In this document: positions 1 through 62,546 of the stretch, piece after piece
How the letters are laid out: each line of letters opens with the position of its first letter
Position numbering within the stretch: the first letter of the stretch is position 1
Source of the DNA: Treponema sp.
GTDB lineage: Bacteria > Spirochaetota > Spirochaetia > Treponematales > Breznakiellaceae
Direction: 5' to 3'
Assembly: GCA_009784975.1 (NCBI GenBank)
Contig: WQXG01000006.1
Span: 1-62,546 of the forward strand
Length of the DNA: 62,546 nucleotides
Made by a program: the position numbers and the translations under genes
Notes under the pieces: generated by a model
Database searches by the model: none
Seen by the model: only the letters and a program-made list of their open reading frames with translations
What the model was told of the DNA's origin: nothing

Positions 1-317
<317 letters not shown>

Positions 318-893
318 ATGTCGCAGGAAGAATTGGAAAAGGTTCAGGTAGAAGAAAAATCTGGTATACCAGGCGAAGAAATTCCTCAAAATGAGCCGGA
401 ACAGGGCTGCGAAACAGACACCGCAGAGGTATCTACTCCCGAACAAATTATTGCCGGGCTGGAAATCCAGCTTGCGGAAACCCGTGACCTCCTGCTGCGA
501 AAAGCCGCGGAATTCGAGAATTTCCGCAAAAGAATGAATCAGGAAAAACAAAGTTCGATAGAATACGCTAACCAAAGCCTGCTTTTGGATATCATCCCGA
601 TAATCGACGACTTTGAACGAGCCATTCAGGTTGGGGAAGGCGCCGGGTTTTTGGAAGGTATCAAAATGATCGAAAAACGTTTTACAAGCCAGCTTGAAGC
701 AAAGTGGGGGCTTAAACGATTCAATTCGGCAGGAGAGCTTTTCGATCCTAACCGGCACGAAGCGATGTTCATGGAAAAATCACCGGATGTAAGCGAAGCT
801 ACCGTACAGGAAGATTTTGTTAAGGGCTATTTTTTAAAAGACAGAGTAATAAGGGCGGCAAAAGTAAAAGTTTTAATGCCGGCAGATAAGTAA
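318..893 (+). CDS. grpE: GrpE nucleotide exchange factor
   Basis: GrpE is the cytosolic co-chaperone that releases ADP from DnaK. The 191-residue product has the expected layout: an acidic, poorly ordered N-terminus (about 1-45), a long helix with the GrpE pattern [15 protein letters not shown] (about 60-75), and a C-terminal beta domain ending in a [18 protein letters not shown]-type signature. The length is normal for the family. It lies 22 bp upstream of dnaK and is the first gene of a grpE-dnaK-dnaJ operon. No hrcA gene is visible before it, but the contig starts only 317 bases upstream. Confidence 0.97.
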
Positions 894-915
894 ATATTTT
901 AGTAAGGAGAAAAAA

Positions 916-2874
916 ATGGGAAAAATTATTGGTATAGACCTGGGAACAACAAACTCTTGTGTGTCCGTTCTTGAGGGCGGAGAACCCATTGTTATTCAAA
1001 GTTCAGAGGGCGGGCGCACTACGCCGTCCATTGTAGGTTTTACAAGCAAAGGTGAACGTGTTGTAGGCGCAACGGCAAAAAATCAGATGATTACAAATCC
1101 GGTAAATACCGTTTACTCAATTAAGCGTTTTATGGGACGCCGCTACTCGGAATTAACCGGCGATATGAAGCAGGTTCCGTATCACATAACAGAACAGGGT
1201 GATGATGTGCGCGTGGAAATTGACGGGAAAAAATATTCCCCTCAGGAAATTTCCGCTTTTGTGCTGCAAAAAATGAAAAAAACCGCAGAAGACTATCTGG
1301 GCGAATCTGTTACCGAAGCTGTTATCACAGTACCGGCTTATTTTAACGATGCGCAGCGTCAGGCAACCAAAGACGCGGGAAAAATCGCAGGGCTGGAAGT
1401 TAAACGTATCATCAATGAACCGACTGCCGCTTCTTTGGCATTCGGTTTTAACAAAGACTCAAAAAAAGATAAAGTCATTGCTGTTTACGATCTTGGCGGC
1501 GGAACTTTTGACATTTCAATTCTGGAATTGGGCGACGGTGTCTTTGAAGTAAAAGCCACAAACGGCGACACCCATCTTGGCGGCGATGATTTTGACCGCC
1601 GTATAATCGACTGGCTTATCGCAGAATTCAAAAAAGACACAGGCATCGATCTGGGTCAGGATCGCATGGCTCTTCAGCGCCTTCGCGAAGCTGCGGAAAA
1701 TGCCAAAATCAGTTTGTCAGAAATGCAAACCGTAGAAATCAATATCCCCTTTGTTACTGCGGATCAAAACGGACCCAAGCATCTGCTTAAAACTTTAACC
1801 AGGGCAAAGTTTGAACAGTTAGTCGAAGATTTGCTTGAGCGCTCAAAAGAACCCTGCAAAAAAGCCCTTTCAGATGCGGGTTTAAGCGCAGATCAAATTG
1901 ATGAAGTTATCCTTGTCGGCGGTTCCACCCGTATCCCCGCAGTGCAGCAGATTGTTAAAGACCTGTTCAAAAAAGAACCGAATAAAGGCGTAAACCCCGA
2001 TGAAGCTGTCGCAGTAGGCGCGGCTATTCAGGGCGGTATTCTCGGCGGCGATGTAAAAGATGTATTGTTACTGGACGTTACTCCCCTTTCACTCGGCATC
2101 GAAACGCTTGGCGGCGTAATGACAAAACTCATTACACGTAACACCACCATTCCTACCCGCAAAAGCCAGATTTTCTCCACTGCTGCAGACGGCCAAACCG
2201 CTGTCTCCATTCAGGTTTTGCAGGGTGAACGCGAAATGGCTAACCAGAACCGCATACTGGGACGTTTTGATCTTGTCGGCATTCCTCCGGCTCCGCGCGG
2301 TGTTCCGCAGATTGAAGTAACCTTCGACATTGACGCAAATGGCATTGTTCACGTAAGCGCAAAAGATCTTGGTACCGGCAAAGAGCAGAAAATACGCATC
2401 GAAAGTTCCGGCGGCTTAAGTGATCAGGAAATTGATCGCATGGTAAAGGAAGCGGAGCTTCACGCAGAAGAAGATAAAAAAGAACGCGAAAAAGCCGAAG
2501 TACGCAATGAAGCAGATTCGATGATTTACAGCACGGAAAAAAACATAAAAGATTTGGGCGATAAGGTAAAACCCGAAGACAAATCCAAAACCGAAGAAGC
2601 CATTGCCGATTTGCGCAAAGCTCTGGAAGGCGGCGATCTTCAGGTTATCAAGGACAAAACCGAAGCTTTAAAGCAGGTGTCCTACAAAATTGCCGAAGAA
2701 CTTTACAAACAGCAAGGGGCATCAGGACAGGGCGGTCCGGATATGGGCGGTTTTGATCCTACCAAAGGTTTCGGCGGGTTCGGTTCCGGCGCAGGAGCCC
2801 AGCCCAACAACAGCAATGAAAATACCAAAGGCGCGGAAGAAGCAGACTACGAAGTAGTCGACGACGAAAAGTAG
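916..2874 (+). CDS. dnaK: Hsp70 chaperone DnaK
   Basis: DnaK is the ATP-dependent cytosolic chaperone that binds exposed hydrophobic segments and works with DnaJ and GrpE. The 652-residue protein starts with the Hsp70 signature [14 protein letters not shown]. It contains the second signature [14 protein letters not shown] (about 195-208) and the third [17 protein letters not shown] (about 335-350), followed by the substrate-binding domain and a Gly/Asn-rich tail ending in [13 protein letters not shown] clear AAGGAG lies just before the start. Length and motifs are canonical and nothing is missing. Confidence 0.99.
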
Positions 2875-2877
2875 CAT

Positions 2878-3990
2878 ATGGCTAAAAAAGATTACTACGA
2901 AGTTCTTGGTGTACAGAAAAATTCCTCAAAGGATGATATAAAAAAAGCCTATCGTAAGCTGGCTCTTCAGTATCATCCTGATAAAAACCCGGGCGACAAA
3001 CACGCAGAAGAAAGGTTTAAGGAGACAGCCGAGGCTTTTAGTATTCTTGGAGATGACCAAAAAAGAGCCGCCTATGATCAATTTGGGTTTGCCGGTGTTG
3101 AGGGTATGGGCGGCGGTCAGGACTGGAGCACATTCCGGGGCTTTGAAGATATCTTTGGAGAAGGCGGCTTCAGCAGCATCTTTGAAAACTTTTTCGGCGG
3201 CGGAGGTTTCCGCAGATCCGGCAATGTGAGGCAGGGAGCCAATCTTCGCTACGATGTTGAAATTCCTTTTAAAGACGCGGTTTTTGGCACTAAAATAGAA
3301 ATTCAGTATTCGCATAATGAATCCTGCGTTACCTGCAAGGGCGCAGGCACCGCAGACGGAGGCGGCAAAAAAACCTGTCCGCTTTGCCGGGGGTCAGGGC
3401 AAGTGCGGCATAGCCAGGGATTTTTCTCGGTAGCAACTACCTGTCATCAATGTCACGGAGAAGGCTATATAATTGAAAAACCGTGTAATGACTGCGGCGG
3501 CTCCGGGACGCAGAAAAAACGGCAGAAAATCATGGTTACCATTCCGGCAGGCGTCGAAAACGGAAAACGCGTGGTTATCCCCAGACAGGGCGATGCAGGC
3601 CCCAACGGCGGACCGGCGGGCGATTTATTTGTCTTTATCAGAATTAAACCCCATGAGTGCTTTGAACGGCAGGGGTATGACCTTTACTGTGCCGTCCCTA
3701 TTTCAATCAGCCAGGCGGCGCTTGGGGCGGATATCCAGGTTACGACGCTGGAAAACAAGAAAATAAAGGTAAAAGTACCCGCCGGGATCCAAAATGGAAA
3801 AATGCTCCGTATCCGCGATGAGGGGGTTCCTTCGGGGAGCCAGCGGGGCAGCCTGTACATCAAACTTATAGTGAAAATACCGGAAAAACTTTCCCGCAGG
3901 GGGAAAGAATTGCTGGAGGAACTTGCCAAAATTGAGGGTCAGGACGACAGCCCCAAGCCTATTTTGCTTTCCCAATTTGCAGATTTATAG
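2878..3990 (+). CDS. dnaJ: Hsp40 co-chaperone DnaJ
   Basis: DnaJ delivers substrates to DnaK and stimulates its ATPase. The 370-residue protein has an N-terminal J domain with the HPD motif (QYHPDKNPG, about 33-41), a Gly/Phe-rich linker (about 75-120), four CxxCxGxG zinc-binding repeats ([32 protein letters not shown]; about 145-210) and a C-terminal beta domain. It starts three bases after the dnaK stop codon, so translation is probably coupled. It is a full-length type I DnaJ. Confidence 0.98.
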
Positions 3991-4029
3991 GCTTTTTTAA
4001 AAAAATCAGCAGGGAAATCTTAAATCGAC

Positions 4030-4059
4030 TTGACAGAAACATGATCTTTTCATTAAAAT
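4030..4059 (+). promoter_or_regulatory. Probable sigma70-type promoter of the 4113 gene
   Basis: TTGACA at 4030-4035 is followed by TAAAAT at 4054-4059, an 18-base spacer (17 bases if TTAAAA at 4053 is used). A short inverted repeat GAAACAT/ATGTTTC (4036-4042 and 4057-4063) overlaps the spacer and -10 box and could bind a regulator. The downstream gene has its own AAGGAG ribosome binding site at 4104-4109. Confidence 0.55.
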
Positions 4060-4112
4060 GTTTCTAAGGGACATAATGTTCATTTTAAGTATTGTATACA
4101 ATTAAGGAGTAG

Positions 4113-4868
4113 ATGATGAAAAAACTGTTTTTTTTATTAGCAGTATTAATGCTTGTTACAGGCTTTATCTTTGCCCAGGAAGAAGAGGTAGTTGAGGTCG
4201 AAGTAGTAGAAGTAGAGCCGGAGAAAAAGCGGAAAATAGAATGGTTTAACCTGGAAATCAGTGTAGGTTTCCCCGTTCATTGGACAAATGGTCTGCACAA
4301 TGACGAGTTCTTTCTTTTTAACCCGCCCGATCCAATCTTCATGGAAGACAAGCTGGTCACCGCCAATACCTCTATAGGTATTGCATTGGTAATGAATTTC
4401 GGCAGAAAAATGGGCATATCTTTGGACGCTGACTTTTTCTTCGGCGCCAAGCTTGCTGGATTTTCATCGCCGACATCGGACTATAACTCCCTGGTTGGAG
4501 CAAATGTCTTTTTTGGACCTGTTTTCTATCTTTTCAATAACAACGTCTTAAGGGTTCCGCTTACTATTGCCGGTCATATGTACTATTTTGCCGACGACCT
4601 TTGGATACCTGAACTTAACACTCCTACTGGCGCATGGGCTAACCGTTCAGAACTTCAGTTCGGTGCATCTATCGGTTTTGCCGTACAGTTCCACTTTAGC
4701 AACAATATTTACATTTTCAGCCGAACCAATGTTTCAGTAGATTTTATCCGCATTCACTCAATAAAATGGTATGACGGTACCGACTACCGCGATATGACCT
4801 GTATTGATCTTTTCACTGAAGTTCACTGGGGTGTAAAACCCAGCATCGGTCTTGGTCTTAAGTTCTAA
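4113..4868 (+). CDS. Putative secreted or outer-membrane protein
   Basis: I do not recognise a named family. The 251-residue product starts with a classic signal peptide (MMKKLFFLLAVLMLVTGFIFAQ) with cleavage probably after FAQ. A Glu/Val-rich acidic stretch (about 23-37) follows. The rest is rich in aromatic residues and alternating polar/hydrophobic segments, such as ISVGFPVHW, IGIALVMNFG and the C-terminal KPSIGLGLKF. That pattern suits a small outer-membrane beta barrel of the spirochaete type. It stands alone behind its own promoter and is followed by a hairpin terminator. The barrel assignment is inference from residue pattern only. Confidence 0.65.
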   Translation: MMKKLFFLLAVLMLVTGFIFAQEEEVVEVEVVEVEPEKKRKIEWFNLEISVGFPVHWTNGLHNDEFFLFNPPDPIFMEDKLVTANTSIGIALVMNFGRKMGISLDADFFFGAKLAGFSSPTSDYNSLVGANVFFGPVFYLFNNNVLRVPLTIAGHMYYFADDLWIPELNTPTGAWANRSELQFGASIGFAVQFHFSNNIYIFSRTNVSVDFIRIHSIKWYDGTDYRDMTCIDLFTEVHWGVKPSIGLGLKF

Positions 4869-4899
4869 GAAACCGTTCTGATACCCATCTGAATACTAA

Positions 4900-4935
4900 A
4901 AGAGCCATTGGATACCCAATGGCTCTTATTGTTTT
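4900..4935. terminator. Bidirectional intrinsic terminator
   Basis: A perfect 12-bp stem (AAGAGCCATTGG / CCAATGGCTCTT, 4900-4911 and 4916-4927) with a four-base loop is followed by ATTGTTTT. It lies between two convergent genes, the envelope protein and the GH13 enzyme, and could serve both. Confidence 0.85.
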
Positions 4936-4956
4936 AATTCCTTACAATTACACTTT

Positions 4957-7900
4957 TTACACTTTTGCTTTTACAGGTTTCGCCGTTAAAGTGTCCAATA
5001 GATAATCCAGCCGATACTCAGATTTTTCTTCCGCTTTGGTTAATGCTTCGTAAATGCCAGAAATGCGCTCAATCCGCTCTTCGTACGAAATCTCAACCGT
5101 TCCTTCTGCCATGAAAAGTAACGATGAATAGAACAGTGCGTCTTCAAAACCTTCCTTGTTAAACCAGGCAATATCATCAAAGAAGTTAATGCCCAATATT
5201 CGCCTGAAATCTTCGTCCAGATAATTTTGCTCAATAATAAGAGCGGCAAATTCCGAAGGGGCTCCTGTCCATTTAATTTTTGCGATACTGCCGGCTCTGC
5301 TTAATACAGCTTTTGTTATATCGGTAATTCGCCATGCTTCCTGCTCGGTTGCGCCCAGGCTTTGGTATATTTCCCGCAGTTTGCGCCCAAGATCCCAATG
5401 ATCAAAAGCAAGGTTTGCCGCATGTTTGCCGCTCGCCTGAAGACCGTCTTTGCCGATTATCAGCGGCAGAAGAGAAAGCGCCCCGTAACCCAGCACAATT
5501 GAATAAAGCAGCTGCCCTTTGGAGAGACTGTCTGTTATACGAACAAGAAGCGGAGATTTTGATTTTTTCAGCTCTGCAAACTTTTTTATTCTGGCAAAAA
5601 ATGCTTTGAACTCTTTCCATATTGCTTCTTTGCCAATTGCGGTAAATTTAATTTTTTTGCCGTCTTTGTCTTTTGCTGCCCATTCATCATAATTGCCGTC
5701 TGCCCCGGAAATAAAATGCATCGCCGTTTTTACAAATGTTTCAACCGGCTCTTTAAAAGACTCTACAAATGATTCAAATTCTTTTTGCGGTTTATTCAAA
5801 GCTTCGTTCAGGCTGATAACAATTTCCGGTTTTAAAAGTTCCGTAAAACGATAATAAAGCTCCCCAAGGAAAATATCCTTAACCGCAGCCTGCGGGTCTT
5901 GAATACCCCTGCCGTTTAAATCATTGTTCAATCTTGCCCAGCGGCTGTTGTAGCCTCCGGTGTCTGCTATGTCTTTTACTTCGTAAATATCCAGGAAAAC
6001 CTGAGTTTCGTAGCCTTTCAACCCGACAAAAAATCCGTCTTCGCAAATTGCCTTGGAGGAGCGGATAAACCACAGATTGGAAACCTGTTCGCGCAGCAAA
6101 GTAAAATACAGGCTCTCGCCGTGAATAGCAAGCGCCTCGCTGAGGCTGTCTCTGCATGTGCCGCCGCCTTCCAGAGGAATCGCAGGGTCACTCGTCTTTA
6201 TCCAGCCCGATGTTTCATAGTAGGAATTGTTGTAAAAAACGAGGGCTTTTTCATCACGTCCGTTTATCCAGGCGCGGTTTGAATAGGCAAATACATTTTC
6301 ATTTACGGAATTGTTGCAGTAAAGATCGTAAATTCTAAAATTGCTGCTGCCGGAAAAAAGCGAACGGCGTTTCATTAACGGGAAAATCTCGCGTTCATGG
6401 CGATCTATCAGATAACCGTCCGGTTTTTCATCTTTGTAGGAACGTCGGTATTCCATTCCGTATTTTTCTTCGAAACCTTCAATTTGACCATGACCGAACA
6501 TGGGCAGCCCCGGCATTGTCACGAGCAATGTGCTGATACCAAAATATTTATCGCCCTTGCCGAACTGCGCAACCGCAGTATCTTCGTCCGGGTTATTCAT
6601 AAAGTTTACAAAGCGTTTAAGGATTTCGGGATCAAACTCCATGGTGTTTTTGATTGTGGCGCGGTACTTGTCGTTTTCTTCGTTTTTAAGCATGTTCATA
6701 AAAGCCGAATTGTAAACACGGTGCATTCCCAGCGTTCGCACAAAGTAACCTTCCATCATCCAGAAAGCTTCGGCAAGCAGCAGCGTATTCGGCGCTTCTG
6801 ACGCGCAGCGATCAACCACTTCCCGCCAAAACTCGTTGGGGATACGGCGGTTAAACTCTTCTGTAGAAATTGCGTGTTCAGCGCGGCTTGCGATGGCGCC
6901 GCCCGTCCCCGGCGCAGGAAACCACAGCCGCTGAATATGCCTTTTTGCCAACGTCATTGCGGCATCAAAGCGCACGATAGAAAACTGCTGACACACGCCG
7001 ATAATCGTGCGGATAACAGCTTCGCGCGCTTCCGGATTGAGAAAATCAATTTGCGCCGTATCGTTCCACGGCATTGACGTGCCGTCGTTACCGTGATAAA
7101 TATAGCGCGTCTCTCCTGTGCGATTGTCGATTCTTTTAAAAACGACAGCCGCATCAGTGCGCGAAAAATAGTGCTCCTCAATTTGAACGGTAATATCACC
7201 GCGTCCCGAAAGATTACCGCAGTTATAGTTGTAGGTAGGAAAGGGCGGATGCTGAAGCTGAAGAAAACGATCAGGGTGCTCTATTATCCACCGGCTGTCT
7301 ATCCCCGTATGATTGGGAACCATATCCGAACCAAGGCGGATCCCCCGGCACATACAGCGTTCCCGCAGATTGGAAAGCGCTCCCCAGCCGCCAAGCTCTC
7401 CTGCAATATCATAATCGTGCAAACTGTAAGCGGATGCCGCCGCTTCCGGATTGCCTGTCCATTGTTTAATCATCCTGCTTGCCTGACTTCGTTCCCAAAG
7501 ACCAATCAGCCACAAACCGGTAAAACCGCGTCTTGAAAGTTCATCCAGTTCTTCATCGGGGATTTGGTCAAGGCGGACAATATCTCTGCCGTATTTCTGC
7601 GAAAGCTGAAACAGCCAGACAAGCGTGCTTTTTGCCATAAGCACTGTTCTGGGCATCCAGTCCTGATCGGGACTGAAGCGCTCATATTCATCAAGACCTG
7701 CAAAAGTCATAACTTCGCTGGGACCGGGTCCAAAGAATACGGGCTTCGTCTCTTCGCTGATTACGTCAACGCTCATGAGCAGGCGCGCCATAAATTTGGA
7801 AATTAAAAGCCCCCAGTTTTTGCGCATATATTCAAGCTGCCCGAGTAAAGAGTCTGGGCATGCCAGCGCCGGGGCGCGGAGGAAATCCCACAGGTTCATG

Positions 7901-8559
7901 CCGTCAGGACCAAAGGGCGGCATATTTTTAAAGTGCGCTTTTAATTCTTCGATTGCATCCGGGTAGACAGTATCATTTGATAACTTTTTATCATCAAATA
8001 AAAATTTAAATGGTTTAAATGCAGGATTAAGGTTAGCAAGAGAAAGAAGCAGTGTTTCTTCGATGGACAGAGCCCGGCAATTTTCGCCGCCTTCCTGGCT
8101 ATTCAAATATTGCTCTATATTTTGCTCGCCGCTGTACACTGCCCTGGGCGGAAACAGGTTAGAAAAAGTATTAAGGAGCCCGCCGGTTTTATCTTCGCCA
8201 AGATTTGTTTGCAGCCTTTCAAGCGCGGTCTCAAAAACATCGGATTGAACCTGCTGACGGTAAAGGGCAACCACATAGTGAAGGATTTCATCGATTAGCC
8301 CCATCGCATAGAGTTGACCTGCCTGTATAAACCGTTCAGGGTGAGCGGGATCCTGTTTTGAGTTAAATTTGGCTGTTAGCTCCCTGCACTGTTTAAGATC
8401 GATAAGAAACACATTGCCCGTAAGAGCAAAAAGGCTGTCCTTTAAACCATGTTCCTTGCGGACATCACGGTTAATGTGGAACTCCATGCGGGCGGGTGCA
8501 GGCAGCCGAGTTCTCTGTCCCTTTTCCAGTTTGGAAAGTCTGATATAAAACTTTTTCAT
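4957..8559 (-). CDS. Large GH13 (alpha-amylase family) glycoside hydrolase
   Basis: A protein of about 1200 residues with a GH13 catalytic barrel in its middle. Visible signatures are region I DMVPNHTG, region II IVRFDAAM with the nucleophile Asp near 532, region III LLLAEAFW with the acid/base Glu near 597, and NNPDED in place of the usual NHD of region IV. About 330 residues precede the barrel and about 450 follow it, neither of which I can assign; the protein is roughly twice a simple amylase. No signal peptide is visible, so it probably acts in the cytosol on alpha-glucans, together with the phosphorylase near 17 kb. I chose the ATG at 8559 because GAGGTG precedes it at good spacing; a GTG two codons earlier is possible. 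It follows the FMN adenylyltransferase-like gene by about 30 bases. Confidence 0.85.
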   Translation of the reverse strand: MKKFYIRLSKLEKGQRTRLPAPARMEFHINRDVRKEHGLKDSLFALTGNVFLIDLKQCRELTAKFNSKQDPAHPERFIQAGQLYAMGLIDEILHYVVALYRQQVQSDVFETALERLQTNLGEDKTGGLLNTFSNLFPPRAVYSGEQNIEQYLNSQEGGENCRALSIEETLLLSLANLNPAFKPFKFLFDDKKLSNDTVYPDAIEELKAHFKNMPPFGPDGMNLWDFLRAPALACPDSLLGQLEYMRKNWGLLISKFMARLLMSVDVISEETKPVFFGPGPSEVMTFAGLDEYERFSPDQDWMPRTVLMAKSTLVWLFQLSQKYGRDIVRLDQIPDEELDELSRRGFTGLWLIGLWERSQASRMIKQWTGNPEAAASAYSLHDYDIAGELGGWGALSNLRERCMCRGIRLGSDMVPNHTGIDSRWIIEHPDRFLQLQHPPFPTYNYNCGNLSGRGDITVQIEEHYFSRTDAAVVFKRIDNRTGETRYIYHGNDGTSMPWNDTAQIDFLNPEAREAVIRTIIGVCQQFSIVRFDAAMTLAKRHIQRLWFPAPGTGGAIASRAEHAISTEEFNRRIPNEFWREVVDRCASEAPNTLLLAEAFWMMEGYFVRTLGMHRVYNSAFMNMLKNEENDKYRATIKNTMEFDPEILKRFVNFMNNPDEDTAVAQFGKGDKYFGISTLLVTMPGLPMFGHGQIEGFEEKYGMEYRRSYKDEKPDGYLIDRHEREIFPLMKRRSLFSGSSNFRIYDLYCNNSVNENVFAYSNRAWINGRDEKALVFYNNSYYETSGWIKTSDPAIPLEGGGTCRDSLSEALAIHGESLYFTLLREQVSNLWFIRSSKAICEDGFFVGLKGYETQVFLDIYEVKDIADTGGYNSRWARLNNDLNGRGIQDPQAAVKDIFLGELYYRFTELLKPEIVISLNEALNKPQKEFESFVESFKEPVETFVKTAMHFISGADGNYDEWAAKDKDGKKIKFTAIGKEAIWKEFKAFFARIKKFAELKKSKSPLLVRITDSLSKGQLLYSIVLGYGALSLLPLIIGKDGLQASGKHAANLAFDHWDLGRKLREIYQSLGATEQEAWRITDITKAVLSRAGSIAKIKWTGAPSEFAALIIEQNYLDEDFRRILGINFFDDIAWFNKEGFEDALFYSSLLFMAEGTVEISYEERIERISGIYEALTKAEEKSEYRLDYLLDTLTAKPVKAKV

Positions 8560-8592
8560 TGTCACCTCAATTTAACTTTCATTATACAGGTG

Positions 8593-9150
8593 TCAGTCGT
8601 TCCTGTCACCCAGCATAACCTGCGCCAGCGAATGGTCTCCGGCGGAAATAGCGGCTCGGATACGGCTTGAACTGACAGGAATTGACCCCTCCATCACTTG
8701 CGGCACAATTTCGGCGGGAATGCCGCGGGAAGCAAAAAACCTTTGAATAGCCGATGCATCGGTATCCAGGCCGTGACCGCAGCGAAAATCACTTCCGGCT
8801 GCAAAAAAGCCAATGTTACCGTGTTTAAACAAAATTTCCAGAAACTCAAAACCCGGCATCTGCCTGAACTCATCGGTAAAATCAACAACAATCGTTATTT
8901 GTACACCCAATTTTTCCAGCATATCCAGCCGCTGCTGAAAAGTCTGAATATCTCTTGCTTCTGTTTTATAGTTTTGCCTGAAAGTCACAACTACCGGCAC
9001 GTAATCTGCATTATACGAAACAATACGTTTTATCAGAGCCTGATGACCAAGATGCACACCGTCAAAAATACCGATAGTCATGGAAGCCGGCTTGTTACCC
9101 AGCGGCAGACCTTTTTCCAGGAATTGATGCCATTCAACGGATAATCTCAA
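8593..9150 (-). CDS. FMN adenylyltransferase (FAD synthetase) domain protein, RibF-like without kinase domain
   Basis: The 185-residue product matches the N-terminal half of bifunctional RibF. It has the nucleotidyltransferase signature GIFDGVHLGHQ (about 27-37), GSDFRCGHG (about 118-126), and the end-of-domain motif VSSSRIRAAI. In usual RibF proteins a riboflavin kinase domain follows for another 120 residues or so; here the protein stops. It could make FAD from FMN but not FMN from riboflavin unless the kinase is elsewhere. The start is a TTG overlapping the TGA of the upstream TPR gene (TTGA), pointing to translational coupling; a later start near MTIGIF would remove the N-terminal lead-in. 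Confidence 0.82.
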   Translation of the reverse strand: MRLSVEWHQFLEKGLPLGNKPASMTIGIFDGVHLGHQALIKRIVSYNADYVPVVVTFRQNYKTEARDIQTFQQRLDMLEKLGVQITIVVDFTDEFRQMPGFEFLEILFKHGNIGFFAAGSDFRCGHGLDTDASAIQRFFASRGIPAEIVPQVMEGSIPVSSSRIRAAISAGDHSLAQVMLGDRND

Positions 9151-10781
9151 GGGAGGACCCCCGCCGCCTTTTTTATTTCTGCAAGTTTTACACTAAAAAG
9201 TTCGTAATCGGGAGCAAGTTTCACAGATCTTTCCAAAAAACGGATTGCTTCTTTATTTTTTCCTTTAAGGTATAAAACAAGCGCCAGTAAATAAAACGAA
9301 GCAGGGTCTGCTTTTGGACGGGGTTTCATTGCATTCCTGAGTTTATTGGAAACGGTCAGCTCTTCTTCGCATTTTTTGTAGTCTTCCAGGCTAAAAGCCC
9401 ATTTTCCAATAAGCGCGCGCGCTTCCCAATTGCCGCTCCCCAAAGCAGAAAGTTTAGGCATTAGTGCTTCAAGTTCCGAATTATTGTCCTGATTAAGAAA
9501 TAGTTTCCCGGCAGCAATAAAGCGCTTAAGAGCTTCTTTTTTATTTTTTGCATATTCATGGGCGTATGCGGCATTCACGGCATACACTCCGTTTTCATTA
9601 TTTATCTCAAATGCCTTATCCCAGGCTTCGGCAGAAGCTTTATATTCTTCCAGTTCCCAGTAACAGCGCGCAGTTAATACATAAAAATCCATATCTTTGT
9701 TTATTTTTGCATTATTCTCTAATACAAATTCTTTTAATTCTTTAAATTTGTTTAATTCGTTTAATATTTTTAATTTCTCTGTAAATGCAAGCTTCCCCTC
9801 TGCGGAATTCTGCCATTGATCAAGCAAAGTGTCGATAAATTCTTCCGCATCGCTGTATTTTTTCATGCTGAATGACATTCGTGCAGCAAGAAGAAGTTCC
9901 CTGCGCGTTCTTACTACCGCATCCGCAGTTGCAACGCTGCGAATTGCTTCATCTCTTCGTTTCCATGCCCTGTTAATTTGATACAGGGATTTTGATGCTT
10001 CTCCCATAACGGCAAAAGTTTCCGCAAGACGCAAGCGGCAATCAGCATTGATATTTGAATCATTTGTCCAATATTTAAATTCTGCCGCAATTTTTTTTGT
10101 CCGCGTTTCAACAGAAATATAATCAAGCCATGCTGTGCAGGTTATTTCCTGTTTTACGCTTTCATAAGACGCCAAAACAAAACCCAAACTGCCCTGAGCG
10201 ACAGAACTATCTGCGGCTTCTCCCAGCCACTTGTCATTCACAAGAAAAATCATATTATCCTCGTACATGATTATTTTTAAGCCAATATCACATCCGTTAA
10301 AATTTGAAACTTCTGTCCATGCAATAAGAGTGCGGGGAATATCGTCTTTTACAACATCAATGCGAAAATATCCCTTGCTGGAAACAAGCGCAATGTAATA
10401 GTTGCTGTCGTTGTAAATACGGAACATGATCCCTGCGGCGGCATAACCGTCCAGGCTGTCCAGCCGGATCTTTGCCTCGATAACCTGATCCAGATATTCA
10501 TGCTTGTAGCGCATTAAATCCGTAATATCTTCCCAGGCAATACAGTTTGATTTTTTTAAACCCAGCTCAAGAGCGCCCTTAGGTTGCCCAGGGGGCAGCC
10601 CTGGGGACAGCCCCTTGGGGTCCCACACTATATTGGCATAATATGAAGATTCTGATTTAATATCAAAAGGAGCTTTTTTTATTTTATTAAAAGACAGAGT
10701 AAATTTGCCTTCCGGGGTATAACCTTTTCGCCGGATTTTATTGGAGAGTACATAAATGAGCCGTTTAAAAAAAACCAACAT
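9147..10781 (-). CDS. Membrane-anchored protein with a lectin-like domain and TPR-like repeats
   Basis: A product of about 544 residues. An N-terminal hydrophobic, basic segment (MLVFFKRLIYVLSNKIRRK) may anchor it. Residues about 75-230 resemble a concanavalin-like/DUF1080-type sandwich (AKIRLDSLDGYAAAGIMFRI, then NYYIALVSSKGYFRIDVV). The rest is a series of helical tetratricopeptide-like repeats (for example ARCYWELEEYKASAEAWDKA and LALVLYLKGKNKEAIRFLERS). It is first in a minus-strand group with the FAD synthetase domain and GH13 genes. The start is uncertain: the open frame runs on to 11003 but would overlap the divergent gene deeply. Even the ATG at 10781 overlaps that gene by 26 bases and lacks a good ribosome binding site. 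Confidence 0.65.
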   Translation of the reverse strand: MLVFFKRLIYVLSNKIRRKGYTPEGKFTLSFNKIKKAPFDIKSESSYYANIVWDPKGLSPGLPPGQPKGALELGLKKSNCIAWEDITDLMRYKHEYLDQVIEAKIRLDSLDGYAAAGIMFRIYNDSNYYIALVSSKGYFRIDVVKDDIPRTLIAWTEVSNFNGCDIGLKIIMYEDNMIFLVNDKWLGEAADSSVAQGSLGFVLASYESVKQEITCTAWLDYISVETRTKKIAAEFKYWTNDSNINADCRLRLAETFAVMGEASKSLYQINRAWKRRDEAIRSVATADAVVRTRRELLLAARMSFSMKKYSDAEEFIDTLLDQWQNSAEGKLAFTEKLKILNELNKFKELKEFVLENNAKINKDMDFYVLTARCYWELEEYKASAEAWDKAFEINNENGVYAVNAAYAHEYAKNKKEALKRFIAAGKLFLNQDNNSELEALMPKLSALGSGNWEARALIGKWAFSLEDYKKCEEELTVSNKLRNAMKPRPKADPASFYLLALVLYLKGKNKEAIRFLERSVKLAPDYELFSVKLAEIKKAAGVLP

Positions 10782-12021
10782 GATAAATAATAACCCAAAA
10801 AGACAAAAAAAGTCGATACAAATCGCAAAAAGGATCGATATATTTCTGATTATTCTGATATTTATAATGATAATCAGTCCCATTATTATCAATCTGGCAT
10901 TAAAGGCAGATTCCAAAATAAAACAGACTAACCTGTTCCTTTCCAGCCGCTGCGAAGAACTGTTCGGCAAAGAGATAACGGAATTGCTGCTGCAGGAATT
11001 CAACGATCAAAATCCGGACATTTATATCCGTTTACTCGATGCCTCCGTAAATGAAGAGGCAGCGGTCAAGTCGGCCGAAGAAAAAAAATCACTGTTTTTT
11101 TGGCGGAATAAAATTGCCCCTCCGCCGTCTTCTCCGGATATTTTCGTTTTTGACGACGATGATTTCAACGCTCTTGCTGCCGCAAATATGCTGTTACCGG
11201 ATTCCGCAGTCCCCCTTGTCTCTTTTATGGATATGCTCTTTTACAACATCAAAATCCTGACCGATGCCGGTTTTGATCATCCGCCCAAAACAAGGGACGA
11301 ATTTCTTACCAGCGTAAGAGCAGTCTCGCGTGGAAATTTCCCGGGTATATCTGCATTCAGCCTGAACCCGGCTTTACCCGGAGACTTTTTCCCATGGATA
11401 TGGGCAGCCGGCGGAAATTTCTGGTCGGAGGGAAAAACCCCAACCTTTAACACCAGAGCCATGACCAACGATATTATCTTTTTCGGCAGCCTGAACCGTG
11501 AATTATCCTCCGTATTCTCCGCCGAACAAAGCATTGAAGAATTTGCACAGGGACGAATCGCAATGATGGTAGCCTCCACCCGGATAATTCCGTATCTTCT
11601 GGAGCGAATGGGCAGCAGCGCATTCGGTATCACAACAATCCCCGATCCTGTCACCGGAGGTAAATACAACATCTGCATTTCCTCGATATACACCGGCATC
11701 TATTCCGGCAGCCCGCACCCCGAAGAAGCATGGCGCTTCCTCGAATTCCTTGCAGAAAAAAACGCCGTCCTCTGCGCTGAACTAAACGCAGTTCCCGGCT
11801 CCATAACAAATTTCATCCCCGGCGATTATGTAAAAAACAATCCATTCTATTCAAAAGCCTGGGATATTTTTGAAGCATCCCAAATTGTTCAGGGCTTCTC
11901 CGGAGACGGCGGCCACTATGAGGCAATCATCATGGAAGAAATTAACAATTTCTTAACTAACAGAAGAACCGCCCCGCAAACGGTAGCAGCTATTCAGCGG
12001 CGCTGGGTAGAGGAGCGGTAG
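10756..12021 (+). CDS. Extracellular solute-binding protein, ABC sugar type
   Basis: The 421-residue product resembles periplasmic binding proteins of carbohydrate ABC importers. It has an N-terminal transmembrane segment (about 28-50, LIILIFIMIISPIIINLAL) and no lipobox. After that come the usual two-lobe features, such as FNDQNPDIYIRLLD, DIFVFDDDDFNAL, FAQGRIAMMVAS and HPEEAWRFLEFLAEKNA. The start at 10756 is supported by GGAGAG eight bases upstream. No permease or ATPase gene is adjacent, so it may serve a transporter encoded elsewhere or act as a sensor subunit. It diverges from the TPR gene with overlapping 5' ends. Confidence 0.75.
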   Translation: MSRLKKTNMINNNPKRQKKSIQIAKRIDIFLIILIFIMIISPIIINLALKADSKIKQTNLFLSSRCEELFGKEITELLLQEFNDQNPDIYIRLLDASVNEEAAVKSAEEKKSLFFWRNKIAPPPSSPDIFVFDDDDFNALAAANMLLPDSAVPLVSFMDMLFYNIKILTDAGFDHPPKTRDEFLTSVRAVSRGNFPGISAFSLNPALPGDFFPWIWAAGGNFWSEGKTPTFNTRAMTNDIIFFGSLNRELSSVFSAEQSIEEFAQGRIAMMVASTRIIPYLLERMGSSAFGITTIPDPVTGGKYNICISSIYTGIYSGSPHPEEAWRFLEFLAEKNAVLCAELNAVPGSITNFIPGDYVKNNPFYSKAWDIFEASQIVQGFSGDGGHYEAIIMEEINNFLTNRRTAPQTVAAIQRRWVEER

Positions 12022-12040
12022 TAGCTACCGCTATTTAAGC

Positions 12041-12078
12041 GCGTTTAAAGTGATAAGCTCAACTTGCTCTTCGTACAG
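12041..12078. repeat. End fragment of dispersed palindromic repeat family
   Basis: About 38 bases, including GTGATAAGCTCAACTTGCTC and TCGTACAGGCAC, match the reverse complement of the stretch near 44172-44215 with a few changes. It is one end of the palindromic element found complete at 13463 and 44056. It lies just after the solute-binding protein stop codon, next to a short palindrome GGTAG-TAG-CTACC at 12017-12029. Confidence 0.65.
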
Positions 12079-12085
12079 GCACTTT

Positions 12086-12412
12086 CTACTCTTTACGATT
12101 ATTTCTGCGAATATCAGACTTAATTTCTTCAATTGTTTTTGTCAAATTTTTCTCTATGATTTTATCTATTGTGTTTAACATTACGTCATTACAAAACACT
12201 TCTTTTTCGTTTACAAAAAAATAAAAGGCTGGAACTTTCAGGGAAAGCGAAAGTTTTTCCAATAAATCGACAGAAACAAAATTTAGACCTCTCTCAATAG
12301 AACTTAAATGTTTTACCGATATTTCTGCTTTTTCAGACAATTGTTCCTGGGACAATTTCCTGGCTTTACGGTAAAGTTTAAGATTTTCCCCAAAAATCAC
12401 TTTTATATTCAT
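12086..12412 (-). CDS. XRE-family helix-turn-helix regulator
   Basis: A 108-residue protein with an N-terminal HTH_3 domain: LKLYRKARKLSQEQLSEKAEISVKHLSSIERG (about 10-41) carries the full recognition pattern, followed by SVDLLEKLSLSLKVPAFYFF. The C-terminal 40 residues are basic and helical with no assigned role. It diverges from the lipoprotein gene at 12624 across a 210-base gap that contains a near-perfect palindrome, a candidate operator. No toxin partner is adjacent, so it may be a solitary regulator. Confidence 0.85.
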   Translation of the reverse strand: MNIKVIFGENLKLYRKARKLSQEQLSEKAEISVKHLSSIERGLNFVSVDLLEKLSLSLKVPAFYFFVNEKEVFCNDVMLNTIDKIIEKNLTKTIEEIKSDIRRNNRKE

Positions 12413-12549
12413 ACAACATTAGTTTAAGGGCAAAACAACAGCATTAAACAAAGTAAAACGTCTAATTTTTGCTATAAATTAACGAAAATGAACGATAAAC
12501 GTGTATTTTTCATTGCAATATAAACGTATATGGTGTATTATTTAACCAG

Positions 12550-12572
12550 ATATTGACCTGTCAGGTTAATAT
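12550..12572. promoter_or_regulatory. Candidate operator palindrome
   Basis: An 11-bp inverted repeat around a single base (ATATTGACCTG-T-CAGGTTAATAT) has one mismatch between arms. It sits 52 bases before the lipoprotein start and contains a TTGACC that could be a -35 box. The neighbouring XRE regulator is the obvious candidate ligand. Function is inference. Confidence 0.45.
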
Positions 12573-12623
12573 TCAACAATACGGGCTTGTGCCTGTATAT
12601 CATTTGCTCTGAGAGGTAATATT

Positions 12624-13316
12624 ATGTTGAAATCCGGTAAAATCCTTCTTTTGCTATTGGTGTTTGTAATTTGTTTTGTTTCTTGCCAAACACCACTTCC
12701 CGAATTGGCAAGAGTCAATCCTAATTCTTTTGAAGATAATGATTTAAAAATAGAATATGCAATTGGAAAAAATGTTCATTATATATCTATTACAAATAAA
12801 ACATCTTCAGAAATATATTTAACAGATAAGTCATCTATTATTTCTATAAACGGTCAGGCAAAAAGTTTAAATTTTCCTGTTGGTTCGAATAATAGTTTTG
12901 CAAAAAATTTATTAAATGTAGTTGGCGGCACAAATGTACGAAATACACCTGTTGATACTTGGTTTATACCGCCAAGATCAAAAATTGTTTTAGAAACAAA
13001 TCAAGAAACTTTTTTTGATCAAAATATATATTCCGACTTTATAAAAGATGGTTATAATATTTATTACGAAAAATTACTAGGAAGAGCAAGAAGAGTAATA
13101 CGAAGAGGACAAAACAATCATGTATCAAGTTCAGCAGTAAACGTAATATACAATAAAATTTTATCCAATAATGATGATATAATTAATATGATGCGAAATA
13201 GAACAATCAGATTATATTTTTCATTTATTATCAACGAAAGAGAAAAAATATATGATATTCCGATTAGAATAGAAGGAGCAATGTCAAATGATGAAATAAG
13301 AAGGCGAATAAACTAA
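12624..13316 (+). CDS. Hypothetical lipoprotein
   Basis: I recognise no family. The 230-residue product has a lipoprotein signal peptide (MLKSGKILLLLLVFVICFVSCQ) with a lipobox FVSC and Cys near 21. The mature part is AT-rich in codon use, Asn/Ile/Lys-rich, and contains a beta-rich segment around IEYAIGKNVHYISITNKTSSEIYL that looks like a small immunoglobulin-like domain. Codon use is visibly more AT-rich than in the flanking core genes, which may point to acquisition. GAGAGG precedes the start. Confidence 0.65.
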   Translation: MLKSGKILLLLLVFVICFVSCQTPLPELARVNPNSFEDNDLKIEYAIGKNVHYISITNKTSSEIYLTDKSSIISINGQAKSLNFPVGSNNSFAKNLLNVVGGTNVRNTPVDTWFIPPRSKIVLETNQETFFDQNIYSDFIKDGYNIYYEKLLGRARRVIRRGQNNHVSSSAVNVIYNKILSNNDDIINMMRNRTIRLYFSFIINEREKIYDIPIRIEGAMSNDEIRRRIN

Positions 13317-13324
13317 ATTTTTTA

Positions 13325-13394
13325 ACCACGAACCACACAAACACACACGAACCTGCGCTAAGATATCGAAGCGAGTGTTCGTGTGGTTCGCGGT
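13325..13394. repeat. Intergenic inverted repeat of the ACCACGAACCACAC type
   Basis: Two 20-base arms at 13325-13344 and 13375-13394 (ACCACGAACCACACAAACAC and GTGTTCGTGTGGTTCGCGGT) are complementary with two mismatches. A related half sequence appears near 62368-62397. It follows the lipoprotein stop codon and may act as a terminator-like structure or a dispersed repeat. Confidence 0.6.
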
Positions 13395-13462
13395 AAGGTT
13401 TTTAATTTCTGCTATCTATTCTACCGATCATGTTTTTATAATTGATAACGTATACCCCCTCA

Positions 13463-13602
13463 TCGTACAGGCACTCACGGCAGCGGGATCAGAAAAAACA
13501 TCTTACGAAATTCCTCGCTGAAGAGACCGAGCGCAGCGAGAGGCTCGTAAGCGAATTCCTGAGTAGTTTTTTCTGAGCCCGCTGCCGTGAGTGTCTGTAC
13601 GA
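13463..13602. repeat. Long dispersed palindrome (complete copy 1)
   Basis: About 140 bases with outer arms of about 35 bases: GTACAGGCACTCACGGCAGC at one end matches GCTGCCGTGAGTGTCTGTAC at the other. The arms continue through GGGATCAGAAAAAAC with few mismatches. Inside lie smaller complementary pieces (TTACGA/TCGTAA, CTCGCT/AGCGAG). A closely similar copy is at 44056-44190, differing mainly in the central loop. No transposase is encoded, so it is a non-autonomous element or a structured intergenic repeat. Confidence 0.8.
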
Positions 13603-13714
13603 AGAGCAATTAGAAACTCAAAGCAAACAAGTCTATATAAAACGCATGACTGAAGAAGCGGAACAACAGGTGTTGCTTGCGGATGTTTTAAAAATAGATA
13701 ATTTATTGGAATAG
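13603..13714 (+). pseudogene. Short coding tail, probable gene remnant
   Basis: An open frame runs directly out of the palindrome edge (reading YEEQLETQSKQVYIKRM) and ends at a TAG at 13712-13714 after VLKIDNLLE. It has no proper start or ribosome binding site; the only ATG, at 13646, would give 22 residues. It looks like the C-terminal end of a gene cut by the repeat. I cannot assign a family. From 13715 to 13899 I see only AT-rich spacer. Confidence 0.35.
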
Positions 13715-13899
13715 AAATAGATAATAATTATTGTGAGTTAGCAATAAATAGATTGTTATAAAATGAAAAATTATTGGAAAAACATGGAATGCGGAGTATT
13801 GACAAAACTATACGAATAATCAATAATAAAAAACGAGTAATATTATAAATTTTGCTCATAATTTAGTCTAAAAAGACTTTAAACAAAAGGATAAAAAAA

Positions 13900-14307
13900 A
13901 TGAAAAGAGAAGTAAAATTATTTTTTGGAGCGTTAGTTGTATTATTGGTGTCATTTTTGGCAATTAATTGCGGCAATTACGGCGCTCAGAAAACATTCAA
14001 CGGAACGCAGGTTTTTTATACTTCAGCGGTTACCCTGAATGAAGTTGAAAAACTTGGAAATTACCTTGTAGAAGAAGGTTTTGCTGATGGAGAACATAAA
14101 TCGGTGCAATTAAACAAAACAGGCAACACTTATGAATTTAGAATGGTTGTAAAAAAGGGAATTGAAACGGACCTGGAATACAGAGAACTTGGAAAATTGA
14201 TAGCAACAGAACTTTCAACATATGTATTTAACGGAGCAAGAGTAGATACTCATTTTTGTGATGAAAAGTTTAAAACATTAATTGTTTTACCTATGTTAAC
14301 ATATTAA
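13900..14307 (+). CDS. Hypothetical small lipoprotein
   Basis: The 135-residue product has a signal peptide with a lipobox-like LAINC (Cys near 25), so it is probably lipid-anchored. The mature part (TQVFYTSAVTLNEVEKLGNYLVEEGF, described in pieces) alternates helices and strands and contains ELGKLIATELSTYVFNGARVDTHFCD. I recognise no family with certainty. It is the first of three small genes on the plus strand, followed by the zinc-ribbon protein after 40 bases. Codon use is AT-rich. Confidence 0.6.
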   Translation: MKREVKLFFGALVVLLVSFLAINCGNYGAQKTFNGTQVFYTSAVTLNEVEKLGNYLVEEGFADGEHKSVQLNKTGNTYEFRMVVKKGIETDLEYRELGKLIATELSTYVFNGARVDTHFCDEKFKTLIVLPMLTY

Positions 14308-14347
14308 CAAATAAAAAAACATAGCAATTATCAAAGGAGGTTTATTT

Positions 14348-14707
14348 ATGGCACTTATTAATTGTTCTGAATGTAACAAAGAAGTATCAGATAAAGCAGC
14401 TTGCTGTATTCATTGCGGAAACCCTATAGCGTCTAAACCTAATAAGGTAAAAATTAATTTTCCTGTTTGGATTGGTCAATTGTTAATGAATAATTGCTAT
14501 GTTTATGATGAAAAAGGTAAAGAGATTGCCAGGTGCAAACAAGGTGAAACTGTAACATTTGAATGTGTTTCGGCTATGAAAATAACTGTAAAAATGCAGA
14601 ATTGTTTTGGCAAACCAAGTCAAACAGTTAATCCTGGTGATAATTACAAAGTTGAATTTCGCGGTTTTGGAAGAATCTATTTAGCAAAAGTAGATAGTAT
14701 AGTTTAG
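14348..14707 (+). CDS. Zinc-ribbon domain protein
   Basis: The 119-residue product starts with a zinc ribbon: CSECNKEVSDKAACCIHCG (about 6-24) carries two CxxC pairs. The remaining 90 residues (FPVWIGQLLMNNCYVYDEKG onwards) are beta-rich and unassigned. There is a strong AAAGGAGG ribosome binding site. No signal peptide or membrane segment is visible, so it probably works in the cytosol, unlike its secreted neighbours. Confidence 0.7.
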   Translation: MALINCSECNKEVSDKAACCIHCGNPIASKPNKVKINFPVWIGQLLMNNCYVYDEKGKEIARCKQGETVTFECVSAMKITVKMQNCFGKPSQTVNPGDNYKVEFRGFGRIYLAKVDSIV

Positions 14708-14742
14708 TGCTATTTGTCATGTATTAAATTTTGGAGGTTATT

Positions 14743-15156
14743 ATGAAAAAGATTTTTTTAGTATTGATTATGATGTTTATTGGTTTTGGATTATTTGCCC
14801 AGGCAACTGATGTACAGATAAGGGAAGCAGCCAATACTCTTGGTGTGCCTTATGAAGCATTAAGAAACTTTGTAACTTCTTTTAGATCTGTAGATGGAAC
14901 ATGGGTTTCGGATCGTTACACAGAAAATTGGATAACATTTTCCGGCAGAAATTTTACTTATGGCTCTTATCAATTCGGCAATGGCAGGACCTGGCTTGAT
15001 CGCCGGCAGCATGAAGCAACCAATGGCACATATACCATTTCCGATGGCAGAATAGCAATGACATTTTCCGATGGCAGAACAGAAGTATATTCGTTTTCTC
15101 GTTCAGAAAATATAATTACTATACAAAACAACCAGCTAATAAGACGAAGAAATTGA
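14743..15156 (+). CDS. Hypothetical secreted protein
   Basis: The real start is the ATG at 14743, six bases after GGAGG; an upstream TTG lies before that site and is not a likely start. The product of about 137 residues has a signal peptide (MKKIFLVLIMMFIGFGLFAQ) with cleavage after FAQ. The mature part contains repeated beta strands such as WITFSGRNFTYGSYQFG, GTYTISDGRIAMTFSDGRTE and VYSFSRSENIITI. That layout is like small lipocalin-type domains found in spirochaete secreted proteins, but I cannot name a function. Confidence 0.65.
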   Translation: MKKIFLVLIMMFIGFGLFAQATDVQIREAANTLGVPYEALRNFVTSFRSVDGTWVSDRYTENWITFSGRNFTYGSYQFGNGRTWLDRRQHEATNGTYTISDGRIAMTFSDGRTEVYSFSRSENIITIQNNQLIRRRN

Positions 15157-15213
15157 ACTTATTGTTATTGTGCTAAAAGTAGAGACACGTATACTTAGAT
15201 AACAGCTTAAAAA

Positions 15214-15423
15214 TTATGTAGTAGCGTGGCTCATTTGTTTAATATTCATTGAACTATTGTCAATGTAGGCAGGAGAAATATTTTCTGTTTTTGGATTGAT
15301 AAGGCAATCTCTATCATATTTTCTCATTTCTTTGTCGCTAATTGCGCCAACTTTATGCATTGCTTTTGCGTCCATATGACAGACCATTAAAAGTTCGCTT
15401 TTATATTTTCCTTTCCATTCCAT
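15214..15423 (-). CDS. Shortened antitoxin-like partner of the adjacent toxin
   Basis: The 69-residue product begins like the antitoxins that accompany PF06296-type toxins. The block SELLMVCHMDAKAMHKVGAI followed by SDKEMRKYDRDCL has the pattern of the N-terminal region of that family. In the family a helix-turn-helix domain of about 40 residues normally follows; here the frame ends after KQMSHATT and I could not recover the HTH in another frame. It starts 11 bases after the toxin stop codon, so the order is toxin-antitoxin as in higBA. It may be truncated and unable to bind DNA. Confidence 0.55.
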   Translation of the reverse strand: MEWKGKYKSELLMVCHMDAKAMHKVGAISDKEMRKYDRDCLINPKTENISPAYIDNSSMNIKQMSHATT

Positions 15424-15434
15424 ATTTTTTCTCC

Positions 15435-15815
15435 TTAAATAATTTCAAATAGATCGGCATTCGCTATTTGTCCATCAATTTGTTCATTTGATAGAATAAA
15501 AAATGCTTTCGCCTGTCTCTTCATAATTTTCAATTCTTTTCGGTTTATGTTGTCCATAACAGATTTTGGAAAACCATAATGGAATAATATTCTTTCCTCA
15601 ATCTTACAAAATACCAATACCCGAAAACCTCCGCTCTTTCCTTCATTTGGTCTGGCTAATTGCATCTTATAAACGCTGCCGCCTAAATCGGCATAATATT
15701 GCCCGCTTTCAAGATGTTTTGCTACTTCTTTCAGCTCGCTGTCTGATATGCCCTCTTTATTGGCAAATCGATGAAACCACTTGTTTTTAAAGATTCTCAC
15801 TCTTAATAATAGCAT
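15435..15815 (-). CDS. RelE/HigB-like toxin (PF06296 type)
   Basis: The product shows the signature of this toxin family: RIFKNKWFHRFANKEGISD at the start, YADLGGSVYKMQLARP in the middle, then GKSGGFRVLVFCK and a C-terminal basic helix RKELKIMKRQAKAFF. Members are mRNA interferases or RelE-fold proteins of type II toxin-antitoxin systems. The frame opens at 15815, but family starts fit better with the GTG at 15800 (giving MRIFKNKWF). It lies first in a two-gene unit with the short antitoxin-like gene and next to a broken XRE regulator. Confidence 0.75.
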   Translation of the reverse strand: MLLLRVRIFKNKWFHRFANKEGISDSELKEVAKHLESGQYYADLGGSVYKMQLARPNEGKSGGFRVLVFCKIEERILFHYGFPKSVMDNINRKELKIMKRQAKAFFILSNEQIDGQIANADLFEII

Positions 15816-15829
15816 TAAAAAAAGGGAAA

Positions 15830-16025
15830 AACAAGCATAGTGCTGTTTTCTGGGTATTCGGGCTTTAGTTTTTCCGCAATTCTCGCTAAATTACGGATTT
15901 CCGGTGAAAAAGAGGTCTTATTTTCGGCTATTTCAACGCCAGTTACCAGGTATTCTACAGAACCCCCAAAACGCGGCTATACGTACAGCAGCATCAGCAG
16001 ATGGCATTCTGCCTCGTATACTCAA
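15830..16025 (-). pseudogene. Frameshifted XRE-family regulator remnant
   Basis: Reading the minus strand from about 16025 gives RMPSADAAVRIAA, the second half of an HTH_3 domain. One base appears to be missing near 15957-15960. After shifting frame, SVEYLVTGVEIAENKTSF and SPEIRNLARIAEKLKPEYP follow, which is the typical continuation (compare LGVSVEYLVTG in the intact regulator at 42184). The N-terminal recognition helix part is absent. It ends next to the toxin start. This is a degraded gene, possibly a former regulator of this locus. Confidence 0.7.
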
Positions 16026-16202
16026 ATTTTCAATAAATGTTTGCTGTAGCTGCTGGCTACAAAACAATGGCTTTTAAAAGTCTTTGAATTTTATTCTTCA
16101 CACAATTATATAAAAACACTTTAAATAAACAAATCCCACATTGCCTTTTCTCCCCTCCTGATGCTACAATTATACAAATTCATTTTAAGAAGGAGAATAA
16201 AC

Positions 16203-16568
16203 ATGAAAAAGTTTATCGTAGTTCTGGTTCTTATGTTTGCGGCAACAGCGTTATTTGCAAGCCCTATCCAGTTAGGTTCATTCCCTGTTGGGCAATGGCT
16301 CGATCCCAACTATAGCGCAATTTGGGACTTTTCATCAAATAACATCAGAATTCTGAGTACCGATGGAAGAGTGCTTTATGACTTTTCTACCAAAACAATT
16401 CAGAATTTCAGGGTTTTTGTTGAAGGAGTTCAGCCCGGCATTACATTTTCTTGCCCGGAGGCAGGAAGGACATATCGCTTTATAGCAAGCCTTCCGAATA
16501 CCAACGTTGTTTTGGAAATCGAAAGAAGCGGTCAGCCTAAATACTCCGTAACAATGAGGAAACAGTAA
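16203..16568 (+). CDS. Hypothetical secreted protein
   Basis: The start is the ATG at 16203 behind AAGGAG; the longer frame upstream has no ribosome binding site. The 121-residue product has a signal peptide (MKKFIVVLVLMFAATALFAS) with probable cleavage after FAS. The mature part is beta-rich (IQLGSFPVGQWLDPNYSAIW, then NIRILSTDGRVLYDF) and ends in a basic tail. It resembles the secreted protein at 14743 in size and style. No function is assignable. Confidence 0.65.
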   Translation: MKKFIVVLVLMFAATALFASPIQLGSFPVGQWLDPNYSAIWDFSSNNIRILSTDGRVLYDFSTKTIQNFRVFVEGVQPGITFSCPEAGRTYRFIASLPNTNVVLEIERSGQPKYSVTMRKQ

Positions 16569-16577
16569 AAAGTTTTT

Positions 16578-16605
16578 AAATTTGCGCCGTAATTGGCGCA
16601 AATTT
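16578..16605 (+). terminator. Hairpin terminator after the 16203 gene
   Basis: An 11-bp stem AAATTTGCGCC / GGCGCAAATTT with a six-base loop lies 10 bases after the stop codon. The following AACTT is only weakly T-rich, so termination may be partial. Confidence 0.6.
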
Positions 16606-16649
16606 AACTTAAAATAATTTAAAAAAGAACTATATAAGTATTTTATCCG

Positions 16650-16678
16650 TTGACACAAACCAATTCTCCCCCTAAACT
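16650..16678 (+). promoter_or_regulatory. Promoter of the phosphorylase gene, predicting a leaderless mRNA
   Basis: TTGACA at 16650-16655 is followed by exactly 17 bases and TAAACT at 16673-16678. Only six bases separate this -10 box from the ATG at 16685, where transcription would be expected to start. No Shine-Dalgarno sequence is present before that ATG (CTCAATAT). Together this predicts a leaderless transcript. Confidence 0.6.
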
Positions 16679-16684
16679 CAATAT

Positions 16685-19225
16685 ATGAATATATCCACAT
16701 ATACAGTTAAACCAAAACTGCCTGCGGTTTTAAAACCTTTGGAGGAGATTGCGCGCAATCTCTGGTTATCATGGAATTATGACGCTATTCAGCTTTTTAT
16801 CAGGCTGGATTATGATGCCTGGCTTCAGTCCCAGCAAAGCCCAATCCGGACTTTGGGAATGGTGAGTCAGGAACGGCTGACACAGACTGCAAAGGACGAT
16901 TCCTATCTTGCAGCTCTTAAAGAAGTCTATGACAGGTTTCAGCGTTATAAAAAGGGCGATACCTGGTACCGCGGCAGCCATAAGGATGTTGTTGCGTATT
17001 TTTCAATGGAATACGGGATGGATGTTTCGCTTCCCATTTATTCCGGCGGTCTTGGGATACTTTCCGGGGATCACATGAAATCATCTTCCGATATTGGGCT
17101 GCCCCTGGTGGGGATCGGGCTTTTGTACCGGCAGGGATATTTTAAACAGATGTTAAATGCTGATGGTTTTCAGCAGGAAAGTTATCCGGAAAACGACTGG
17201 TATAATATGCCGGTAGAGAAAAAAACCGACAAGGACGGCGAGCCTCTTAAAATTACGGTAGATCTTGCCGGACGCCATGCTGTCGCTCAAATATGGGAAG
17301 TTAAAGTCGGACGTTCGTCCCTGTATCTGCTGGATACCAATATCGAAGAAAATACACAGGATATCCGCAATATTACCGCTGCCCTTTACGGCGGCGATAA
17401 AGAAACACGTATGCAGCAGGAGATACTTCTTGGTATCGGCGGTATCCGCGCTTTAAGAGCTCTGGGTATTAATCCTGCGGCAACTCACATGAACGAAGGG
17501 CATTCTGCATTTCTTGGGCTGGAACGTGTCCGCGAAATTATGAGCGAAAGAGGTTTCACTTTTGAAGAAGCGCGTGAAGCTGTTTGGCCTACAAATATTT
17601 TTACTACTCATACGCCGGTTCCGGCAGGAAACGAACGTTTCGATCTTCAAATGATGGATAAATATTTCCGCGGCTGGCCGCAGGTGCTGGGTATTTCCTG
17701 GAAAGAATTCCTCGGTCTTGGCAGGGTTGATACTCATGATGATCGTGAAACTTTCTGCATGACAGTGCTTGCGCTGAAAATGGCTGCTTATGCAAACGGT
17801 GTTGCTAAATTGCACGGTGTCGTGTCACGTGATATGTGGAAAGGGCTTTGGCCTGGTCTCCCATTGAACGAAGTGCCGATAGGGCATGTTACAAACGGTG
17901 TTCATCCCCGCACATGGATTTCTTCCGGAATGCTGGATCTTTTAGATCGATATTTGGGTCCCCACTTTGAAGATAAACCCACAGAGCTAAAGATTTGGGA
18001 AAGAATCGATCGTATCTCCGACGAAGAACTGTGGCGTACCCATGAACGCCGCCGCGAAAAACTGGTTGCCTTTGCGCGTGAACGCATACGCGAGCAATAC
18101 AAACGAACCGGCGCCGATGAACGCCGTATCCGTCAGGCGGAAGATGCTCTTTCTCCGTATACATTAACGCTTTGTTTTGCTAGAAGGTTTGCCACTTATA
18201 AACGCGGTAATCTTCTTCTTCGCGATCCGGAAAGATTGCTGCGCCTAGTCAGGGATCACGACCGCCCCATACAGTTGATTTTTGCCGGCAAGGCGCACCC
18301 GCATGATTTGCCGGGAAAAGATTTAATCCGCGACATTATTCATTTTGCAAATAAATATGATGTATCAAACCGCATTGTATTTGTAGAAAACTACGATATG
18401 AATGTAGCCAAGTATTTAACATCCGGCGGAGATGTGTGGCTTAATACTCCGCGCCGTCCTCTGGAAGCATCCGGTACCAGCGGCATGAAAGCTGCAATGA
18501 ACGGTGTTCTTAATTGCTCTGTTTTGGATGGCTGGTGGGACGAAGCCTATAATCCCGAAGTAGGATGGGGTATTGGTCAGGGCGAAGAATATATCGATGA
18601 AAAGCTGCAGGATGATATAGAAAGCAAGGCATTATACGATCTTTTGGAGCGGGAAATTATTCCGCTGTTTTATGACAGAGGCCGTGACGGGCTGCCGCGC
18701 CAATGGATAAAATTGATGAAAGACTGCATGAAACAGATTGGACAATCAATGTCGTCTCACAGAATGTTAATGGATTATTCAAATCATTTTTATTTCCCGG
18801 CGCTTAAAAATTACCGCCGCTTCAGCAAAGATGATTATATCGAAGCAAAATCGCTGGCAGCGTATTTTAACAAGCTGAACCTGTCATGGGCCGGTTTAAA
18901 AATTATCAGCATTGAATCCAATGCCAAGCCGGTAATGCAGCGGGGTGATATGTTAACTGTTACCGCCTATCTGGATCTGGGCAGCATTACGCCTAACGAA
19001 TTGCAGGTAGAGCTTTACTACGGCACGGTCTCCAACCAGACCAATACAATTGCAGATGCAAGCAAGGCAGAGATGAAATGGGTTAAAAACGAAGGCAATC
19101 TGAATCTGTATCAGGTACGCATTGAATGTGTTGATACCGGAATGCAGGGTCATACGGTGCGTATTTTGCCTAAGCATGAGGCATTGATCCATCCTTATCG
19201 CAGTGGTTTTATTAAATGGGCTTAG
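16685..19225 (+). CDS. glgP: Alpha-glucan (glycogen/maltodextrin) phosphorylase
   Basis: This cytosolic enzyme releases glucose 1-phosphate from alpha-1,4-glucans with inorganic phosphate. The 846-residue product belongs to the bacterial/archaeal alpha-glucan phosphorylase family that starts with a DUF3417-type region (PLEEIARNLWLSWNYDA). Later come FSMEYGMDVSLPIYSGGLGI, HMNEGHSAFLGLERVRE, FTTHTPVPAGNERFD and the pyridoxal-phosphate site EASGTSGMKAAMNG (about 597-610). A C-terminal beta domain of about 100 residues follows. It fits with the GH13 enzyme at 5-8.5 kb as storage-glucan metabolism, though the two are not co-transcribed. Confidence 0.95.
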   Translation: MNISTYTVKPKLPAVLKPLEEIARNLWLSWNYDAIQLFIRLDYDAWLQSQQSPIRTLGMVSQERLTQTAKDDSYLAALKEVYDRFQRYKKGDTWYRGSHKDVVAYFSMEYGMDVSLPIYSGGLGILSGDHMKSSSDIGLPLVGIGLLYRQGYFKQMLNADGFQQESYPENDWYNMPVEKKTDKDGEPLKITVDLAGRHAVAQIWEVKVGRSSLYLLDTNIEENTQDIRNITAALYGGDKETRMQQEILLGIGGIRALRALGINPAATHMNEGHSAFLGLERVREIMSERGFTFEEAREAVWPTNIFTTHTPVPAGNERFDLQMMDKYFRGWPQVLGISWKEFLGLGRVDTHDDRETFCMTVLALKMAAYANGVAKLHGVVSRDMWKGLWPGLPLNEVPIGHVTNGVHPRTWISSGMLDLLDRYLGPHFEDKPTELKIWERIDRISDEELWRTHERRREKLVAFARERIREQYKRTGADERRIRQAEDALSPYTLTLCFARRFATYKRGNLLLRDPERLLRLVRDHDRPIQLIFAGKAHPHDLPGKDLIRDIIHFANKYDVSNRIVFVENYDMNVAKYLTSGGDVWLNTPRRPLEASGTSGMKAAMNGVLNCSVLDGWWDEAYNPEVGWGIGQGEEYIDEKLQDDIESKALYDLLEREIIPLFYDRGRDGLPRQWIKLMKDCMKQIGQSMSSHRMLMDYSNHFYFPALKNYRRFSKDDYIEAKSLAAYFNKLNLSWAGLKIISIESNAKPVMQRGDMLTVTAYLDLGSITPNELQVELYYGTVSNQTNTIADASKAEMKWVKNEGNLNLYQVRIECVDTGMQGHTVRILPKHEALIHPYRSGFIKWA

Positions 19226-19259
19226 GCTATTTAGAAATGTGTGCTCAAGAATTTTTCTT

Positions 19260-19328
19260 GGGGTCCTGTCAGCGGCCAAAAAGTGCCGTGCGCTTTCGCA
19301 CACGGCGCTTTTTGCCCCTGACACCCCT
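19260..19328 (+). terminator. Large hairpin terminator after glgP
   Basis: The core stem AAAAAGTGCCGTG / CACGGCGCTTTTT (19278-19290 and 19301-19313) with a short loop is a good terminator. It is nested inside outer arms GGGGT..GTCAG and CTGACACCCC. Still further out, TGTGCT and AGCACA near 19241 and 19343 also pair. The nesting is longer than termination alone needs. Confidence 0.75.
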
Positions 19329-19361
19329 CAAGTATGTTTATTAGCACACATTTCTGATTAG

Positions 19362-19420
19362 TATAATCAAATAAAAAAACAGCGGTATCCTAGTAAACCC
19401 GCTTTAACAAAACGAGGAGA
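19362..19420 (+). promoter_or_regulatory. PreQ1-I riboswitch with its promoter -10 box
   Basis: TATAAT at 19362-19367 is a likely -10 box. Then AGCGG (19381-19385) pairs with CCGCT (19399-19403) as P1, with loop TATCCTAGTAAAC. The A-rich tail TTTAACAAAACGAGGAG closely resembles the Thermoanaerobacter tengcongensis preQ1 aptamer tail. Loop bases TCCT (19388-19391) can pair with AGGA (19415-19418), which is the Shine-Dalgarno of yhhQ nine bases before its ATG. Ligand binding would thus block translation. PreQ1-I riboswitches commonly control queuosine precursor transporters, matching the downstream gene. Confidence 0.85.
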
Positions 19421-19428
19421 TTAAAAAA

Positions 19429-20124
19429 ATGGATTCTTCTGCTAAGCCGGTGTCGTTTCGGTATCTTGATATCGTGGCGGCTTTTTTTGTTGGTATTTTA
19501 ATTGTTAGTAATGTTGCGTCTTCGGCTAAGATTGTTGATCTTGGGATTTCGCTTTTTAAGATACCATTGGCATTTGACGGCGGTACTTTGCTGTTTCCGC
19601 TTGTTTATGTTTTGGGCGATGTGCTGACTGAAGTCTACGGATTTAAGGTGGCACGGCGCGTTATCTGGACAGGGTTTATTGCGCTGGCTCTTACAGCAGG
19701 CGTTTTTTTCCTGCTGGGTATTCTGCCATCTGAATCTTTCTGGGAAGCAGAGGCAGGCAGCGAAGCCTACAATGCTATTCTGGGCGGGATGAGTTACGGC
19801 GGAATTGTGCTGGCAAGCCTTTCTGCCTATCTTGTGGGCGAATTTTCCAATGCGCTGGTTCTTTCCAAACTAAAAGTTAAAATGAAAGGGCGTTTGCTTT
19901 GGGTGCGAACTATAGGATCATCTTTAGTGGGCGAATTCCTGGATACGCTGATCTTTGTATTGATAGCTACCGTTACCGGCGTTTTTGGATGGGAAATTTT
20001 CTGGTCGCTGGTAATAACTAATTATATACTAAAATGTTCAATCGAAGCGGCAATGACACCTTTCACCTATTGGGCATCGGGTTTTTTAAAACGCAAAGAA
20101 GGCGTGGATGTTTATGATGAATGA
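19429..20124 (+). CDS. yhhQ: Queuosine precursor transporter YhhQ (VUT family)
   Basis: An inner-membrane transporter of the vitamin uptake-like (VUT/ECF S-component-like) family, which imports queuosine precursors such as preQ0/preQ1 for tRNA modification. The 231-residue product has about six membrane segments. Family hallmarks include ASSAKIVDLG near the start, LLFPLVYVLGDVLTEVYGF (about 55-73), a conserved GEFSNALVLSKLK (about 143-155), and FLDTLIFVLIA. The preQ1 riboswitch directly upstream supports this substrate. It stands alone between a terminator and a convergent gene. Confidence 0.9.
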   Translation: MDSSAKPVSFRYLDIVAAFFVGILIVSNVASSAKIVDLGISLFKIPLAFDGGTLLFPLVYVLGDVLTEVYGFKVARRVIWTGFIALALTAGVFFLLGILPSESFWEAEAGSEAYNAILGGMSYGGIVLASLSAYLVGEFSNALVLSKLKVKMKGRLLWVRTIGSSLVGEFLDTLIFVLIATVTGVFGWEIFWSLVITNYILKCSIEAAMTPFTYWASGFLKRKEGVDVYDE

Positions 20125-20182
20125 AATTTGAGGGTGGTGAGAGGACGACCGCCCGATAAGGACGGTCTCCTGCTCGATTTTG

Positions 20183-21340
20183 TTACCGTTTGGTAAAAGC
20201 GCCGTTCATGCTGGTTGTCTGCATTAGCTGATAATAATTTGAAACTGTCAGCGTATTGCCGGAGATTGAATAACTGAAACTAAAATAACGCGATCCTACA
20301 CTGTTTGCTGTAATAGATGTTATTCTGTCTGTTATCGGGCTTGTATTCTGTGCAACTACTATAGTTACGCCTGGAGTATCACTGTTTGCAAATTCGATTC
20401 TCCGAGCGCCGCTAATCCATACAGTTCCGCGTAACGTCTGCCAGAAAGGCGCCATTGCTTCAGCCGCAGCCTGTTCCGCTCTTTCCTTTTCTGCCCTTTC
20501 TCTTTGTGCTCTTTCCCTGTCAGCCGTATTTCTGGCTGCGCGTGCAACATCTCTCTCTCTTGTATCACTGGTTGTGCCGATGGTTCCGCCGGAGATAGTA
20601 ATTTCTCCTTCGGCGGAAGAAATTGTCAAATCCACTTGTGCGCCTAATCTTTTACTGGTATTCGTGTATATAAAGTTACCTTCAATTTTGCCCCCAACAA
20701 TCATAAAGCTGGCGTTATTTCTTATTATAACACCGGCGGTAGCATCCTCGCCCCTGAACATGGTTCCGTTTCCGGTAATTTCACCGCCTTCCATAACGAA
20801 AGAACTTGCGCTATTTGTGATTAATACAGCCGGAATAACATCTTTGTTTGAGGTAACATGCCCGGTGATTTTTGAGCCTGGCAGCATTCTAAAGGTTCCT
20901 CTGAATACAGACGCAAGAGGGCGTTCTGCAGGATTACGGAGGTTATCTTTCCCTTTAAGGGTTATATTATTGCCAAGCGTAAGGCTTGAAGCGCTATTCT
21001 CAACAGATACAAGGGGGCGGTCATCCCTTCCGTCATAGCTTATTGTACGCTCTTCGCCAAGACCGATAACGGTTATATGAAAACCGGGGTTAGCCACTCT
21101 CATATTGGATGCATTTACATTTTGGCTTATTACCAGGGTGTATGAGCCTGCCCGGGGTCTGCCATGACCTTCGATATTAATATGTGCAAATGCCGCATTT
21201 ACATTGTTTGCTGCAATATTTGCAAGAGGTGTATCGGAGGCAGTAATGGGTGGAGCTTTTGCGTACAGTCCTGCCTGTTGTGCACTAAGCCCGGTGATGA
21301 TAAGACAAATCATCATTAAAAAAATCGCGATCTTTTTCAT
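20183..21340 (-). CDS. Secreted beta-helix surface protein
   Basis: The 385-residue product has a signal peptide ([21 protein letters not shown]) with cleavage after SAQ. Residues about 60-255 show right-handed beta-helix rungs with GG/N turns: SLTLGNNITLKG, FVMEGGEITGNGTMF, FMIVGGKIEGNF, ITISGGTIGTT. A charged helix rich in Arg/Glu (about 265-295) follows, then a C-terminal beta domain (LRGTVWISGARRIEF). The design matches the lipoprotein at 40629, so both belong to the same surface-protein family. Host or carbohydrate interaction is plausible but not shown. It is transcribed convergently to yhhQ. Confidence 0.75.
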   Translation of the reverse strand: MKKIAIFLMMICLIITGLSAQQAGLYAKAPPITASDTPLANIAANNVNAAFAHINIEGHGRPRAGSYTLVISQNVNASNMRVANPGFHITVIGLGEERTISYDGRDDRPLVSVENSASSLTLGNNITLKGKDNLRNPAERPLASVFRGTFRMLPGSKITGHVTSNKDVIPAVLITNSASSFVMEGGEITGNGTMFRGEDATAGVIIRNNASFMIVGGKIEGNFIYTNTSKRLGAQVDLTISSAEGEITISGGTIGTTSDTRERDVARAARNTADRERAQRERAEKERAEQAAAEAMAPFWQTLRGTVWISGARRIEFANSDTPGVTIVVAQNTSPITDRITSITANSVGSRYFSFSYSISGNTLTVSNYYQLMQTTSMNGAFTKR

Positions 21341-21410
21341 AGAAAACTCCTGCTTGTTATTTTTTTTATTTTAATAAATAAAAAACAATGTATTCATGCG
21401 AAAGTTACCG

Positions 21411-22307
21411 TCATCCGCCGAGTATTTCATAAAGACGTTCAAGGTCTTCCATTGAATAATAATCAATATGAATGCGGCCTTTGTTCATGTCGCCTTCGAT
21501 TGCTACTTTGGTGCCCAGTCTGCCTATAAATTTTTCTGTCATGGCATCCAGTTCGGGGGGATGTTTTTTGCTTTTGCTGGTTTTCTTTGCGCTGGTTTCG
21601 CCTGCGTTTAATGACGAGGCGCGCTTTTCTGCTTCCCTGACGGAAAACTCGCCGGAAAGAATTTCCCTGTATAGCCTGTCTCTTGATTTTGTGTTGGTTA
21701 CAGAGAGCAATGCTCTTGCATGACCGGAACTGACTTTTCCTTCTTCTATGCTTTTTTGAATCTCTACGGATAATTTAAGAAGACGCAGCGCATTGGCGAC
21801 AGTGGAGCGGTTTTTTCCCATTCGTACTGCAAGTTCATCCTGGGATATGCCGGAAAAATCCATCAGGTTTTTGTAAGCGGCAGCTTCTTCAATCGGGTTT
21901 AAGTCAGTGCGCTGGATGTTTTCGATTAAGGAGACTTCAAGGCGTTTTTGATCAGTGTAGTCGCGGATGATTACGGGAACTGCCGTAAGCCCGGCAAGCC
22001 GTGCGGCGCGTGTTCTGCGTTCACCGGCAATGATTATGTAAGTGCCGTCTCCTGCGTTTGCCGCGATGATGGGTTGAATGATACCGTACGTTTTTATTGA
22101 ATCTGCCAATTCCTGCAATTCGGTTTCATCGAAATGTTTACGGGGCTGACCGGGACTGGGAACAAGTTTATCTACAGATAATTGTACAATGTCATGCGCC
22201 TTGCTCTTTACGGCAGTTTGTACCGCAGGCTCGGCTGTCTGCTGACTGTCGTCATTGTTATCAAGCAGGGCATCAAAGCCTTTTCCAAGTCCTATTCTAC
22301 GAGGCAT
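21411..22307 (-). CDS. parB: Chromosome partitioning protein ParB
   Basis: ParB binds parS sites and loads onto DNA near the origin for chromosome segregation. The 298-residue product starts MPRRIGLGKGFDALL. It has the CTPase/ParB-N motif GERRTRAARLAGL (about 95-107), ENIQRTDLNPIEEAAAY, the helix-turn-helix region SQDELAVRMGKNRSTVANALRLL, and a C-terminal dimerisation domain. I moved the start to 22307 because GGGGAGGAACAA precedes that ATG; it overlaps the parA end by 11 bases. I did not find a clear parS site (TGTTTCACGTGAAACA) in the window. Confidence 0.95.
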   Translation of the reverse strand: MPRRIGLGKGFDALLDNNDDSQQTAEPAVQTAVKSKAHDIVQLSVDKLVPSPGQPRKHFDETELQELADSIKTYGIIQPIIAANAGDGTYIIIAGERRTRAARLAGLTAVPVIIRDYTDQKRLEVSLIENIQRTDLNPIEEAAAYKNLMDFSGISQDELAVRMGKNRSTVANALRLLKLSVEIQKSIEEGKVSSGHARALLSVTNTKSRDRLYREILSGEFSVREAEKRASSLNAGETSAKKTSKSKKHPPELDAMTEKFIGRLGTKVAIEGDMNKGRIHIDYYSMEDLERLYEILGG

Positions 22308-23067
22308 TTGTTCCTCCCCGCCGCAGCAATTCCTGTGCAAGCGCCTGATACGCTCTTGCGCCGGGACATTGCGGATCGTAAAGCGATATAGGCATACTGT
22401 AGGAAGGCGCTTCTGAGAGGCGTATGTTGCGCGGAATAATCGTGTTTAAAACCATATCTTTATAAATAGAGCTTATGTGCTTTATTACATCATTTGCAAG
22501 TCTTGTTCTGGGATCGTACATTGTAAAGAAAATGCCGCCTATTTTTAAAGACGGGTTAAGATTTTTTTGCAAAAGCTTGGTTGTCTGCAAAAGCTGTTTA
22601 AGCCCTTCCATGGCAAAGTATTCGCACTGCATGGGGATAAAAACCAAATCTGCCGCCGCAAGCCCGTTCATGGTTAGCTGCCCAAGACTGGGGGGGCAGT
22701 CAATTAAAATATAATCGTACTTGCTCTTGATTGGAGCAAGGGCTTTTTTAAGGAAAAAATTCCGTTCTTTTTGGTCTATTAATTCAACGGCTGCGCCTGA
22801 CAGATCCATGCTGGCAGGAATAACATCAAGATTTTTAACGGCGGTTTTTTTGATTGTTTCGTCTATTGTTGCAGTGCCGGAAAGCAGCTCGTATATCCCG
22901 GGTTTCGGCGGATTGGCGCCTATGCCGCTCGTAAGGTTTGCCTGAGCATCAAAATCAACCAAAAGCACCTTTTTTTTGGCTTCTGCCAGATATGCCCCTA
23001 TATTGATAGCAGAGGTAGTTTTACCGACACCGCCTTTTTGATTAACAAAGACACAAATAAATCCCAT
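22297..23067 (-). CDS. parA: Chromosome partitioning ATPase ParA/Soj
   Basis: ParA is the Walker-type ATPase partner of ParB. The 256-residue protein has the deviant Walker A motif KGGVGKTTSAIN (about 11-22), the switch-like VDFDAQANLTSG, and Walker B YDYILIDCPPSLG. Length is standard for a chromosomal Soj-like ParA. It is the first gene of a parAB pair with overlapping reading frames. In many bacteria parAB lie near the replication origin, but no dnaA or gid gene is in this window. Confidence 0.96.
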   Translation of the reverse strand: MGFICVFVNQKGGVGKTTSAINIGAYLAEAKKKVLLVDFDAQANLTSGIGANPPKPGIYELLSGTATIDETIKKTAVKNLDVIPASMDLSGAAVELIDQKERNFFLKKALAPIKSKYDYILIDCPPSLGQLTMNGLAAADLVFIPMQCEYFAMEGLKQLLQTTKLLQKNLNPSLKIGGIFFTMYDPRTRLANDVIKHISSIYKDMVLNTIIPRNIRLSEAPSYSMPISLYDPQCPGARAYQALAQELLRRGGTNAS

Positions 23068-23095
23068 ACTCTTAATTTAACAAATTAGGTGCTCA

Positions 23096-24388
23096 CTAGC
23101 AAGAGGGTATTTCTGTAAGCGAAAAGTTGATTATATTGCCGTAATCAATGTCCATATACTGCAAATTCATCACCAGTTTCTCCATTTCGGGCGGACGAAG
23201 CCGGGGAAAAATACACCTGTATATTTCGTTCCCGTTCAGGGTTGCAACAAGGAGCGATTTTCCCATTTCTTTCTTTGAACGGAAATAAAATGTAACAGGA
23301 GCAACAAGTTTGTTTATATTAAGCCGCTGCGGTACGATATATGACAAGCTGTCATCTGTTCTGATTTCGGCATAAGAATTTCTTCCGTTTCTTCGCGCAG
23401 AAATCCATCCTGTAGAAGCCCACCGCGCTGCTGCATGACCTGCCGCTTCGCCGCTTTCTGTTACATAATCAACAACATCATTAACGTGTAATGCATTGCC
23501 GCAGCAAAAAATACCGTCATTCATGGTCATATAATCCTGATCGATTACCGGTCCTTTTGTTCGTTCATCCATAGGTGTTTTCAGGCTTACTGTAAGTTCG
23601 TTTTCCGGAATCAATCCTACAGAAAGAATAAGCGCATCACAATCAATTATTTCCTGAGTTCCGGGAACAGGAGCTTTATTTTCATCTACAGATGATATTT
23701 CTACTGCGCTGATGCGTCCTTTGCCGTATATTCGCGTTACGGTTTTGTTTGTAAAAAGCGGGATGCCGTAATCATCCAGACATTCATTAACATTTCGCGT
23801 AAGCCCGCTCACTGTAGAATTTGCTTCGTAGACACCAACAACTTCTGCGCCTTTTTGCCTGAGCCGCCGCGCCATGATAAGCCCGATGTCTCCCGAACCA
23901 AGTATCACGCATCGCCTGGTGGGCATTTTCTCCAAAATATTTATGTAATACTGAACCGCTCCAGCAGTGATTACTCCCGCAGGATGCCTGTCGTTAATCC
24001 CTAATTCGCCGGGAGTATGTTCACGGCAGCCGCATGCAAGCACGATACTTTTACACGCTGTTTTAGAAATGCCGTTGCCGTTAACCAAAGTAAGTGAATA
24101 TCCAAATTGCTGTTTTTCTATTTTTGAAACAAACGTAAGCCCGGATACTTCTATACTGCTTTCATGCAGCCTGGAAATAAACCTGTACGCGTATTCCGGT
24201 CCAGTAAGCTTTTCTCCAAATCTTATTATTCCGAACTCATCGTTTAAACATTGCTTTAGCATTCCGCCCAAATTTGCTTCGCGTTCAATTAATAATGTTT
24301 TTGCTCCGTGCTCATTTGTAGACAGAGCAGCTGCAAGACCTGCCGGACCTGCGCCTATTACGGCAACATCATAAAACGCAGATATCAT
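23096..24388 (-). CDS. FAD-dependent pyridine nucleotide-disulphide type oxidoreductase
   Basis: The 430-residue product has an FAD-binding fold at the N-terminus (DVAVIGAGPAGLAAALS), a second Rossmann fold for NAD(P)H (RRCVILGSGDIGLIMARRL, about 165-183), and the ATG motif DGIFCCGNALHVNDVVD (about 310). The family includes the beta subunits of HCN synthase and opine/sarcosine-type dehydrogenases, which work with a DAO-type partner. That partner is the gene immediately upstream, overlapping by ATGA. I chose the ATG at 24388 over a longer frame. It has no signal peptide and is probably cytosolic. Confidence 0.8.
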   Translation of the reverse strand: MISAFYDVAVIGAGPAGLAAALSTNEHGAKTLLIEREANLGGMLKQCLNDEFGIIRFGEKLTGPEYAYRFISRLHESSIEVSGLTFVSKIEKQQFGYSLTLVNGNGISKTACKSIVLACGCREHTPGELGINDRHPAGVITAGAVQYYINILEKMPTRRCVILGSGDIGLIMARRLRQKGAEVVGVYEANSTVSGLTRNVNECLDDYGIPLFTNKTVTRIYGKGRISAVEISSVDENKAPVPGTQEIIDCDALILSVGLIPENELTVSLKTPMDERTKGPVIDQDYMTMNDGIFCCGNALHVNDVVDYVTESGEAAGHAAARWASTGWISARRNGRNSYAEIRTDDSLSYIVPQRLNINKLVAPVTFYFRSKKEMGKSLLVATLNGNEIYRCIFPRLRPPEMEKLVMNLQYMDIDYGNIINFSLTEIPSC

Positions 24389-26016
24389 ATGCACTCCTTT
24401 AAACAGAAAGAACACCCGCTTTTGTAATTGTCTGACAATATTTCGTTATAAATTGTTCCATTGTACAATGTTCCAAGCGATTCGCTGAACAGCATTTTGC
24501 GCGATTCGCCGAACAGCAGCTCGCTGTTATCCGACATTTTTTTTATTTTGGTTATTGGGACATTTCTTTCTTCGGCAATAATCTGCGCAATTTGAGGTCC
24601 GCAGAAACTCCCCTGACAACGCCCCAAACCGGGACGAACACGCCGTTTTACTCCGTCCAGGGTATCGCATGGAATACTTCTTCTAAGGGAGGCAAGCACT
24701 TCACCGCGGCTTATTTCTTCGCATCTGCAGACAATTTCTCCGTATTCAGAATTTTTTTTTATGAGCGCGTCTCTTTGTTTTTCCGGTAAATCCGCGGCGC
24801 GGACAATTGCTAAACGGATAGGATTGAAATTTTCATTTACGACGGCATCAAGATATGCTGCTGCCATTCTGGAAATATCTGCAGCAATTGCAGGCGCAGC
24901 GGTGAGCCCGGGCGATTGAATGCCTGCTGCATGAATTATGTTTTTGGTAAATTTTCCAAAAGACACAATAAAATCTTCTTCATAAGTATCAGCGCGGACT
25001 CCGGCATAGGCAGAAAAATTTTCCCTTTCAAAAGTTTCAATCGTATTCGGATTTCTATATAAATTGTATTCTATCATTTGCATTATGCGTCTTGGATGGA
25101 TAGAGAAAAACCGGTCATTTGCAAGACGGGCAATTTCTTCAGAAAATACACCGGATGCATTTATTACAAGTTTGGGAAATATTCTGCCGTGGTTAGTTAA
25201 AACGCTTTTAATTTTTTCGTTTTTAACGCAGATGTTGATTACGGCGGTATCAAGGCAAATTTTTGCTCCATTGTCGGATGCATTTTCCGCATAAGCGATT
25301 GTCAGTTCATGCGGACAGACACTGCCTGCAGCCGGGAAGAAAAGCGCAAACTTGATGTTTTTATTTAAAAGCGGTTCTTTTTTTAAGAGTTCCTTACGGC
25401 TTACATATTCAACAGGAAAATCATTCCGTTTACTGCGGAATAAAACCGATGCAATTTTCGCAGGTTTAAGCCAATTATTTGTGTAATAAATATATTGTCC
25501 CGTATATTTGAATGGTACATCAAGTTCACTGCAAACCTTGGGATACATTTGACTGCCGGCTTTATTATACTTTTTTCTAAGTTGTCCTTCTTTTAAATTA
25601 ATACCGGGATTAATTATTCCATTATTGCGTCCCGAAGCATGGAGAGCAACATCGTGTTCTTTTTCCGCAAGCATTACATTTAATTTATACCGCGTAAGCT
25701 CGCGGGCAATGGAACAGCCGATAATGCCGCCCCCGATGATTAGTACGTCCGGGCTTTCGCCCTCAAATTTATTGCTGGAAATTAATGGAGTGTGATCGGA
25801 CCATCTGCTGCTTAAATGATCAGGTAAACCTTTAAATTCTATGTCATTTACTACAGTGTATTGTTTTTTATTTACAGCCATCATTCCTGCGCGTACAATG
25901 TCATCCCAATTGTAAAGCTCGCCTGTTAAATAAAGAACTTTGTTATTCAGCATTGCGCATACTTTGCCGCCAAATGCTTTTTTTAATCTTTTATTTAATT
26001 TTGTTACTGCTTCCAT
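24385..26016 (-). CDS. FAD-dependent dehydrogenase (DAO/GlpA type) with BFD-like [2Fe-2S] domain
   Basis: The 543-residue protein has three parts. Residues about 1-75 look like a BON-type domain (KVLYLTGELYNWDDIVRAGM then TVVNDIEFKG). Residues about 90-430 are a DAO-fold FAD domain (DVLIIGGGIIGCSIARELTRY, then HASGRNNGIINPG). About 435-490 is a BFD-like iron-sulphur domain with CRCEEISRGEV and GLGRCQGSFCG, giving four cysteines for a [2Fe-2S] cluster. It is coupled to the next FAD oxidoreductase by an ATGA overlap. GlpA-type glycerol 3-phosphate dehydrogenases share the DAO-BFD order, but the BON-like extension and context leave the substrate open. Confidence 0.78.
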   Translation of the reverse strand: MEAVTKLNKRLKKAFGGKVCAMLNNKVLYLTGELYNWDDIVRAGMMAVNKKQYTVVNDIEFKGLPDHLSSRWSDHTPLISSNKFEGESPDVLIIGGGIIGCSIARELTRYKLNVMLAEKEHDVALHASGRNNGIINPGINLKEGQLRKKYNKAGSQMYPKVCSELDVPFKYTGQYIYYTNNWLKPAKIASVLFRSKRNDFPVEYVSRKELLKKEPLLNKNIKFALFFPAAGSVCPHELTIAYAENASDNGAKICLDTAVINICVKNEKIKSVLTNHGRIFPKLVINASGVFSEEIARLANDRFFSIHPRRIMQMIEYNLYRNPNTIETFERENFSAYAGVRADTYEEDFIVSFGKFTKNIIHAAGIQSPGLTAAPAIAADISRMAAAYLDAVVNENFNPIRLAIVRAADLPEKQRDALIKKNSEYGEIVCRCEEISRGEVLASLRRSIPCDTLDGVKRRVRPGLGRCQGSFCGPQIAQIIAEERNVPITKIKKMSDNSELLFGESRKMLFSESLGTLYNGTIYNEILSDNYKSGCSFCLKECI

Positions 26017-26136
26017 ATTTAGAATATAAGAATATTAAGAGTGCCAAAGTAGGAGAATCTTTAAATTCATTGAGTTATTTAGGCTTTGGAAAATATGTGA
26101 ATAAACCGGCTGTGCGGCACTTGTGCAGGGCACTTC

Positions 26137-26179
26137 TTGACATGTTCATTTTTATGTGATTTACTGATATAAATGAACA
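26137..26179. promoter_or_regulatory. TTGACA hexamer with 13-bp inverted repeat upstream of the ABC importer
   Basis: TTGACA at 26137-26142 directly precedes a 13-base arm TGTTCATTTTTAT (26143-26155). After an 11-base spacer comes the complementary arm ATATAAATGAACA (26167-26179) with one mismatch. The repeat covers where the -10 and start site of the importer promoter should lie. It is a good operator candidate. It also faces the start of the divergent FAD oxidoreductase gene. Confidence 0.5.
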
Positions 26180-26197
26180 TTTAGAGAGGTAAAAAAA

Positions 26198-27172
26198 ATG
26201 AAAAAACTTGTTATTGCAATTGTATTGATTGCCGTGATCCTTCTGGGGATTTCATGCAGAAAGGTCGATGATTCCAGCGTTATTATTTTCACCAGTACCG
26301 AGGATTTCCGCACTGAACATATGCTTCAGCTGCTGAAAGATCAGTTCCCTGAATACAATATTACCATGCAGGTAATGTCTACAGGCAGCCATGCTGCTAA
26401 ACTTAAAGCAGAAGGAACCCAAACAGAGGCTGATATTATCCTCAATCTTGAAACCGGATATCTAGAAGGTTTACAGGATATTCTGGCAGATCTTTCATCT
26501 TATGATTTATCAGAATTTTTGCCCGAATTGGTGCCAGAATCAAAGCGTTTCCTTCCCTGGGATAAATCATCCGGCGCCATTGTGATAAATCGCGCAAAAC
26601 TGGGGAACCTTCCCGTACCCGCTTCGTATCAGGATCTGTTAAACCCCATTTATAAGGGGCTTATCTCCATGCCAAACCCCAAATCTTCGGGTACGGGTTA
26701 TATGTTTTTGGTTAGCCTGATTAACGCAATGGGCGAAGATGCGGCTTTTGACTACTTTGACAGGCTTGCGGAAAATATCCTGCAATTTACGACATCTGGT
26801 TCCGGTCCTGTAAATGCCCTGATTCAGGGGGAAGTTGCTATCGCTTTGGGAATGACCCTGACAACGGTTAATGCTATCAATACCCGCGGCGTTTCTTTTG
26901 AACTGCTTTTCTTTAACGAAGGTGCGCCGAACATTACTACAGGTTTTGGCATTGTCAAAGGAAAGGAAAATCGTCCGGCAGTAAAGGAAGTTTTTGAATT
27001 TGCCATGACTAAACTTGTAAGGGACGATAAAGAACTGTTTTGTCCGGAGCCGGTGATGATTAACCAGGTTAATAATATTGCCAATTATCCCAGGAATATC
27101 CCTTATGCAAATATGGACGGAGTTTACGATTTAGCCTGGAAAGAAAAACTTTTGGAAAGATGGAATCATTAG
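26198..27172 (+). CDS. Substrate-binding lipoprotein of an iron/phosphonate/polyamine-type ABC importer
   Basis: The 324-residue product has a lipoprotein signal with lipobox LLGISC (Cys near 20). The mature protein has the fold motifs of AfuA/PhnS-like binding proteins: VIIFTSTEDFRTEHMLQLL, ADIILNLETGYLEGL, GAIVINRAKLGNLPVPASYQD, and TGYMFLVSLINAMGEDAAFDYF. It is followed after 15 bases by the ATPase and then the fused permease, forming an operon. AEP transport systems (PhnSTUV) have this composition, but ligand cannot be read from sequence alone. GAGAGG precedes the ATG. Confidence 0.85.
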   Translation: MKKLVIAIVLIAVILLGISCRKVDDSSVIIFTSTEDFRTEHMLQLLKDQFPEYNITMQVMSTGSHAAKLKAEGTQTEADIILNLETGYLEGLQDILADLSSYDLSEFLPELVPESKRFLPWDKSSGAIVINRAKLGNLPVPASYQDLLNPIYKGLISMPNPKSSGTGYMFLVSLINAMGEDAAFDYFDRLAENILQFTTSGSGPVNALIQGEVAIALGMTLTTVNAINTRGVSFELLFFNEGAPNITTGFGIVKGKENRPAVKEVFEFAMTKLVRDDKELFCPEPVMINQVNNIANYPRNIPYANMDGVYDLAWKEKLLERWNH

Positions 27173-27187
27173 AAGGGGTATTCACCG

Positions 27188-27952
27188 GTGGTTAAACTTG
27201 AAATACAAAATTTAACGCATATTTTTAACCGTCACAAGGTCCTGAATGGAGTTAGCTTTACCGTTAATGACGGAGAGTTTCTTTCCATTTTGGGACCTTC
27301 CGGCTGCGGGAAAACTACGATATTGCGGATTTTGATTGGGCTGCTGTCTCCCTCTTCTGGGAAAATTATTAAAGACGGAATTGATATTACAGCCGTTCCT
27401 GCGTCCAGGCGCAATATGGGTATTGTGTTTCAGAATTACGCGCTGTTTCAGAACATGAGCGTTTTGGGCAATGTTGAGTATGCGCTGAAGTTTAACAAGG
27501 AGCTTAAATCGCGTTCCCGCATGATTGCCGCAGATGTTATTGAGCAGGTTGGTTTAAGTGAGCATATCAATAAAAAACCGCATAAGCTTTCGGGCGGCCA
27601 GCAGCAGAGGGTTGCCATTGCGCGGACTTTGGCTTGTAATCCGGAAATTATTCTTTTTGATGAGCCAATGTCCGCTCTGGATGCGGCAACAAGATTGCTG
27701 CTTCGCGATGAGATAAAACATATACAAAAACAATTCCGCACTACCATGATCTACATTACCCATGATCAGGAAGAAGCTTTTGCGCTTTCGGATCGAATTA
27801 TGGTGATGGATAACGGAACAATTCAGCAGATTGATTCGCCGGAAGAAATAATATCGAATCCGGCAAATGATTATATCCGCGAATTTGTTATTAATAATCT
27901 AAGGCTTAAAGTTGATTCTCTTGTTAAATATGTAAAACCGGAGAATAAATGA
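27188..27952 (+). CDS. ABC importer ATP-binding subunit
   Basis: The 254-residue subunit powers the importer encoded with it. It has Walker A GPSGCGKTT (about 37-45), the Q-loop VFQNYALF, signature LSGGQQQRVAIARTL (about 136-150), Walker B IILFDEPMSALDA and the switch His in THDQEEAF. This is the Pot/Phn/Afu group of importer ATPases. Translation starts at GTG with GAAGGGG upstream, and its stop overlaps the permease start (ATGA). No long C-terminal regulatory domain is present. Confidence 0.93.
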   Translation: MVKLEIQNLTHIFNRHKVLNGVSFTVNDGEFLSILGPSGCGKTTILRILIGLLSPSSGKIIKDGIDITAVPASRRNMGIVFQNYALFQNMSVLGNVEYALKFNKELKSRSRMIAADVIEQVGLSEHINKKPHKLSGGQQQRVAIARTLACNPEIILFDEPMSALDAATRLLLRDEIKHIQKQFRTTMIYITHDQEEAFALSDRIMVMDNGTIQQIDSPEEIISNPANDYIREFVINNLRLKVDSLVKYVKPENK

Positions 27953-29559
27953 CCGCAGCCGCAATACGTCCAGGTTCTTTTCATCGTTCAGATTTTGTAA
28001 AACTTCTGCTGGGAATTATTCTTTTTGTCGCTGTTGTTTGTCCGCTGGCTGTAATGCTGATGAATATGGCAGGTTCGGATATTTCCGCTGTTTTACGGCA
28101 GCCCAGATTCAGGGAAGCGCTGTTGAATTCAATTTTGGTAGCAGCTACCGCAACCGCAATATCCATTGTTTTTGCCTGGGGTTTTGCGCTTTGTGTTGTT
28201 CGTACAAATATGCGCTTTAGGGAAGTGTTTTCGGTTTTTGTTACAATGCCGATGCTTATTCCTTCCATTTCTCATGGTATGGGGCTTGTGCTGCTTCTTG
28301 GCGCAAACGGAATCATCACAAGAACTTTCGGGCTATCCGGTTCAATCTATGGTTTTCACGGCATTGTTTTAGGATCGGTTTTTTATTCGTTTCCTGTTGC
28401 ATTTCTTATGCTTGCGGATATTCTTAAGTACGAAGACGGTTCGCCCTATGAAGCCGCTACTGTGCTGGGTATTCCCAAAAAAAACCAGTTCTTTTCCATT
28501 ACATTTCCTTATCTGCGAAAACCGCTTATCTCTGTCGTCTTTGCCGTCTTCACCCTGATTTTTACCGATTACGGAGTTCCGCTTATGATTAGCGGCAGAT
28601 TTATCACCCTGCCGGTTTTAATGTATCAGGAAGTTATCGGTCTTTTAAATTTCAGCCGAGGCAGCGTGATAGGTTCGTTTCTTCTTATTCCGGCAGTTGT
28701 CGCGTTTATTTTTGATCTTTTAAACAAAGACCGGACAAATATCAATTTTGTTATTCACGAAAAAACAAAAACAATCAGCAAATTGCGCGACGGTATCGCA
28801 ATGAGTTATGTGCTTTTAATTTGTTTTATCATTGCTTTGCCGGTTATTGTTTTTATTCTGCTTACTTTTATAAACAGTTATCCGGTGGATATGGGGTTTT
28901 CTCTGCGGAACATTACCAGAACCATGAATATGGGAGCAGGGCGTTTTTTAACCACGACTTTAATTATTGCCGTTTTGGTTTCTGTCATAGGAACAATCCT
29001 TTCGTATTTTATTGCATATTTTACGGCGCGTACTCCCGGCAAAACATCAAGGATGCTGCATCTTATTTCCATTACATCGCTCGCTATCCCGGGACTTGTA
29101 TTGGGTCTCTCTTATGTGCTTTTCTTTAAAGGCTCTTTTGTTTACGGCACGCTTGCCATATTGATACTTGTTAACATTGTTCACTTTATGGCATCTCCGT
29201 ATCTTATGGCATACAATTCTTTGGGAAAACTCAACATCCATCTTGAAGATGTCGGACGCACGCTGGGGGTAGGGCGTTTCCGCATAATCCGCGACGTATT
29301 GATTCCCCAGACAAAACTTACAATTATAGAAATGTTTTCGTACTTTTTTGTCAATTCAATGATGACAATTTCCGCAGTGTCATTCTTAAGCACGGTGCGT
29401 AACCGCCCGATTTCCCTGATGATTACGCAGTTTGAAGCTCAGCTTTTTCTGGAAGGCGCGGCTTTTGTTTCCGTTCTTATTCTGGGCTGCAATTTATTTA
29501 TAAAATGCGCTGTGTATGTTTTTACCAAAATAATCAGAAACAAGGAAGAAAAACAATGA
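27949..29559 (+). CDS. Fused ABC importer permease
   Basis: The 536-residue membrane protein has about 12 membrane segments and two BPD_transp_1 halves in one chain, as in FbpB and the fused phosphonate permeases. EAA-loop sequences are visible in each half (YEAATVLGIPKKNQFFSITF, about 165-184, and LEDVGRTLGVGRFRIIRDVL, about 426-445). It overlaps the ATPase gene by four bases and the nucleotidyltransferase gene by four bases (ATGA at both joints). The importer and the nucleotidyltransferase are thus in one transcriptional and translational unit. Confidence 0.9.
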   Translation: MTAAAIRPGSFHRSDFVKLLLGIILFVAVVCPLAVMLMNMAGSDISAVLRQPRFREALLNSILVAATATAISIVFAWGFALCVVRTNMRFREVFSVFVTMPMLIPSISHGMGLVLLLGANGIITRTFGLSGSIYGFHGIVLGSVFYSFPVAFLMLADILKYEDGSPYEAATVLGIPKKNQFFSITFPYLRKPLISVVFAVFTLIFTDYGVPLMISGRFITLPVLMYQEVIGLLNFSRGSVIGSFLLIPAVVAFIFDLLNKDRTNINFVIHEKTKTISKLRDGIAMSYVLLICFIIALPVIVFILLTFINSYPVDMGFSLRNITRTMNMGAGRFLTTTLIIAVLVSVIGTILSYFIAYFTARTPGKTSRMLHLISITSLAIPGLVLGLSYVLFFKGSFVYGTLAILILVNIVHFMASPYLMAYNSLGKLNIHLEDVGRTLGVGRFRIIRDVLIPQTKLTIIEMFSYFFVNSMMTISAVSFLSTVRNRPISLMITQFEAQLFLEGAAFVSVLILGCNLFIKCAVYVFTKIIRNKEEKQ

Positions 29560-30452
29560 AATTAACGCGAACCCAGTTTGATATACTGTCGTCTCTTGAA
29601 CGGGAAAAGGAACAAAAAAATATTACTCAGCGCGGTATTGCCCGTTTAACCGGTCTTTCGCTGGGCACAATTAATAAAACGATACTTCTTCTGAATGAAT
29701 CAGGTTTTGTTGAAAATAATGCCGTTACAGCAGCAGGCTTGCAGGCTCTTGAACCGTATCGTGTTAAAAGGGCAGTTTTTATCGCCGCAGGTTTTGGGTC
29801 TCGGCTGGTTCCCATTACGCTTAATACCCCCAAACCTTTAATACGCGTTAAAGGTACGCGCATTATTGACACATTGCTTGATGCAGTCTGCGCAATAGAC
29901 ATAGAAGAAATTATAATTGTGCGGGGCTATCTGGGAGAACAATTTGATCAGTTAAAATACAAGTATCCAAAAATTAAATTTCTGGAAAACCCGCTGTATA
30001 ATGAATCGAATAATATTTCTTCCATGATGTGCGCCCGCTTTCTGCTGCAAAATGCTTATGTACTGGAATCAGATTTGCTGCTTAATAATCCGGCTATAAT
30101 CAGCAAATATCAGTATGCCAGTAATTATCTTGGGATACCCGCTGACCGCACGGACGACTGGTGTTTTGAAACACGCAATGGTGTTATTACACGGGTTAAG
30201 GTTGGGGGGCGCAATTGTCATCAGATGGTGGGAATTTCCTATTGGGACAGGATTGACGGAGCAAAACTTGCCGATCATATCAAGCAGGTTTACGAAATGC
30301 CCGGCGGCAAAGAACGCTATTGGGATCTTGTACCGCTGGATTATTTTTTAAAGGACTATTCTGTCGAAGTGCGCGAATGTTCTTTTGAGGACATTATAGA
30401 AATCGATACATTCAGCGAACTTAAAAAACTAGATGATACTTACCGAACCTGA
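29556..30452 (+). CDS. HTH-nucleotidyltransferase, LicC/PntC-like
   Basis: The 298-residue product joins an N-terminal winged helix (about 1-65; QRGIARLTGLSLGTINKTI is a MarR-like recognition region) to a sugar/choline-phosphate nucleotidyltransferase (about 68-298). The latter shows AVFIAAGFGSRLVPITLNTP, then KPLIRVKG and ESNNISSMMCA, the pattern of LicC phosphocholine and PntC 2-aminoethylphosphonate cytidylyltransferases. It could activate the imported compound with CTP and also sense the pathway. No LicA-type kinase follows. The start at 29556 overlaps the permease stop, and its stop codon abuts the convergent symporter's stop. Confidence 0.78.
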   Translation: MKLTRTQFDILSSLEREKEQKNITQRGIARLTGLSLGTINKTILLLNESGFVENNAVTAAGLQALEPYRVKRAVFIAAGFGSRLVPITLNTPKPLIRVKGTRIIDTLLDAVCAIDIEEIIIVRGYLGEQFDQLKYKYPKIKFLENPLYNESNNISSMMCARFLLQNAYVLESDLLLNNPAIISKYQYASNYLGIPADRTDDWCFETRNGVITRVKVGGRNCHQMVGISYWDRIDGAKLADHIKQVYEMPGGKERYWDLVPLDYFLKDYSVEVRECSFEDIIEIDTFSELKKLDDTYRT

Positions 30453-31931
30453 TCATTTTCCCCATAGTTTTTCTTTTGCAGAACCTGAAGCAATCAATAT
30501 ATCCGCTGTTTCCTGATCGCTTAAACTGTCAATATTGCCGCGCACTTTAAACTCATCAATGCCTTTGAGTACGGCATCGAACCGCTGTTTTGTAATTTTG
30601 TTTTTAATTGCAAAAAACAGGCAGATTGAAAGCAATATAAACGGAATAAGAACAAACATCCATTTTATTCCCCATACAATGCTGCTTTGCGCATAAGCGG
30701 CAGGATCAAAAGCTGCTCCGCTTGCTTTTAATACCGAATATTCGTTTTGATCAAAACCAAGCGCCTGAAGCCCGAATCCCATAAGCAGTACAGCGACACC
30801 GCTTGCAAACTTTCGCAGGAATGTTGTCATTCCGGCATAGAGCCCTTCGCGGCGTTTACCGGTGCGTATCTCATCAATGTCGTAAATGTCAGTTAACATT
30901 GACCATGTGGAAAGGTTTCCTGCCGATGAACCAACGGCGATTAAAACCGCCAGTATACACAGTGTAATAATGGATACGCTTGAATCCAGCCAGATAAAAA
31001 CAATCGTTGACATCATCCAAACCGGTATGCCGATTAAAAGCGGGAAAGCTTTGCCTTTTTTTTCGGCAAGCGCTCCCTGAGCAGCCATAAGGAGCATGGA
31101 ACAAACAAGAAGAGTTCCGACTACCAGCTCATAATTCTGATACTGGCGGACGACAATATCGATATAAAAAATAAATAATGCAAGCACAAGATCTACCGCT
31201 ATCTGGAAAGGAAGAAATATCCCCAGTAAATTTTTGTATGCTTTGTTGGAAAAAATAGACATCCATGCCGCAAGAGAAATTTTTTCCGGGGCTGGAAGAT
31301 TTTCCCTTTCTCTTGTTCCCCAAAAAACTACAAGCCAGCACAGCCCAAAAACAGCGCCGAATATTAATCCCATAACAAGGTAGCCGGGTATCTGCAGAGG
31401 TCCGTTCTGTTCATGTCCCAGTGATTTAATAATAATGCTGGGTACAACAGCGCAAATTAATGCTGCCGCTCCGGAACAAATCATTCTTACGGTAGTGTAG
31501 CTTGTGCGCTCGTTATAATCGGATGTCATGTCTGACAGGATGGCATTATAGGGAACCATTACGATACTGAACACCGTCCCAAAAAACATATATGCCAATG
31601 TATAATAAACAATTTTTCCTGTAATGCTTCCGATACCAAAGGAATAAAAAAGCATGAAGAAGGAAAGAAAAACAGGTATTATCCCGATTAAGAAAAATAT
31701 CCTGCGTCTTCCAAATCTTGAACGTGTCTTGTCGGAAATTCTTCCCATTATCGGGTCAGTGATTGCATCCCACAACCTTCCGATAAAAATTATTATTGTA
31801 GTTGCGACAACAGGAAGTCCTTCTACCAGAACCAGAAAATTCATAAACAACAGGCTGAAGATCATAAAGGCGCCGCCGCCGTAAATATCTCCGCTGGCGT
31901 AGCCAATTCTGGATTTAAGTTTATTGTTCAT
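30453..31931 (-). CDS. GPH-family sugar:cation symporter (MelB-like MFS)
   Basis: The 492-residue protein has about 12 membrane segments and the glycoside-pentoside-hexuronide family motifs: RLWDAITDPIMGRISDKTRSR (in two pieces, about 48-68), FGRRRIFFL, and NERTSYTTVRM. The family brings in glycosides with Na+ or H+. It is the downstream partner of the hemerythrin start region only by position: the hemerythrin gene ends two bases before this ATG, so the two may be co-transcribed. Substrate is not predictable. Confidence 0.88.
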   Translation of the reverse strand: MNNKLKSRIGYASGDIYGGGAFMIFSLLFMNFLVLVEGLPVVATTIIIFIGRLWDAITDPIMGRISDKTRSRFGRRRIFFLIGIIPVFLSFFMLFYSFGIGSITGKIVYYTLAYMFFGTVFSIVMVPYNAILSDMTSDYNERTSYTTVRMICSGAAALICAVVPSIIIKSLGHEQNGPLQIPGYLVMGLIFGAVFGLCWLVVFWGTRERENLPAPEKISLAAWMSIFSNKAYKNLLGIFLPFQIAVDLVLALFIFYIDIVVRQYQNYELVVGTLLVCSMLLMAAQGALAEKKGKAFPLLIGIPVWMMSTIVFIWLDSSVSIITLCILAVLIAVGSSAGNLSTWSMLTDIYDIDEIRTGKRREGLYAGMTTFLRKFASGVAVLLMGFGLQALGFDQNEYSVLKASGAAFDPAAYAQSSIVWGIKWMFVLIPFILLSICLFFAIKNKITKQRFDAVLKGIDEFKVRGNIDSLSDQETADILIASGSAKEKLWGK

Positions 31932-31932
31932 G

Positions 31933-32409
31933 TTATGCGTTGTTCACATCGTCCGCAGTAATGCTCAATTTTCCGTCAGCTTTGCGGGTGGCAATAGTCT
32001 TAAAATAATCAAAATATTTTTTATCCATTAAGGCGATATGAGACAAAACCCAGTCTTTAAGAAATCTTGTAAATGTAGACAATGTGAGTCTTTTTCCGGC
32101 TTTGTAATCGTTAATGTTATCCACAACGGCAAGAATAAAGCTTTCATGTTCTTTTTTATGTTCGGTATAACCCGGAAATTTTGTAGCAAGCATAAGTTTT
32201 TCTTCTGTGGCAAAGTGCGTTTTTACATAATTTACCGCTTCCTGAATTACTCTGTTAAAATAGTCCCGTTCCTGCAAACCATTTCCGGTTACATGGTTAA
32301 ACATTTCGTTTACCAGTTCTACCAGCTCTTTATGCTGATCATCAATAAGCTTGATACCGCAGGCGAATTTGTCTGACCAGGTAATTAAATCGCTCTCATT
32401 CATTCTCAT
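31933..32409 (-). CDS. Bacteriohemerythrin
   Basis: A single-domain oxygen-binding protein of 158 residues. The di-iron ligands are all visible: His in LIDDQHKELVEL (about 25), His and Glu in YVKTHFATEEKLM, the pair in YTEHKKEHESF, and His/Asp in LSHIALMDKKYF. Such proteins store or scavenge O2 or help chemotaxis and are common in microaerophilic or anaerobic bacteria. It lies upstream of and one base apart from the symporter gene and diverges from pheS. Confidence 0.95.
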   Translation of the reverse strand: MRMNESDLITWSDKFACGIKLIDDQHKELVELVNEMFNHVTGNGLQERDYFNRVIQEAVNYVKTHFATEEKLMLATKFPGYTEHKKEHESFILAVVDNINDYKAGKRLTLSTFTRFLKDWVLSHIALMDKKYFDYFKTIATRKADGKLSITADDVNNA

Positions 32410-32467
32410 AGAATACCTCCATTAATACATTGACCATATTCTAAAATCCTGCTAATTTGAGGCTATA

Positions 32468-34105
32468 ATGTCAATAGATATAAAGAATATTGTTAAAAAT
32501 TTACACCCATTGGAAGTGAGGATACTCCTTTTTTATAAAATGGGCGATGAACTCACAATCGAAAAGGCGGAAAAAGAACTGGGTTTTAAGCCTGGAAACG
32601 GCAATCAAGCGCTTTCGTGGCTTTTGAGCAAGGGGCTTGTCAGTGAAATTCGGCGGGAATCGGCAGTTTTTTATGAATTAACCGTTTTGGGCGGCGAGTG
32701 GAAAGACAAGGGAAGTCCGGAAGAAAGAATTCTTGAACTGATACGCAGACGGCTGGAACAGGCAAAAAGCGGTCCTCAGCTTCCGGAAATTGCCCAGGCT
32801 CTGAGTATGGAAAACAAGGATATCGGCAGCGCATTCGGCAGCCTTTCCAAACTTGGTGTCCTGAAAATGGACGATGATAAAAATGTGGTGTTAACAATTC
32901 CTCTGGAAAATTTTTCTGATCCGGAAAAAAATCCGGTACTGGCGCGTTTTCGCCTTGTCAGGGGTTTGCTTGAAAAACTGGTGCAATCCCAAAACGGCAT
33001 GATCCCCGAAGCTTCGCTTAACGATGAGGAAAAAAGCATCATAACAAACTATGCCAAAAAGCGGGGCGCTGCAGATGCGCCGTTCCGTCTGATAGACCGG
33101 GAAACAGTCTTTTTTGGTTTCACTGCTCTTGCTGCGCAGGCGGCAGAAGCGCTTAAAGCCGCAGGCATCACAGGTGAGGAAGTCGGCTCCCTGACACAAT
33201 CAATGCTTGAAGACGGAAGCTGGAAAGGAAAAACATTCCGCTCCTACAATGTTAAAACACCGCCTGTCCGGTTAACGCCGGGCCGGAGTAATCCCTATGC
33301 TAAATTTCTGGAAGATGTAAAAGATAAACTTGCTTCGCTTGGCTTTGAAGAATTTGACGGTTCGTTGGTTGAAACTGAATTCTGGAATTCGGACGCTCTT
33401 TTTATGCCGCAGTTTCATTCGGCGCGTGATATTCATGACGCATACAGTATTGCAGCTTTTGGAAATGATTGTCACAAGGACGGAGTAGCGAGGGCAAAAT
33501 TCATTGATGAGCCGTGGCTCTCCAATGTTGCATCTGCTCATGAAAACGGAGGCACAACAGGCAGCCGCGGCTGGAACTATGGTTTCGATCGCGATTTTAC
33601 AAAACGTCTTATCCTGCGTTCTCAGGGGACGGCGCTGTCTGCAAAAGCCCTGCCAACTGCAAAAATACCCGGCAAATATTTTGGAATAGCGCGCTGTTTC
33701 CGCTACGACAGGGTAGATGCCACGCATTTGCCGGATTTTTATCAGACAGAAGGCATCGTGTTAGGTGAAAACGTTAATCTCCGCACGCTTTTGGGTATGC
33801 TGGAAATGTTTGCCTGCGAAGTTGCCGGCGCAAAAGAAGTTAAATATGTTCCCGGTTATTTTCCGTTTACGGAACCATCGGTAGAAGTGCATATAAAACA
33901 TCCTGTTCTTGGATGGTTTGAACTTGGCGGCTCAGGCATTTTCCGCCCGGAAGTAACTGCCAGTCTTGGAGTAGACGTGCCTGTTGCAGCATGGGGTATC
34001 GGCATAGATCGCATGGCGCTTATGGCGCTGGGATTAAATGACCTTCGCGAACTGTTCAGTCATGATATTGAGAATGTCCGGTTAAGAAGGGCAAAGTCAA
34101 ACTGA
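32468..34105 (+). CDS. pheS: Phenylalanyl-tRNA synthetase alpha chain, archaeal/eukaryal type
   Basis: PheRS alpha attaches Phe to tRNA(Phe) as part of an alpha2-beta2 enzyme. The 545-residue chain is much longer than bacterial PheS (about 340) and has N-terminal winged-helix domains (about 1-150) as in archaea and eukaryotes. The class II core shows GRSNPYAKFLEDVKDKL, FWNSDALFMPQFHSARD, RCFRYDRVDATHLPDF and the C-terminal GIGIDRMALMALG. Spirochaetes are known to carry this type of enzyme. The beta gene is not adjacent. Its stop codon is one base from that of convergent aspS. Confidence 0.95.
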   Translation: MSIDIKNIVKNLHPLEVRILLFYKMGDELTIEKAEKELGFKPGNGNQALSWLLSKGLVSEIRRESAVFYELTVLGGEWKDKGSPEERILELIRRRLEQAKSGPQLPEIAQALSMENKDIGSAFGSLSKLGVLKMDDDKNVVLTIPLENFSDPEKNPVLARFRLVRGLLEKLVQSQNGMIPEASLNDEEKSIITNYAKKRGAADAPFRLIDRETVFFGFTALAAQAAEALKAAGITGEEVGSLTQSMLEDGSWKGKTFRSYNVKTPPVRLTPGRSNPYAKFLEDVKDKLASLGFEEFDGSLVETEFWNSDALFMPQFHSARDIHDAYSIAAFGNDCHKDGVARAKFIDEPWLSNVASAHENGGTTGSRGWNYGFDRDFTKRLILRSQGTALSAKALPTAKIPGKYFGIARCFRYDRVDATHLPDFYQTEGIVLGENVNLRTLLGMLEMFACEVAGAKEVKYVPGYFPFTEPSVEVHIKHPVLGWFELGGSGIFRPEVTASLGVDVPVAAWGIGIDRMALMALGLNDLRELFSHDIENVRLRRAKSN

Positions 34106-34106
34106 G

Positions 34107-35855
34107 TTAATTTTTCTGCCTTATTCTGATATGTACTTCCCGCAATTGCTGTTCCGTAACTTCACAGGGCGCTTCCATTAAAAGATCCTGCGCATTGCTG
34201 TTCATCGGGAGCGCTGTCACTTCGCGGATATTTTCTTCTTCTGCAAGCAGCATCACGATGCGGTCGATGCCCGGAGCCATGCCTGCATGAGGCGGTGCGC
34301 CGTAATGGAATGCGTTAAAAAGCGCCGGGAATTTATTTTCGATATTTGCCTGTGTGTAACCTGCTATTTCAAAAGCTTTTACCATTACTTCCGGCAAATG
34401 ATTACGAACAGCGCCTGATGAAAGTTCTACACCGTTGCAGACAATGTCATACTGCCATGCAAGAATATCCAGCGGGTTTTTTGTTTCCAGCGATTCAAGT
34501 CCGCCCTGCGGCATCGAGAAAGGATTGTGGGTAAATTCAATTACGCCGGTTTCTTCATTGATACCGTACATCGGGAAGTCTACGATAAAACAAAACTCGA
34601 ATTTGTTTTTGTTGGTCAGGTTTAATTGGGTGCCGAGCGCCGTCCGGATTTGCCCAGCAAGCCCGTTCACCGCTTTGGGAGAGTCTGCTATAAAAAACAA
34701 AGTGTCGTTATTCTGAAGCGACAGGTTTTTCCTGAGCTCGCCTTGTTTTTCTTCGCTAAGGAATTTAACAATGGGACCTTTAAGCGAACCGTCTTCCTGT
34801 ACGGAAATATAACCAAGCCCTTTCATGCCGATTTCTGTTGCATAGGCAAGCATTCTTTCAAAAAATGATTTAGACTGCTTTGCTGCCCCCGGAGCCTTTA
34901 TGCCGCGAACAGGAATGTTTTTAAAAGGCGCAAAATCCGCATCCGCAAAGAATTCGGTTAAGTCTTCGATAATCAGCGGGTTGCGGAGATCGGGTTTGTC
35001 CGTTCCGTATTTTAACATTGAATCTGCGTAAGTGATTCTGCGGAAAGGAGCGGGGCTTACCTCTTTGCCGGAGAATGCCTTGAATGTATCGTACAGCACC
35101 TTTTCTGCTGTGCCGAAAACATCTTCCTGCCCGGCGAAGGACATTTCAAAGTCCAGCTGGTAAAATTCTCCGGGGGAACGGTCTGCGCGGGAATCTTCGT
35201 CGCGGAAACACGGCGCAATCTGGAAATAACGGTCAAAGCCGGAAACCATCAATAACTGTTTGAAAATCTGCGGTGCCTGAGGAAGCGCGTAAAATTTGCC
35301 GTGATGTTTGCGGCTTGGAACAAGGTAGTCTCTTGCGCCTTCCGGAGAAGACGAAGTTAAAATCGGCGTTTGAAACTCTGTAAAACCAAGTTCCTGCATA
35401 CCTGTCCGCAAAAAGCTGATTATTTTTGCCCTTAACAGAATATTTTCTTTTACTGCGGGATTACGAAGATCAAGAAAACGGTTTTTTAACCTGACCTCTT
35501 CGCGTGTGTTTTTGGACTCGCTTATTTCAAACGGCAGGGCGCGGACGGCTTTACTCTGCATAACAACCGATTCGGAATGTACTTCTATAGTTCCTGTTTT
35601 AATCCTGGCGTTGACAGTTTCCGCATTCCGTTTTTTTACAGGACCGGAAACAGTAATAACGCTCTCCTTGCTGATTTGCCTTACCGAGTTTTCGTCATGC
35701 AGGACGATCTGTGTAATGCCGAATTGATCCCTTAGATCAATAAAAGTAACGCCGCCGTGGTCACGGATAGTATCCACCCAGCCCGATAGTTTAACGGTCT
35801 GTCCGACATGTTCTTCGCGCAATGCGCCGCAGGTATGTGTTCTATATTGGTTCAT
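34107..35855 (-). CDS. aspS: Aspartyl-tRNA synthetase, bacterial type
   Basis: The 582-residue enzyme has the N-terminal OB-fold anticodon domain (VKLSGWVDTIRDHGGVTFIDLRD, seen in two pieces), class II motif 2 (PCFRDEDSRADRSPGEFYQLD), the inserted GAD domain (about 285-410) and motif 3 (HAGMAPGIDRIVMLL). The bacterial type is often non-discriminating where a GatCAB amidotransferase exists, and gatCAB lies at 44-47 kb. Whether it is discriminating cannot be decided by eye. Length is normal. Confidence 0.97.
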   Translation of the reverse strand: MNQYRTHTCGALREEHVGQTVKLSGWVDTIRDHGGVTFIDLRDQFGITQIVLHDENSVRQISKESVITVSGPVKKRNAETVNARIKTGTIEVHSESVVMQSKAVRALPFEISESKNTREEVRLKNRFLDLRNPAVKENILLRAKIISFLRTGMQELGFTEFQTPILTSSSPEGARDYLVPSRKHHGKFYALPQAPQIFKQLLMVSGFDRYFQIAPCFRDEDSRADRSPGEFYQLDFEMSFAGQEDVFGTAEKVLYDTFKAFSGKEVSPAPFRRITYADSMLKYGTDKPDLRNPLIIEDLTEFFADADFAPFKNIPVRGIKAPGAAKQSKSFFERMLAYATEIGMKGLGYISVQEDGSLKGPIVKFLSEEKQGELRKNLSLQNNDTLFFIADSPKAVNGLAGQIRTALGTQLNLTNKNKFEFCFIVDFPMYGINEETGVIEFTHNPFSMPQGGLESLETKNPLDILAWQYDIVCNGVELSSGAVRNHLPEVMVKAFEIAGYTQANIENKFPALFNAFHYGAPPHAGMAPGIDRIVMLLAEEENIREVTALPMNSNAQDLLMEAPCEVTEQQLREVHIRIRQKN

Positions 35856-35893
35856 GTTATAGCTCCATGTTTATAATACCAATTGTCTTGATT

Positions 35894-37126
35894 TTAATCC
35901 ATCCATAAAGAGGCGGTTGGGACGGCAAGCAGCCCATCTCCAAATGATAAGGTATCTTCGCCGGAATATAAAACAAGGGCATTATAACCTTTTTTACCTT
36001 TATAAATGTTTTCCCTGAACCATATTTGCGGCGAAAAATCTTCTTTTGATACGCTATGACTGGCTTTTACTTCAATCCCAACCATTGCTCCGTCATCGCG
36101 TTCTATTAAAAAATCAACCTCATGCTTTTTGTAATCCCTGTATTGATACAAACTGTATTCTCTGTTTAAATCAATATGCGCTGCCAATTCCTGAAAAACA
36201 AATGTTTCCATAAGTTTACCGGATCGATCTGAATCACGCATAATATCTTCTTTTTTCCAGCCCAAAATGGATGTCATAAAACCTGTATCATTAGCGTAAA
36301 ATTTAGCGCTTTTTCCTACCCTTTCGTAATCTGTACGCACCCAGGGATTTACTCTGTCAAAGACATACAGGGATTCCAGCGCATTTATATATGAGTCCAA
36401 TGTTTGTTTGGAAAGAGCCATTCCGGCGCCGATTTTTGCCGCATCCATAAATTTCCCCGACCAGCCTGCCAGTATCAATACAAGTTCTTTTAATTCATTC
36501 TGCCGCCTGATGTTCATGATGTCTTTTAAATCTCTGTTTAATAAATCGTTAATATAATCTATATGCCATTCTTTTCTGTCTTTATCGTTATCCAATTTTA
36601 CTGCTTCAGGATAACCGCCGCGAAAAGCAAGGTTAAATATTTGTTCTTTGTCAAACCCTGAAATTTTACGCGGAAAATCCATTGCAAACGCATGTTCCAG
36701 GAATTTGGGTTTTTTGTACAAAATCTCACCTGTTGTCAGAGGCCTAAGCCTAATCCGTTTATTCCGCCCTGCCATACTGTCTGTTATTATTGGCAGAGTT
36801 TGAAGATTTGCAGAACCTGTAATGCAAAACTGCCCCGGACGGTTGTTTTTATCTACAGCCAGCTTTATTTCCGGGATAAGGTTCGGTGCCTTCTGCACTT
36901 CGTCTATAAACATTGTACCGTCTGAATGTTTAATAAACCCCTTTGGATCTGATAATGCAGAGGTCAAAGTATTATTATCATCTAAAGACATAAAAATACT
37001 GTCTTTTTCCAGTACCTGGTTTAATAATGTTGTTTTCCCGGTTTGTCTTGCCCCGGTTAAGACCACCACCCTGCGTTTTTTTAGGGCGTTTTTTATACTT
37101 TCTGCCTGCCATCTGATAATTTCCAT
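35894..37126 (-). CDS. AAA ATPase with DUF4143 nuclease-like C-terminus
   Basis: The 410-residue protein has Walker A LTGARQTGKTTLLNQV (about 20-35), Walker B TMFIDEVQKAPNLIPEI (about 71-87) and a sensor-like CITGSANLQ. The C-terminal DUF4143 domain includes VDFLIERDDGAMVGIEVKAS, a D-X-ExK pattern of PD-(D/E)XK nucleases. These proteins occur widely in accessory regions and their role is unsettled. The ATG at 37126 was chosen because the longer frame starts in repeat DNA. A 46-bp tandem repeat lies just upstream. Confidence 0.85.
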   Translation of the reverse strand: MEIIRWQAESIKNALKKRRVVVLTGARQTGKTTLLNQVLEKDSIFMSLDDNNTLTSALSDPKGFIKHSDGTMFIDEVQKAPNLIPEIKLAVDKNNRPGQFCITGSANLQTLPIITDSMAGRNKRIRLRPLTTGEILYKKPKFLEHAFAMDFPRKISGFDKEQIFNLAFRGGYPEAVKLDNDKDRKEWHIDYINDLLNRDLKDIMNIRRQNELKELVLILAGWSGKFMDAAKIGAGMALSKQTLDSYINALESLYVFDRVNPWVRTDYERVGKSAKFYANDTGFMTSILGWKKEDIMRDSDRSGKLMETFVFQELAAHIDLNREYSLYQYRDYKKHEVDFLIERDDGAMVGIEVKASHSVSKEDFSPQIWFRENIYKGKKGYNALVLYSGEDTLSFGDGLLAVPTASLWMD

Positions 37127-37142
37127 AAAATAAGTATAATTC

Positions 37143-37250
37143 AACAGGGTAAAAAAGTAAAGTAAGATAGAGTAAATTAGCACAATAGAACAGGGTAAAA
37201 AAGCAAAGTAAAATAGGGCAAATTAACACAATAGAAACGGGTAAATTTGA
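37143..37250. repeat. 46-bp tandem repeat, about 2.3 copies
   Basis: Copies begin at 37143, 37189 and 37235 with AACAGGGTAAAAAAG, AACAGGGTAAAAAAG and the diverged AAACGGGTAAATTTG. The period is 46 bases. The repeat occupies the upstream region of both divergent genes (the ATPase and the DUF3592 protein), so copy number could change promoter spacing. Confidence 0.75.
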
Positions 37251-37304
37251 GTAATCCGGCATAATATATGATATAATAACAATATACGCTTTAAGGGGGA
37301 AAAT

Positions 37305-38165
37305 ATGAGAAAAATTGCCGTATTTGGAATGGTTCTGATTATCAGCGTCTTTTTTGCCGCTTGCGAAAACAGTGTTTCGCTTACGCTGAATGGTATCAGA
37401 AGCGAACTGGAGCAAACAGGGAACTATGAAATATTCGGTTATTACGCGCCGGCTGACCACGATTACCCTGTAATGGAAAATACGGTTGGAGGCTTTTCTT
37501 TCCACGCAATAACAGATTATGCAGAAATATCTTCTGCTGTGTCGGCAATGGTTATGGAGTTTAAAAATGCAGCCTACGCGGAAGATTATGCCAGATATAT
37601 AAATACAGATAAAATCTTTTGGATTACCATCAGAAACGATAAATTTTTTGTGACAGCAACCAAACAAAATGAATATTTAAATTCATCCGAAATAAGCTTT
37701 CTTAACAATTTATTGATCGCAAAACCTTCGCAGGAGCAGCAAACCTCCAGCCAGGGGGAAAAAATATTCGCGGTGATTTTTTTGCTTGTCTTTGGTCTAG
37801 TATTCTTTGCGGTAGGTTTTTTCGGCATAAAGAGCAACAAACGTCTTATTAAGGTCTGCACGTCTCTGACCACAGGTGAGGTCGTCGAAATTCAACGCCG
37901 CAGAAGCGGAGGAAAAAGACCCACCACCATGTACTACCCTGTTTTTTCCTACACGGCAAAAGGAGTTGAGTACACAAATTGTTCCACTACCGGCATGAGC
38001 ACCTGCAAATTTACCGAAGGACAAAAAGTAACAATGTACGTTAACCCCGATAACCCCGACGAATTCTATGTAGAAAAATACGGCATATCCAATGGATTTT
38101 ATGCTGTCTTTTTGGTTATTGGGTTATTGGTGATGGCGGGGGGACCGCTGCTGCTGTTTTTATAA
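37305..38165 (+). CDS. DUF3592-domain lipoprotein/membrane protein
   Basis: The 286-residue product has a signal peptide with a lipobox-like FFAAC (Cys near 20), an N-terminal extracytoplasmic domain (about 21-145), a membrane segment (about 158-177), a DUF3592 domain (VVEIQRRRSGG, MYYPVFSYTAKGVEYT, VTMYVNPDNPDEFYVE) and a final membrane segment (about 265-285). DUF3592 proteins are widespread membrane proteins without clear function. TATAAT near 37272 may be its -10 box, and AAGGGGG precedes the ATG. Confidence 0.7.
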   Translation: MRKIAVFGMVLIISVFFAACENSVSLTLNGIRSELEQTGNYEIFGYYAPADHDYPVMENTVGGFSFHAITDYAEISSAVSAMVMEFKNAAYAEDYARYINTDKIFWITIRNDKFFVTATKQNEYLNSSEISFLNNLLIAKPSQEQQTSSQGEKIFAVIFLLVFGLVFFAVGFFGIKSNKRLIKVCTSLTTGEVVEIQRRRSGGKRPTTMYYPVFSYTAKGVEYTNCSTTGMSTCKFTEGQKVTMYVNPDNPDEFYVEKYGISNGFYAVFLVIGLLVMAGGPLLLFL

Positions 38166-38186
38166 ATGCAGCCTACCTTTCCTCTC

Positions 38187-38215
38187 CGTGAACCGCCGTG
38201 GCAGGGCGGTTCACG
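38187..38215 (+). terminator. Hairpin after the DUF3592 gene
   Basis: A perfect 11-bp stem CGTGAACCGCC / GGCGGTTCACG with a seven-base loop starts 22 bases after the stop codon. There is no T-run, so it may be a stability element or part of the nearby repeat family instead of a classical terminator. Confidence 0.5.
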
Positions 38216-38249
38216 AAAGCAACGGGTAGAAGCAATCATTTCAACAAAG

Positions 38250-38310
38250 TCCGACGCGCCTGTACATAGAGCAATTTAATTTAACGCTTTAATTTGTTTA
38301 TTTCTTCCAA
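38250..38310. repeat. Repeat-family end plus shared LEEINKLK-coding tail
   Basis: GCGCCTGTAC followed by AGAGCAATTTAATTTAAC is the outer edge of the long palindrome family. Read on the minus strand, the adjoining bases encode GLEEINKLKR and a stop, nearly the same as the tail of the broken gene at 43001. The 45-base stretch is shared by both places. The intact gene at 38315 stops just before this tail in another frame. Confidence 0.6.
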
Positions 38311-38314
38311 ACCT

Positions 38315-38917
38315 CTACCATTCCTTAGGTTTATCATTTGGAGATATTAAATTAAATGTTTCTCCGGAAGGTTCTATTAAATACAAACCATTGTCTAATG
38401 CGTACTGTTTTACTTCTGAGGGAATAATAATCCCCGCTACAGCTCCTAAAAAATAACGCTTATCGCCGTGCAAATCGGCATAAGCGCGCATTTTTTCAAG
38501 GCGATTAATATGTTCATTTATATATCTAATTGAAAGGTTTGTTTTTACCTCAACAAGCATAGCAACATCACCATTTTGTAAAAAAACATCTATTTCAAAA
38601 TATATTTTATTTTTATGATCACGTACTTTAAAATTAGTGCTGGCTGTCTGAAAATCCAAACCTAAATTATTAAACTTATCCAGAAGATTGGGAGAAACCA
38701 TATATTCAACAGCTTCGCTAAAACGGTTGTTTATTTCCCCGAAACGTTTATTATACTCCTTGTTTTGACGATCAAAGTCAATTCGCATTTCCCTTTGCAT
38801 TTCCCTTTGAGCCAAAACATTTTCTTCCTGGAGTTTACGAGTTTCCATTAAGGCTGCCCAGACATGTTCAAAAGTCAACCCTCTGGGGTAATCTGGTAAT
38901 GTTTGTGTTTTCTCCAT
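38315..38917 (-). CDS. DUF3782-like coiled-coil protein with PD-(D/E)XK nuclease motif
   Basis: The 200-residue product has a helical, probably coiled-coil N-terminal half (about 25-75, repeated QREMQREMRIDFDRQNKEYN) and a C-terminal nuclease-like fold. The motif FEIDVFLQNGDVAMLVEVKT (about 111-130) gives Asp, Glu and Lys of a PD-(D/E)XK site. Similar proteins are abundant and repeated in cyanobacteria and spirochaetes with unknown function. The 3' end abuts a tail from another gene family, so its own C-terminus may have been changed by recombination. Confidence 0.7.
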   Translation of the reverse strand: MEKTQTLPDYPRGLTFEHVWAALMETRKLQEENVLAQREMQREMRIDFDRQNKEYNKRFGEINNRFSEAVEYMVSPNLLDKFNNLGLDFQTASTNFKVRDHKNKIYFEIDVFLQNGDVAMLVEVKTNLSIRYINEHINRLEKMRAYADLHGDKRYFLGAVAGIIIPSEVKQYALDNGLYLIEPSGETFNLISPNDKPKEW

Positions 38918-38988
38918 AATTAACCTCTTATCTACAATATACTACTTTTCTAAACAAATAAGTAGTTTTTTTATCAAAAATTTAAAAA

Positions 38989-39012
38989 AAAGATCGCCAG
39001 ATAGCGATCTTT
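38989..39012. repeat. 24-bp palindrome AAAGATCGC-N6-GCGATCTTT
   Basis: A nine-base perfect inverted repeat around CAGATA. The identical 24 bases occur at 42564-42587 and, inverted and nearly complete, at 42598-42620. A second small palindrome, GGTAGC-C-GCTACC, follows at 39048-39060; the 42.5-kb copy has an equivalent 13-mer at 42534-42546. Confidence 0.75.
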
Positions 39013-39129
39013 AAAAACATGCAGCTTGCTTTATATCTGTAGAATAAGGTAGCCGCTACCACTAAAATTTTATATTATTTACGATAAAGGTGCTCTTCCT
39101 AATTTATTGATTGCTTTATAATTGTTAAA

Positions 39130-39210
39130 TTAATTATACTTTGTATCAGCTTGCGCGTAAATAAATCCTGTCATCACTAAAAGTCCGATCCCAAAAATAA
39201 TACGTTTCAT
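39130..39210 (-). pseudogene. Truncated duplicate of the RCC1-protein leader
   Basis: An ATG at 39210 opens a 26-codon frame that begins MKRIIFGIGLLVMTGFIYAQ, identical at the protein level to the signal peptide of the RCC1-repeat gene at 40418, then diverges and stops after ADTKYN. DNA identity over the first 60 bases is nearly complete, whereas the flanks differ. It is either the 5' stub of a deleted paralogue or a donor left by recombination. Confidence 0.75.
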
Positions 39211-39320
39211 TTTTATCTCAATAAATAATAATTACTAATTGTAAGTTAACACTTAAATCCATTAGTTGTACAGCGCCTGATACTGACCTGTCTCCCTTAA
39301 ATCCTAAGAAATATATGATT

Positions 39321-40418
39321 TTAATCAAAGATATCTTGAGTTAGATACGGACGAATTATCCATTTTTCATCAATATTTTCACATACCCAAAGCGTACCAT
39401 CAATCTTACGAATAACACCTCTTGCGAAAGCAGAAGCCCAATTTGAGTCTGTTCCTATTCGGACTGGGGTACTCAAGCGCCTACCTCCGCCCCATCCCCA
39501 AAGCTCTCCATTTGTTTTCACAGCACGGTTATACCCCCAGCCGCTGTTTACGGAAACGGATGCCCAGTCTGTGTCAGTTCCGATCTGTACGGGAGTAAAT
39601 ACACTTATTTGAGTTTCGTTGCCAAGCTGTCCATAATCGTTATTTCCCCAAGCCCAAAGCGTACCATTTTTTTTGATTGCAACAGTGTGAGAATATCCTG
39701 CAAAAACAGATGCCCAATCTGTATCAGTTCCTACTCGGACTGGCGCTGTGCGTTCTATCGTTGTACCATCGCCGAGCTGACCATTTCTGTTATGCCCCCA
39801 TGACCAGAGCGAACCATCTCTGCTAATAGCGGCTACATGACTGGTTCCTACAGACACAGAAGCCCAGACAGTTCCAATTCTGACAGGTGTGGTTCCATAA
39901 TCATGAATAGTAAAGCCATTAAATCCTAAAATTCCCCAACCCCAGAGTGAGCCATCTGTTCTAAGAGCGATAGTTAATCTACCGCCAGAATAAACTGAAG
40001 CCCAGTTTGTCGCAGTTCCAATACGTACAGGAGTTAAATTCCCGTGAATTCTATGCTGATTTCCTTCACTAAAAAAGCCTCTGTTCCCGTTGCCAAACTG
40101 TCCATACAAGTTACTACCCCAAGCCCATAGAGTGCCGTCAGCTCTTACTGCTGCAGTATAAATACCACCTGCAGCTACAGATATCCAGTTTGTGGCAGTT
40201 CCTACCTGCACGGGTACTGAACTGTCATTTGTTGTGCCGTCTCCTAATTTGCCTTGATCGTTTTTTCCCCATGTCCACAAAGTGCCGTCTGCTCTGATTG
40301 CCGCAGTGTGATTTGAACTAACAGATACTTGAGTCCAATTCCATTCTGCTGTTTCAGCTTGCGCGTAAATAAATCCTGTCATCACTAAAAGTCCGATTCC
40401 AAAAATAATTCGTTTCAT
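39321..40418 (-). CDS. Secreted RCC1-repeat beta-propeller protein
   Basis: The 365-residue product has a signal peptide ending in FIYAQA and about seven RCC1-type repeats of 45-50 residues. The repeat core is HTAAIRADGTLWTWGKNDQG, followed by LGDGTT and TPVRIGTDTDWASV. RCC1 repeats fold into a beta propeller, often for protein binding. In bacteria such secreted propellers are surface or matrix proteins. Repeat 3 and the last repeat are shorter. It is downstream of the beta-helix lipoprotein on the same strand and has a truncated copy of its leader at 39130. Confidence 0.88.
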   Translation of the reverse strand: MKRIIFGIGLLVMTGFIYAQAETAEWNWTQVSVSSNHTAAIRADGTLWTWGKNDQGKLGDGTTNDSSVPVQVGTATNWISVAAGGIYTAAVRADGTLWAWGSNLYGQFGNGNRGFFSEGNQHRIHGNLTPVRIGTATNWASVYSGGRLTIALRTDGSLWGWGILGFNGFTIHDYGTTPVRIGTVWASVSVGTSHVAAISRDGSLWSWGHNRNGQLGDGTTIERTAPVRVGTDTDWASVFAGYSHTVAIKKNGTLWAWGNNDYGQLGNETQISVFTPVQIGTDTDWASVSVNSGWGYNRAVKTNGELWGWGGGRRLSTPVRIGTDSNWASAFARGVIRKIDGTLWVCENIDEKWIIRPYLTQDIFD

Positions 40419-40545
40419 TTTTCCCCCTATAAGTTATTAAATTCATTATAAGTACGAATTAGAAGAATTTTTGCAAACATAAAATTTTACAAAAAACAAC
40501 CAGGTACCTGATGTCAGCTAATTCATAATATCCTTATTTATACAC

Positions 40546-40578
40546 AGTGCCTGACCGTTGTTATCGATGACAGGCACT
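40546..40578 (-). terminator. Hairpin between the beta-helix and RCC1 genes
   Basis: AGTGCCTG (40546-40553) and CAGGCACT (40571-40578) form an eight-bp stem with a 17-base loop, downstream of the beta-helix gene on the minus strand. There is no T-run. CAGGTACCTG, a perfect palindrome, lies close by at 40501-40510. The role is uncertain. Confidence 0.4.
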
Positions 40579-40628
40579 ATGGTGTTTGATCTTTCTACAA
40601 CTTCCTCCGTACAAAATTAGAGCACATC

Positions 40629-41993
40629 TTAGTAATTATGTATATTTCCACCAGTTCTATTTACAATGGCCTTTGCACCTGTGCGTGGATTTTCAAAAAA
40701 TACAACGTTATGAGGTTCTAGCAATGTTCCATCTGAGGTGTTAGTAACGATATTTCCACCGCTCATATTAAAGGTTGCACCTTCACTCACAAACAAGCCT
40801 CCTGGAGATCCACCGACTCGCTCACCAGATGTAGTATCAATATACACCTTTGCAGAATTTCTGGTTATTTCTCCTCCAGTCATGGTAAAAACACTACCAG
40901 TTCCTACAAAAACACCTCCAGCTCTGCCTGCAACAACATTATTATCTATTAAGCCGCCATTCATTGTAAAAGTTCCATTAAATACTGCCACACCTCCCCC
41001 ATTTATTTCCGGAGGCGAAACACCTCTTTCTACAGTAACACTTCCGCCATTTCCAGAAATTGTTCCTCCATTCATAATAAATGTACTAGTTTGAGAACGT
41101 GCATATCTGCCAAGAACAACACCTTGTTCATTACAATTAGAAATAGTTGCTCCTTGATTCATTGTAAATGTTCCGCCGTTTAAAGAAACACCATTACCAC
41201 GAGTTCTAATATTGACTCTAGCAGGCATTCTAGTTGAAACAAATCCGCGAATACCTGTAATTGTTGCCCCATTATTCATGATGAAGGTTCCGCTAGAAAC
41301 TGCAACACCTGTATCAGCTCCGCTGCCTGTGATTATTGAACCAGAGTTCATTGTGAGATTTCCACCACTAACAACAACAATTGCACCATATGGTGGACTG
41401 CTATCAATGGTAATGTTATTATCTATAACTAGCGAAATTCCATTATATATATAAAATACAGTATCTTTGTTTTCGGTATGTTTTATGGTTCGATTTGCAC
41501 CAACACCTCTTAGAGTAATCGTTATATTCTCTCTATTATAATATGAGAATAATTCAAAACTTGGCAGCATTTCATCACGCTGAATTTCAATTATATAGTT
41601 ACTATTATTTTCTGCATTATTCATTATCCATACCAATTGATTCACTAGACCTTTAACTTCATTAAAATCAGTAGTTTCTATCTTCCAGTGAGCTCGCAAA
41701 TGAGAACGTCCTGTTGGGATAAAGTTTTCGCCTGGATTATAACTAACAACTTGTCCGTCAACAAATCTAATCCATCCTGAAAAAACCGCATCCTCCAAAG
41801 ATAATCCTTCCCCGCCAGGTAAAATCATTCCTGTATCTGCTGGTACTCTTTGGTTTGGCGGTACTGTTCCAGTAGCTCCCATACCGCTGAATGAAACAGT
41901 GTGTGTCGTTGCACAACCAATTAAGGATAATGCAATGAAGCTGATTACAACAACAAAGGCTATAATCCCGAATAATTTGATTGTATTTTTCAT
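40629..41993 (-). CDS. Beta-helix surface lipoprotein with an InlB-like repeat
   Basis: The 454-residue product starts at the ATG at 41993 behind AAGGAG. It has a lipoprotein signal (FIALSLIGC, Cys near 26), then a short Listeria-Bacteroides/InlB B-like repeat (HTVSFSGMGATGTVPPNQRV to VFSGW, about 30-75). Residues about 120-450 carry many beta-helix rungs: LTMNSGSIITGSG, FIMNNGATITGI, FTMNQGATISNCN, FIMNGGTISGNGG, FTMTGGEITRNSA and FNMSGGNIVTNTS. Such treponeme surface lipoproteins resemble polymorphic membrane proteins in rung pattern. A divergent XRE regulator with palindromic sites lies upstream. Confidence 0.8.
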   Translation of the reverse strand: MKNTIKLFGIIAFVVVISFIALSLIGCATTHTVSFSGMGATGTVPPNQRVPADTGMILPGGEGLSLEDAVFSGWIRFVDGQVVSYNPGENFIPTGRSHLRAHWKIETTDFNEVKGLVNQLVWIMNNAENNSNYIIEIQRDEMLPSFELFSYYNRENITITLRGVGANRTIKHTENKDTVFYIYNGISLVIDNNITIDSSPPYGAIVVVSGGNLTMNSGSIITGSGADTGVAVSSGTFIMNNGATITGIRGFVSTRMPARVNIRTRGNGVSLNGGTFTMNQGATISNCNEQGVVLGRYARSQTSTFIMNGGTISGNGGSVTVERGVSPPEINGGGVAVFNGTFTMNGGLIDNNVVAGRAGGVFVGTGSVFTMTGGEITRNSAKVYIDTTSGERVGGSPGGLFVSEGATFNMSGGNIVTNTSDGTLLEPHNVVFFENPRTGAKAIVNRTGGNIHNY

Positions 41994-42082
41994 AAAAAAC
42001 ACTCCTTTTTGCAATTATCATAAAATAATAATCACTTTTTTTGCTTAATTGAGCAATTGTTTGTTAACAACAAACATAGCAA

Positions 42083-42115
42083 ACTACTAACTGATTTAGT
42101 AGTATTTTACTACTA
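42083..42115. promoter_or_regulatory. Candidate operator with three TAGTAGT half-sites
   Basis: An inverted repeat TAGTAGTA-TTT-TACTACTA at 42097-42115 is preceded by a third half-site ACTACTA at 42083-42089. All lie between the divergent XRE regulator and the beta-helix lipoprotein. This arrangement is typical of operators for HTH_3 regulators. Confidence 0.55.
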
Positions 42116-42183
42116 TTCTAGTTATATATTAGTTTACTAATATTGTCAATCATTTATTATGATTTTTATCATATTGTTTAAAT

Positions 42184-42528
42184 ATGGGTTTTAGAGAGAA
42201 TTTGAAGGCTGAATTAGCATATTCTGATATGCGTGTAAAGGAATTAGCCGCTTTATCGGGAATAAAAAAACAGACAATTGACAGTTATTTAAGGGAAAAT
42301 AGCTATACTCCTTCGGTAGAAAACGCCGTTTCTATCGCCCGGGCATTAGGTGTTTCTGTTGAATATCTGGTTACAGGGGAAGAAGTTAGTCTGAAGAATG
42401 CTCAATATCCAACCGAAGCTCGTTTGGCTGCGGAAATAATAGAAAAATTAAATGAGAAAAACAAAAAAATGGCTGTAACTATAATTGAATCTATAAAGAA
42501 GCAGGAAGACAAAGAGAGAAAAACTTGA
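42184..42528 (+). CDS. XRE-family regulator
   Basis: The 114-residue protein has an HTH_3 domain (MRVKELAALSGIKKQTIDSYL, about 17-37) followed by VSIARALGVSVEYLVTGEEV (about 55-74), the classic phage-repressor-like pattern. The C-terminal helix (AAEIIEKLNEKNKKMAVTII) may mediate dimerisation. It diverges from the beta-helix lipoprotein across a palindromic region and may regulate it and itself. The frameshifted copy at 15830 is a relative. A strong terminator-like structure follows. Confidence 0.88.
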   Translation: MGFRENLKAELAYSDMRVKELAALSGIKKQTIDSYLRENSYTPSVENAVSIARALGVSVEYLVTGEEVSLKNAQYPTEARLAAEIIEKLNEKNKKMAVTIIESIKKQEDKERKT

Positions 42529-42563
42529 TAAAAGGCAGCTGCTACCACCGGCCTGATATTTAA

Positions 42564-42620
42564 AAAGATCGCCAGATAGCGATCTTTTTTGCACAAAAAA
42601 ATCGCTATCTGGCGATCTTT
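42564..42620 (+). terminator. Paired palindromes forming a 20-bp stem after the XRE gene
   Basis: Two copies of the 24-bp palindrome in opposite orientation (42564-42587 and 42598-42620) can pair across a short spacer as one long stem, while each copy can also fold on itself. T-rich tracts follow on both strands, so it probably terminates XRE transcription. The duplication makes it unusual. Confidence 0.65.
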
Positions 42621-42716
42621 GATATCTGCGTCTTTCCGCAAAAATAATCAAACAAATTCTACCTCCACGCTCCCCCTAATTATTGTCTATTTTATAATTG
42701 TTAAAAACAAATGAAC

Positions 42717-43000
42717 ATTGTACAGGCGCGGCGGGCTGCTGGGCTGCGGGCGGCGCACACTCGGGATAAATCCCTCGCGCAACCTTTATCTCATTGACTG
42801 TTATTGTGCGCCACGCAATGCTGCTAATATTTATCCACACGCATACGCGTGCAACCATGTGCGGGGGAAACAATTTTTGCAGCTCCCTGCGGAAGAGACT
42901 TGCATCCTTGCATCCTTGGATGCAGGATGCTGGCTCTGTAGCAGATCCGGCAAATGTTTCCCATGCACGCTGGCAGAGCCGCAGGTTCACGGAGAGCAAT
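42717..43000. repeat. Large variant of the dispersed palindrome
   Basis: The left edge GTACAGGCGC and right edge CACGGAGAGCAATTT match the ends of the 44056 element, but the interior differs and is unusually GC-rich. Internal inverted pieces are GGGAAACA/TGTTTCCC, with GCATCC/GGATGC in the middle. No open frame with a known domain exists in this 280-base stretch, which seems to be a different interior between similar ends. Confidence 0.55.
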
Positions 43001-43213
43001 TTAACTCTTTAACTTGTTTATTTCTTCCAAAGAAAGCCCGGTTATTTTTTGAATAAACTCAGGCGTTGACCCCTCTGCCAGTGATTTGCTGGCTATGCTT
43101 TCGCAATGAACATACTGTATTCCTGAAGTCCTAGCCCATGAGGTTTTTCAAAAAGATCTGACAATTTTACAGTTTTTTTCCCGTTGAGGTATTCCAAAAG
43201 CAGCAGTTTAGAT
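43001..43213 (-). pseudogene. Frameshifted nuclease-like gene tail
   Basis: On the minus strand the frame LEYLNGKKTVKLSDLFEKPH to YSMFIAK meets a TAG. After a one-base shift it resumes as ESIASKSLAEGSTPEFIQK, then ITGLSLEEINKLKS and a stop at 43001-43003. This tail is typical of Rpn/PD-(D/E)XK transposase-like nucleases (ITGLSLEEI ending). The 5' part is absent. It is a gene remnant adjoining the large repeat. Confidence 0.6.
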
Positions 43214-43226
43214 GTAAAATAGAAAT

Positions 43227-43556
43227 ATGAATGATATTTCCGGCATTAAACAGGAACTTGATGAAATAACCAAGGCAATCGCAGATTCTGTTCCTGTAGA
43301 GACTATCTATCTTTTCGGCTCTTATGCTTATGGAACGCCTCATAAGGACTCCGATTTGGACCTTTATATCGTTTTTAAAGATGATATGCCTATTCGTGAA
43401 CTTGATGCAATTCGTACTATTCGTAATGCAGTTTATCCTGTCAGTAAAAAACCGATTGATTTCCTTGGATTAAAGCAGAATCGTTTTCTTGACAGAAAAA
43501 TATACGCGACACTTGAACGTAAAATTGATAGAGAGGGTGTACGGCTATATGGGTAA
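43227..43556 (+). CDS. MNT-domain minimal nucleotidyltransferase
   Basis: The 109-residue protein has the nucleotidyltransferase signature YLFGSYAYGTPHKDSDLDLY (about 29-48) with GS and the DxD metal-binding pair, and the third acidic region near PIDFLGL. Such proteins pair with HEPN proteins as antitoxin/toxin modules, the MNT enzyme modifying or neutralising the HEPN partner. The overlapping next gene is a HEPN protein, which supports that. There is no clear ribosome binding site. Confidence 0.88.
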   Translation: MNDISGIKQELDEITKAIADSVPVETIYLFGSYAYGTPHKDSDLDLYIVFKDDMPIRELDAIRTIRNAVYPVSKKPIDFLGLKQNRFLDRKIYATLERKIDREGVRLYG

Positions 43557-43971
43557 AAGTGAAATACTGCAACAATGGTTGGATAAAGGAAATGACGATT
43601 TAAGGTCGGCAGAATATCTTTCTACAATGCATCACCCCACACCTGACGAAATAATTTGTTATCATTGCCAACAATCCTCAGAAAAATACTTGAAAGGTTT
43701 TTTGTTTTTGCATGATATAGAGCCGCCGCAAATACATAAATTGATAGAACTTTTAGGGATGTGCGGGTTGATAGATAGTAGTTTTTCTGTTTTATTGCCC
43801 CAACTGAATGTATTGACAGATTATGGTGTTCTTCCCCGTTATCCAAACGAACTCGGAATTACTAATGATGATATGAAGATTGCAATCAAATATGCGAAAA
43901 TCGTACAGGAATTCGTTTTGAAAGCAATTGATGAAAAAGCGAAAAGTGAAGGAACATTAGAAAACAATTAA
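43549..43971 (+). CDS. HEPN-domain protein, partner of MNT
   Basis: The 140-residue helical protein contains the PF05168-type HEPN core ICYHCQQSSEKYLKGFLFLH (about 42-61) and the later PPQIHKLIELLGMCG. The ATG at 43549 overlaps the MNT gene by eight bases; the longer frame upstream is not needed. HEPN proteins of this pair are often RNases whose action is blocked by the MNT partner. A clear Rx4-6H catalytic motif is not evident, so it may be a less active or differently acting member. Confidence 0.85.
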   Translation: MGKSEILQQWLDKGNDDLRSAEYLSTMHHPTPDEIICYHCQQSSEKYLKGFLFLHDIEPPQIHKLIELLGMCGLIDSSFSVLLPQLNVLTDYGVLPRYPNELGITNDDMKIAIKYAKIVQEFVLKAIDEKAKSEGTLENN

Positions 43972-44055
43972 TATCTAAATCTTGATAGATGGTTTTATGT
44001 GCTTGGGAAGTGGTAGCTGCTACCGGTTTGGAAAATTGTTAAATCACAGTCCGCT

Positions 44056-44256
44056 TCGTACAGGCGCTCACGGCAGCGGGATCAGAAAAAACATCTTACG
44101 AAATTCCTCGCTGAAGAGACCGCTTGCGGGCTCGTAAGCGAATTCCTGAGTGGTTTTTTCTGAGCCCGCTGCCGTGAGCGCCTGTACGGAGAGCGAGTTG
44201 AGCTTATCACTTTTAATGCGATTCTGAGCCCGCTGCCGTGAGCGCCTGTACGGAGA
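44056..44256. repeat. Long dispersed palindrome (complete copy 2) plus half copy
   Basis: The complete element (44056-44190) has arms GTACAGGCGCTCACGGCAGC and GCTGCCGTGAGCGCCTGTAC and an inner segment with TTACGA/TCGTAA. It differs from the 13463 copy mainly in the central loop. A further right-hand half (44221-44256) follows, ending at the gatB stop codon. Between them GTTGAGCTTATCAC matches the fragment at 12041. Repeated half elements suggest repeated insertion or recombination at one spot. Confidence 0.8.
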
Positions 44257-44261
44257 GCAAT

Positions 44262-45680
44262 TTAATTTAACATTTCTTCAAGTTTAATCTTAACAAGCTC
44301 AGGATTAGCACCCTTACCAATCTTCTTCATCACCATCCCCATCAAAAACCCAAAAACCTTTTCCTTCCCCGCGCGGTAATCCGCAACAGAAGATTGATTT
44401 TCTGCGATAACGGCTTGTATGGCTTCGATAACGGCGTTGTCATCGCTGACCATCATAAGCCCTTTTTCGGCAATGTAGCTTTCCGGGTCAATGTTGTTTG
44501 TGAAAACCGCTTCTATAGTTTCCTTGTATGCGCTGCGGTTGATTTTTCCGCCGGTGACCAAAGTGATAAGTACGGATAATTTTGCGGCATCAATTGAAAA
44601 GTTTTCCGGCAGAATGTTTGCATTGTTCATCAGGCGCATTATTTCGCCGGTTATAAGGTTTGCTGTTTCAAGAGGCTGACCGCTTTTTTGCGACAGGGTT
44701 TCAAATAAATTGGAAATGTTTTTGTGGACGGTAAGAACAATAGCAGCAGATTCAGTTATTCCCAAATCGCGGACATAGCGTTCGCGTTTTTGATGCGCAA
44801 GTTCAGGGAGAGCTGCTTTTACGGTTTCCAGCCAGGCATCGTCTATGCTGATTGGCGGTAAATCGGGATCGGGAAAGTAGCGGTAATCCTGCGCGTCTTC
44901 TTTTGAACGCATTCCGTACGAGATGCCTTTTTCATCGTCCCAGCGGCGTGTTTCCTGAAAAATCTGGCCGCCGTCTTCGAGAATTTCCATTTGACGTTCA
45001 GTCTCGTATTCTATAGCGCGCGTTATCGCCTTGAATGAGTTCATGTTTTTTGTTTCTGTGCGTACGCCGAGTTCGCCGCCAAATTGGCGTATGGACAGGT
45101 TGATGTCTGCGCGGATGGAACCTTCCTGCATTTTGCCGTCGCATATTTCCAGATACAAAAGTGTTTCGCGTAATTTTTCCAGATAGGCGATAACTTCGGC
45201 TGCGTTTCTAAAATCCGGCTGCGAGACGATTTCCAAAAGCGGGATGCCGCAGCGGTTAAAGTCCATGAATGTGCCGCCGGTTGTGTGGACAAGTTTGCCG
45301 GCATCTTCTTCCATGTGTATCTGGCGAATGCCGATTTTCTTTTTCTTTCCTTCTGTTTCTATTTCCAGATACCCGTTGCGGCAGATTGGAGCGTACAGCT
45401 GGGATATCTGATAAGCATTCGGCAGATCGGGATAAAAATAATTTTTACGGTCGAATTTACTGAGTCTTGTAATTTCGCAGTTTAACGCAATGCCGAGTTT
45501 CATTGCATATTCCAGTACAGCGCGGTTTAACACCGGCAGTGCGCCCGGCATTCCGCAGCAGCCCGGGCAGACGTGGGTATTCGGTTCCGAACCAAAAGCG
45601 GCGGAACAGCCGCAGAAGATTTTTGATTTTGTGGAAAGTTCAGCGTGAACTTCAAGTCCCAGTACTGTTTCCCATTTCAT
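44262..45680 (-). CDS. gatB: Aspartyl/glutamyl-tRNA amidotransferase subunit B
   Basis: GatB activates the misacylated Asp-tRNA(Asn) or Glu-tRNA(Gln) with ATP and transfers ammonia to it. The 472-residue protein has the conserved start WETVLGLEVHAELST, the FCGCS and CPGCCGMPGALPVLN zinc-site region, FDRKNYFYPDLPNAYQISQ, IHMEEDAGKLVH and a YqeY-like C-terminal tail (about 320-472). It looks complete. It is third in the gatC-gatA-gatB operon and overlaps gatA by four bases (ATGA). Confidence 0.97.
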   Translation of the reverse strand: MKWETVLGLEVHAELSTKSKIFCGCSAAFGSEPNTHVCPGCCGMPGALPVLNRAVLEYAMKLGIALNCEITRLSKFDRKNYFYPDLPNAYQISQLYAPICRNGYLEIETEGKKKKIGIRQIHMEEDAGKLVHTTGGTFMDFNRCGIPLLEIVSQPDFRNAAEVIAYLEKLRETLLYLEICDGKMQEGSIRADINLSIRQFGGELGVRTETKNMNSFKAITRAIEYETERQMEILEDGGQIFQETRRWDDEKGISYGMRSKEDAQDYRYFPDPDLPPISIDDAWLETVKAALPELAHQKRERYVRDLGITESAAIVLTVHKNISNLFETLSQKSGQPLETANLITGEIMRLMNNANILPENFSIDAAKLSVLITLVTGGKINRSAYKETIEAVFTNNIDPESYIAEKGLMMVSDDNAVIEAIQAVIAENQSSVADYRAGKEKVFGFLMGMVMKKIGKGANPELVKIKLEEMLN

Positions 45681-46876
45681 GAGAGCACCCCCTGATAAAT
45701 CTGCGCAGCGCCGATTAGTTTGTTTTCACAGAAAGCATCTCCAATTAACTGAAAACCATTTTGACCGTCAGGAAGTATCACAGCGGGAAGACCTGTCAGG
45801 TTTACGGAGATTGTGTTAACAGGAGAAAGAATTAAATCAAAACGTTCAAATAATTTTTTGTAAGCTTCTCTTACAAGGGTGCGGATTTGCAGGGCTTTTT
45901 TAAAATAGGCGTCATAGTTGTCCGATGAAAGAACAAAAGAACCCAGCATTATTTTTCTTTTTATATTCAGCCCGAAACCTTCGCTCCTGGAAAGCCTGTA
46001 AACTTCGGAAAGCGTTTTGGCGTTGGCGCTGCGATACCCGAATTTTAATCCGTCGTATTTAGCAAGATTGGAAGATGTTTCGGCAGCTTCGATAATTGTA
46101 TATGCAGGAAATATATAGTCTGCAAGAGGCATATCAAATTCTTCGATTGAGCATCCTGCTACTTTGAATTTTTTCGCCGCTGCATTTACAGCGTCTTTGT
46201 CCTGATACGGTACGCCAATTCGCAGGTTTTTTATTTCTGTGCTGGTAAAATTAAAAGGTTTTTTGATAACGCAGGTACTGTCTCTGTTATCCGGTCCTGA
46301 TACGATCGACAGCAAGGCGGCGCAGTCTTCGATGTTTTGCCCCATTACGCCTGTTTGTTCAAGAGACGATGAGATTGATATTATTCCGTATCTTGATACT
46401 GAACCGTATGTGGGTTTAATGGCAGTTAAGCCGCAGTATGATTTTATGCTGCCAAGCGCAAGACCTTGCAGACCGGGGCTGCCTGCTGAACACGAGTCCC
46501 CGGAATCAAATTCATCCATGTTGAGTTTACCTGCTATGATAAGACCAGCTTGTTCCAGTTTTTCTACAACTGCGGCGCTGAACACAGGTATGTAATCACC
46601 TAACATTTTTGACGCGCAAGTTGTTTTAATTCCCATTGTGGAAATATTGTCTTTTAAGGCAACCGGCATTCCGGCAAGAGGCGAAAGTGTTTCTCCTTTA
46701 TCAATACGAGACTGCAACTCCCGCGCGCGTTCAAGGGCAGTTTCCTTTAATATTGATATATAGGCGCTTGCCTGAATCTTTTCCAGATAATCGCCGATAA
46801 CTTCCGTCACACTCAGTTTTTTTTCTCTGATTGCCGCTGCTGTTTTTAAAGCGCTTTTTTCCTGCAGAATTTCCAT
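45677..46876 (-). CDS. gatA: GatA-like subunit lacking the amidase signature
   Basis: GatA normally hydrolyses glutamine with a Ser-cisSer-Lys triad. This 399-residue copy is about 80 residues shorter than usual (about 480). The Lys region PLAGMPVALKDN is present. Between MDEFDSGDS and YCGLTAIKPTYG there are only 19 residues, where a normal GatA has about 55 containing GGSSGGSAA and DTGGSIRQP. A second block of about 25 residues before NLTGLPAVILP is also missing. The frame stays open and the rest is well conserved (SRYGIISISSSLEQTG, SEGFGLNIKRKIMLG). So two of three catalytic residues appear lost. It may be a structural subunit with ammonia from elsewhere, or an assembly error could be involved. 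Confidence 0.85.
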   Translation of the reverse strand: MEILQEKSALKTAAAIREKKLSVTEVIGDYLEKIQASAYISILKETALERARELQSRIDKGETLSPLAGMPVALKDNISTMGIKTTCASKMLGDYIPVFSAAVVEKLEQAGLIIAGKLNMDEFDSGDSCSAGSPGLQGLALGSIKSYCGLTAIKPTYGSVSRYGIISISSSLEQTGVMGQNIEDCAALLSIVSGPDNRDSTCVIKKPFNFTSTEIKNLRIGVPYQDKDAVNAAAKKFKVAGCSIEEFDMPLADYIFPAYTIIEAAETSSNLAKYDGLKFGYRSANAKTLSEVYRLSRSEGFGLNIKRKIMLGSFVLSSDNYDAYFKKALQIRTLVREAYKKLFERFDLILSPVNTISVNLTGLPAVILPDGQNGFQLIGDAFCENKLIGAAQIYQGVLS

Positions 46877-46878
46877 AT

Positions 46879-47193
46879 TTACTCCACCGTTTTCGGCGCC
46901 ATGAAAAATTCGTCATTTTTAACCGGCGCGTTTTTTAATATCAGGCTGCGGTCCAAAGAAGGGCACACATCATCTTCCCTAAAAACATTTACATCATCAA
47001 AAGGAGAGCTGCATTCGCGGGTGTCCCCGCGCAGCACATTTTCGGTACCCTGGGGCTTCCCCAGCTCTTTTATCCGGGATATATCAATCAAAGTTTTTTG
47101 AAAGTCTTCTGTCATGCTTTTTTTTTCGCTTTCGGACAGAGTAAGGCAGGATAAGTTTTCCAGATACGAAATTAATTTGTCATCTACTTGCAT
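46879..47193 (-). CDS. gatC: Aspartyl/glutamyl-tRNA amidotransferase subunit C
   Basis: GatC is the small belt-like subunit that wraps around GatA and GatB. The 104-residue product shows the family N-terminus (DDKLISYLENLSCLTLSESE then FQKTLIDISRIKEL) and the conserved LRGDTRECSSPFDDVNVFRE-type segment, ending in a variant of the usual FFxVPK tail (EFFMAPKTVE). It is first in the operon, two bases before gatA. A ribosome binding site AAGGAG lies upstream. Confidence 0.9.
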   Translation of the reverse strand: MQVDDKLISYLENLSCLTLSESEKKSMTEDFQKTLIDISRIKELGKPQGTENVLRGDTRECSSPFDDVNVFREDDVCPSLDRSLILKNAPVKNDEFFMAPKTVE

Positions 47194-47210
47194 ACTTCAA
47201 CTCCTTTTTA

Positions 47211-49319
47211 TTATATTACACTGTACAGTATTTCCGCATAAGTTGGGATAGGCCAGTGTTTTCCGGCTACAAGCATTTCCAGTTCGTCCGCTGTTAACCG
47301 CAGTTCTGTCATGGCTGTAATAATTCTGTCGCGGCAGAATAATCCCCGCAAAAGAATTTCCTGCTGTTCTCCGGAACGTTGTTCCGGAAATTCCGCGGCG
47401 GCTTTTTCCAGAGCTGTTAATTTTTTTAACAGGTTAGCAGACAGCAATGTAATGTTTTTTAGAAAATGTTCTTCCAGAGAAACATCAAAACCGCCGTATG
47501 CTTTTTTTTGCCGGAAAAGGTCGATTAATTCCGACTGATAATCGAAACATGCCGGAATTATTTTGCCTTTTGTCATATCTATCATTGTAAGAGCTTCGAT
47601 ATAGAGCGTTTTGCAGTAAGCGTCCAGCAAAATTTCATAGCGTGAATTGAGTTCCATTTCTGTAAATACATTGTGCCGGGAAAATAAATCTATGCTTTTT
47701 TTGGAAATTAATTCCGGCAGCGCATCAACTGTGGTTTTTAAATTTGATAATCCGCGTTTTTCCGCTTCTTCTATCCATTCTTTGGAATAGTTGTTGCCGT
47801 TAAAAATAATCCGTTTATGTTCACTGAATGTTTTTTTGATAAGCGCCGCAAGGTCTGCTGTAAATGTTTTTGAATTTGTTAATGTATCTGCGAATTGACG
47901 CAGTGCTTCTGCGATAATTGTATTAAGTATGATATTGGGTCCTGCAATTGAAAACGACGAGCCGAGCATACGGAATTCAAACTTGTTGCCGGTAAATGCA
48001 AAAGGAGATGTACGGTTTCTGTCTGTTAAATCTTTTGGGAAGTGCGGCAATACCGTTACGCCAATTTCCATAGGGTGTTTTTCCTTGCCTTTGTAGCTCT
48101 TGCCGGATTCAATGGCTTCAAATATTTCCATCAATTCATCGCCAATGAACATTGAAATGATGGCAGGAGGCGCTTCATTCGCGCCAAGCCTGTGATCGTT
48201 TGCCGCGCTTGCCGCAGAAATACGCATTAAATCCTGGTACTCGTCTGCAGCTTTTATTACTGTAACAAGGAACAAAAGAAACTGCGCGTTATCGTGCGGT
48301 GTTTCGCCGGGTTCAAGCAGGTTTATGCCGGTGTCTGTGCTGATAGACCAGTTATTATGTTTGCCGCTGCCGCTGACGCCTGCAAAAGGTTTTTCATGGA
48401 GCAGACAGGCAAGACCATGTTTGTTTGCGATAGTTTTCATCAGTTCCATTGTTAACTGGTTGTGATCTGTTGCGATATTTACTGTGGAAAAGACCAGGGC
48501 AAGCTCATGCTGTGCCGGAGCTGTTTCATTGTGTTTTGTTTTTGCATAAACGCCGAGCTTCCAGAGTTCTTCATCAAGCTCTTTCATGAATGCGGAAATT
48601 CTTGGTTTTATGCAGCCAAAATAATGATCTTCAAGTTCCTGCCCCTTGGGCGGACGCGCGCCGAAGAGAGTTCTTCCCGTGTAGATTAAATCCGGGCGCT
48701 GCAGAAATATTTCTTTATCAATCAGAAAATATTCCTGTTCGGGACCGGCGGTTGTAAAGACGCGTTTTGCGCTTGTATTGCCGAACAGCTTGAGTATCCG
48801 CAAAGCCTGCTTTTCAATCGCTTCCATGGAGCGAAGAAGAGGCGTCTTCATATCCAGCGCTTCTCCGGAGTATGAACAAAAAGCAGTGGGAATACAAAGT
48901 GTTCCGTCTTTGATAAATGCATACGAAGTCGTATCCCAGACAGTGTAACCTCTTGCTTCAAAAGTAGCGCGTAATCCGCCGGACGGAAAGCTGGATGCAT
49001 CCGGCTCTCCGCGGATCAGTTCCTTTCCGGAAAATTCCAGAATTACCCTGCCGTCTAATCCCGCGGGAGAAATAAAGCTATCGTGTTTTTCCGCTGTAGT
49101 TCCTGTCATCGGCTGAAACCAGTGCGTATAATGGGTAGCGCCTTTTCCTACAGCCCATTCTTTCATGGCATTTGCAACCTCATTCGCAATATCCAGTCCC
49201 AGATTTTTACCTTGCGATATTGTTTCTTTTAAAGCTGAATAAACACTTTTGGGCAGATATGCCTGCATAACCGCATCATTAAAGACCATGCTTCCAAACA
49301 AGTTCGCTATATCCTTCAT
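47211..49319 (-). CDS. glnN: Type III glutamine synthetase
   Basis: This cytosolic enzyme makes glutamine from glutamate, ammonia and ATP. The 702-residue length and motifs [39 protein letters not shown] and [18 protein letters not shown] identify the GSIII (GlnN) type, found in Bacteroidetes, cyanobacteria and some spirochaetes. It lies upstream of gatC with a 17-base gap, so the glutamine producer and the glutamine-using GatCAB may share a transcript. A terminator-like hairpin precedes its start. Confidence 0.96.
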
Positions 49320-49336
49320 TTATTTCTCCTTGGCGG

Positions 49337-49378
49337 CAAAAAAATAGGCACTGCAGACCCGTTTAAGTCTACAGCGCC
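49337..49378 (-). terminator. Attenuator-like intrinsic terminator in the glnN leader
   Basis: On the minus strand a 12-bp stem (49378-49367 with 49358-49347: GGCGCTGTAGAC and GTCTGCAGTGCC, with two G-U pairs) with an eight-base loop is followed by TATTTTTTT. It lies between the glnN promoter and the AAGGAG of glnN, so it can only act on glnN transcripts. It predicts conditional termination. Confidence 0.7.
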
Positions 49379-49398
49379 TTTTTTGTATTCATAACGTC

Positions 49399-49427
49399 AT
49401 CCTATAAAATCGATTGTTTTTTGTCAA
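49399..49427 (-). promoter_or_regulatory. Promoter of glnN
   Basis: On the minus strand TTGACA (49427-49422) is separated by 17 bases from TAGGAT (49404-49399). Transcription would begin near 49392, giving a leader of about 72 bases that contains the terminator-like hairpin. Confidence 0.65.
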
Positions 49428-49430
49428 GCC

Positions 49431-49459
49431 TTGAAAACCTAATTTTTTATTGATATAAT
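49431..49459 (+). promoter_or_regulatory. Promoter of the acyltransferase-FIST kinase pair
   Basis: TTGAAA at 49431-49436 and TATAAT at 49454-49459 with a 17-base spacer form a strong promoter. The ATG at 49474 lies only 14 bases after the -10 box, so the leader is about seven to eight bases and lacks a Shine-Dalgarno sequence. It is back-to-back with the glnN promoter. Confidence 0.7.
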
Positions 49460-49473
49460 TAAGTAATTAACCT

Positions 49474-50838
49474 ATGTATAGACCTTATAGAACACCGATT
49501 ATGAAAGTCTCACCGGATATCAAACTTCCTGAACCGCGCATTTCAAAGTTCCTTTTTTTTATTCTTAAATTCTTTGCCAATCTCTATTTTTTTGCATTTT
49601 ACGGCGTAACTAAAACTGTTCCATCCGAGGAAAAAATACTTTTGGAGGCTTTTGATCGGGCTTTATCCGGTAAAAGCAGGTGTATATTGGCTTTTAGGCA
49701 TCCCAATGGGGGAGAGCCCCAGCTTCTTACATGGTTTTTTCTTTATAAACTTAAACGATATGCCGCAAAACACGGTATTCGTTTTACCCGCCGGCCTCAT
49801 GCTGTTTTTGTTTACGGTTACGAGGTTGTCCGCTGGGGCGGCTGGATGGCTCGTTATATAATGCCTAACCTGGGAGCAATGCCTATCTATCATTCTAAAA
49901 TGGATATTAAAGGAATGGCAAGGATTTACAAGGCGATAGCAGAAGGTCCGTATCCGCTGGCGATAGCTCCGGAAGGGCAGGTTTCCTATACGGCTGATAC
50001 TGTTCCGCGCCTTGAGCCCGGGGTAATCCGCATTGGTTTTCAGGCTGCTCAAAATATGGAAAAAAAGAATCCCGATTGCCCTGTAGAGATACTTCCTTTA
50101 TCTGTTCATTTCCGGTTTGGTCCCTGGGGAAAAGCTACAGTAGAAATTCTTCTTCAAAGGATAGAAAAGTTTTCCGGTTTTTCCCGCCGTGAAACCAGAA
50201 AGCTCTCCTTCGAAGAAAGACTGCAAAAATGCAGGAATCATATTCTGGAGATTAATGAAGAGCGTTACAATATCAAAAGTGAGATTGCTTTTTCATTCGA
50301 ACAGCGTCTTGACAGGGTTGCAAATGCCGCCCTGGAAACAGCAGAGCGTATGCTGGGAATTAAAATCGATATAACAAATGATTATTTTACACGCTTGTAT
50401 AATGTTCGCCAGATTTGCTGGGATCGAATTTTTCTGCCGGATGTATTTGAATTAAATAGCATGGCGAAAATCCAGCGCAGCATGATGGACCTTGGCGCAG
50501 GAGAGGCATGGCATATCGCGCGCCATCAGGAGCTTGCGGATATCTGCTGGTATTTTAAATGCAGCATTCCAACAAAAGACGCTGCTCTTCATAACAAAAT
50601 TGAGTTTGTGCAGAATCTTCATGATTTTGCAAATCGTACCATGGGCGGAGCTTATTCAAACAGAGTCAGTATTTTTCCGCGAAAAGTTATTTTTAAAGCA
50701 GCGCCTGTTATCAATTTAACAGAACGTCTGTCCCGTTACAGGGAAGATAAAAAGGCAGTAGTTGCCGAAACATTGTCGGAACTTGAAAAAGCATATCTTG
50801 ATTGCATCGATGAAATGAACAGGGTGGAACAGGGATAA
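49474..50838 (+). CDS. PlsC-type glycerolipid acyltransferase with C-terminal extension
   Basis: The 454-residue protein has an acyltransferase domain at about 70-230. The catalytic block reads FRHPNGGEPQLL, that is H-x4-E instead of the usual H-x4-D. The substrate and third motifs appear as PIYHSKMDIKGMARIY and LAIAPEGQVSY. The remaining 200 residues are helical and unassigned. A hydrophobic segment near 24-44 may sit in the membrane. It is 10 bases upstream of the FIST kinase gene and shares its promoter. Phospholipid modification is likely but the acyl acceptor is unknown. Confidence 0.78.
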   Translation: MYRPYRTPIMKVSPDIKLPEPRISKFLFFILKFFANLYFFAFYGVTKTVPSEEKILLEAFDRALSGKSRCILAFRHPNGGEPQLLTWFFLYKLKRYAAKHGIRFTRRPHAVFVYGYEVVRWGGWMARYIMPNLGAMPIYHSKMDIKGMARIYKAIAEGPYPLAIAPEGQVSYTADTVPRLEPGVIRIGFQAAQNMEKKNPDCPVEILPLSVHFRFGPWGKATVEILLQRIEKFSGFSRRETRKLSFEERLQKCRNHILEINEERYNIKSEIAFSFEQRLDRVANAALETAERMLGIKIDITNDYFTRLYNVRQICWDRIFLPDVFELNSMAKIQRSMMDLGAGEAWHIARHQELADICWYFKCSIPTKDAALHNKIEFVQNLHDFANRTMGGAYSNRVSIFPRKVIFKAAPVINLTERLSRYREDKKAVVAETLSELEKAYLDCIDEMNRVEQG

Positions 50839-50848
50839 GGATAAAAAA

Positions 50849-53800
50849 ATGGCTGTTAAATCAACGTCTTTAAAAGAATGGGATCTTCAAAAAATCATTG
50901 AAGGTGTTGGGCAGCCGAATATAAAAGTTATTGTGTACTTTTTTTCTCCGTCTTTTGAAAAATACGAACCCCACCTGGCTCTTTGCAAAGCATTTCCCGC
51001 AGCGGATGTTTTCGGCGCTTCCATGTGGGGCGGCTGGTCAAGTAACGGAGCTGTTAAAACAGGAATAACAATCATGTCGCTTTCTTCTGATGAAGTTGAA
51101 GAATGTTATTTTTCTTTTCAGGAAGGCGTTAAAAAGGAGCCGATTAATTCTGCGCATAGGGCAATTGCCGAATTAAAACAAAAAACCGCAGGACAAATGA
51201 TAAACCCGGATGAATACCTGGGTTTAATCTTTTTTGACGGACTGTGCTTGGGCGAACTGATAATTAAGGAATTCACAATAGAAAAAGATCTTAACATGGC
51301 TTTTGTCGGCGGAGCTGCCGCAGATGAAATGGTTTTTAAAGAAACCTTTATCAGCGCAAACGATAAAGTTTCCGGTGACGGACTTGTTGCGATCATCCTT
51401 AAAATGAAAACCCCGTTTTTTTTCAATCATTATGTGCATTACGTGCCCACAGAAAATTCTTTTACCATTTCACGGGTAGAAATTATGCAGAGGATTGCCT
51501 GGGAAATAAACGGCGAACCTGCGGCAGAATTTTACGCCCGTCAGGTTGGTGTAAATGATGTCAGTAAACTTACTGTTGAGGTTTTTGCAAAGAATCCGCT
51601 GGGTCTTATTCTGGGCGACAGTATTTATATACGCAGCCCAAACCTTGTTGTAGACGGCAAAGGGTTGCAGTTTTACTGTTACATAGAAGCCGGTACAAAA
51701 GTTTTCCTTTTAAAACAGGGAGATATTATCGCCGGTACCAAGGAAAGTATTTTGGGAGCCGCTCATTTTCTTCCCGGAATACAGGGATGTATGCTCTTTA
51801 ATTGCGTTCAGAGGCATCTGGAACTTATAGAAAAGAATTTAATAAACGAGTTTAACGATATATTCAGCCAATACCCAATGATAGGATTTAACACTTACGG
51901 AGAAGAACTTTTTACGCATCACAATCAAACGCTTACGGCAGTATTTTTTGGGACGCTGCCGGAAGCCGGAATGACCGATCCCTATAAAACAAAACGTTTG
52001 TTTCATTATACAGACAGCAAACTTAAATCGCTTGTTTTTGATATCGTAAGCCGCAGCGAACTTTTAAACATTACCATTTCATATCTTAAAGGAACAATGG
52101 ATGATGAAAATCCGGATCTGCTGTCAAGCGAATCGGCGCTGGCAAATTTCCGGGCTATCAGAAAAAGCCTTGGTTCAATGATTGAACAATCAAATATTTC
52201 CAAAAAAGATATAGAAAAGATGCTTATTGTATACCAGAACAATGTGGAAAAAACAGGAGAATATGTTTTTAACATTGTAGATGAAATTACGGCGCAAAAT
52301 CAGCGGCTTGTGGAATTACGGGAAGAAGCGGAAAATGCAAATCGTACCAAGAGCAGTTTTCTTGCAAGCATGAGCCACGAGATACGCACTCCCATGAATG
52401 CAATTACCGGAATGGCAGAATTGCTTTTACGCAGCGGTCTTTCCGATGAAGCAAGAGGTTATGCGCAGGATATAAAACAGGCGGGGAATAATCTTATCTC
52501 CATTATTAATGACATTCTGGATTTCTCCAAAATCGAAGCCGGCAAACTGGAAATTATTCCCAATAAATATCTGCTGGCTTCTCTTATCAACGATACAATT
52601 AACATAATCCGCACACGGTTAAAGGAAAAACCCATCCGCTTTTTTACCAACATAGACGGGAATATACCAAACTGCCTTATCGGAGATGAAGTGCGGCTGC
52701 GTCAAATACTTCTTAACCTGCTTTCCAATGCGGTAAAATTTACAGATAAAGGATACATTAGTTTAACCATTACCGCGCAGAAACAAAAATTTTCCGGCAA
52801 AGACAAGGTTTTGCTGAATTTTACAATTGCCGATACAGGCAAAGGCATAAAACCTGAAGATCGCGAAAAACTTTTTGGTGAATTTGTTCAGGTAGATTTA
52901 AAAAGAAACCGCAATTTGGAGGGAACAGGTCTTGGACTTGTTATCACAAAACGTCTGTGTTTAATAATGAATGGAAATATCAGCATGGAAAGTGAATACG
53001 GCAAAGGCAGCGTGTTCTCGGTAACTGTTCCTCAGGGGATAGACAGATCCGTAGCGCCTGAAGCTTTTGCCGCAGTAGATGATGCGGCTAACAAGAAGGT
53101 GCTTGTTTATGAAGGCAGACTTATCTATGCAAATTCAGTGTGCTGGTCTTTGGAAAACATGGGCGTCCCCCACACAATGGTGACCACCGTAGAAGATTTT
53201 TCCGAAGCATTGTTCAGGGAAGAGTGGACGCTTGTTCTCTCCGGTTACGGGCTCCATGACAAAATCAAAAAAGTGATGAACAGGCCAAAAGAAGATTTCC
53301 CCGGAGGTGAAAAACCACCGCTTGCTTTAATGGTAGAATGGGGTACAGAAGCCTACATTCCCAAAGTGCGCTTTGTTTCCTTGCCGGTACAGTCCCTGTC
53401 AATTGCAAATATTCTTAACGGCAAAGCGGATATTAAAGGATATTCCGATGCTTCAGGCGTTTCCGGCATTATCAGATACTCATTCCCCAGAGCGCGAATG
53501 CTGGTTGTAGATGATATCTCTACCAATTTAAAAGTTGCAGAAGGTTTGCTTGCTCCCTACCGCGCTAGAATTGACACCTGTCTCAGCGGAGCGGAAGCGA
53601 TAGAACTTGTAAAACATTTTAAATACGATATTGTTTTTATGGATCACATGATGCCCGATATGGACGGCATTGAAACAACAGCAATTATCCGCGAATGGGA
53701 AAAAGATAAACAGCTGCATGAAAGCGGCAATGAATATGAACAGGTGCCGATTATTGCATTAACAGCGAATGCTGTTTCCGGAGTCCGTGAAATGTTCATA

Positions 53801-54532
53801 GAAAAAGGCTTTGATGATTTTATAGCAAAACCTGTTGATGTTTCCAAGCTTGACGATGTTATTAACAGATGGATATCCAAAGATAAAAGAGAGCGCGGTT
53901 CGGGAAAAGCAGATCCGGATGAGAAATACGCTACTTTTCCAAAAATTAACGGCATTGATGTTAAGAGGGGAATAGGCATGACAGGCGGCACGGAAGCCGG
54001 TTTTCTTTCTGTATTGTCAATATTCCGCAAAGATGCTCAGGAGAGGCTGCGTATTCTGCGTAAATCAATCGAAGAAGAGGGATTAAAATCTTTTATTATA
54101 AATGTTCATGCTTTAAAGAGCGCATCTGCCGCTATCGGAGCGGAAGAAATATCCGCAGAAGCTGCCAGGCTGGAGAATGCGGGCAGGACAGGGGACGAAG
54201 CCTATATCCATGCCAACATGGATTTATTTATGGAGCAGCTTTCCAAATTGATAGAAGGAATAACTTATGCTCTGGAAATAGAAAAAACAGAGAACGAAAA
54301 TTTCCGGCAAACCGGCGATAACGCAGAAATAGCTGCGATTCTTAAAAAGCTGGAAAAAGCGCTAAAGACTCAAAAAGCAGATATTATTGATCTTATGCTG
54401 GAAGAAATCAGCAGGCAGCCGCTGGATGAAAAAACGAAAGAAGCAGTAGAGAAAATATCCGATGATGTTCTGATGACCGAGTTTGACAAGGCGGCGGCAA
54501 CTGTTCATGAAATAATGGAAAATTTAAAATAG
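50849..54532 (+). CDS. FIST-domain hybrid histidine kinase with receiver and HPt
   Basis: The 1227-residue signalling protein has FIST_N (about 35-235; FFSPSFEKYE, VFGASMWGGWSSNG, GLIFFDGLCLGE, AFVGGAAADE) and FIST_C (about 240-385; FNTYGEELFTHHNQTLTAVF), which sense small ligands such as amino acids. A coiled coil leads to HisKA with FLASMSHEIRTPMNA (phospho-His near 510) and HATPase_c (DTGKGIKPEDREKLF, GTGLGLVITKRL). A degenerate receiver (about 750-870) lacks an Asp acceptor. A true receiver follows (VDDISTN; IVFMDHMMPDMDG, Asp near 932), then HPt (NVHALKSASAAIG, His near 1087). No membrane segment is seen. It ends nine bases into the convergent coaW gene. Confidence 0.92.
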   Translation: MAVKSTSLKEWDLQKIIEGVGQPNIKVIVYFFSPSFEKYEPHLALCKAFPAADVFGASMWGGWSSNGAVKTGITIMSLSSDEVEECYFSFQEGVKKEPINSAHRAIAELKQKTAGQMINPDEYLGLIFFDGLCLGELIIKEFTIEKDLNMAFVGGAAADEMVFKETFISANDKVSGDGLVAIILKMKTPFFFNHYVHYVPTENSFTISRVEIMQRIAWEINGEPAAEFYARQVGVNDVSKLTVEVFAKNPLGLILGDSIYIRSPNLVVDGKGLQFYCYIEAGTKVFLLKQGDIIAGTKESILGAAHFLPGIQGCMLFNCVQRHLELIEKNLINEFNDIFSQYPMIGFNTYGEELFTHHNQTLTAVFFGTLPEAGMTDPYKTKRLFHYTDSKLKSLVFDIVSRSELLNITISYLKGTMDDENPDLLSSESALANFRAIRKSLGSMIEQSNISKKDIEKMLIVYQNNVEKTGEYVFNIVDEITAQNQRLVELREEAENANRTKSSFLASMSHEIRTPMNAITGMAELLLRSGLSDEARGYAQDIKQAGNNLISIINDILDFSKIEAGKLEIIPNKYLLASLINDTINIIRTRLKEKPIRFFTNIDGNIPNCLIGDEVRLRQILLNLLSNAVKFTDKGYISLTITAQKQKFSGKDKVLLNFTIADTGKGIKPEDREKLFGEFVQVDLKRNRNLEGTGLGLVITKRLCLIMNGNISMESEYGKGSVFSVTVPQGIDRSVAPEAFAAVDDAANKKVLVYEGRLIYANSVCWSLENMGVPHTMVTTVEDFSEALFREEWTLVLSGYGLHDKIKKVMNRPKEDFPGGEKPPLALMVEWGTEAYIPKVRFVSLPVQSLSIANILNGKADIKGYSDASGVSGIIRYSFPRARMLVVDDISTNLKVAEGLLAPYRARIDTCLSGAEAIELVKHFKYDIVFMDHMMPDMDGIETTAIIREWEKDKQLHESGNEYEQVPIIALTANAVSGVREMFIEKGFDDFIAKPVDVSKLDDVINRWISKDKRERGSGKADPDEKYATFPKINGIDVKRGIGMTGGTEAGFLSVLSIFRKDAQERLRILRKSIEEEGLKSFIINVHALKSASAAIGAEEISAEAARLENAGRTGDEAYIHANMDLFMEQLSKLIEGITYALEIEKTENENFRQTGDNAEIAAILKKLEKALKTQKADIIDLMLEEISRQPLDEKTKEAVEKISDDVLMTEFDKAAATVHEIMENLK

Positions 54533-55342
54533 CCCGTTACTGGAAAGCCCCGCGCCTATAGCGGTAGTATATTCTGCGCTTTGCGGGAAAATAAATTCGA
54601 TTCCGTACATTCTGGAAATTTCTGCAAGTACGCTTTGACCTATAACATTGTTGCTTCCGCGTCCTGTAACAATGACCCTGTTAACACTGTTTGCTCTTGC
54701 GGCAAAAACCGATAGTACTCCAATTACCTGATACACCATGTTAATAATAGCCATTGCAAAATCCGGGGGACTTGCGGTATCCAGAGTTTTTCCAAAATTG
54801 GATGCGGTGCTTTCGCCGTTTAAAAAACTTAAGCTGGTATCTGTAATATCTCCCAGCAGCAAATCTACCTGATTTAGCTTTCCGGTTTTTGCCAATTCCA
54901 TAATATCGCTGAATTGCGCGGCAGGTAAAAGTTTTTTTGCCAGCCCTAAAATGGTGCCGCCTCCAACGCCTGTCCCGCCAAAATGAAAAATTCCCCTCTC
55001 TCCGGCTTCGATTATAACTGTCCCCGTTCCAATGTTGGTAATAATAATATTGCTCATCCCGGATAAAAACATTCCGCCTATTCCAATCGCTTCAATTTCG
55101 TTGACCCTGCCTGTGGGAATACCAAAAATATCATCTTTAATTTTTGACGCTCCCGCGCCGGTTATCTTGATTTTTTCTATTGCGTTAATTTTTATGCCGT
55201 TTTCCAGAACTATCTTTCCCAATGCTCCGGTTGCTGATGTAACGGCATCTGCCGCCCTTGTTTTTATTTTTCTTGTTACATTTCCGTCTTCTATGGAAAC
55301 AGCTTTTGTTGTTGTGCTGCCTATATCTATGCCAATTATCAT
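54524..55342 (-). CDS. coaW: Type II pantothenate kinase
   Basis: The 272-residue protein resembles bacterial type II pantothenate kinases (CoaW/fumble-like), which make 4'-phosphopantothenate for coenzyme A. The actin-like ATPase motifs are GIDIGSTTTKAVSI (phosphate-1), TNIGTGTVIIEA, GGTGVGGGTILGLAKKLL and VIVTGRGSNN (about 220-229). The ATG directly follows the HD-GYP stop codon (TAAATG), so it is the last gene of the signalling operon. Other members of the actin-like kinase group are possible, but the GTGVGGGT pattern favours CoaW. Confidence 0.82.
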   Translation of the reverse strand: MIIGIDIGSTTTKAVSIEDGNVTRKIKTRAADAVTSATGALGKIVLENGIKINAIEKIKITGAGASKIKDDIFGIPTGRVNEIEAIGIGGMFLSGMSNIIITNIGTGTVIIEAGERGIFHFGGTGVGGGTILGLAKKLLPAAQFSDIMELAKTGKLNQVDLLLGDITDTSLSFLNGESTASNFGKTLDTASPPDFAMAIINMVYQVIGVLSVFAARANSVNRVIVTGRGSNNVIGQSVLAEISRMYGIEFIFPQSAEYTTAIGAGLSSNGLF

Positions 55343-56425
55343 TTACATATCCTTAAATTGTTTCTCTACACGTAAAAAGATATCTACCAGAACAGGATCA
55401 AATTGCGTACCTCTTCCTTCGGAAATAATTTTTACTGCTTCCGGATGAGTATATGCTTTTTTATACGGACGAACGGATACAAGCGCATCATATACATCGG
55501 CAATTGCCATTATACGCCCCAAAAGAGGGATATCCTGTCCTTTTAATTTATTCGGATAACCTGTGCCGTCCCATTTTTCATGGTGGCTGGCGGCAAATAT
55601 TTTTGCATATTTAAGAAAACTGCTAACCTGCGTCATCATTTCCACTTTTTCTACAATTTGTTTTCCAATATGGGTGTGAATTTTCATATCTTCGTATTCA
55701 TCATTACTTAGCTTGCCCGGCTTTCTTAAAATATTGTCGCTGATAAATATTTTTCCTACATCATGAAGCTGGCAGGATTGAATAAGTATTTCTATATCCC
55801 AGTCTTTTGTTTCTTCCGGATAAATATTATTTGCAATTAGCTCGTTTATAAGAATTCTAATTCCCTTCTGAGTGCGTTCTATATGTTTGCCTGTAATATC
55901 ATCGCGGTATTCAACAAGTTCTGCCATTGTTCTTAACAGGGCATTCTGCAGTTCCATAATGTTATTGGTTTTTTCATCAATCATTTTTTGCAGATTATCA
56001 TTAAAAAACTGAAGCTCTGCTGTTTGTTTTTCCAGCATTCTTCTTTGTTTTTCTACCAGCAGATGAACTTCTATGCGTTTAAGCAGCAGCGACGGCTGAA
56101 TTGGTTTTGTTATATAGTCAATTGCTCCTAGGGAAAGCCCGGCAAGTTCTGCATCGGCTTCTGATCGCGCCGTAAGAAAAATTACAGGTATGTTTGCTGT
56201 TTCCGGTTTGGACTTAAGAGCTTTAATGGCTTCGTATCCGTTGATATCCGGCATATCTACATCCAGCAGGATTAGGGCTGGGGTGTTGTTTTCCAGAAGA
56301 CTAAAAAGTTTTTCTGCGGACGGTGCAGTAGCAACTGTGTATCTGTCTGCAAGCAGATTCTTTCCGATACGGAGATTTGCAGGGTTGTCATCAACCATTA
56401 TTATCAGGGATTTTTCACCTTCCAT
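55343..56425 (-). CDS. Response regulator with HD-GYP phosphodiesterase domain
   Basis: The 360-residue protein has a receiver domain (about 6-125: IMVDDNPANLRIG, ALILLDVDMPDING with Asp near 55, YITKP) and an HD-GYP domain (about 160-350). The metal-binding HD in SCQLHDVGKIF, HTHIGKQIVE, ASHHEKWDGTGYPNKLKG and the ADVYDAL helix are all visible. HD-GYP proteins degrade cyclic di-GMP. A coiled coil joins the halves. Its likely partner is the CheA-like kinase gene 64 bases upstream. Confidence 0.94.
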   Translation of the reverse strand: MEGEKSLIIMVDDNPANLRIGKNLLADRYTVATAPSAEKLFSLLENNTPALILLDVDMPDINGYEAIKALKSKPETANIPVIFLTARSEADAELAGLSLGAIDYITKPIQPSLLLKRIEVHLLVEKQRRMLEKQTAELQFFNDNLQKMIDEKTNNIMELQNALLRTMAELVEYRDDITGKHIERTQKGIRILINELIANNIYPEETKDWDIEILIQSCQLHDVGKIFISDNILRKPGKLSNDEYEDMKIHTHIGKQIVEKVEMMTQVSSFLKYAKIFAASHHEKWDGTGYPNKLKGQDIPLLGRIMAIADVYDALVSVRPYKKAYTHPEAVKIISEGRGTQFDPVLVDIFLRVEKQFKDM

Positions 56426-56489
56426 TTCTATTACCTATCCCTAATGATACTCTATTATCCGGCGCCTGTCCATAAAATTTAGACAGACG

Positions 56490-58748
56490 CTATTTTTCAA
56501 GAGGAACGGTTACAAGGAAAATTATTCCTTTTTTGTCTTCTGAACGCAGCTTGATAGTGCCATTAATCTCTTTAAGCCTGTCACGAACAAGATTTAAGCC
56601 GATGCCGCGTCCTGCATGAACCCCTTCTGTATCCGCTGTGCTAAAACCCGGAGAGAATATTGCTTTTAATAAAAGATCCTTGTTGCCTGCCTCTTCTTTT
56701 TTAATCAGCTTTTTACTAAGCGCTTTTTGGGCAATTTTTCTGTAATCAAGACCGCTTCCGTCATCAGAAAGTTTTAATTGGGCAAACTTGCGATCCGGCG
56801 TAAGTTTGATTGAAAGTTTAATGGTGCCTGTTTCATTTTTACCCAGGGCTTTTCTGGCATCAGGCATTTCAATGCCGTGTACAGCAGAATTGCGGATTAG
56901 CTGCATAAGTATATCTTTCATTACCCGCCTTGGACCTTTTTCGATTGCTTCTTCATCTATGTCATTTGCAATAAAATTAATTAATTTTTCCTGGTCTTCT
57001 GCGGCTTTTTCCGTTGTCTTTTTAAGCGAATCAATCAGGACTTTAACATTCTGTTTTTTACCGGCATTGGCACCGCCGCCGCCGGCACCGGTATAGGATT
57101 TAAGCTTGTTTATGATGTCCCTGAAACCTTCCTTTTCGTTGGATATTCTTTCAATATCCATTGTAAGGTTAAGCATTTCGCCGAACGGGATATCTCCCTG
57201 TATCTCGCGCAATTTTTTAATTCTTGATTCCAGATTATGAACTTTGTTTCCAAAAACATTTAATCCCAGAATTACCGCATTTGATTTTATGGCATGAACA
57301 GACTGATAAATTTTAACCAAAGCATCATGCGCAGACAAAGTTTCGTTTTTCTGGATTTTATCGATATTGTCGAATTCATGTTCCATGTCGCCCATAAAGT
57401 CATTGAATACATCCGGCTGCACCTGGATAAGTTCAAAAACAGACTGCATTTCTTCCTGCCGGCGAGCTTCTTCTTCCGCGAGTCTTTGCTGCAATTCAAC
57501 CCTTGTGGTAATGTCGTAAAGTGTTACCAGAATATATACTTCTCCGCGTCCGCGTTCTACTGTGGCAAATGCAAATTGAAACACTTTCTTGGTGCCGGAT
57601 CTTTTGCACATATAATGAAGTTCGCTTAACGGATTTATATCTTCAAGCATTTCCTGATCGTATGTACGATCAATAACCATTCTGAAATAATCCTTGATTG
57701 CTTCCATCTCGCTTGGGTTAACGGAATCTGCAATAACATCTGTCAGCAATCTTCCAAAAAGTTTTGTATCAGAGAGCATTTCTTCAAGATATCTTGAATA
57801 GTGATCCTGAATAACATAATTTTTGTCCATAAAGAAAAGGCCGATTTTCATGCTGTCTTTCATGACTGCAATTTCATCGCGTTCCGCAAGATGCGTCATG
57901 TCATACAAGCTGATAAGTGTGCCGCCTGTTCCCGACAATCTGTGCGAAGCGGCTTTAAAATACCTTTTTTGCCCGTTCAGCGTAAATTCCCAGTCATCGG
58001 CATAATCATCTTTGTCTTTTAATAATTTTCCCGCGTATATTTTAAGGCTTCTTCCCGGAAAAAGATCGATAAGCGGACGACCCTGAATCATTGCAGGTTC
58101 ATCGGCATTGCCCAGCGTTGCAAGGGTTTTACTTGCATAAACAATTTCGTTGCGATCATCTACCATTGCGACAAAGTTTTCTGTAGTTGCAAGAAGATCC
58201 ATAAATGAATTCTGATGTTCAAGAGCCCTGTTTAAATATATGGTTGCGGCTCTTGTAAGTATTAGCATTATAATGCTGGCAAATAAACAAATTGCCCAGT
58301 TAACAATAATTGTAGTTAAGGGTAAATTATGCCCGCAAACAGGAGCGCCAAGAATAACCAAAGCGCCGACAGCAAGGTTTTGAACGATCATAAACGCGAT
58401 AGTTCTGCCGAAATTTGAATAAATGCAGCTAATTGCGCAAAGAGCAAAACAGATTAATAAATAATTGCTGACATACCATCCTGACAGCATCATAAGAGCC
58501 GTATAAAACAGCAATATTACCAATGGAACGGTTAATCCCAGTTTATCCTGATTTATTCTTGTTCGTACAAGAGGAATAATAAATGCAATTGCCGCTATAA
58601 TGACAAGACCGGCAAAATTTTGATTAACCGGTATTTCATTTAATAACATTCCTGCTGCAAATACTGCGCTTATGGCAAATACCATTACTATAGACGCAAC
58701 ATTGGCGATTTTTCTTGTATTTGAATGATCTGTCTTTTTTACAGCCAT
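56490..58748 (-). CDS. Membrane CheA-like sensor kinase with internal HPt and PAS domains
   Basis: The 752-residue protein has about six membrane helices (18-172), PAS-like domains (about 185-290 and 300-415), a coiled coil (about 418-440), and an HPt/P1-like domain with VHAIKSNAVILG (His near 485). The C-terminal ATPase is of the CheA type: IRNSAVHGIEMPDARKALGK (N box), SDDGSGLDYRKI (G1), GFSTADTEGVHAGRGIGLNL (F and G2 boxes). There is no classical HisKA and no P5/CheW-coupling domain after the ATPase. It probably phosphorylates its HPt and then the CheY and HD-GYP regulators of this operon. Confidence 0.88.
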   Translation of the reverse strand: MAVKKTDHSNTRKIANVASIVMVFAISAVFAAGMLLNEIPVNQNFAGLVIIAAIAFIIPLVRTRINQDKLGLTVPLVILLFYTALMMLSGWYVSNYLLICFALCAISCIYSNFGRTIAFMIVQNLAVGALVILGAPVCGHNLPLTTIIVNWAICLFASIIMLILTRAATIYLNRALEHQNSFMDLLATTENFVAMVDDRNEIVYASKTLATLGNADEPAMIQGRPLIDLFPGRSLKIYAGKLLKDKDDYADDWEFTLNGQKRYFKAASHRLSGTGGTLISLYDMTHLAERDEIAVMKDSMKIGLFFMDKNYVIQDHYSRYLEEMLSDTKLFGRLLTDVIADSVNPSEMEAIKDYFRMVIDRTYDQEMLEDINPLSELHYMCKRSGTKKVFQFAFATVERGRGEVYILVTLYDITTRVELQQRLAEEEARRQEEMQSVFELIQVQPDVFNDFMGDMEHEFDNIDKIQKNETLSAHDALVKIYQSVHAIKSNAVILGLNVFGNKVHNLESRIKKLREIQGDIPFGEMLNLTMDIERISNEKEGFRDIINKLKSYTGAGGGGANAGKKQNVKVLIDSLKKTTEKAAEDQEKLINFIANDIDEEAIEKGPRRVMKDILMQLIRNSAVHGIEMPDARKALGKNETGTIKLSIKLTPDRKFAQLKLSDDGSGLDYRKIAQKALSKKLIKKEEAGNKDLLLKAIFSPGFSTADTEGVHAGRGIGLNLVRDRLKEINGTIKLRSEDKKGIIFLVTVPLEK

Positions 58749-58762
58749 GGATTAAACCATCC

Positions 58763-59737
58763 TTAAATAGCCGAAATTGAGCCAATCGGGTATGATAAAC
58801 CCTTTGGGGCTACAACCTGCACCGCATGATGAACAACATTCAGGCTGATATTTGTATCCTGAATATATTCATTGTCCAATTGAATCCACATTTTACTGCT
58901 GGATTGGACTGTTATTTTTTTGCCCTGAATAAAAATACAATTTCTGGGGCGCTTTCCTCTGGAATATCTCCGGGTAGAAATAAGCGTTCTTAACGGGAAC
59001 GATGCCTTAATGAGCGCAATGTCAAGAAGCCCGTCGTCAGGTGTGGCATCAGATACTCCTGTTTTTTTTCCGTTATGATACGGGATATTTGCAATATGAA
59101 TAAGACTGTAATTTCCCGAGTAATCCACATCGTCAATAAAAATTTTATATTCTCTTGCGGCAAGATTTCTGTTAAACGCAGAAAATGTATGATTTAAAAA
59201 AGTTGATATTTTTGAGAATATATAAAAGCTTCCCTTGCTAAATCTGGCTTTTAAATCTTTTACTCTTTTTAAGATGGCGGAATTCATTCCTATATAGCAG
59301 GAATTCAGCGCATAGTTAACGCCCCATCTGATAGCATCTGTAGGAAGCGCATCCGAATCCACAAGCGTTGGTATATCCTTGAAGCTTTCATAATGATCTT
59401 CCGCTTTGTTTGATTCAAAAACCCTTAGAAAATTATTTTTTTCTCCAAAAGGCACAACCGCAAGCTGCATATTCGGAAAATGAGCGACACCGTTTAAACA
59501 ATCAAAGAGAATTTCCTCTCCGCCGATTGCATAGATTCTGACGATGTCGCCCGATTTTGCCTTTTCTGCCTCTTCCTGAATTATTCCAATAGCATTTCTT
59601 CTGTAACGCGAAAATTGAATTGAAAAATCGGGTTTTTCCTGCGTTCTGAAAAACTGCCCAATGTTGTCAAGAATGTTGTCCATCTTCCATTGCTGGTTAT
59701 AAAACGCTTTAGGATCGAACACGAAAACATGCTTCAT
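58763..59737 (-). CDS. Diacylglycerol kinase-like lipid kinase with altered motif
   Basis: The 324-residue protein follows the DAGK_cat/YegS-type layout: an N-terminal nucleotide domain (about 1-125) and a C-terminal beta domain (DVDYSGNYSLIHIANIPYHN, then DATPDDGLLDIALIKAS). The catalytic glycine motif GGDGT is replaced by GGEEI (about 72-76), and the usual PLGTGND becomes PFGEKNN. Activity is therefore uncertain; it might bind lipid or nucleotide without phosphorylating. It sits between cheX and the CheA-like kinase, with a 13- to 15-base gap on both sides. Confidence 0.78.
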   Translation of the reverse strand: MKHVFVFDPKAFYNQQWKMDNILDNIGQFFRTQEKPDFSIQFSRYRRNAIGIIQEEAEKAKSGDIVRIYAIGGEEILFDCLNGVAHFPNMQLAVVPFGEKNNFLRVFESNKAEDHYESFKDIPTLVDSDALPTDAIRWGVNYALNSCYIGMNSAILKRVKDLKARFSKGSFYIFSKISTFLNHTFSAFNRNLAAREYKIFIDDVDYSGNYSLIHIANIPYHNGKKTGVSDATPDDGLLDIALIKASFPLRTLISTRRYSRGKRPRNCIFIQGKKITVQSSSKMWIQLDNEYIQDTNISLNVVHHAVQVVAPKGLSYPIGSISAI

Positions 59738-59750
59738 CGTCCTCTCCTAT

Positions 59751-60239
59751 TTATTTTTCTGTTTCAATTTCAATGGCAACCATTAAGTGAAAAATGTCGT
59801 TATCAAACACTTTATGCGGAATGCAAAGAATACGTGTTTGCTTGCTGGGCCATGCGATTGAATGTTCTTTTCCCTTGATAATGGTAGGAATTGAAATTAC
59901 AATCCTGTCTCCGTTAGGTACTTTTGGCTTGATGTTTCCGGCGATAATGTTGTTTATTTCGCCGATAGCATCGACCACATCAGCATCTATTTCCGAGTGT
60001 CCCTCTCCGGCAAGCATATCGGTTAATTTAATAGCCAGGTCTGCCTTCATGGAAATGATGACCGCTCCCTTTACTACTCCGGAAAGACCGATTACCGCAG
60101 AAATATCCCATTCAAAACCTTTTTCCGGGTCCAGAAAATGAGGATGCCTTGGGGATACATCTACACCGACAAATTCTTTAAATGTGTTCACGGTAACTTC
60201 TACAAATGGTTCTACATAGTTTTGTAATTCTACTGTCAT
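59751..60239 (-). CDS. cheX: CheX-type CheY-P phosphatase
   Basis: CheX dephosphorylates CheY-P in spirochaetes. The 162-residue product shows the family signature DAIGEINNIIAGN (E and N catalytic pair, about 86-98) and the preceding GVVKGAVIISMKADLAIKL. I chose the ATG at 60239, five bases from the cheY stop codon; the longer frame would extend into cheY. The pairing with cheY suggests they act together. Confidence 0.9.
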   Translation of the reverse strand: MTVELQNYVEPFVEVTVNTFKEFVGVDVSPRHPHFLDPEKGFEWDISAVIGLSGVVKGAVIISMKADLAIKLTDMLAGEGHSEIDADVVDAIGEINNIIAGNIKPKVPNGDRIVISIPTIIKGKEHSIAWPSKQTRILCIPHKVFDNDIFHLMVAIEIETEK

Positions 60240-60243
60240 TTTT

Positions 60244-60630
60244 TCACATCCTGAATAATCGTAATTTTGCCAATTTTTGCTTGAAAAGATCAAGCTTTAT
60301 TGGTTTTGTAATATAATCAGTAGCTCCGTGTTTTAACGCTTCTATTACGTTAAACTTGGCAGCTTCACTGGTTACCATGATTATGGGTAAATCTTTGTAT
60401 TGATCCATTGCTCTAACCTGTTTCAGAAAGTCAATTCCTGATAACCTAGGCATATTCCAGTCGAGCAGTATAAGATCGACTGTTTGAGTTTCGAGCAATG
60501 CCAATGCTTCTTCGCCGTCTTTGGCTTCGATAAAGTTGCATGGTGATTCTACCCCTGAAAAGACACCTTTTACCGTGTTTCTCATTATTCTGGAGTCATC
60601 AACAATCATTATTGTTACACCGGCAGGCAT
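60244..60630 (-). CDS. CheY-like response regulator
   Basis: A stand-alone receiver domain of 128 residues with the acidic pocket MIVDDSRIMR (Asp 11-12), phospho-acceptor Asp near 57 in LILLDWNMPRLSG, Thr near 87 in IIMVTSE and Lys near 109 in DYITKPI. It has no output domain, so it acts by protein binding, as CheY does on flagellar motors or on another partner. It is the first gene of the six-gene operon, behind AGGAGG and AT-rich promoter DNA (60640-60690). Confidence 0.93.
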   Translation of the reverse strand: MPAGVTIMIVDDSRIMRNTVKGVFSGVESPCNFIEAKDGEEALALLETQTVDLILLDWNMPRLSGIDFLKQVRAMDQYKDLPIIMVTSEAAKFNVIEALKHGATDYITKPIKLDLFKQKLAKLRLFRM

Positions 60631-60718
60631 AATACCTCCTAAAATTCATACTAATATAATGATACTATATAATTATCGAAAAGAGAAGTAAATTTATTCA
60701 CTTTTTTATTAAAGTTTT

Positions 60719-62293
60719 TCATTTTTCTTTCTTTTCCAGCCTCCATGAGGCTGTCCAGTTCCATTTTTCCGGGAAATCAGGTGATGCCACTTTTAAGCTT
60801 AATCTTCCGTGTTTAAAGCGGATTGCTGTGCTGAATGAAAAATCCCATTTTTCCTCTTTTTCCACAAGAAATGATATTCCAACCCTTGCCCTGAATTGCA
60901 GATTAAGCGGAGACCATGAAAGCTCGCAATTTGCCGCAGCGCTGTTCCAGTCCCATGAATTGGAAGGAATGGGGAAAATACCGAAGTTAAGGTCAGTACC
61001 CTTTAATGTTCCTGAAAAGTTTATGCCAATCGGGTTTTTAATGTTTATTCCCTGCAAATTGAGGCTTAAACCAACGGCTCCCGAAAAACTGTCGTTTATT
61101 TTTAACGGGTTTACCGCATTTCGATCAGCCGACAGGGATATTCTTGTTAATCTGACAGGATAGCTGCTGTTGTTACGGTTTAATGCCGGAAAACGCCAAT
61201 AAAAACCTGTAGAGCTGCGGTTAAAATCCTCGCCAAAACCGTCTGCGCGCAATACCGAATTGAGCCTTATAAGCGAATTGTATCTGCCTTTCCATTCAAT
61301 TTTTGCCGCCGCCCTGAAACCTTCGCTTAAGTTTGCCCCGTCCCTGTTCACAAAACGTTCCCCCGACCCATCCGCAGCCAGTGAAATTGCCAAAGGACGC
61401 GCTCTGCTGCCAAACGGCAATTTCGGCGTAATTGTTAAACCCAAATTGCAGTAAATATCAGTGCCCCATGCAAAAGTTTCAGATAATGCAAAATCTGAGC
61501 TAACCGAGAATGCCGGGCTGGAAAAAAGGAGCCCGCCCGCATAGAGATGGAATTCCCGTTCAGGCAGCGGCGGAGTATCAGAAAACCATGTGCCTGGATT
61601 TTTGGGCGGAAGTGTTCTCCCTGTGTAAAATGCTTCAAGCAGCAATGCTGATGGAGCAGCTTTGTTTTTTGCAAAAACGATATCAATACCGGCAGAAAGT
61701 GCAGGAGTCAGGTCTGGTTCGATCTGCGTCTGTGCAGAAACAAAACCCCTGAACTTTACACTTTGGAACATTTCCAGATACGGAGTGGATAAGTAAAGAT
61801 ATGCCTCATCCTCTTTGGTACTGGACGCGGCAGTTTTTAAATCGGCAATAAGAGGCTTGTGGTTTTCCGCATAAGGAGGCGAACGTATCCACGGGTTGCG
61901 TATTCTTGCAGAGAGCCCCCATTCATCAAGTACGCCGTAAAGCAGGCGCGAGCCGGTTGGTCTGTGGTAGAGACCGCCTGTAAAATGGGTAATTCCGTTA
62001 CTTAGGAGCCCCTCCAGGGAGTCGTTCCACTGCAATGTATCAAGATCAAAGCTAAGGGGGCGCCTGTCCAGCACCTGACCCCGCAGCATGAGACCAAGAG
62101 GAAGAAAATGCAGCCTCATTTCCCCGCGGTTATGGAGATTTTTATTTTCTTCCCACGAACCGCTCCAAAGCAGACCCCAATTAAAATAAGACGGCGCCGT
62201 ATTTACGCCCCCGCCTCCCGATGCCTGATTGTCCGCAAAGCAAACAACCAGACCGCACAAAAAAGCGACCATAAAAAAAGATATTTTCTTCAT
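60719..62293 (-). CDS. Hypothetical secreted envelope protein, possible beta barrel
   Basis: The 524-residue product has a signal peptide (MKKISFFMVAFLCGLVVCFA) with cleavage after CFA. The mature part is rich in Trp, Phe, Ser and Leu with alternating strands such as FNWGLLWSGSWEENKNLHN, LRLNSVLRADGFGE and GRLSLKVASPDF, which suits a beta barrel with many strands. I recognise no named family. The ATG at 62293 begins the signal peptide; no good ribosome binding site precedes it. It follows a separate operon and is downstream of none. Confidence 0.6.
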   Translation of the reverse strand: MKKISFFMVAFLCGLVVCFADNQASGGGGVNTAPSYFNWGLLWSGSWEENKNLHNRGEMRLHFLPLGLMLRGQVLDRRPLSFDLDTLQWNDSLEGLLSNGITHFTGGLYHRPTGSRLLYGVLDEWGLSARIRNPWIRSPPYAENHKPLIADLKTAASSTKEDEAYLYLSTPYLEMFQSVKFRGFVSAQTQIEPDLTPALSAGIDIVFAKNKAAPSALLLEAFYTGRTLPPKNPGTWFSDTPPLPEREFHLYAGGLLFSSPAFSVSSDFALSETFAWGTDIYCNLGLTITPKLPFGSRARPLAISLAADGSGERFVNRDGANLSEGFRAAAKIEWKGRYNSLIRLNSVLRADGFGEDFNRSSTGFYWRFPALNRNNSSYPVRLTRISLSADRNAVNPLKINDSFSGAVGLSLNLQGINIKNPIGINFSGTLKGTDLNFGIFPIPSNSWDWNSAAANCELSWSPLNLQFRARVGISFLVEKEEKWDFSFSTAIRFKHGRLSLKVASPDFPEKWNWTASWRLEKKEK

Positions 62294-62445
62294 GTATATA
62301 TATGGCGCACAGATGCGTGGTGCTTGACCGAGAATCAAAGAATTTTAAAAATTTTTAAGAATCTTTACCACAAACCACACGAACGGACACGAACAGGGGA
62401 AGAGAAGAGGAAGAAGAATTTTTGGAAAAGGTAGACAATATGAAA

Positions 62446-62514
62446 GCCCTCCGAAGATAGTATAATAACCGTGGGTTAACCGCGTAGCGGCATACCACAA
62501 ATCTTACGGAGGGC
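62446..62514 (+). promoter_or_regulatory. Long hairpin leader that sequesters a Shine-Dalgarno
   Basis: GCCCTCCG-A-AGAT (62446-62458) pairs with ATCTTA-CGGAGGGC (62501-62514), a 12-bp stem with one bulge. The Shine-Dalgarno GGAGGG lies in the 3' arm, followed by ATG at 62519. Inner pieces GTGG/CCAC and CCGC/GCGG form a second hairpin. A TATAAT lies in the 5' part of the loop at 62461-62466, so the full hairpin forms only if transcription starts further upstream. Confidence 0.6.
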
Positions 62515-62518
62515 AAAA

Positions 62519-62546
62519 ATGATAAGTAAAGGATACTACATTGGAA
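62519..62546 (+). CDS. Start of an unidentified gene, cut by the window end
   Basis: An ATG at 62519 with a strong GGAGGG five to ten bases upstream opens a frame reading MISKGYYIG before the window ends. Nine residues are not enough to assign a family. The structured leader indicates a real gene whose translation is probably regulated. Confidence 0.5.

Follow-up and report, generated by a model that had tools for sequence, protein, structure and literature searches.

A gatC-gatA-gatB operon of Treponema encodes a GatA that has lost its glutaminase site, a conclusion that is well supported for the stretch of 62,546 nucleotides analyzed here (the window). With moderate confidence, we favor the reading that this GatA is a dead scaffold in a tRNA-dependent asparagine pathway run on free ammonia. 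A scaffold GatA beside an ammonia-fed GatB is the best-supported explanation because lesions of this kind are found again in relatives, the remainder of the operon is under constraint, the shortened protein has an intact predicted fold, and other glutaminases of the genome are damaged.

The gatA gene and its operon

The window gatA (45677..46876, minus strand) is an open frame of 399 aa from which, as an earlier note on this DNA had observed, the amidase signature is missing. GGSSGG and DTGGS (in full, GGSSGGSAA and DTGGSIRQP) are both absent, and alignment with two intact relatives confirms gaps of 26 and 8 residues, after residues 123 and 145. The resulting scar (residues 120 to 149; 46430..46519, minus strand) removes both catalytic serines (S. 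aureus S154 and S178). The stretch between MDEFDSGDS and YCGLTAIKPTYG is indeed short, at 18 residues rather than the 19 first reported, and the second block said to be missing near the C terminus is also gone, amounting by the same alignment to 23 residues after residue 354 rather than 25. This second scar (45797..45832, minus strand) takes with it the position of the Asp that binds the glutamine amide (S. aureus D425, yeast D418), and the position of the Arg that binds the glutamine carboxyl (S. aureus R358, yeast R334) is occupied by Lys308 (45953..45955, minus strand). Of the five glutaminase-site residues only the catalytic lysine remains, as Lys75 (46652..46654, minus strand; S. aureus K79) within the ALKDN motif, whose retention had been noted before. 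Site numbering is that of S. aureus GatA, taken from its alignment with the window protein, and the two glutamine-binding residues were converted by us to that numbering from yeast R334 and D418, as given in the part of PMC4027206 used here.

Smaller internal gaps of 5, 2-3, 9, and 6 residues are also seen in the alignment with two relatives, and every gap in gatA keeps the frame, as previously claimed for the two main ones. An assembly or binning error that removed the signature is conceivable in a draft genome of 73 contigs, but several separate gaps with the frame intact at each, together with comparable lesions elsewhere that arose by substitution as well as by deletion, make this explanation barely credible.

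In profile searches, TIGR00132 (gatA) was still the best model for the protein but matched in two stretches with 326.8 bits against a curated cut-off of 481.1; the amidase family PF01425 also matched in two stretches, with 243 bits against a cut-off of 27, placing the protein in that family. Because the Ser-cisSer-Lys triad is reduced to its Lys, the glutamine-binding Arg and Asp are replaced by Lys and deleted, respectively, and the curated gatA score is not reached, the protein should preferably be annotated as a GatA-like structural subunit. In the structure predicted for the shortened protein the GatA fold is preserved, residues 121 to 135 being the sole segment of at least three residues with a pLDDT below 50. 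No second PF01425 gene was found in the 2.60-Mb genome, of which about 5% may be missing (95% complete, 73 contigs), and the same search yielded no second, intact gatA that might serve the complex from elsewhere.

The genes of the operon overlap or nearly touch: gatC (46879..47193, minus strand; 104 aa) precedes gatA, which overlaps gatB (44262..45680, minus strand; 472 aa) by 4 bases. GatB and GatC exceed their family cut-offs in profile matches and are intact, in agreement with their earlier description as normal, and none of 115 invariant GatB positions is changed. The structural matches of the predicted GatA include the known transamidosome structures 3kfu and 4wj3, which would suit a GatCAB that no longer amidates and acts instead as a scaffold on which AspRS2 and tRNA-Asn dock, or in some other reaction; a structural role would hardly require all 115 invariant positions of GatB, however, and we consider this possibility very improbable.

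Immediately upstream of gatC lies a gene for a type III glutamine synthetase (GSIII; 47211..49319, minus strand; profile match), which the earlier note had cited in support of ammonia use. That argument is not supported, given that the enzyme makes glutamine from ammonia, and GSIII is also found beyond aspS2 in G006, G010, and G011. The gene aspS2 (34107..35855, minus strand; profile match) encodes a second AspRS of bacterial type. Its distance from gatB is 8.4 kb in the window, 3.9 kb in G010, and 1.7 kb in G007, and it comes right after gatB, or close behind it, in G022, G028, G036, G190, G191, and the named record L034. Within the gatB-aspS2 stretch of the window are a nucleotidyltransferase and HEPN gene pair (43227-43971, plus strand), possibly a toxin-antitoxin pair, and an AAA_14/DUF4143 ATPase gene (35894-37183, minus strand) that adjoins aspS2.

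The probable route to asparagine

The genome encodes both GlnRS (661.6 bits) and AsnRS (621.0 bits), a pairing that the earlier note had overlooked. AsnA, which is present in 10 of 39 genus genomes, was not found in this one, an absence that is not final at 95% completeness, and three PF00733 matches considered as candidates for AsnB proved to be MnmA, GuaA, and NadE. Since this genome combines GlnRS, AsnRS, and GatCAB, and neither AsnA nor AsnB was found in it, GatCAB probably serves asparagine, and judging from gene content, GatCAB and the second AspRS probably together form a route to it. Both AspRSs match the bacterial model best and fall below the aspS_nondisc cut-off; the His after the R-N/D motif, tried as a means of separating them, is the same in both (RNHGG and RDHGG). 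No tRNA genes were found in the 62,546-nt window.

GatB normally receives ammonia through a tunnel from GatA and amidates an ATP-activated side chain. In the pathway proposed here, AspRS2 (or AspRS1) would load Asp onto tRNA-Asn, and GatB, shaped by GatC and by a GatA that would be a catalytically dead structural subunit, would activate the Asp side chain with ATP and amidate it with free environmental ammonia instead of ammonia channelled from glutamine. The cell, for which the searches revealed no asparagine synthetase, would obtain its asparagine in this way. We infer that the complex is active, with ammonia as the donor and Asn-tRNA-Asn as the product. Assays of yeast GatFAB have included NH4Cl, the use of which rose when a truncation reduced glutaminase activity, according to the sections of PMC4027206 used here. 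As described in part of PMC9137090, termite-gut prokaryotes reportedly degrade uric acid to ammonia, which is an important nitrogen source in that habitat. The spirochaete that carries the window probably comes from a termite gut.

Recurrence of GatA lesions and constraint on the operon

GatA matches were found in 36 of 39 genomes of the Treponema genus and, at 1e-40, in 35 of 195 genomes of the family, 31 of these being in the genus. Forty GatAs were readable at all five site positions, 35 from the genus and 5 from four other family genomes; several are cut at one end yet readable at the five positions (for example, that of G022), and for G001 the alignment near the serines is uncertain. The count excludes G005, G021, and G025, whose site positions are lost at contig ends, as well as duplicate loci of one gene, a second copy in G015 that matches the first exactly along its length, and an amidase without the GatA pattern (G003 L281). 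Four named extra records are Treponema MAGs, of termite-gut origin to judge from their isolate names.

The five-residue site is complete in 20 of the 40 GatAs and has lost at least one residue in the other 20. The triad is partly lost in 16, and in four more (G012, G013, G034, and G038) it is kept but a glutamine-binding residue is lost. The cis-Ser is removed by a three-residue deletion in G006, G007, G011, and G022; Ser is replaced by Asn in G008 and by Tyr in G011, and Lys by Ser in G004 and by Arg in G024; a second copy in G002 combines Lys to Met with Ser to Gly; and longer deletions occur in G000, G010, G189, and G191. Alignment with GatAs of other treponemes, which had been proposed as a check, confirms the gaps of the window protein and shows that comparable lesions recur in relatives. 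Erosion is present in both GatCAB types, whose GatBs are 37-43% identical, and the GatB tree, in which 13 of 34 inner branches are weak, calls for at least eight changes when triad loss is counted and at least six when a missing residue at any of the five positions is counted, numbers that irreversible loss would raise. In three genomes an intact gatA is accompanied by a second gatA eroded at the glutaminase site: G191 (L284, L288), G002 (L019, L067), and G003 (L026, L280). Outside the genus, G185:C42:7311-8306 encodes a GatA from which all five site residues are absent, and its frame contains an in-frame TGA.

Alternatively, GatCAB might be a relic, with GlnRS and AsnRS charging both tRNAs, asparagine coming from outside, and the least-constrained site of gatA decaying first. 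Consistent with this idea, GlnRS is over its cut-off in 33 and AsnRS in 30 of the 39 genus genomes, dN/dS is higher for GatA than for GatB in eroded pairs, and the stop within the eroded gatA of G185 is what a decaying gene would show. Change also extends beyond the glutaminase site, in that the 20 eroded proteins show a change or a gap at 14.5% of the remaining invariant GatA positions. However, 19 of the 20 eroded gatAs are open frames, and gatA dN/dS is 0.16 in the eroded pair G006/G010 and 0.15 in the eroded pair G024/G026, the value of 0.16 indicating that purifying selection still acts on a pair with a common lesion. Among eroded main-type operons of the genus, GatB departs from the 115 invariant positions at 0 to 2 of them, with 5 in G038; divergent-type GatBs, by contrast, have 7 to 16 changed, which counts against the ammonia-fed reading. 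Signature positions besides the two serines are changed or missing at 31%, against the 14.5% given above, in a set of eroded GatAs that was picked by loss at the five positions; when gaps are excluded the figures are 17.5% and 11.6%, a modest enrichment of change within the amidase signature. Finally, AsnA, which would free GatCAB, occurs in 1 of the 15 genomes whose GatA is exclusively of the eroded kind but in 7 of the 18 that have an intact copy, and the notion that AsnA made GatCAB superfluous therefore fits poorly. Taken together, these data lead us to regard decay of a dispensable GatCAB as unlikely. Under the favored explanation of an ammonia-fed GatB, plentiful ammonia would leave the glutaminase and the channel of little benefit, and GatA as a partner and GatB as an enzyme would still be selected.

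Other glutaminases, known systems, and significance

The genome has two PF00117 domains, in CarA and PyrG. Its CarA (C51, L123:907-2043) reads GIGLGN and YPE where the conventional CarA of relatives reads GICxGH and HPE, corresponding to replacement of the Cys by Gly and of the His by Tyr, and among 15 genus sequences of this CarA type Gly stands for Cys in 12 and Cys is kept in 3. The GMP synthetase, GuaA (C64, L107:1165-2331), is a 389-aa frame without the N-terminal GATase domain, and no separate GATase subunit gene for it was found in the genome. GuaA without GATase is found in 13 genus genomes (this one and 12 others), one of them represented by a fragment and another, G002, also having a long form. 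This count makes no call on short or long forms for G004, G038, G009, G016, G018, and G035, omits a 325-aa GuaA without GATase in G001 (about 100 bases of upstream sequence), and does not include short PF00733 frames in G020 and G030. No GATase_6 domain was found in the genome, in a search whose control matched in 14 of 14 genomes, and the glmS model, which catches PurF-like proteins as well in other genomes, matched nothing in this one. GlmS is full-length or nearly so in 12 of the 39 genus genomes. The CTP synthase, PyrG, has its Cys and His intact, and across 33 PyrG rows the Cys is kept in 29 and lost in 4 (G003 L226, G006 L218, G022 L222, and G034 L225; Ser in three, Asn in one). PurF-like loci, none of them from this genome, have the N-terminal Cys in 12 of 14 cases, the other two having no readable N terminus. 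Because the Cys of PyrG and of the PurF-like proteins is mostly kept, any switch away from glutamine is not total.

Loss of the GuaA GATase domain accompanies GatA loss in 12 of 13 rows, versus 1 of 12 (raw Fisher 3e-5, ancestry ignored; G002, with both GuaA forms, left out), and in genomes listed as at least 80% complete GlmS is absent from 11 of 13 rows with GatA loss versus 4 of 15 (raw Fisher 0.003, ancestry ignored). The GatA-GuaA association is not established, because there are only three phylogenetically independent pairs, and shared ancestry may explain both it and the GlmS association, for which the pairs are mostly uninformative.

The state of these enzymes bears on the source of the ammonia. 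The earlier note had suggested that GatB might use either free ammonia or ammonia from another amidase, and supply in trans by a separate glutaminase or asparaginase would be physically feasible provided that a partner has access to the GatB site. However, the genome search yielded no amidase-signature gene besides gatA, no glutaminase was recognized among the window proteins scanned (part of the frames), and the remaining glutaminases looked for in the genome are damaged or were not found. We therefore judge supply in trans to be quite improbable and retain the first half of that suggestion, a scaffold GatA and a GatB presumably using free ammonia. On a broader scale, the chances seem evenly balanced that a termite-gut spirochaete lineage is replacing glutamine with free ammonia as the nitrogen donor of its biosyntheses, a trend in which glutaminase halves (GatA, CarA, GuaA, and PyrG) would be repeatedly dismantled, enzyme by enzyme, GlmS lost outright, and synthetase halves kept.

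In its gatC-gatA-gatB operon, GatB and GatC families, and predicted GatA fold, the window complex resembles bacterial GatCAB (S. aureus 2df4, A. aeolicus 3h0l), from which it differs in a GatA of 399 rather than about 480 residues that lacks the Ser-cisSer pair and the glutamine-binding Arg and Asp. As far as the part of PMC4206432 used here describes it, the Deinococcus/Thermus route likewise combines GlnRS, AsnRS, and GatCAB without AsnA or AsnB, and the gene set of Bdellovibrio is close. A second AspRS is also found in Deinococcus, where it is of archaeal rather than bacterial type, and the present case differs from all three systems in the linkage of aspS2 to gatCAB in relatives and in the loss of the GatA glutaminase. 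An AspS2-GatCAB route has been inferred for Endomicrobia (PMC11257099, in the portion used here), which are also termite-gut bacteria with AspS2 and GatCAB but without AsnAB; that portion does not mention loss of the GatA glutaminase.

Among amidotransferases more generally, the GuaA described here consists of the synthetase part alone. The same is true of ammonia-only NAD synthetase and of the archaeal GMP synthetase subunit, whereas this GuaA belongs to a bacterium whose relatives have the fused form. In carbamoyl phosphate synthetase I the catalytic Cys is replaced; here it is a bacterial CarA that has Gly for Cys and Tyr for His. That ammonia-dependent enzyme keeps its glutaminase domain (PMC4655335, in part), as does CarA here. 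Our literature search, covering mostly non-subscription papers and long listings in part, found nothing on treponeme GatCAB, on a natural glutaminase-less GatA, or on glutaminase loss in termite treponemes. Within that literature, a GatA glutaminase that has been lost in nature time after time while the complex persisted, in a lineage with other damaged glutaminases, seems to be new.

For annotation, the case is a warning that a gene would be named after a family whose catalytic residues are missing from it. Amidotransferases are usually built with a glutaminase coupled to a synthetase, and a genus in which the glutaminase half has been lost repeatedly beside intact relatives is a natural experiment on why that coupling is kept, on the roles of GatA beyond cutting glutamine, and on adaptation to a probably ammonia-rich niche. 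Our results suggest that these bacteria make asparagine, and probably other molecules too, from free ammonia; if the lineage is indeed changing its nitrogen donor, its glutamine amidotransferases would become plain ammonia ligases.
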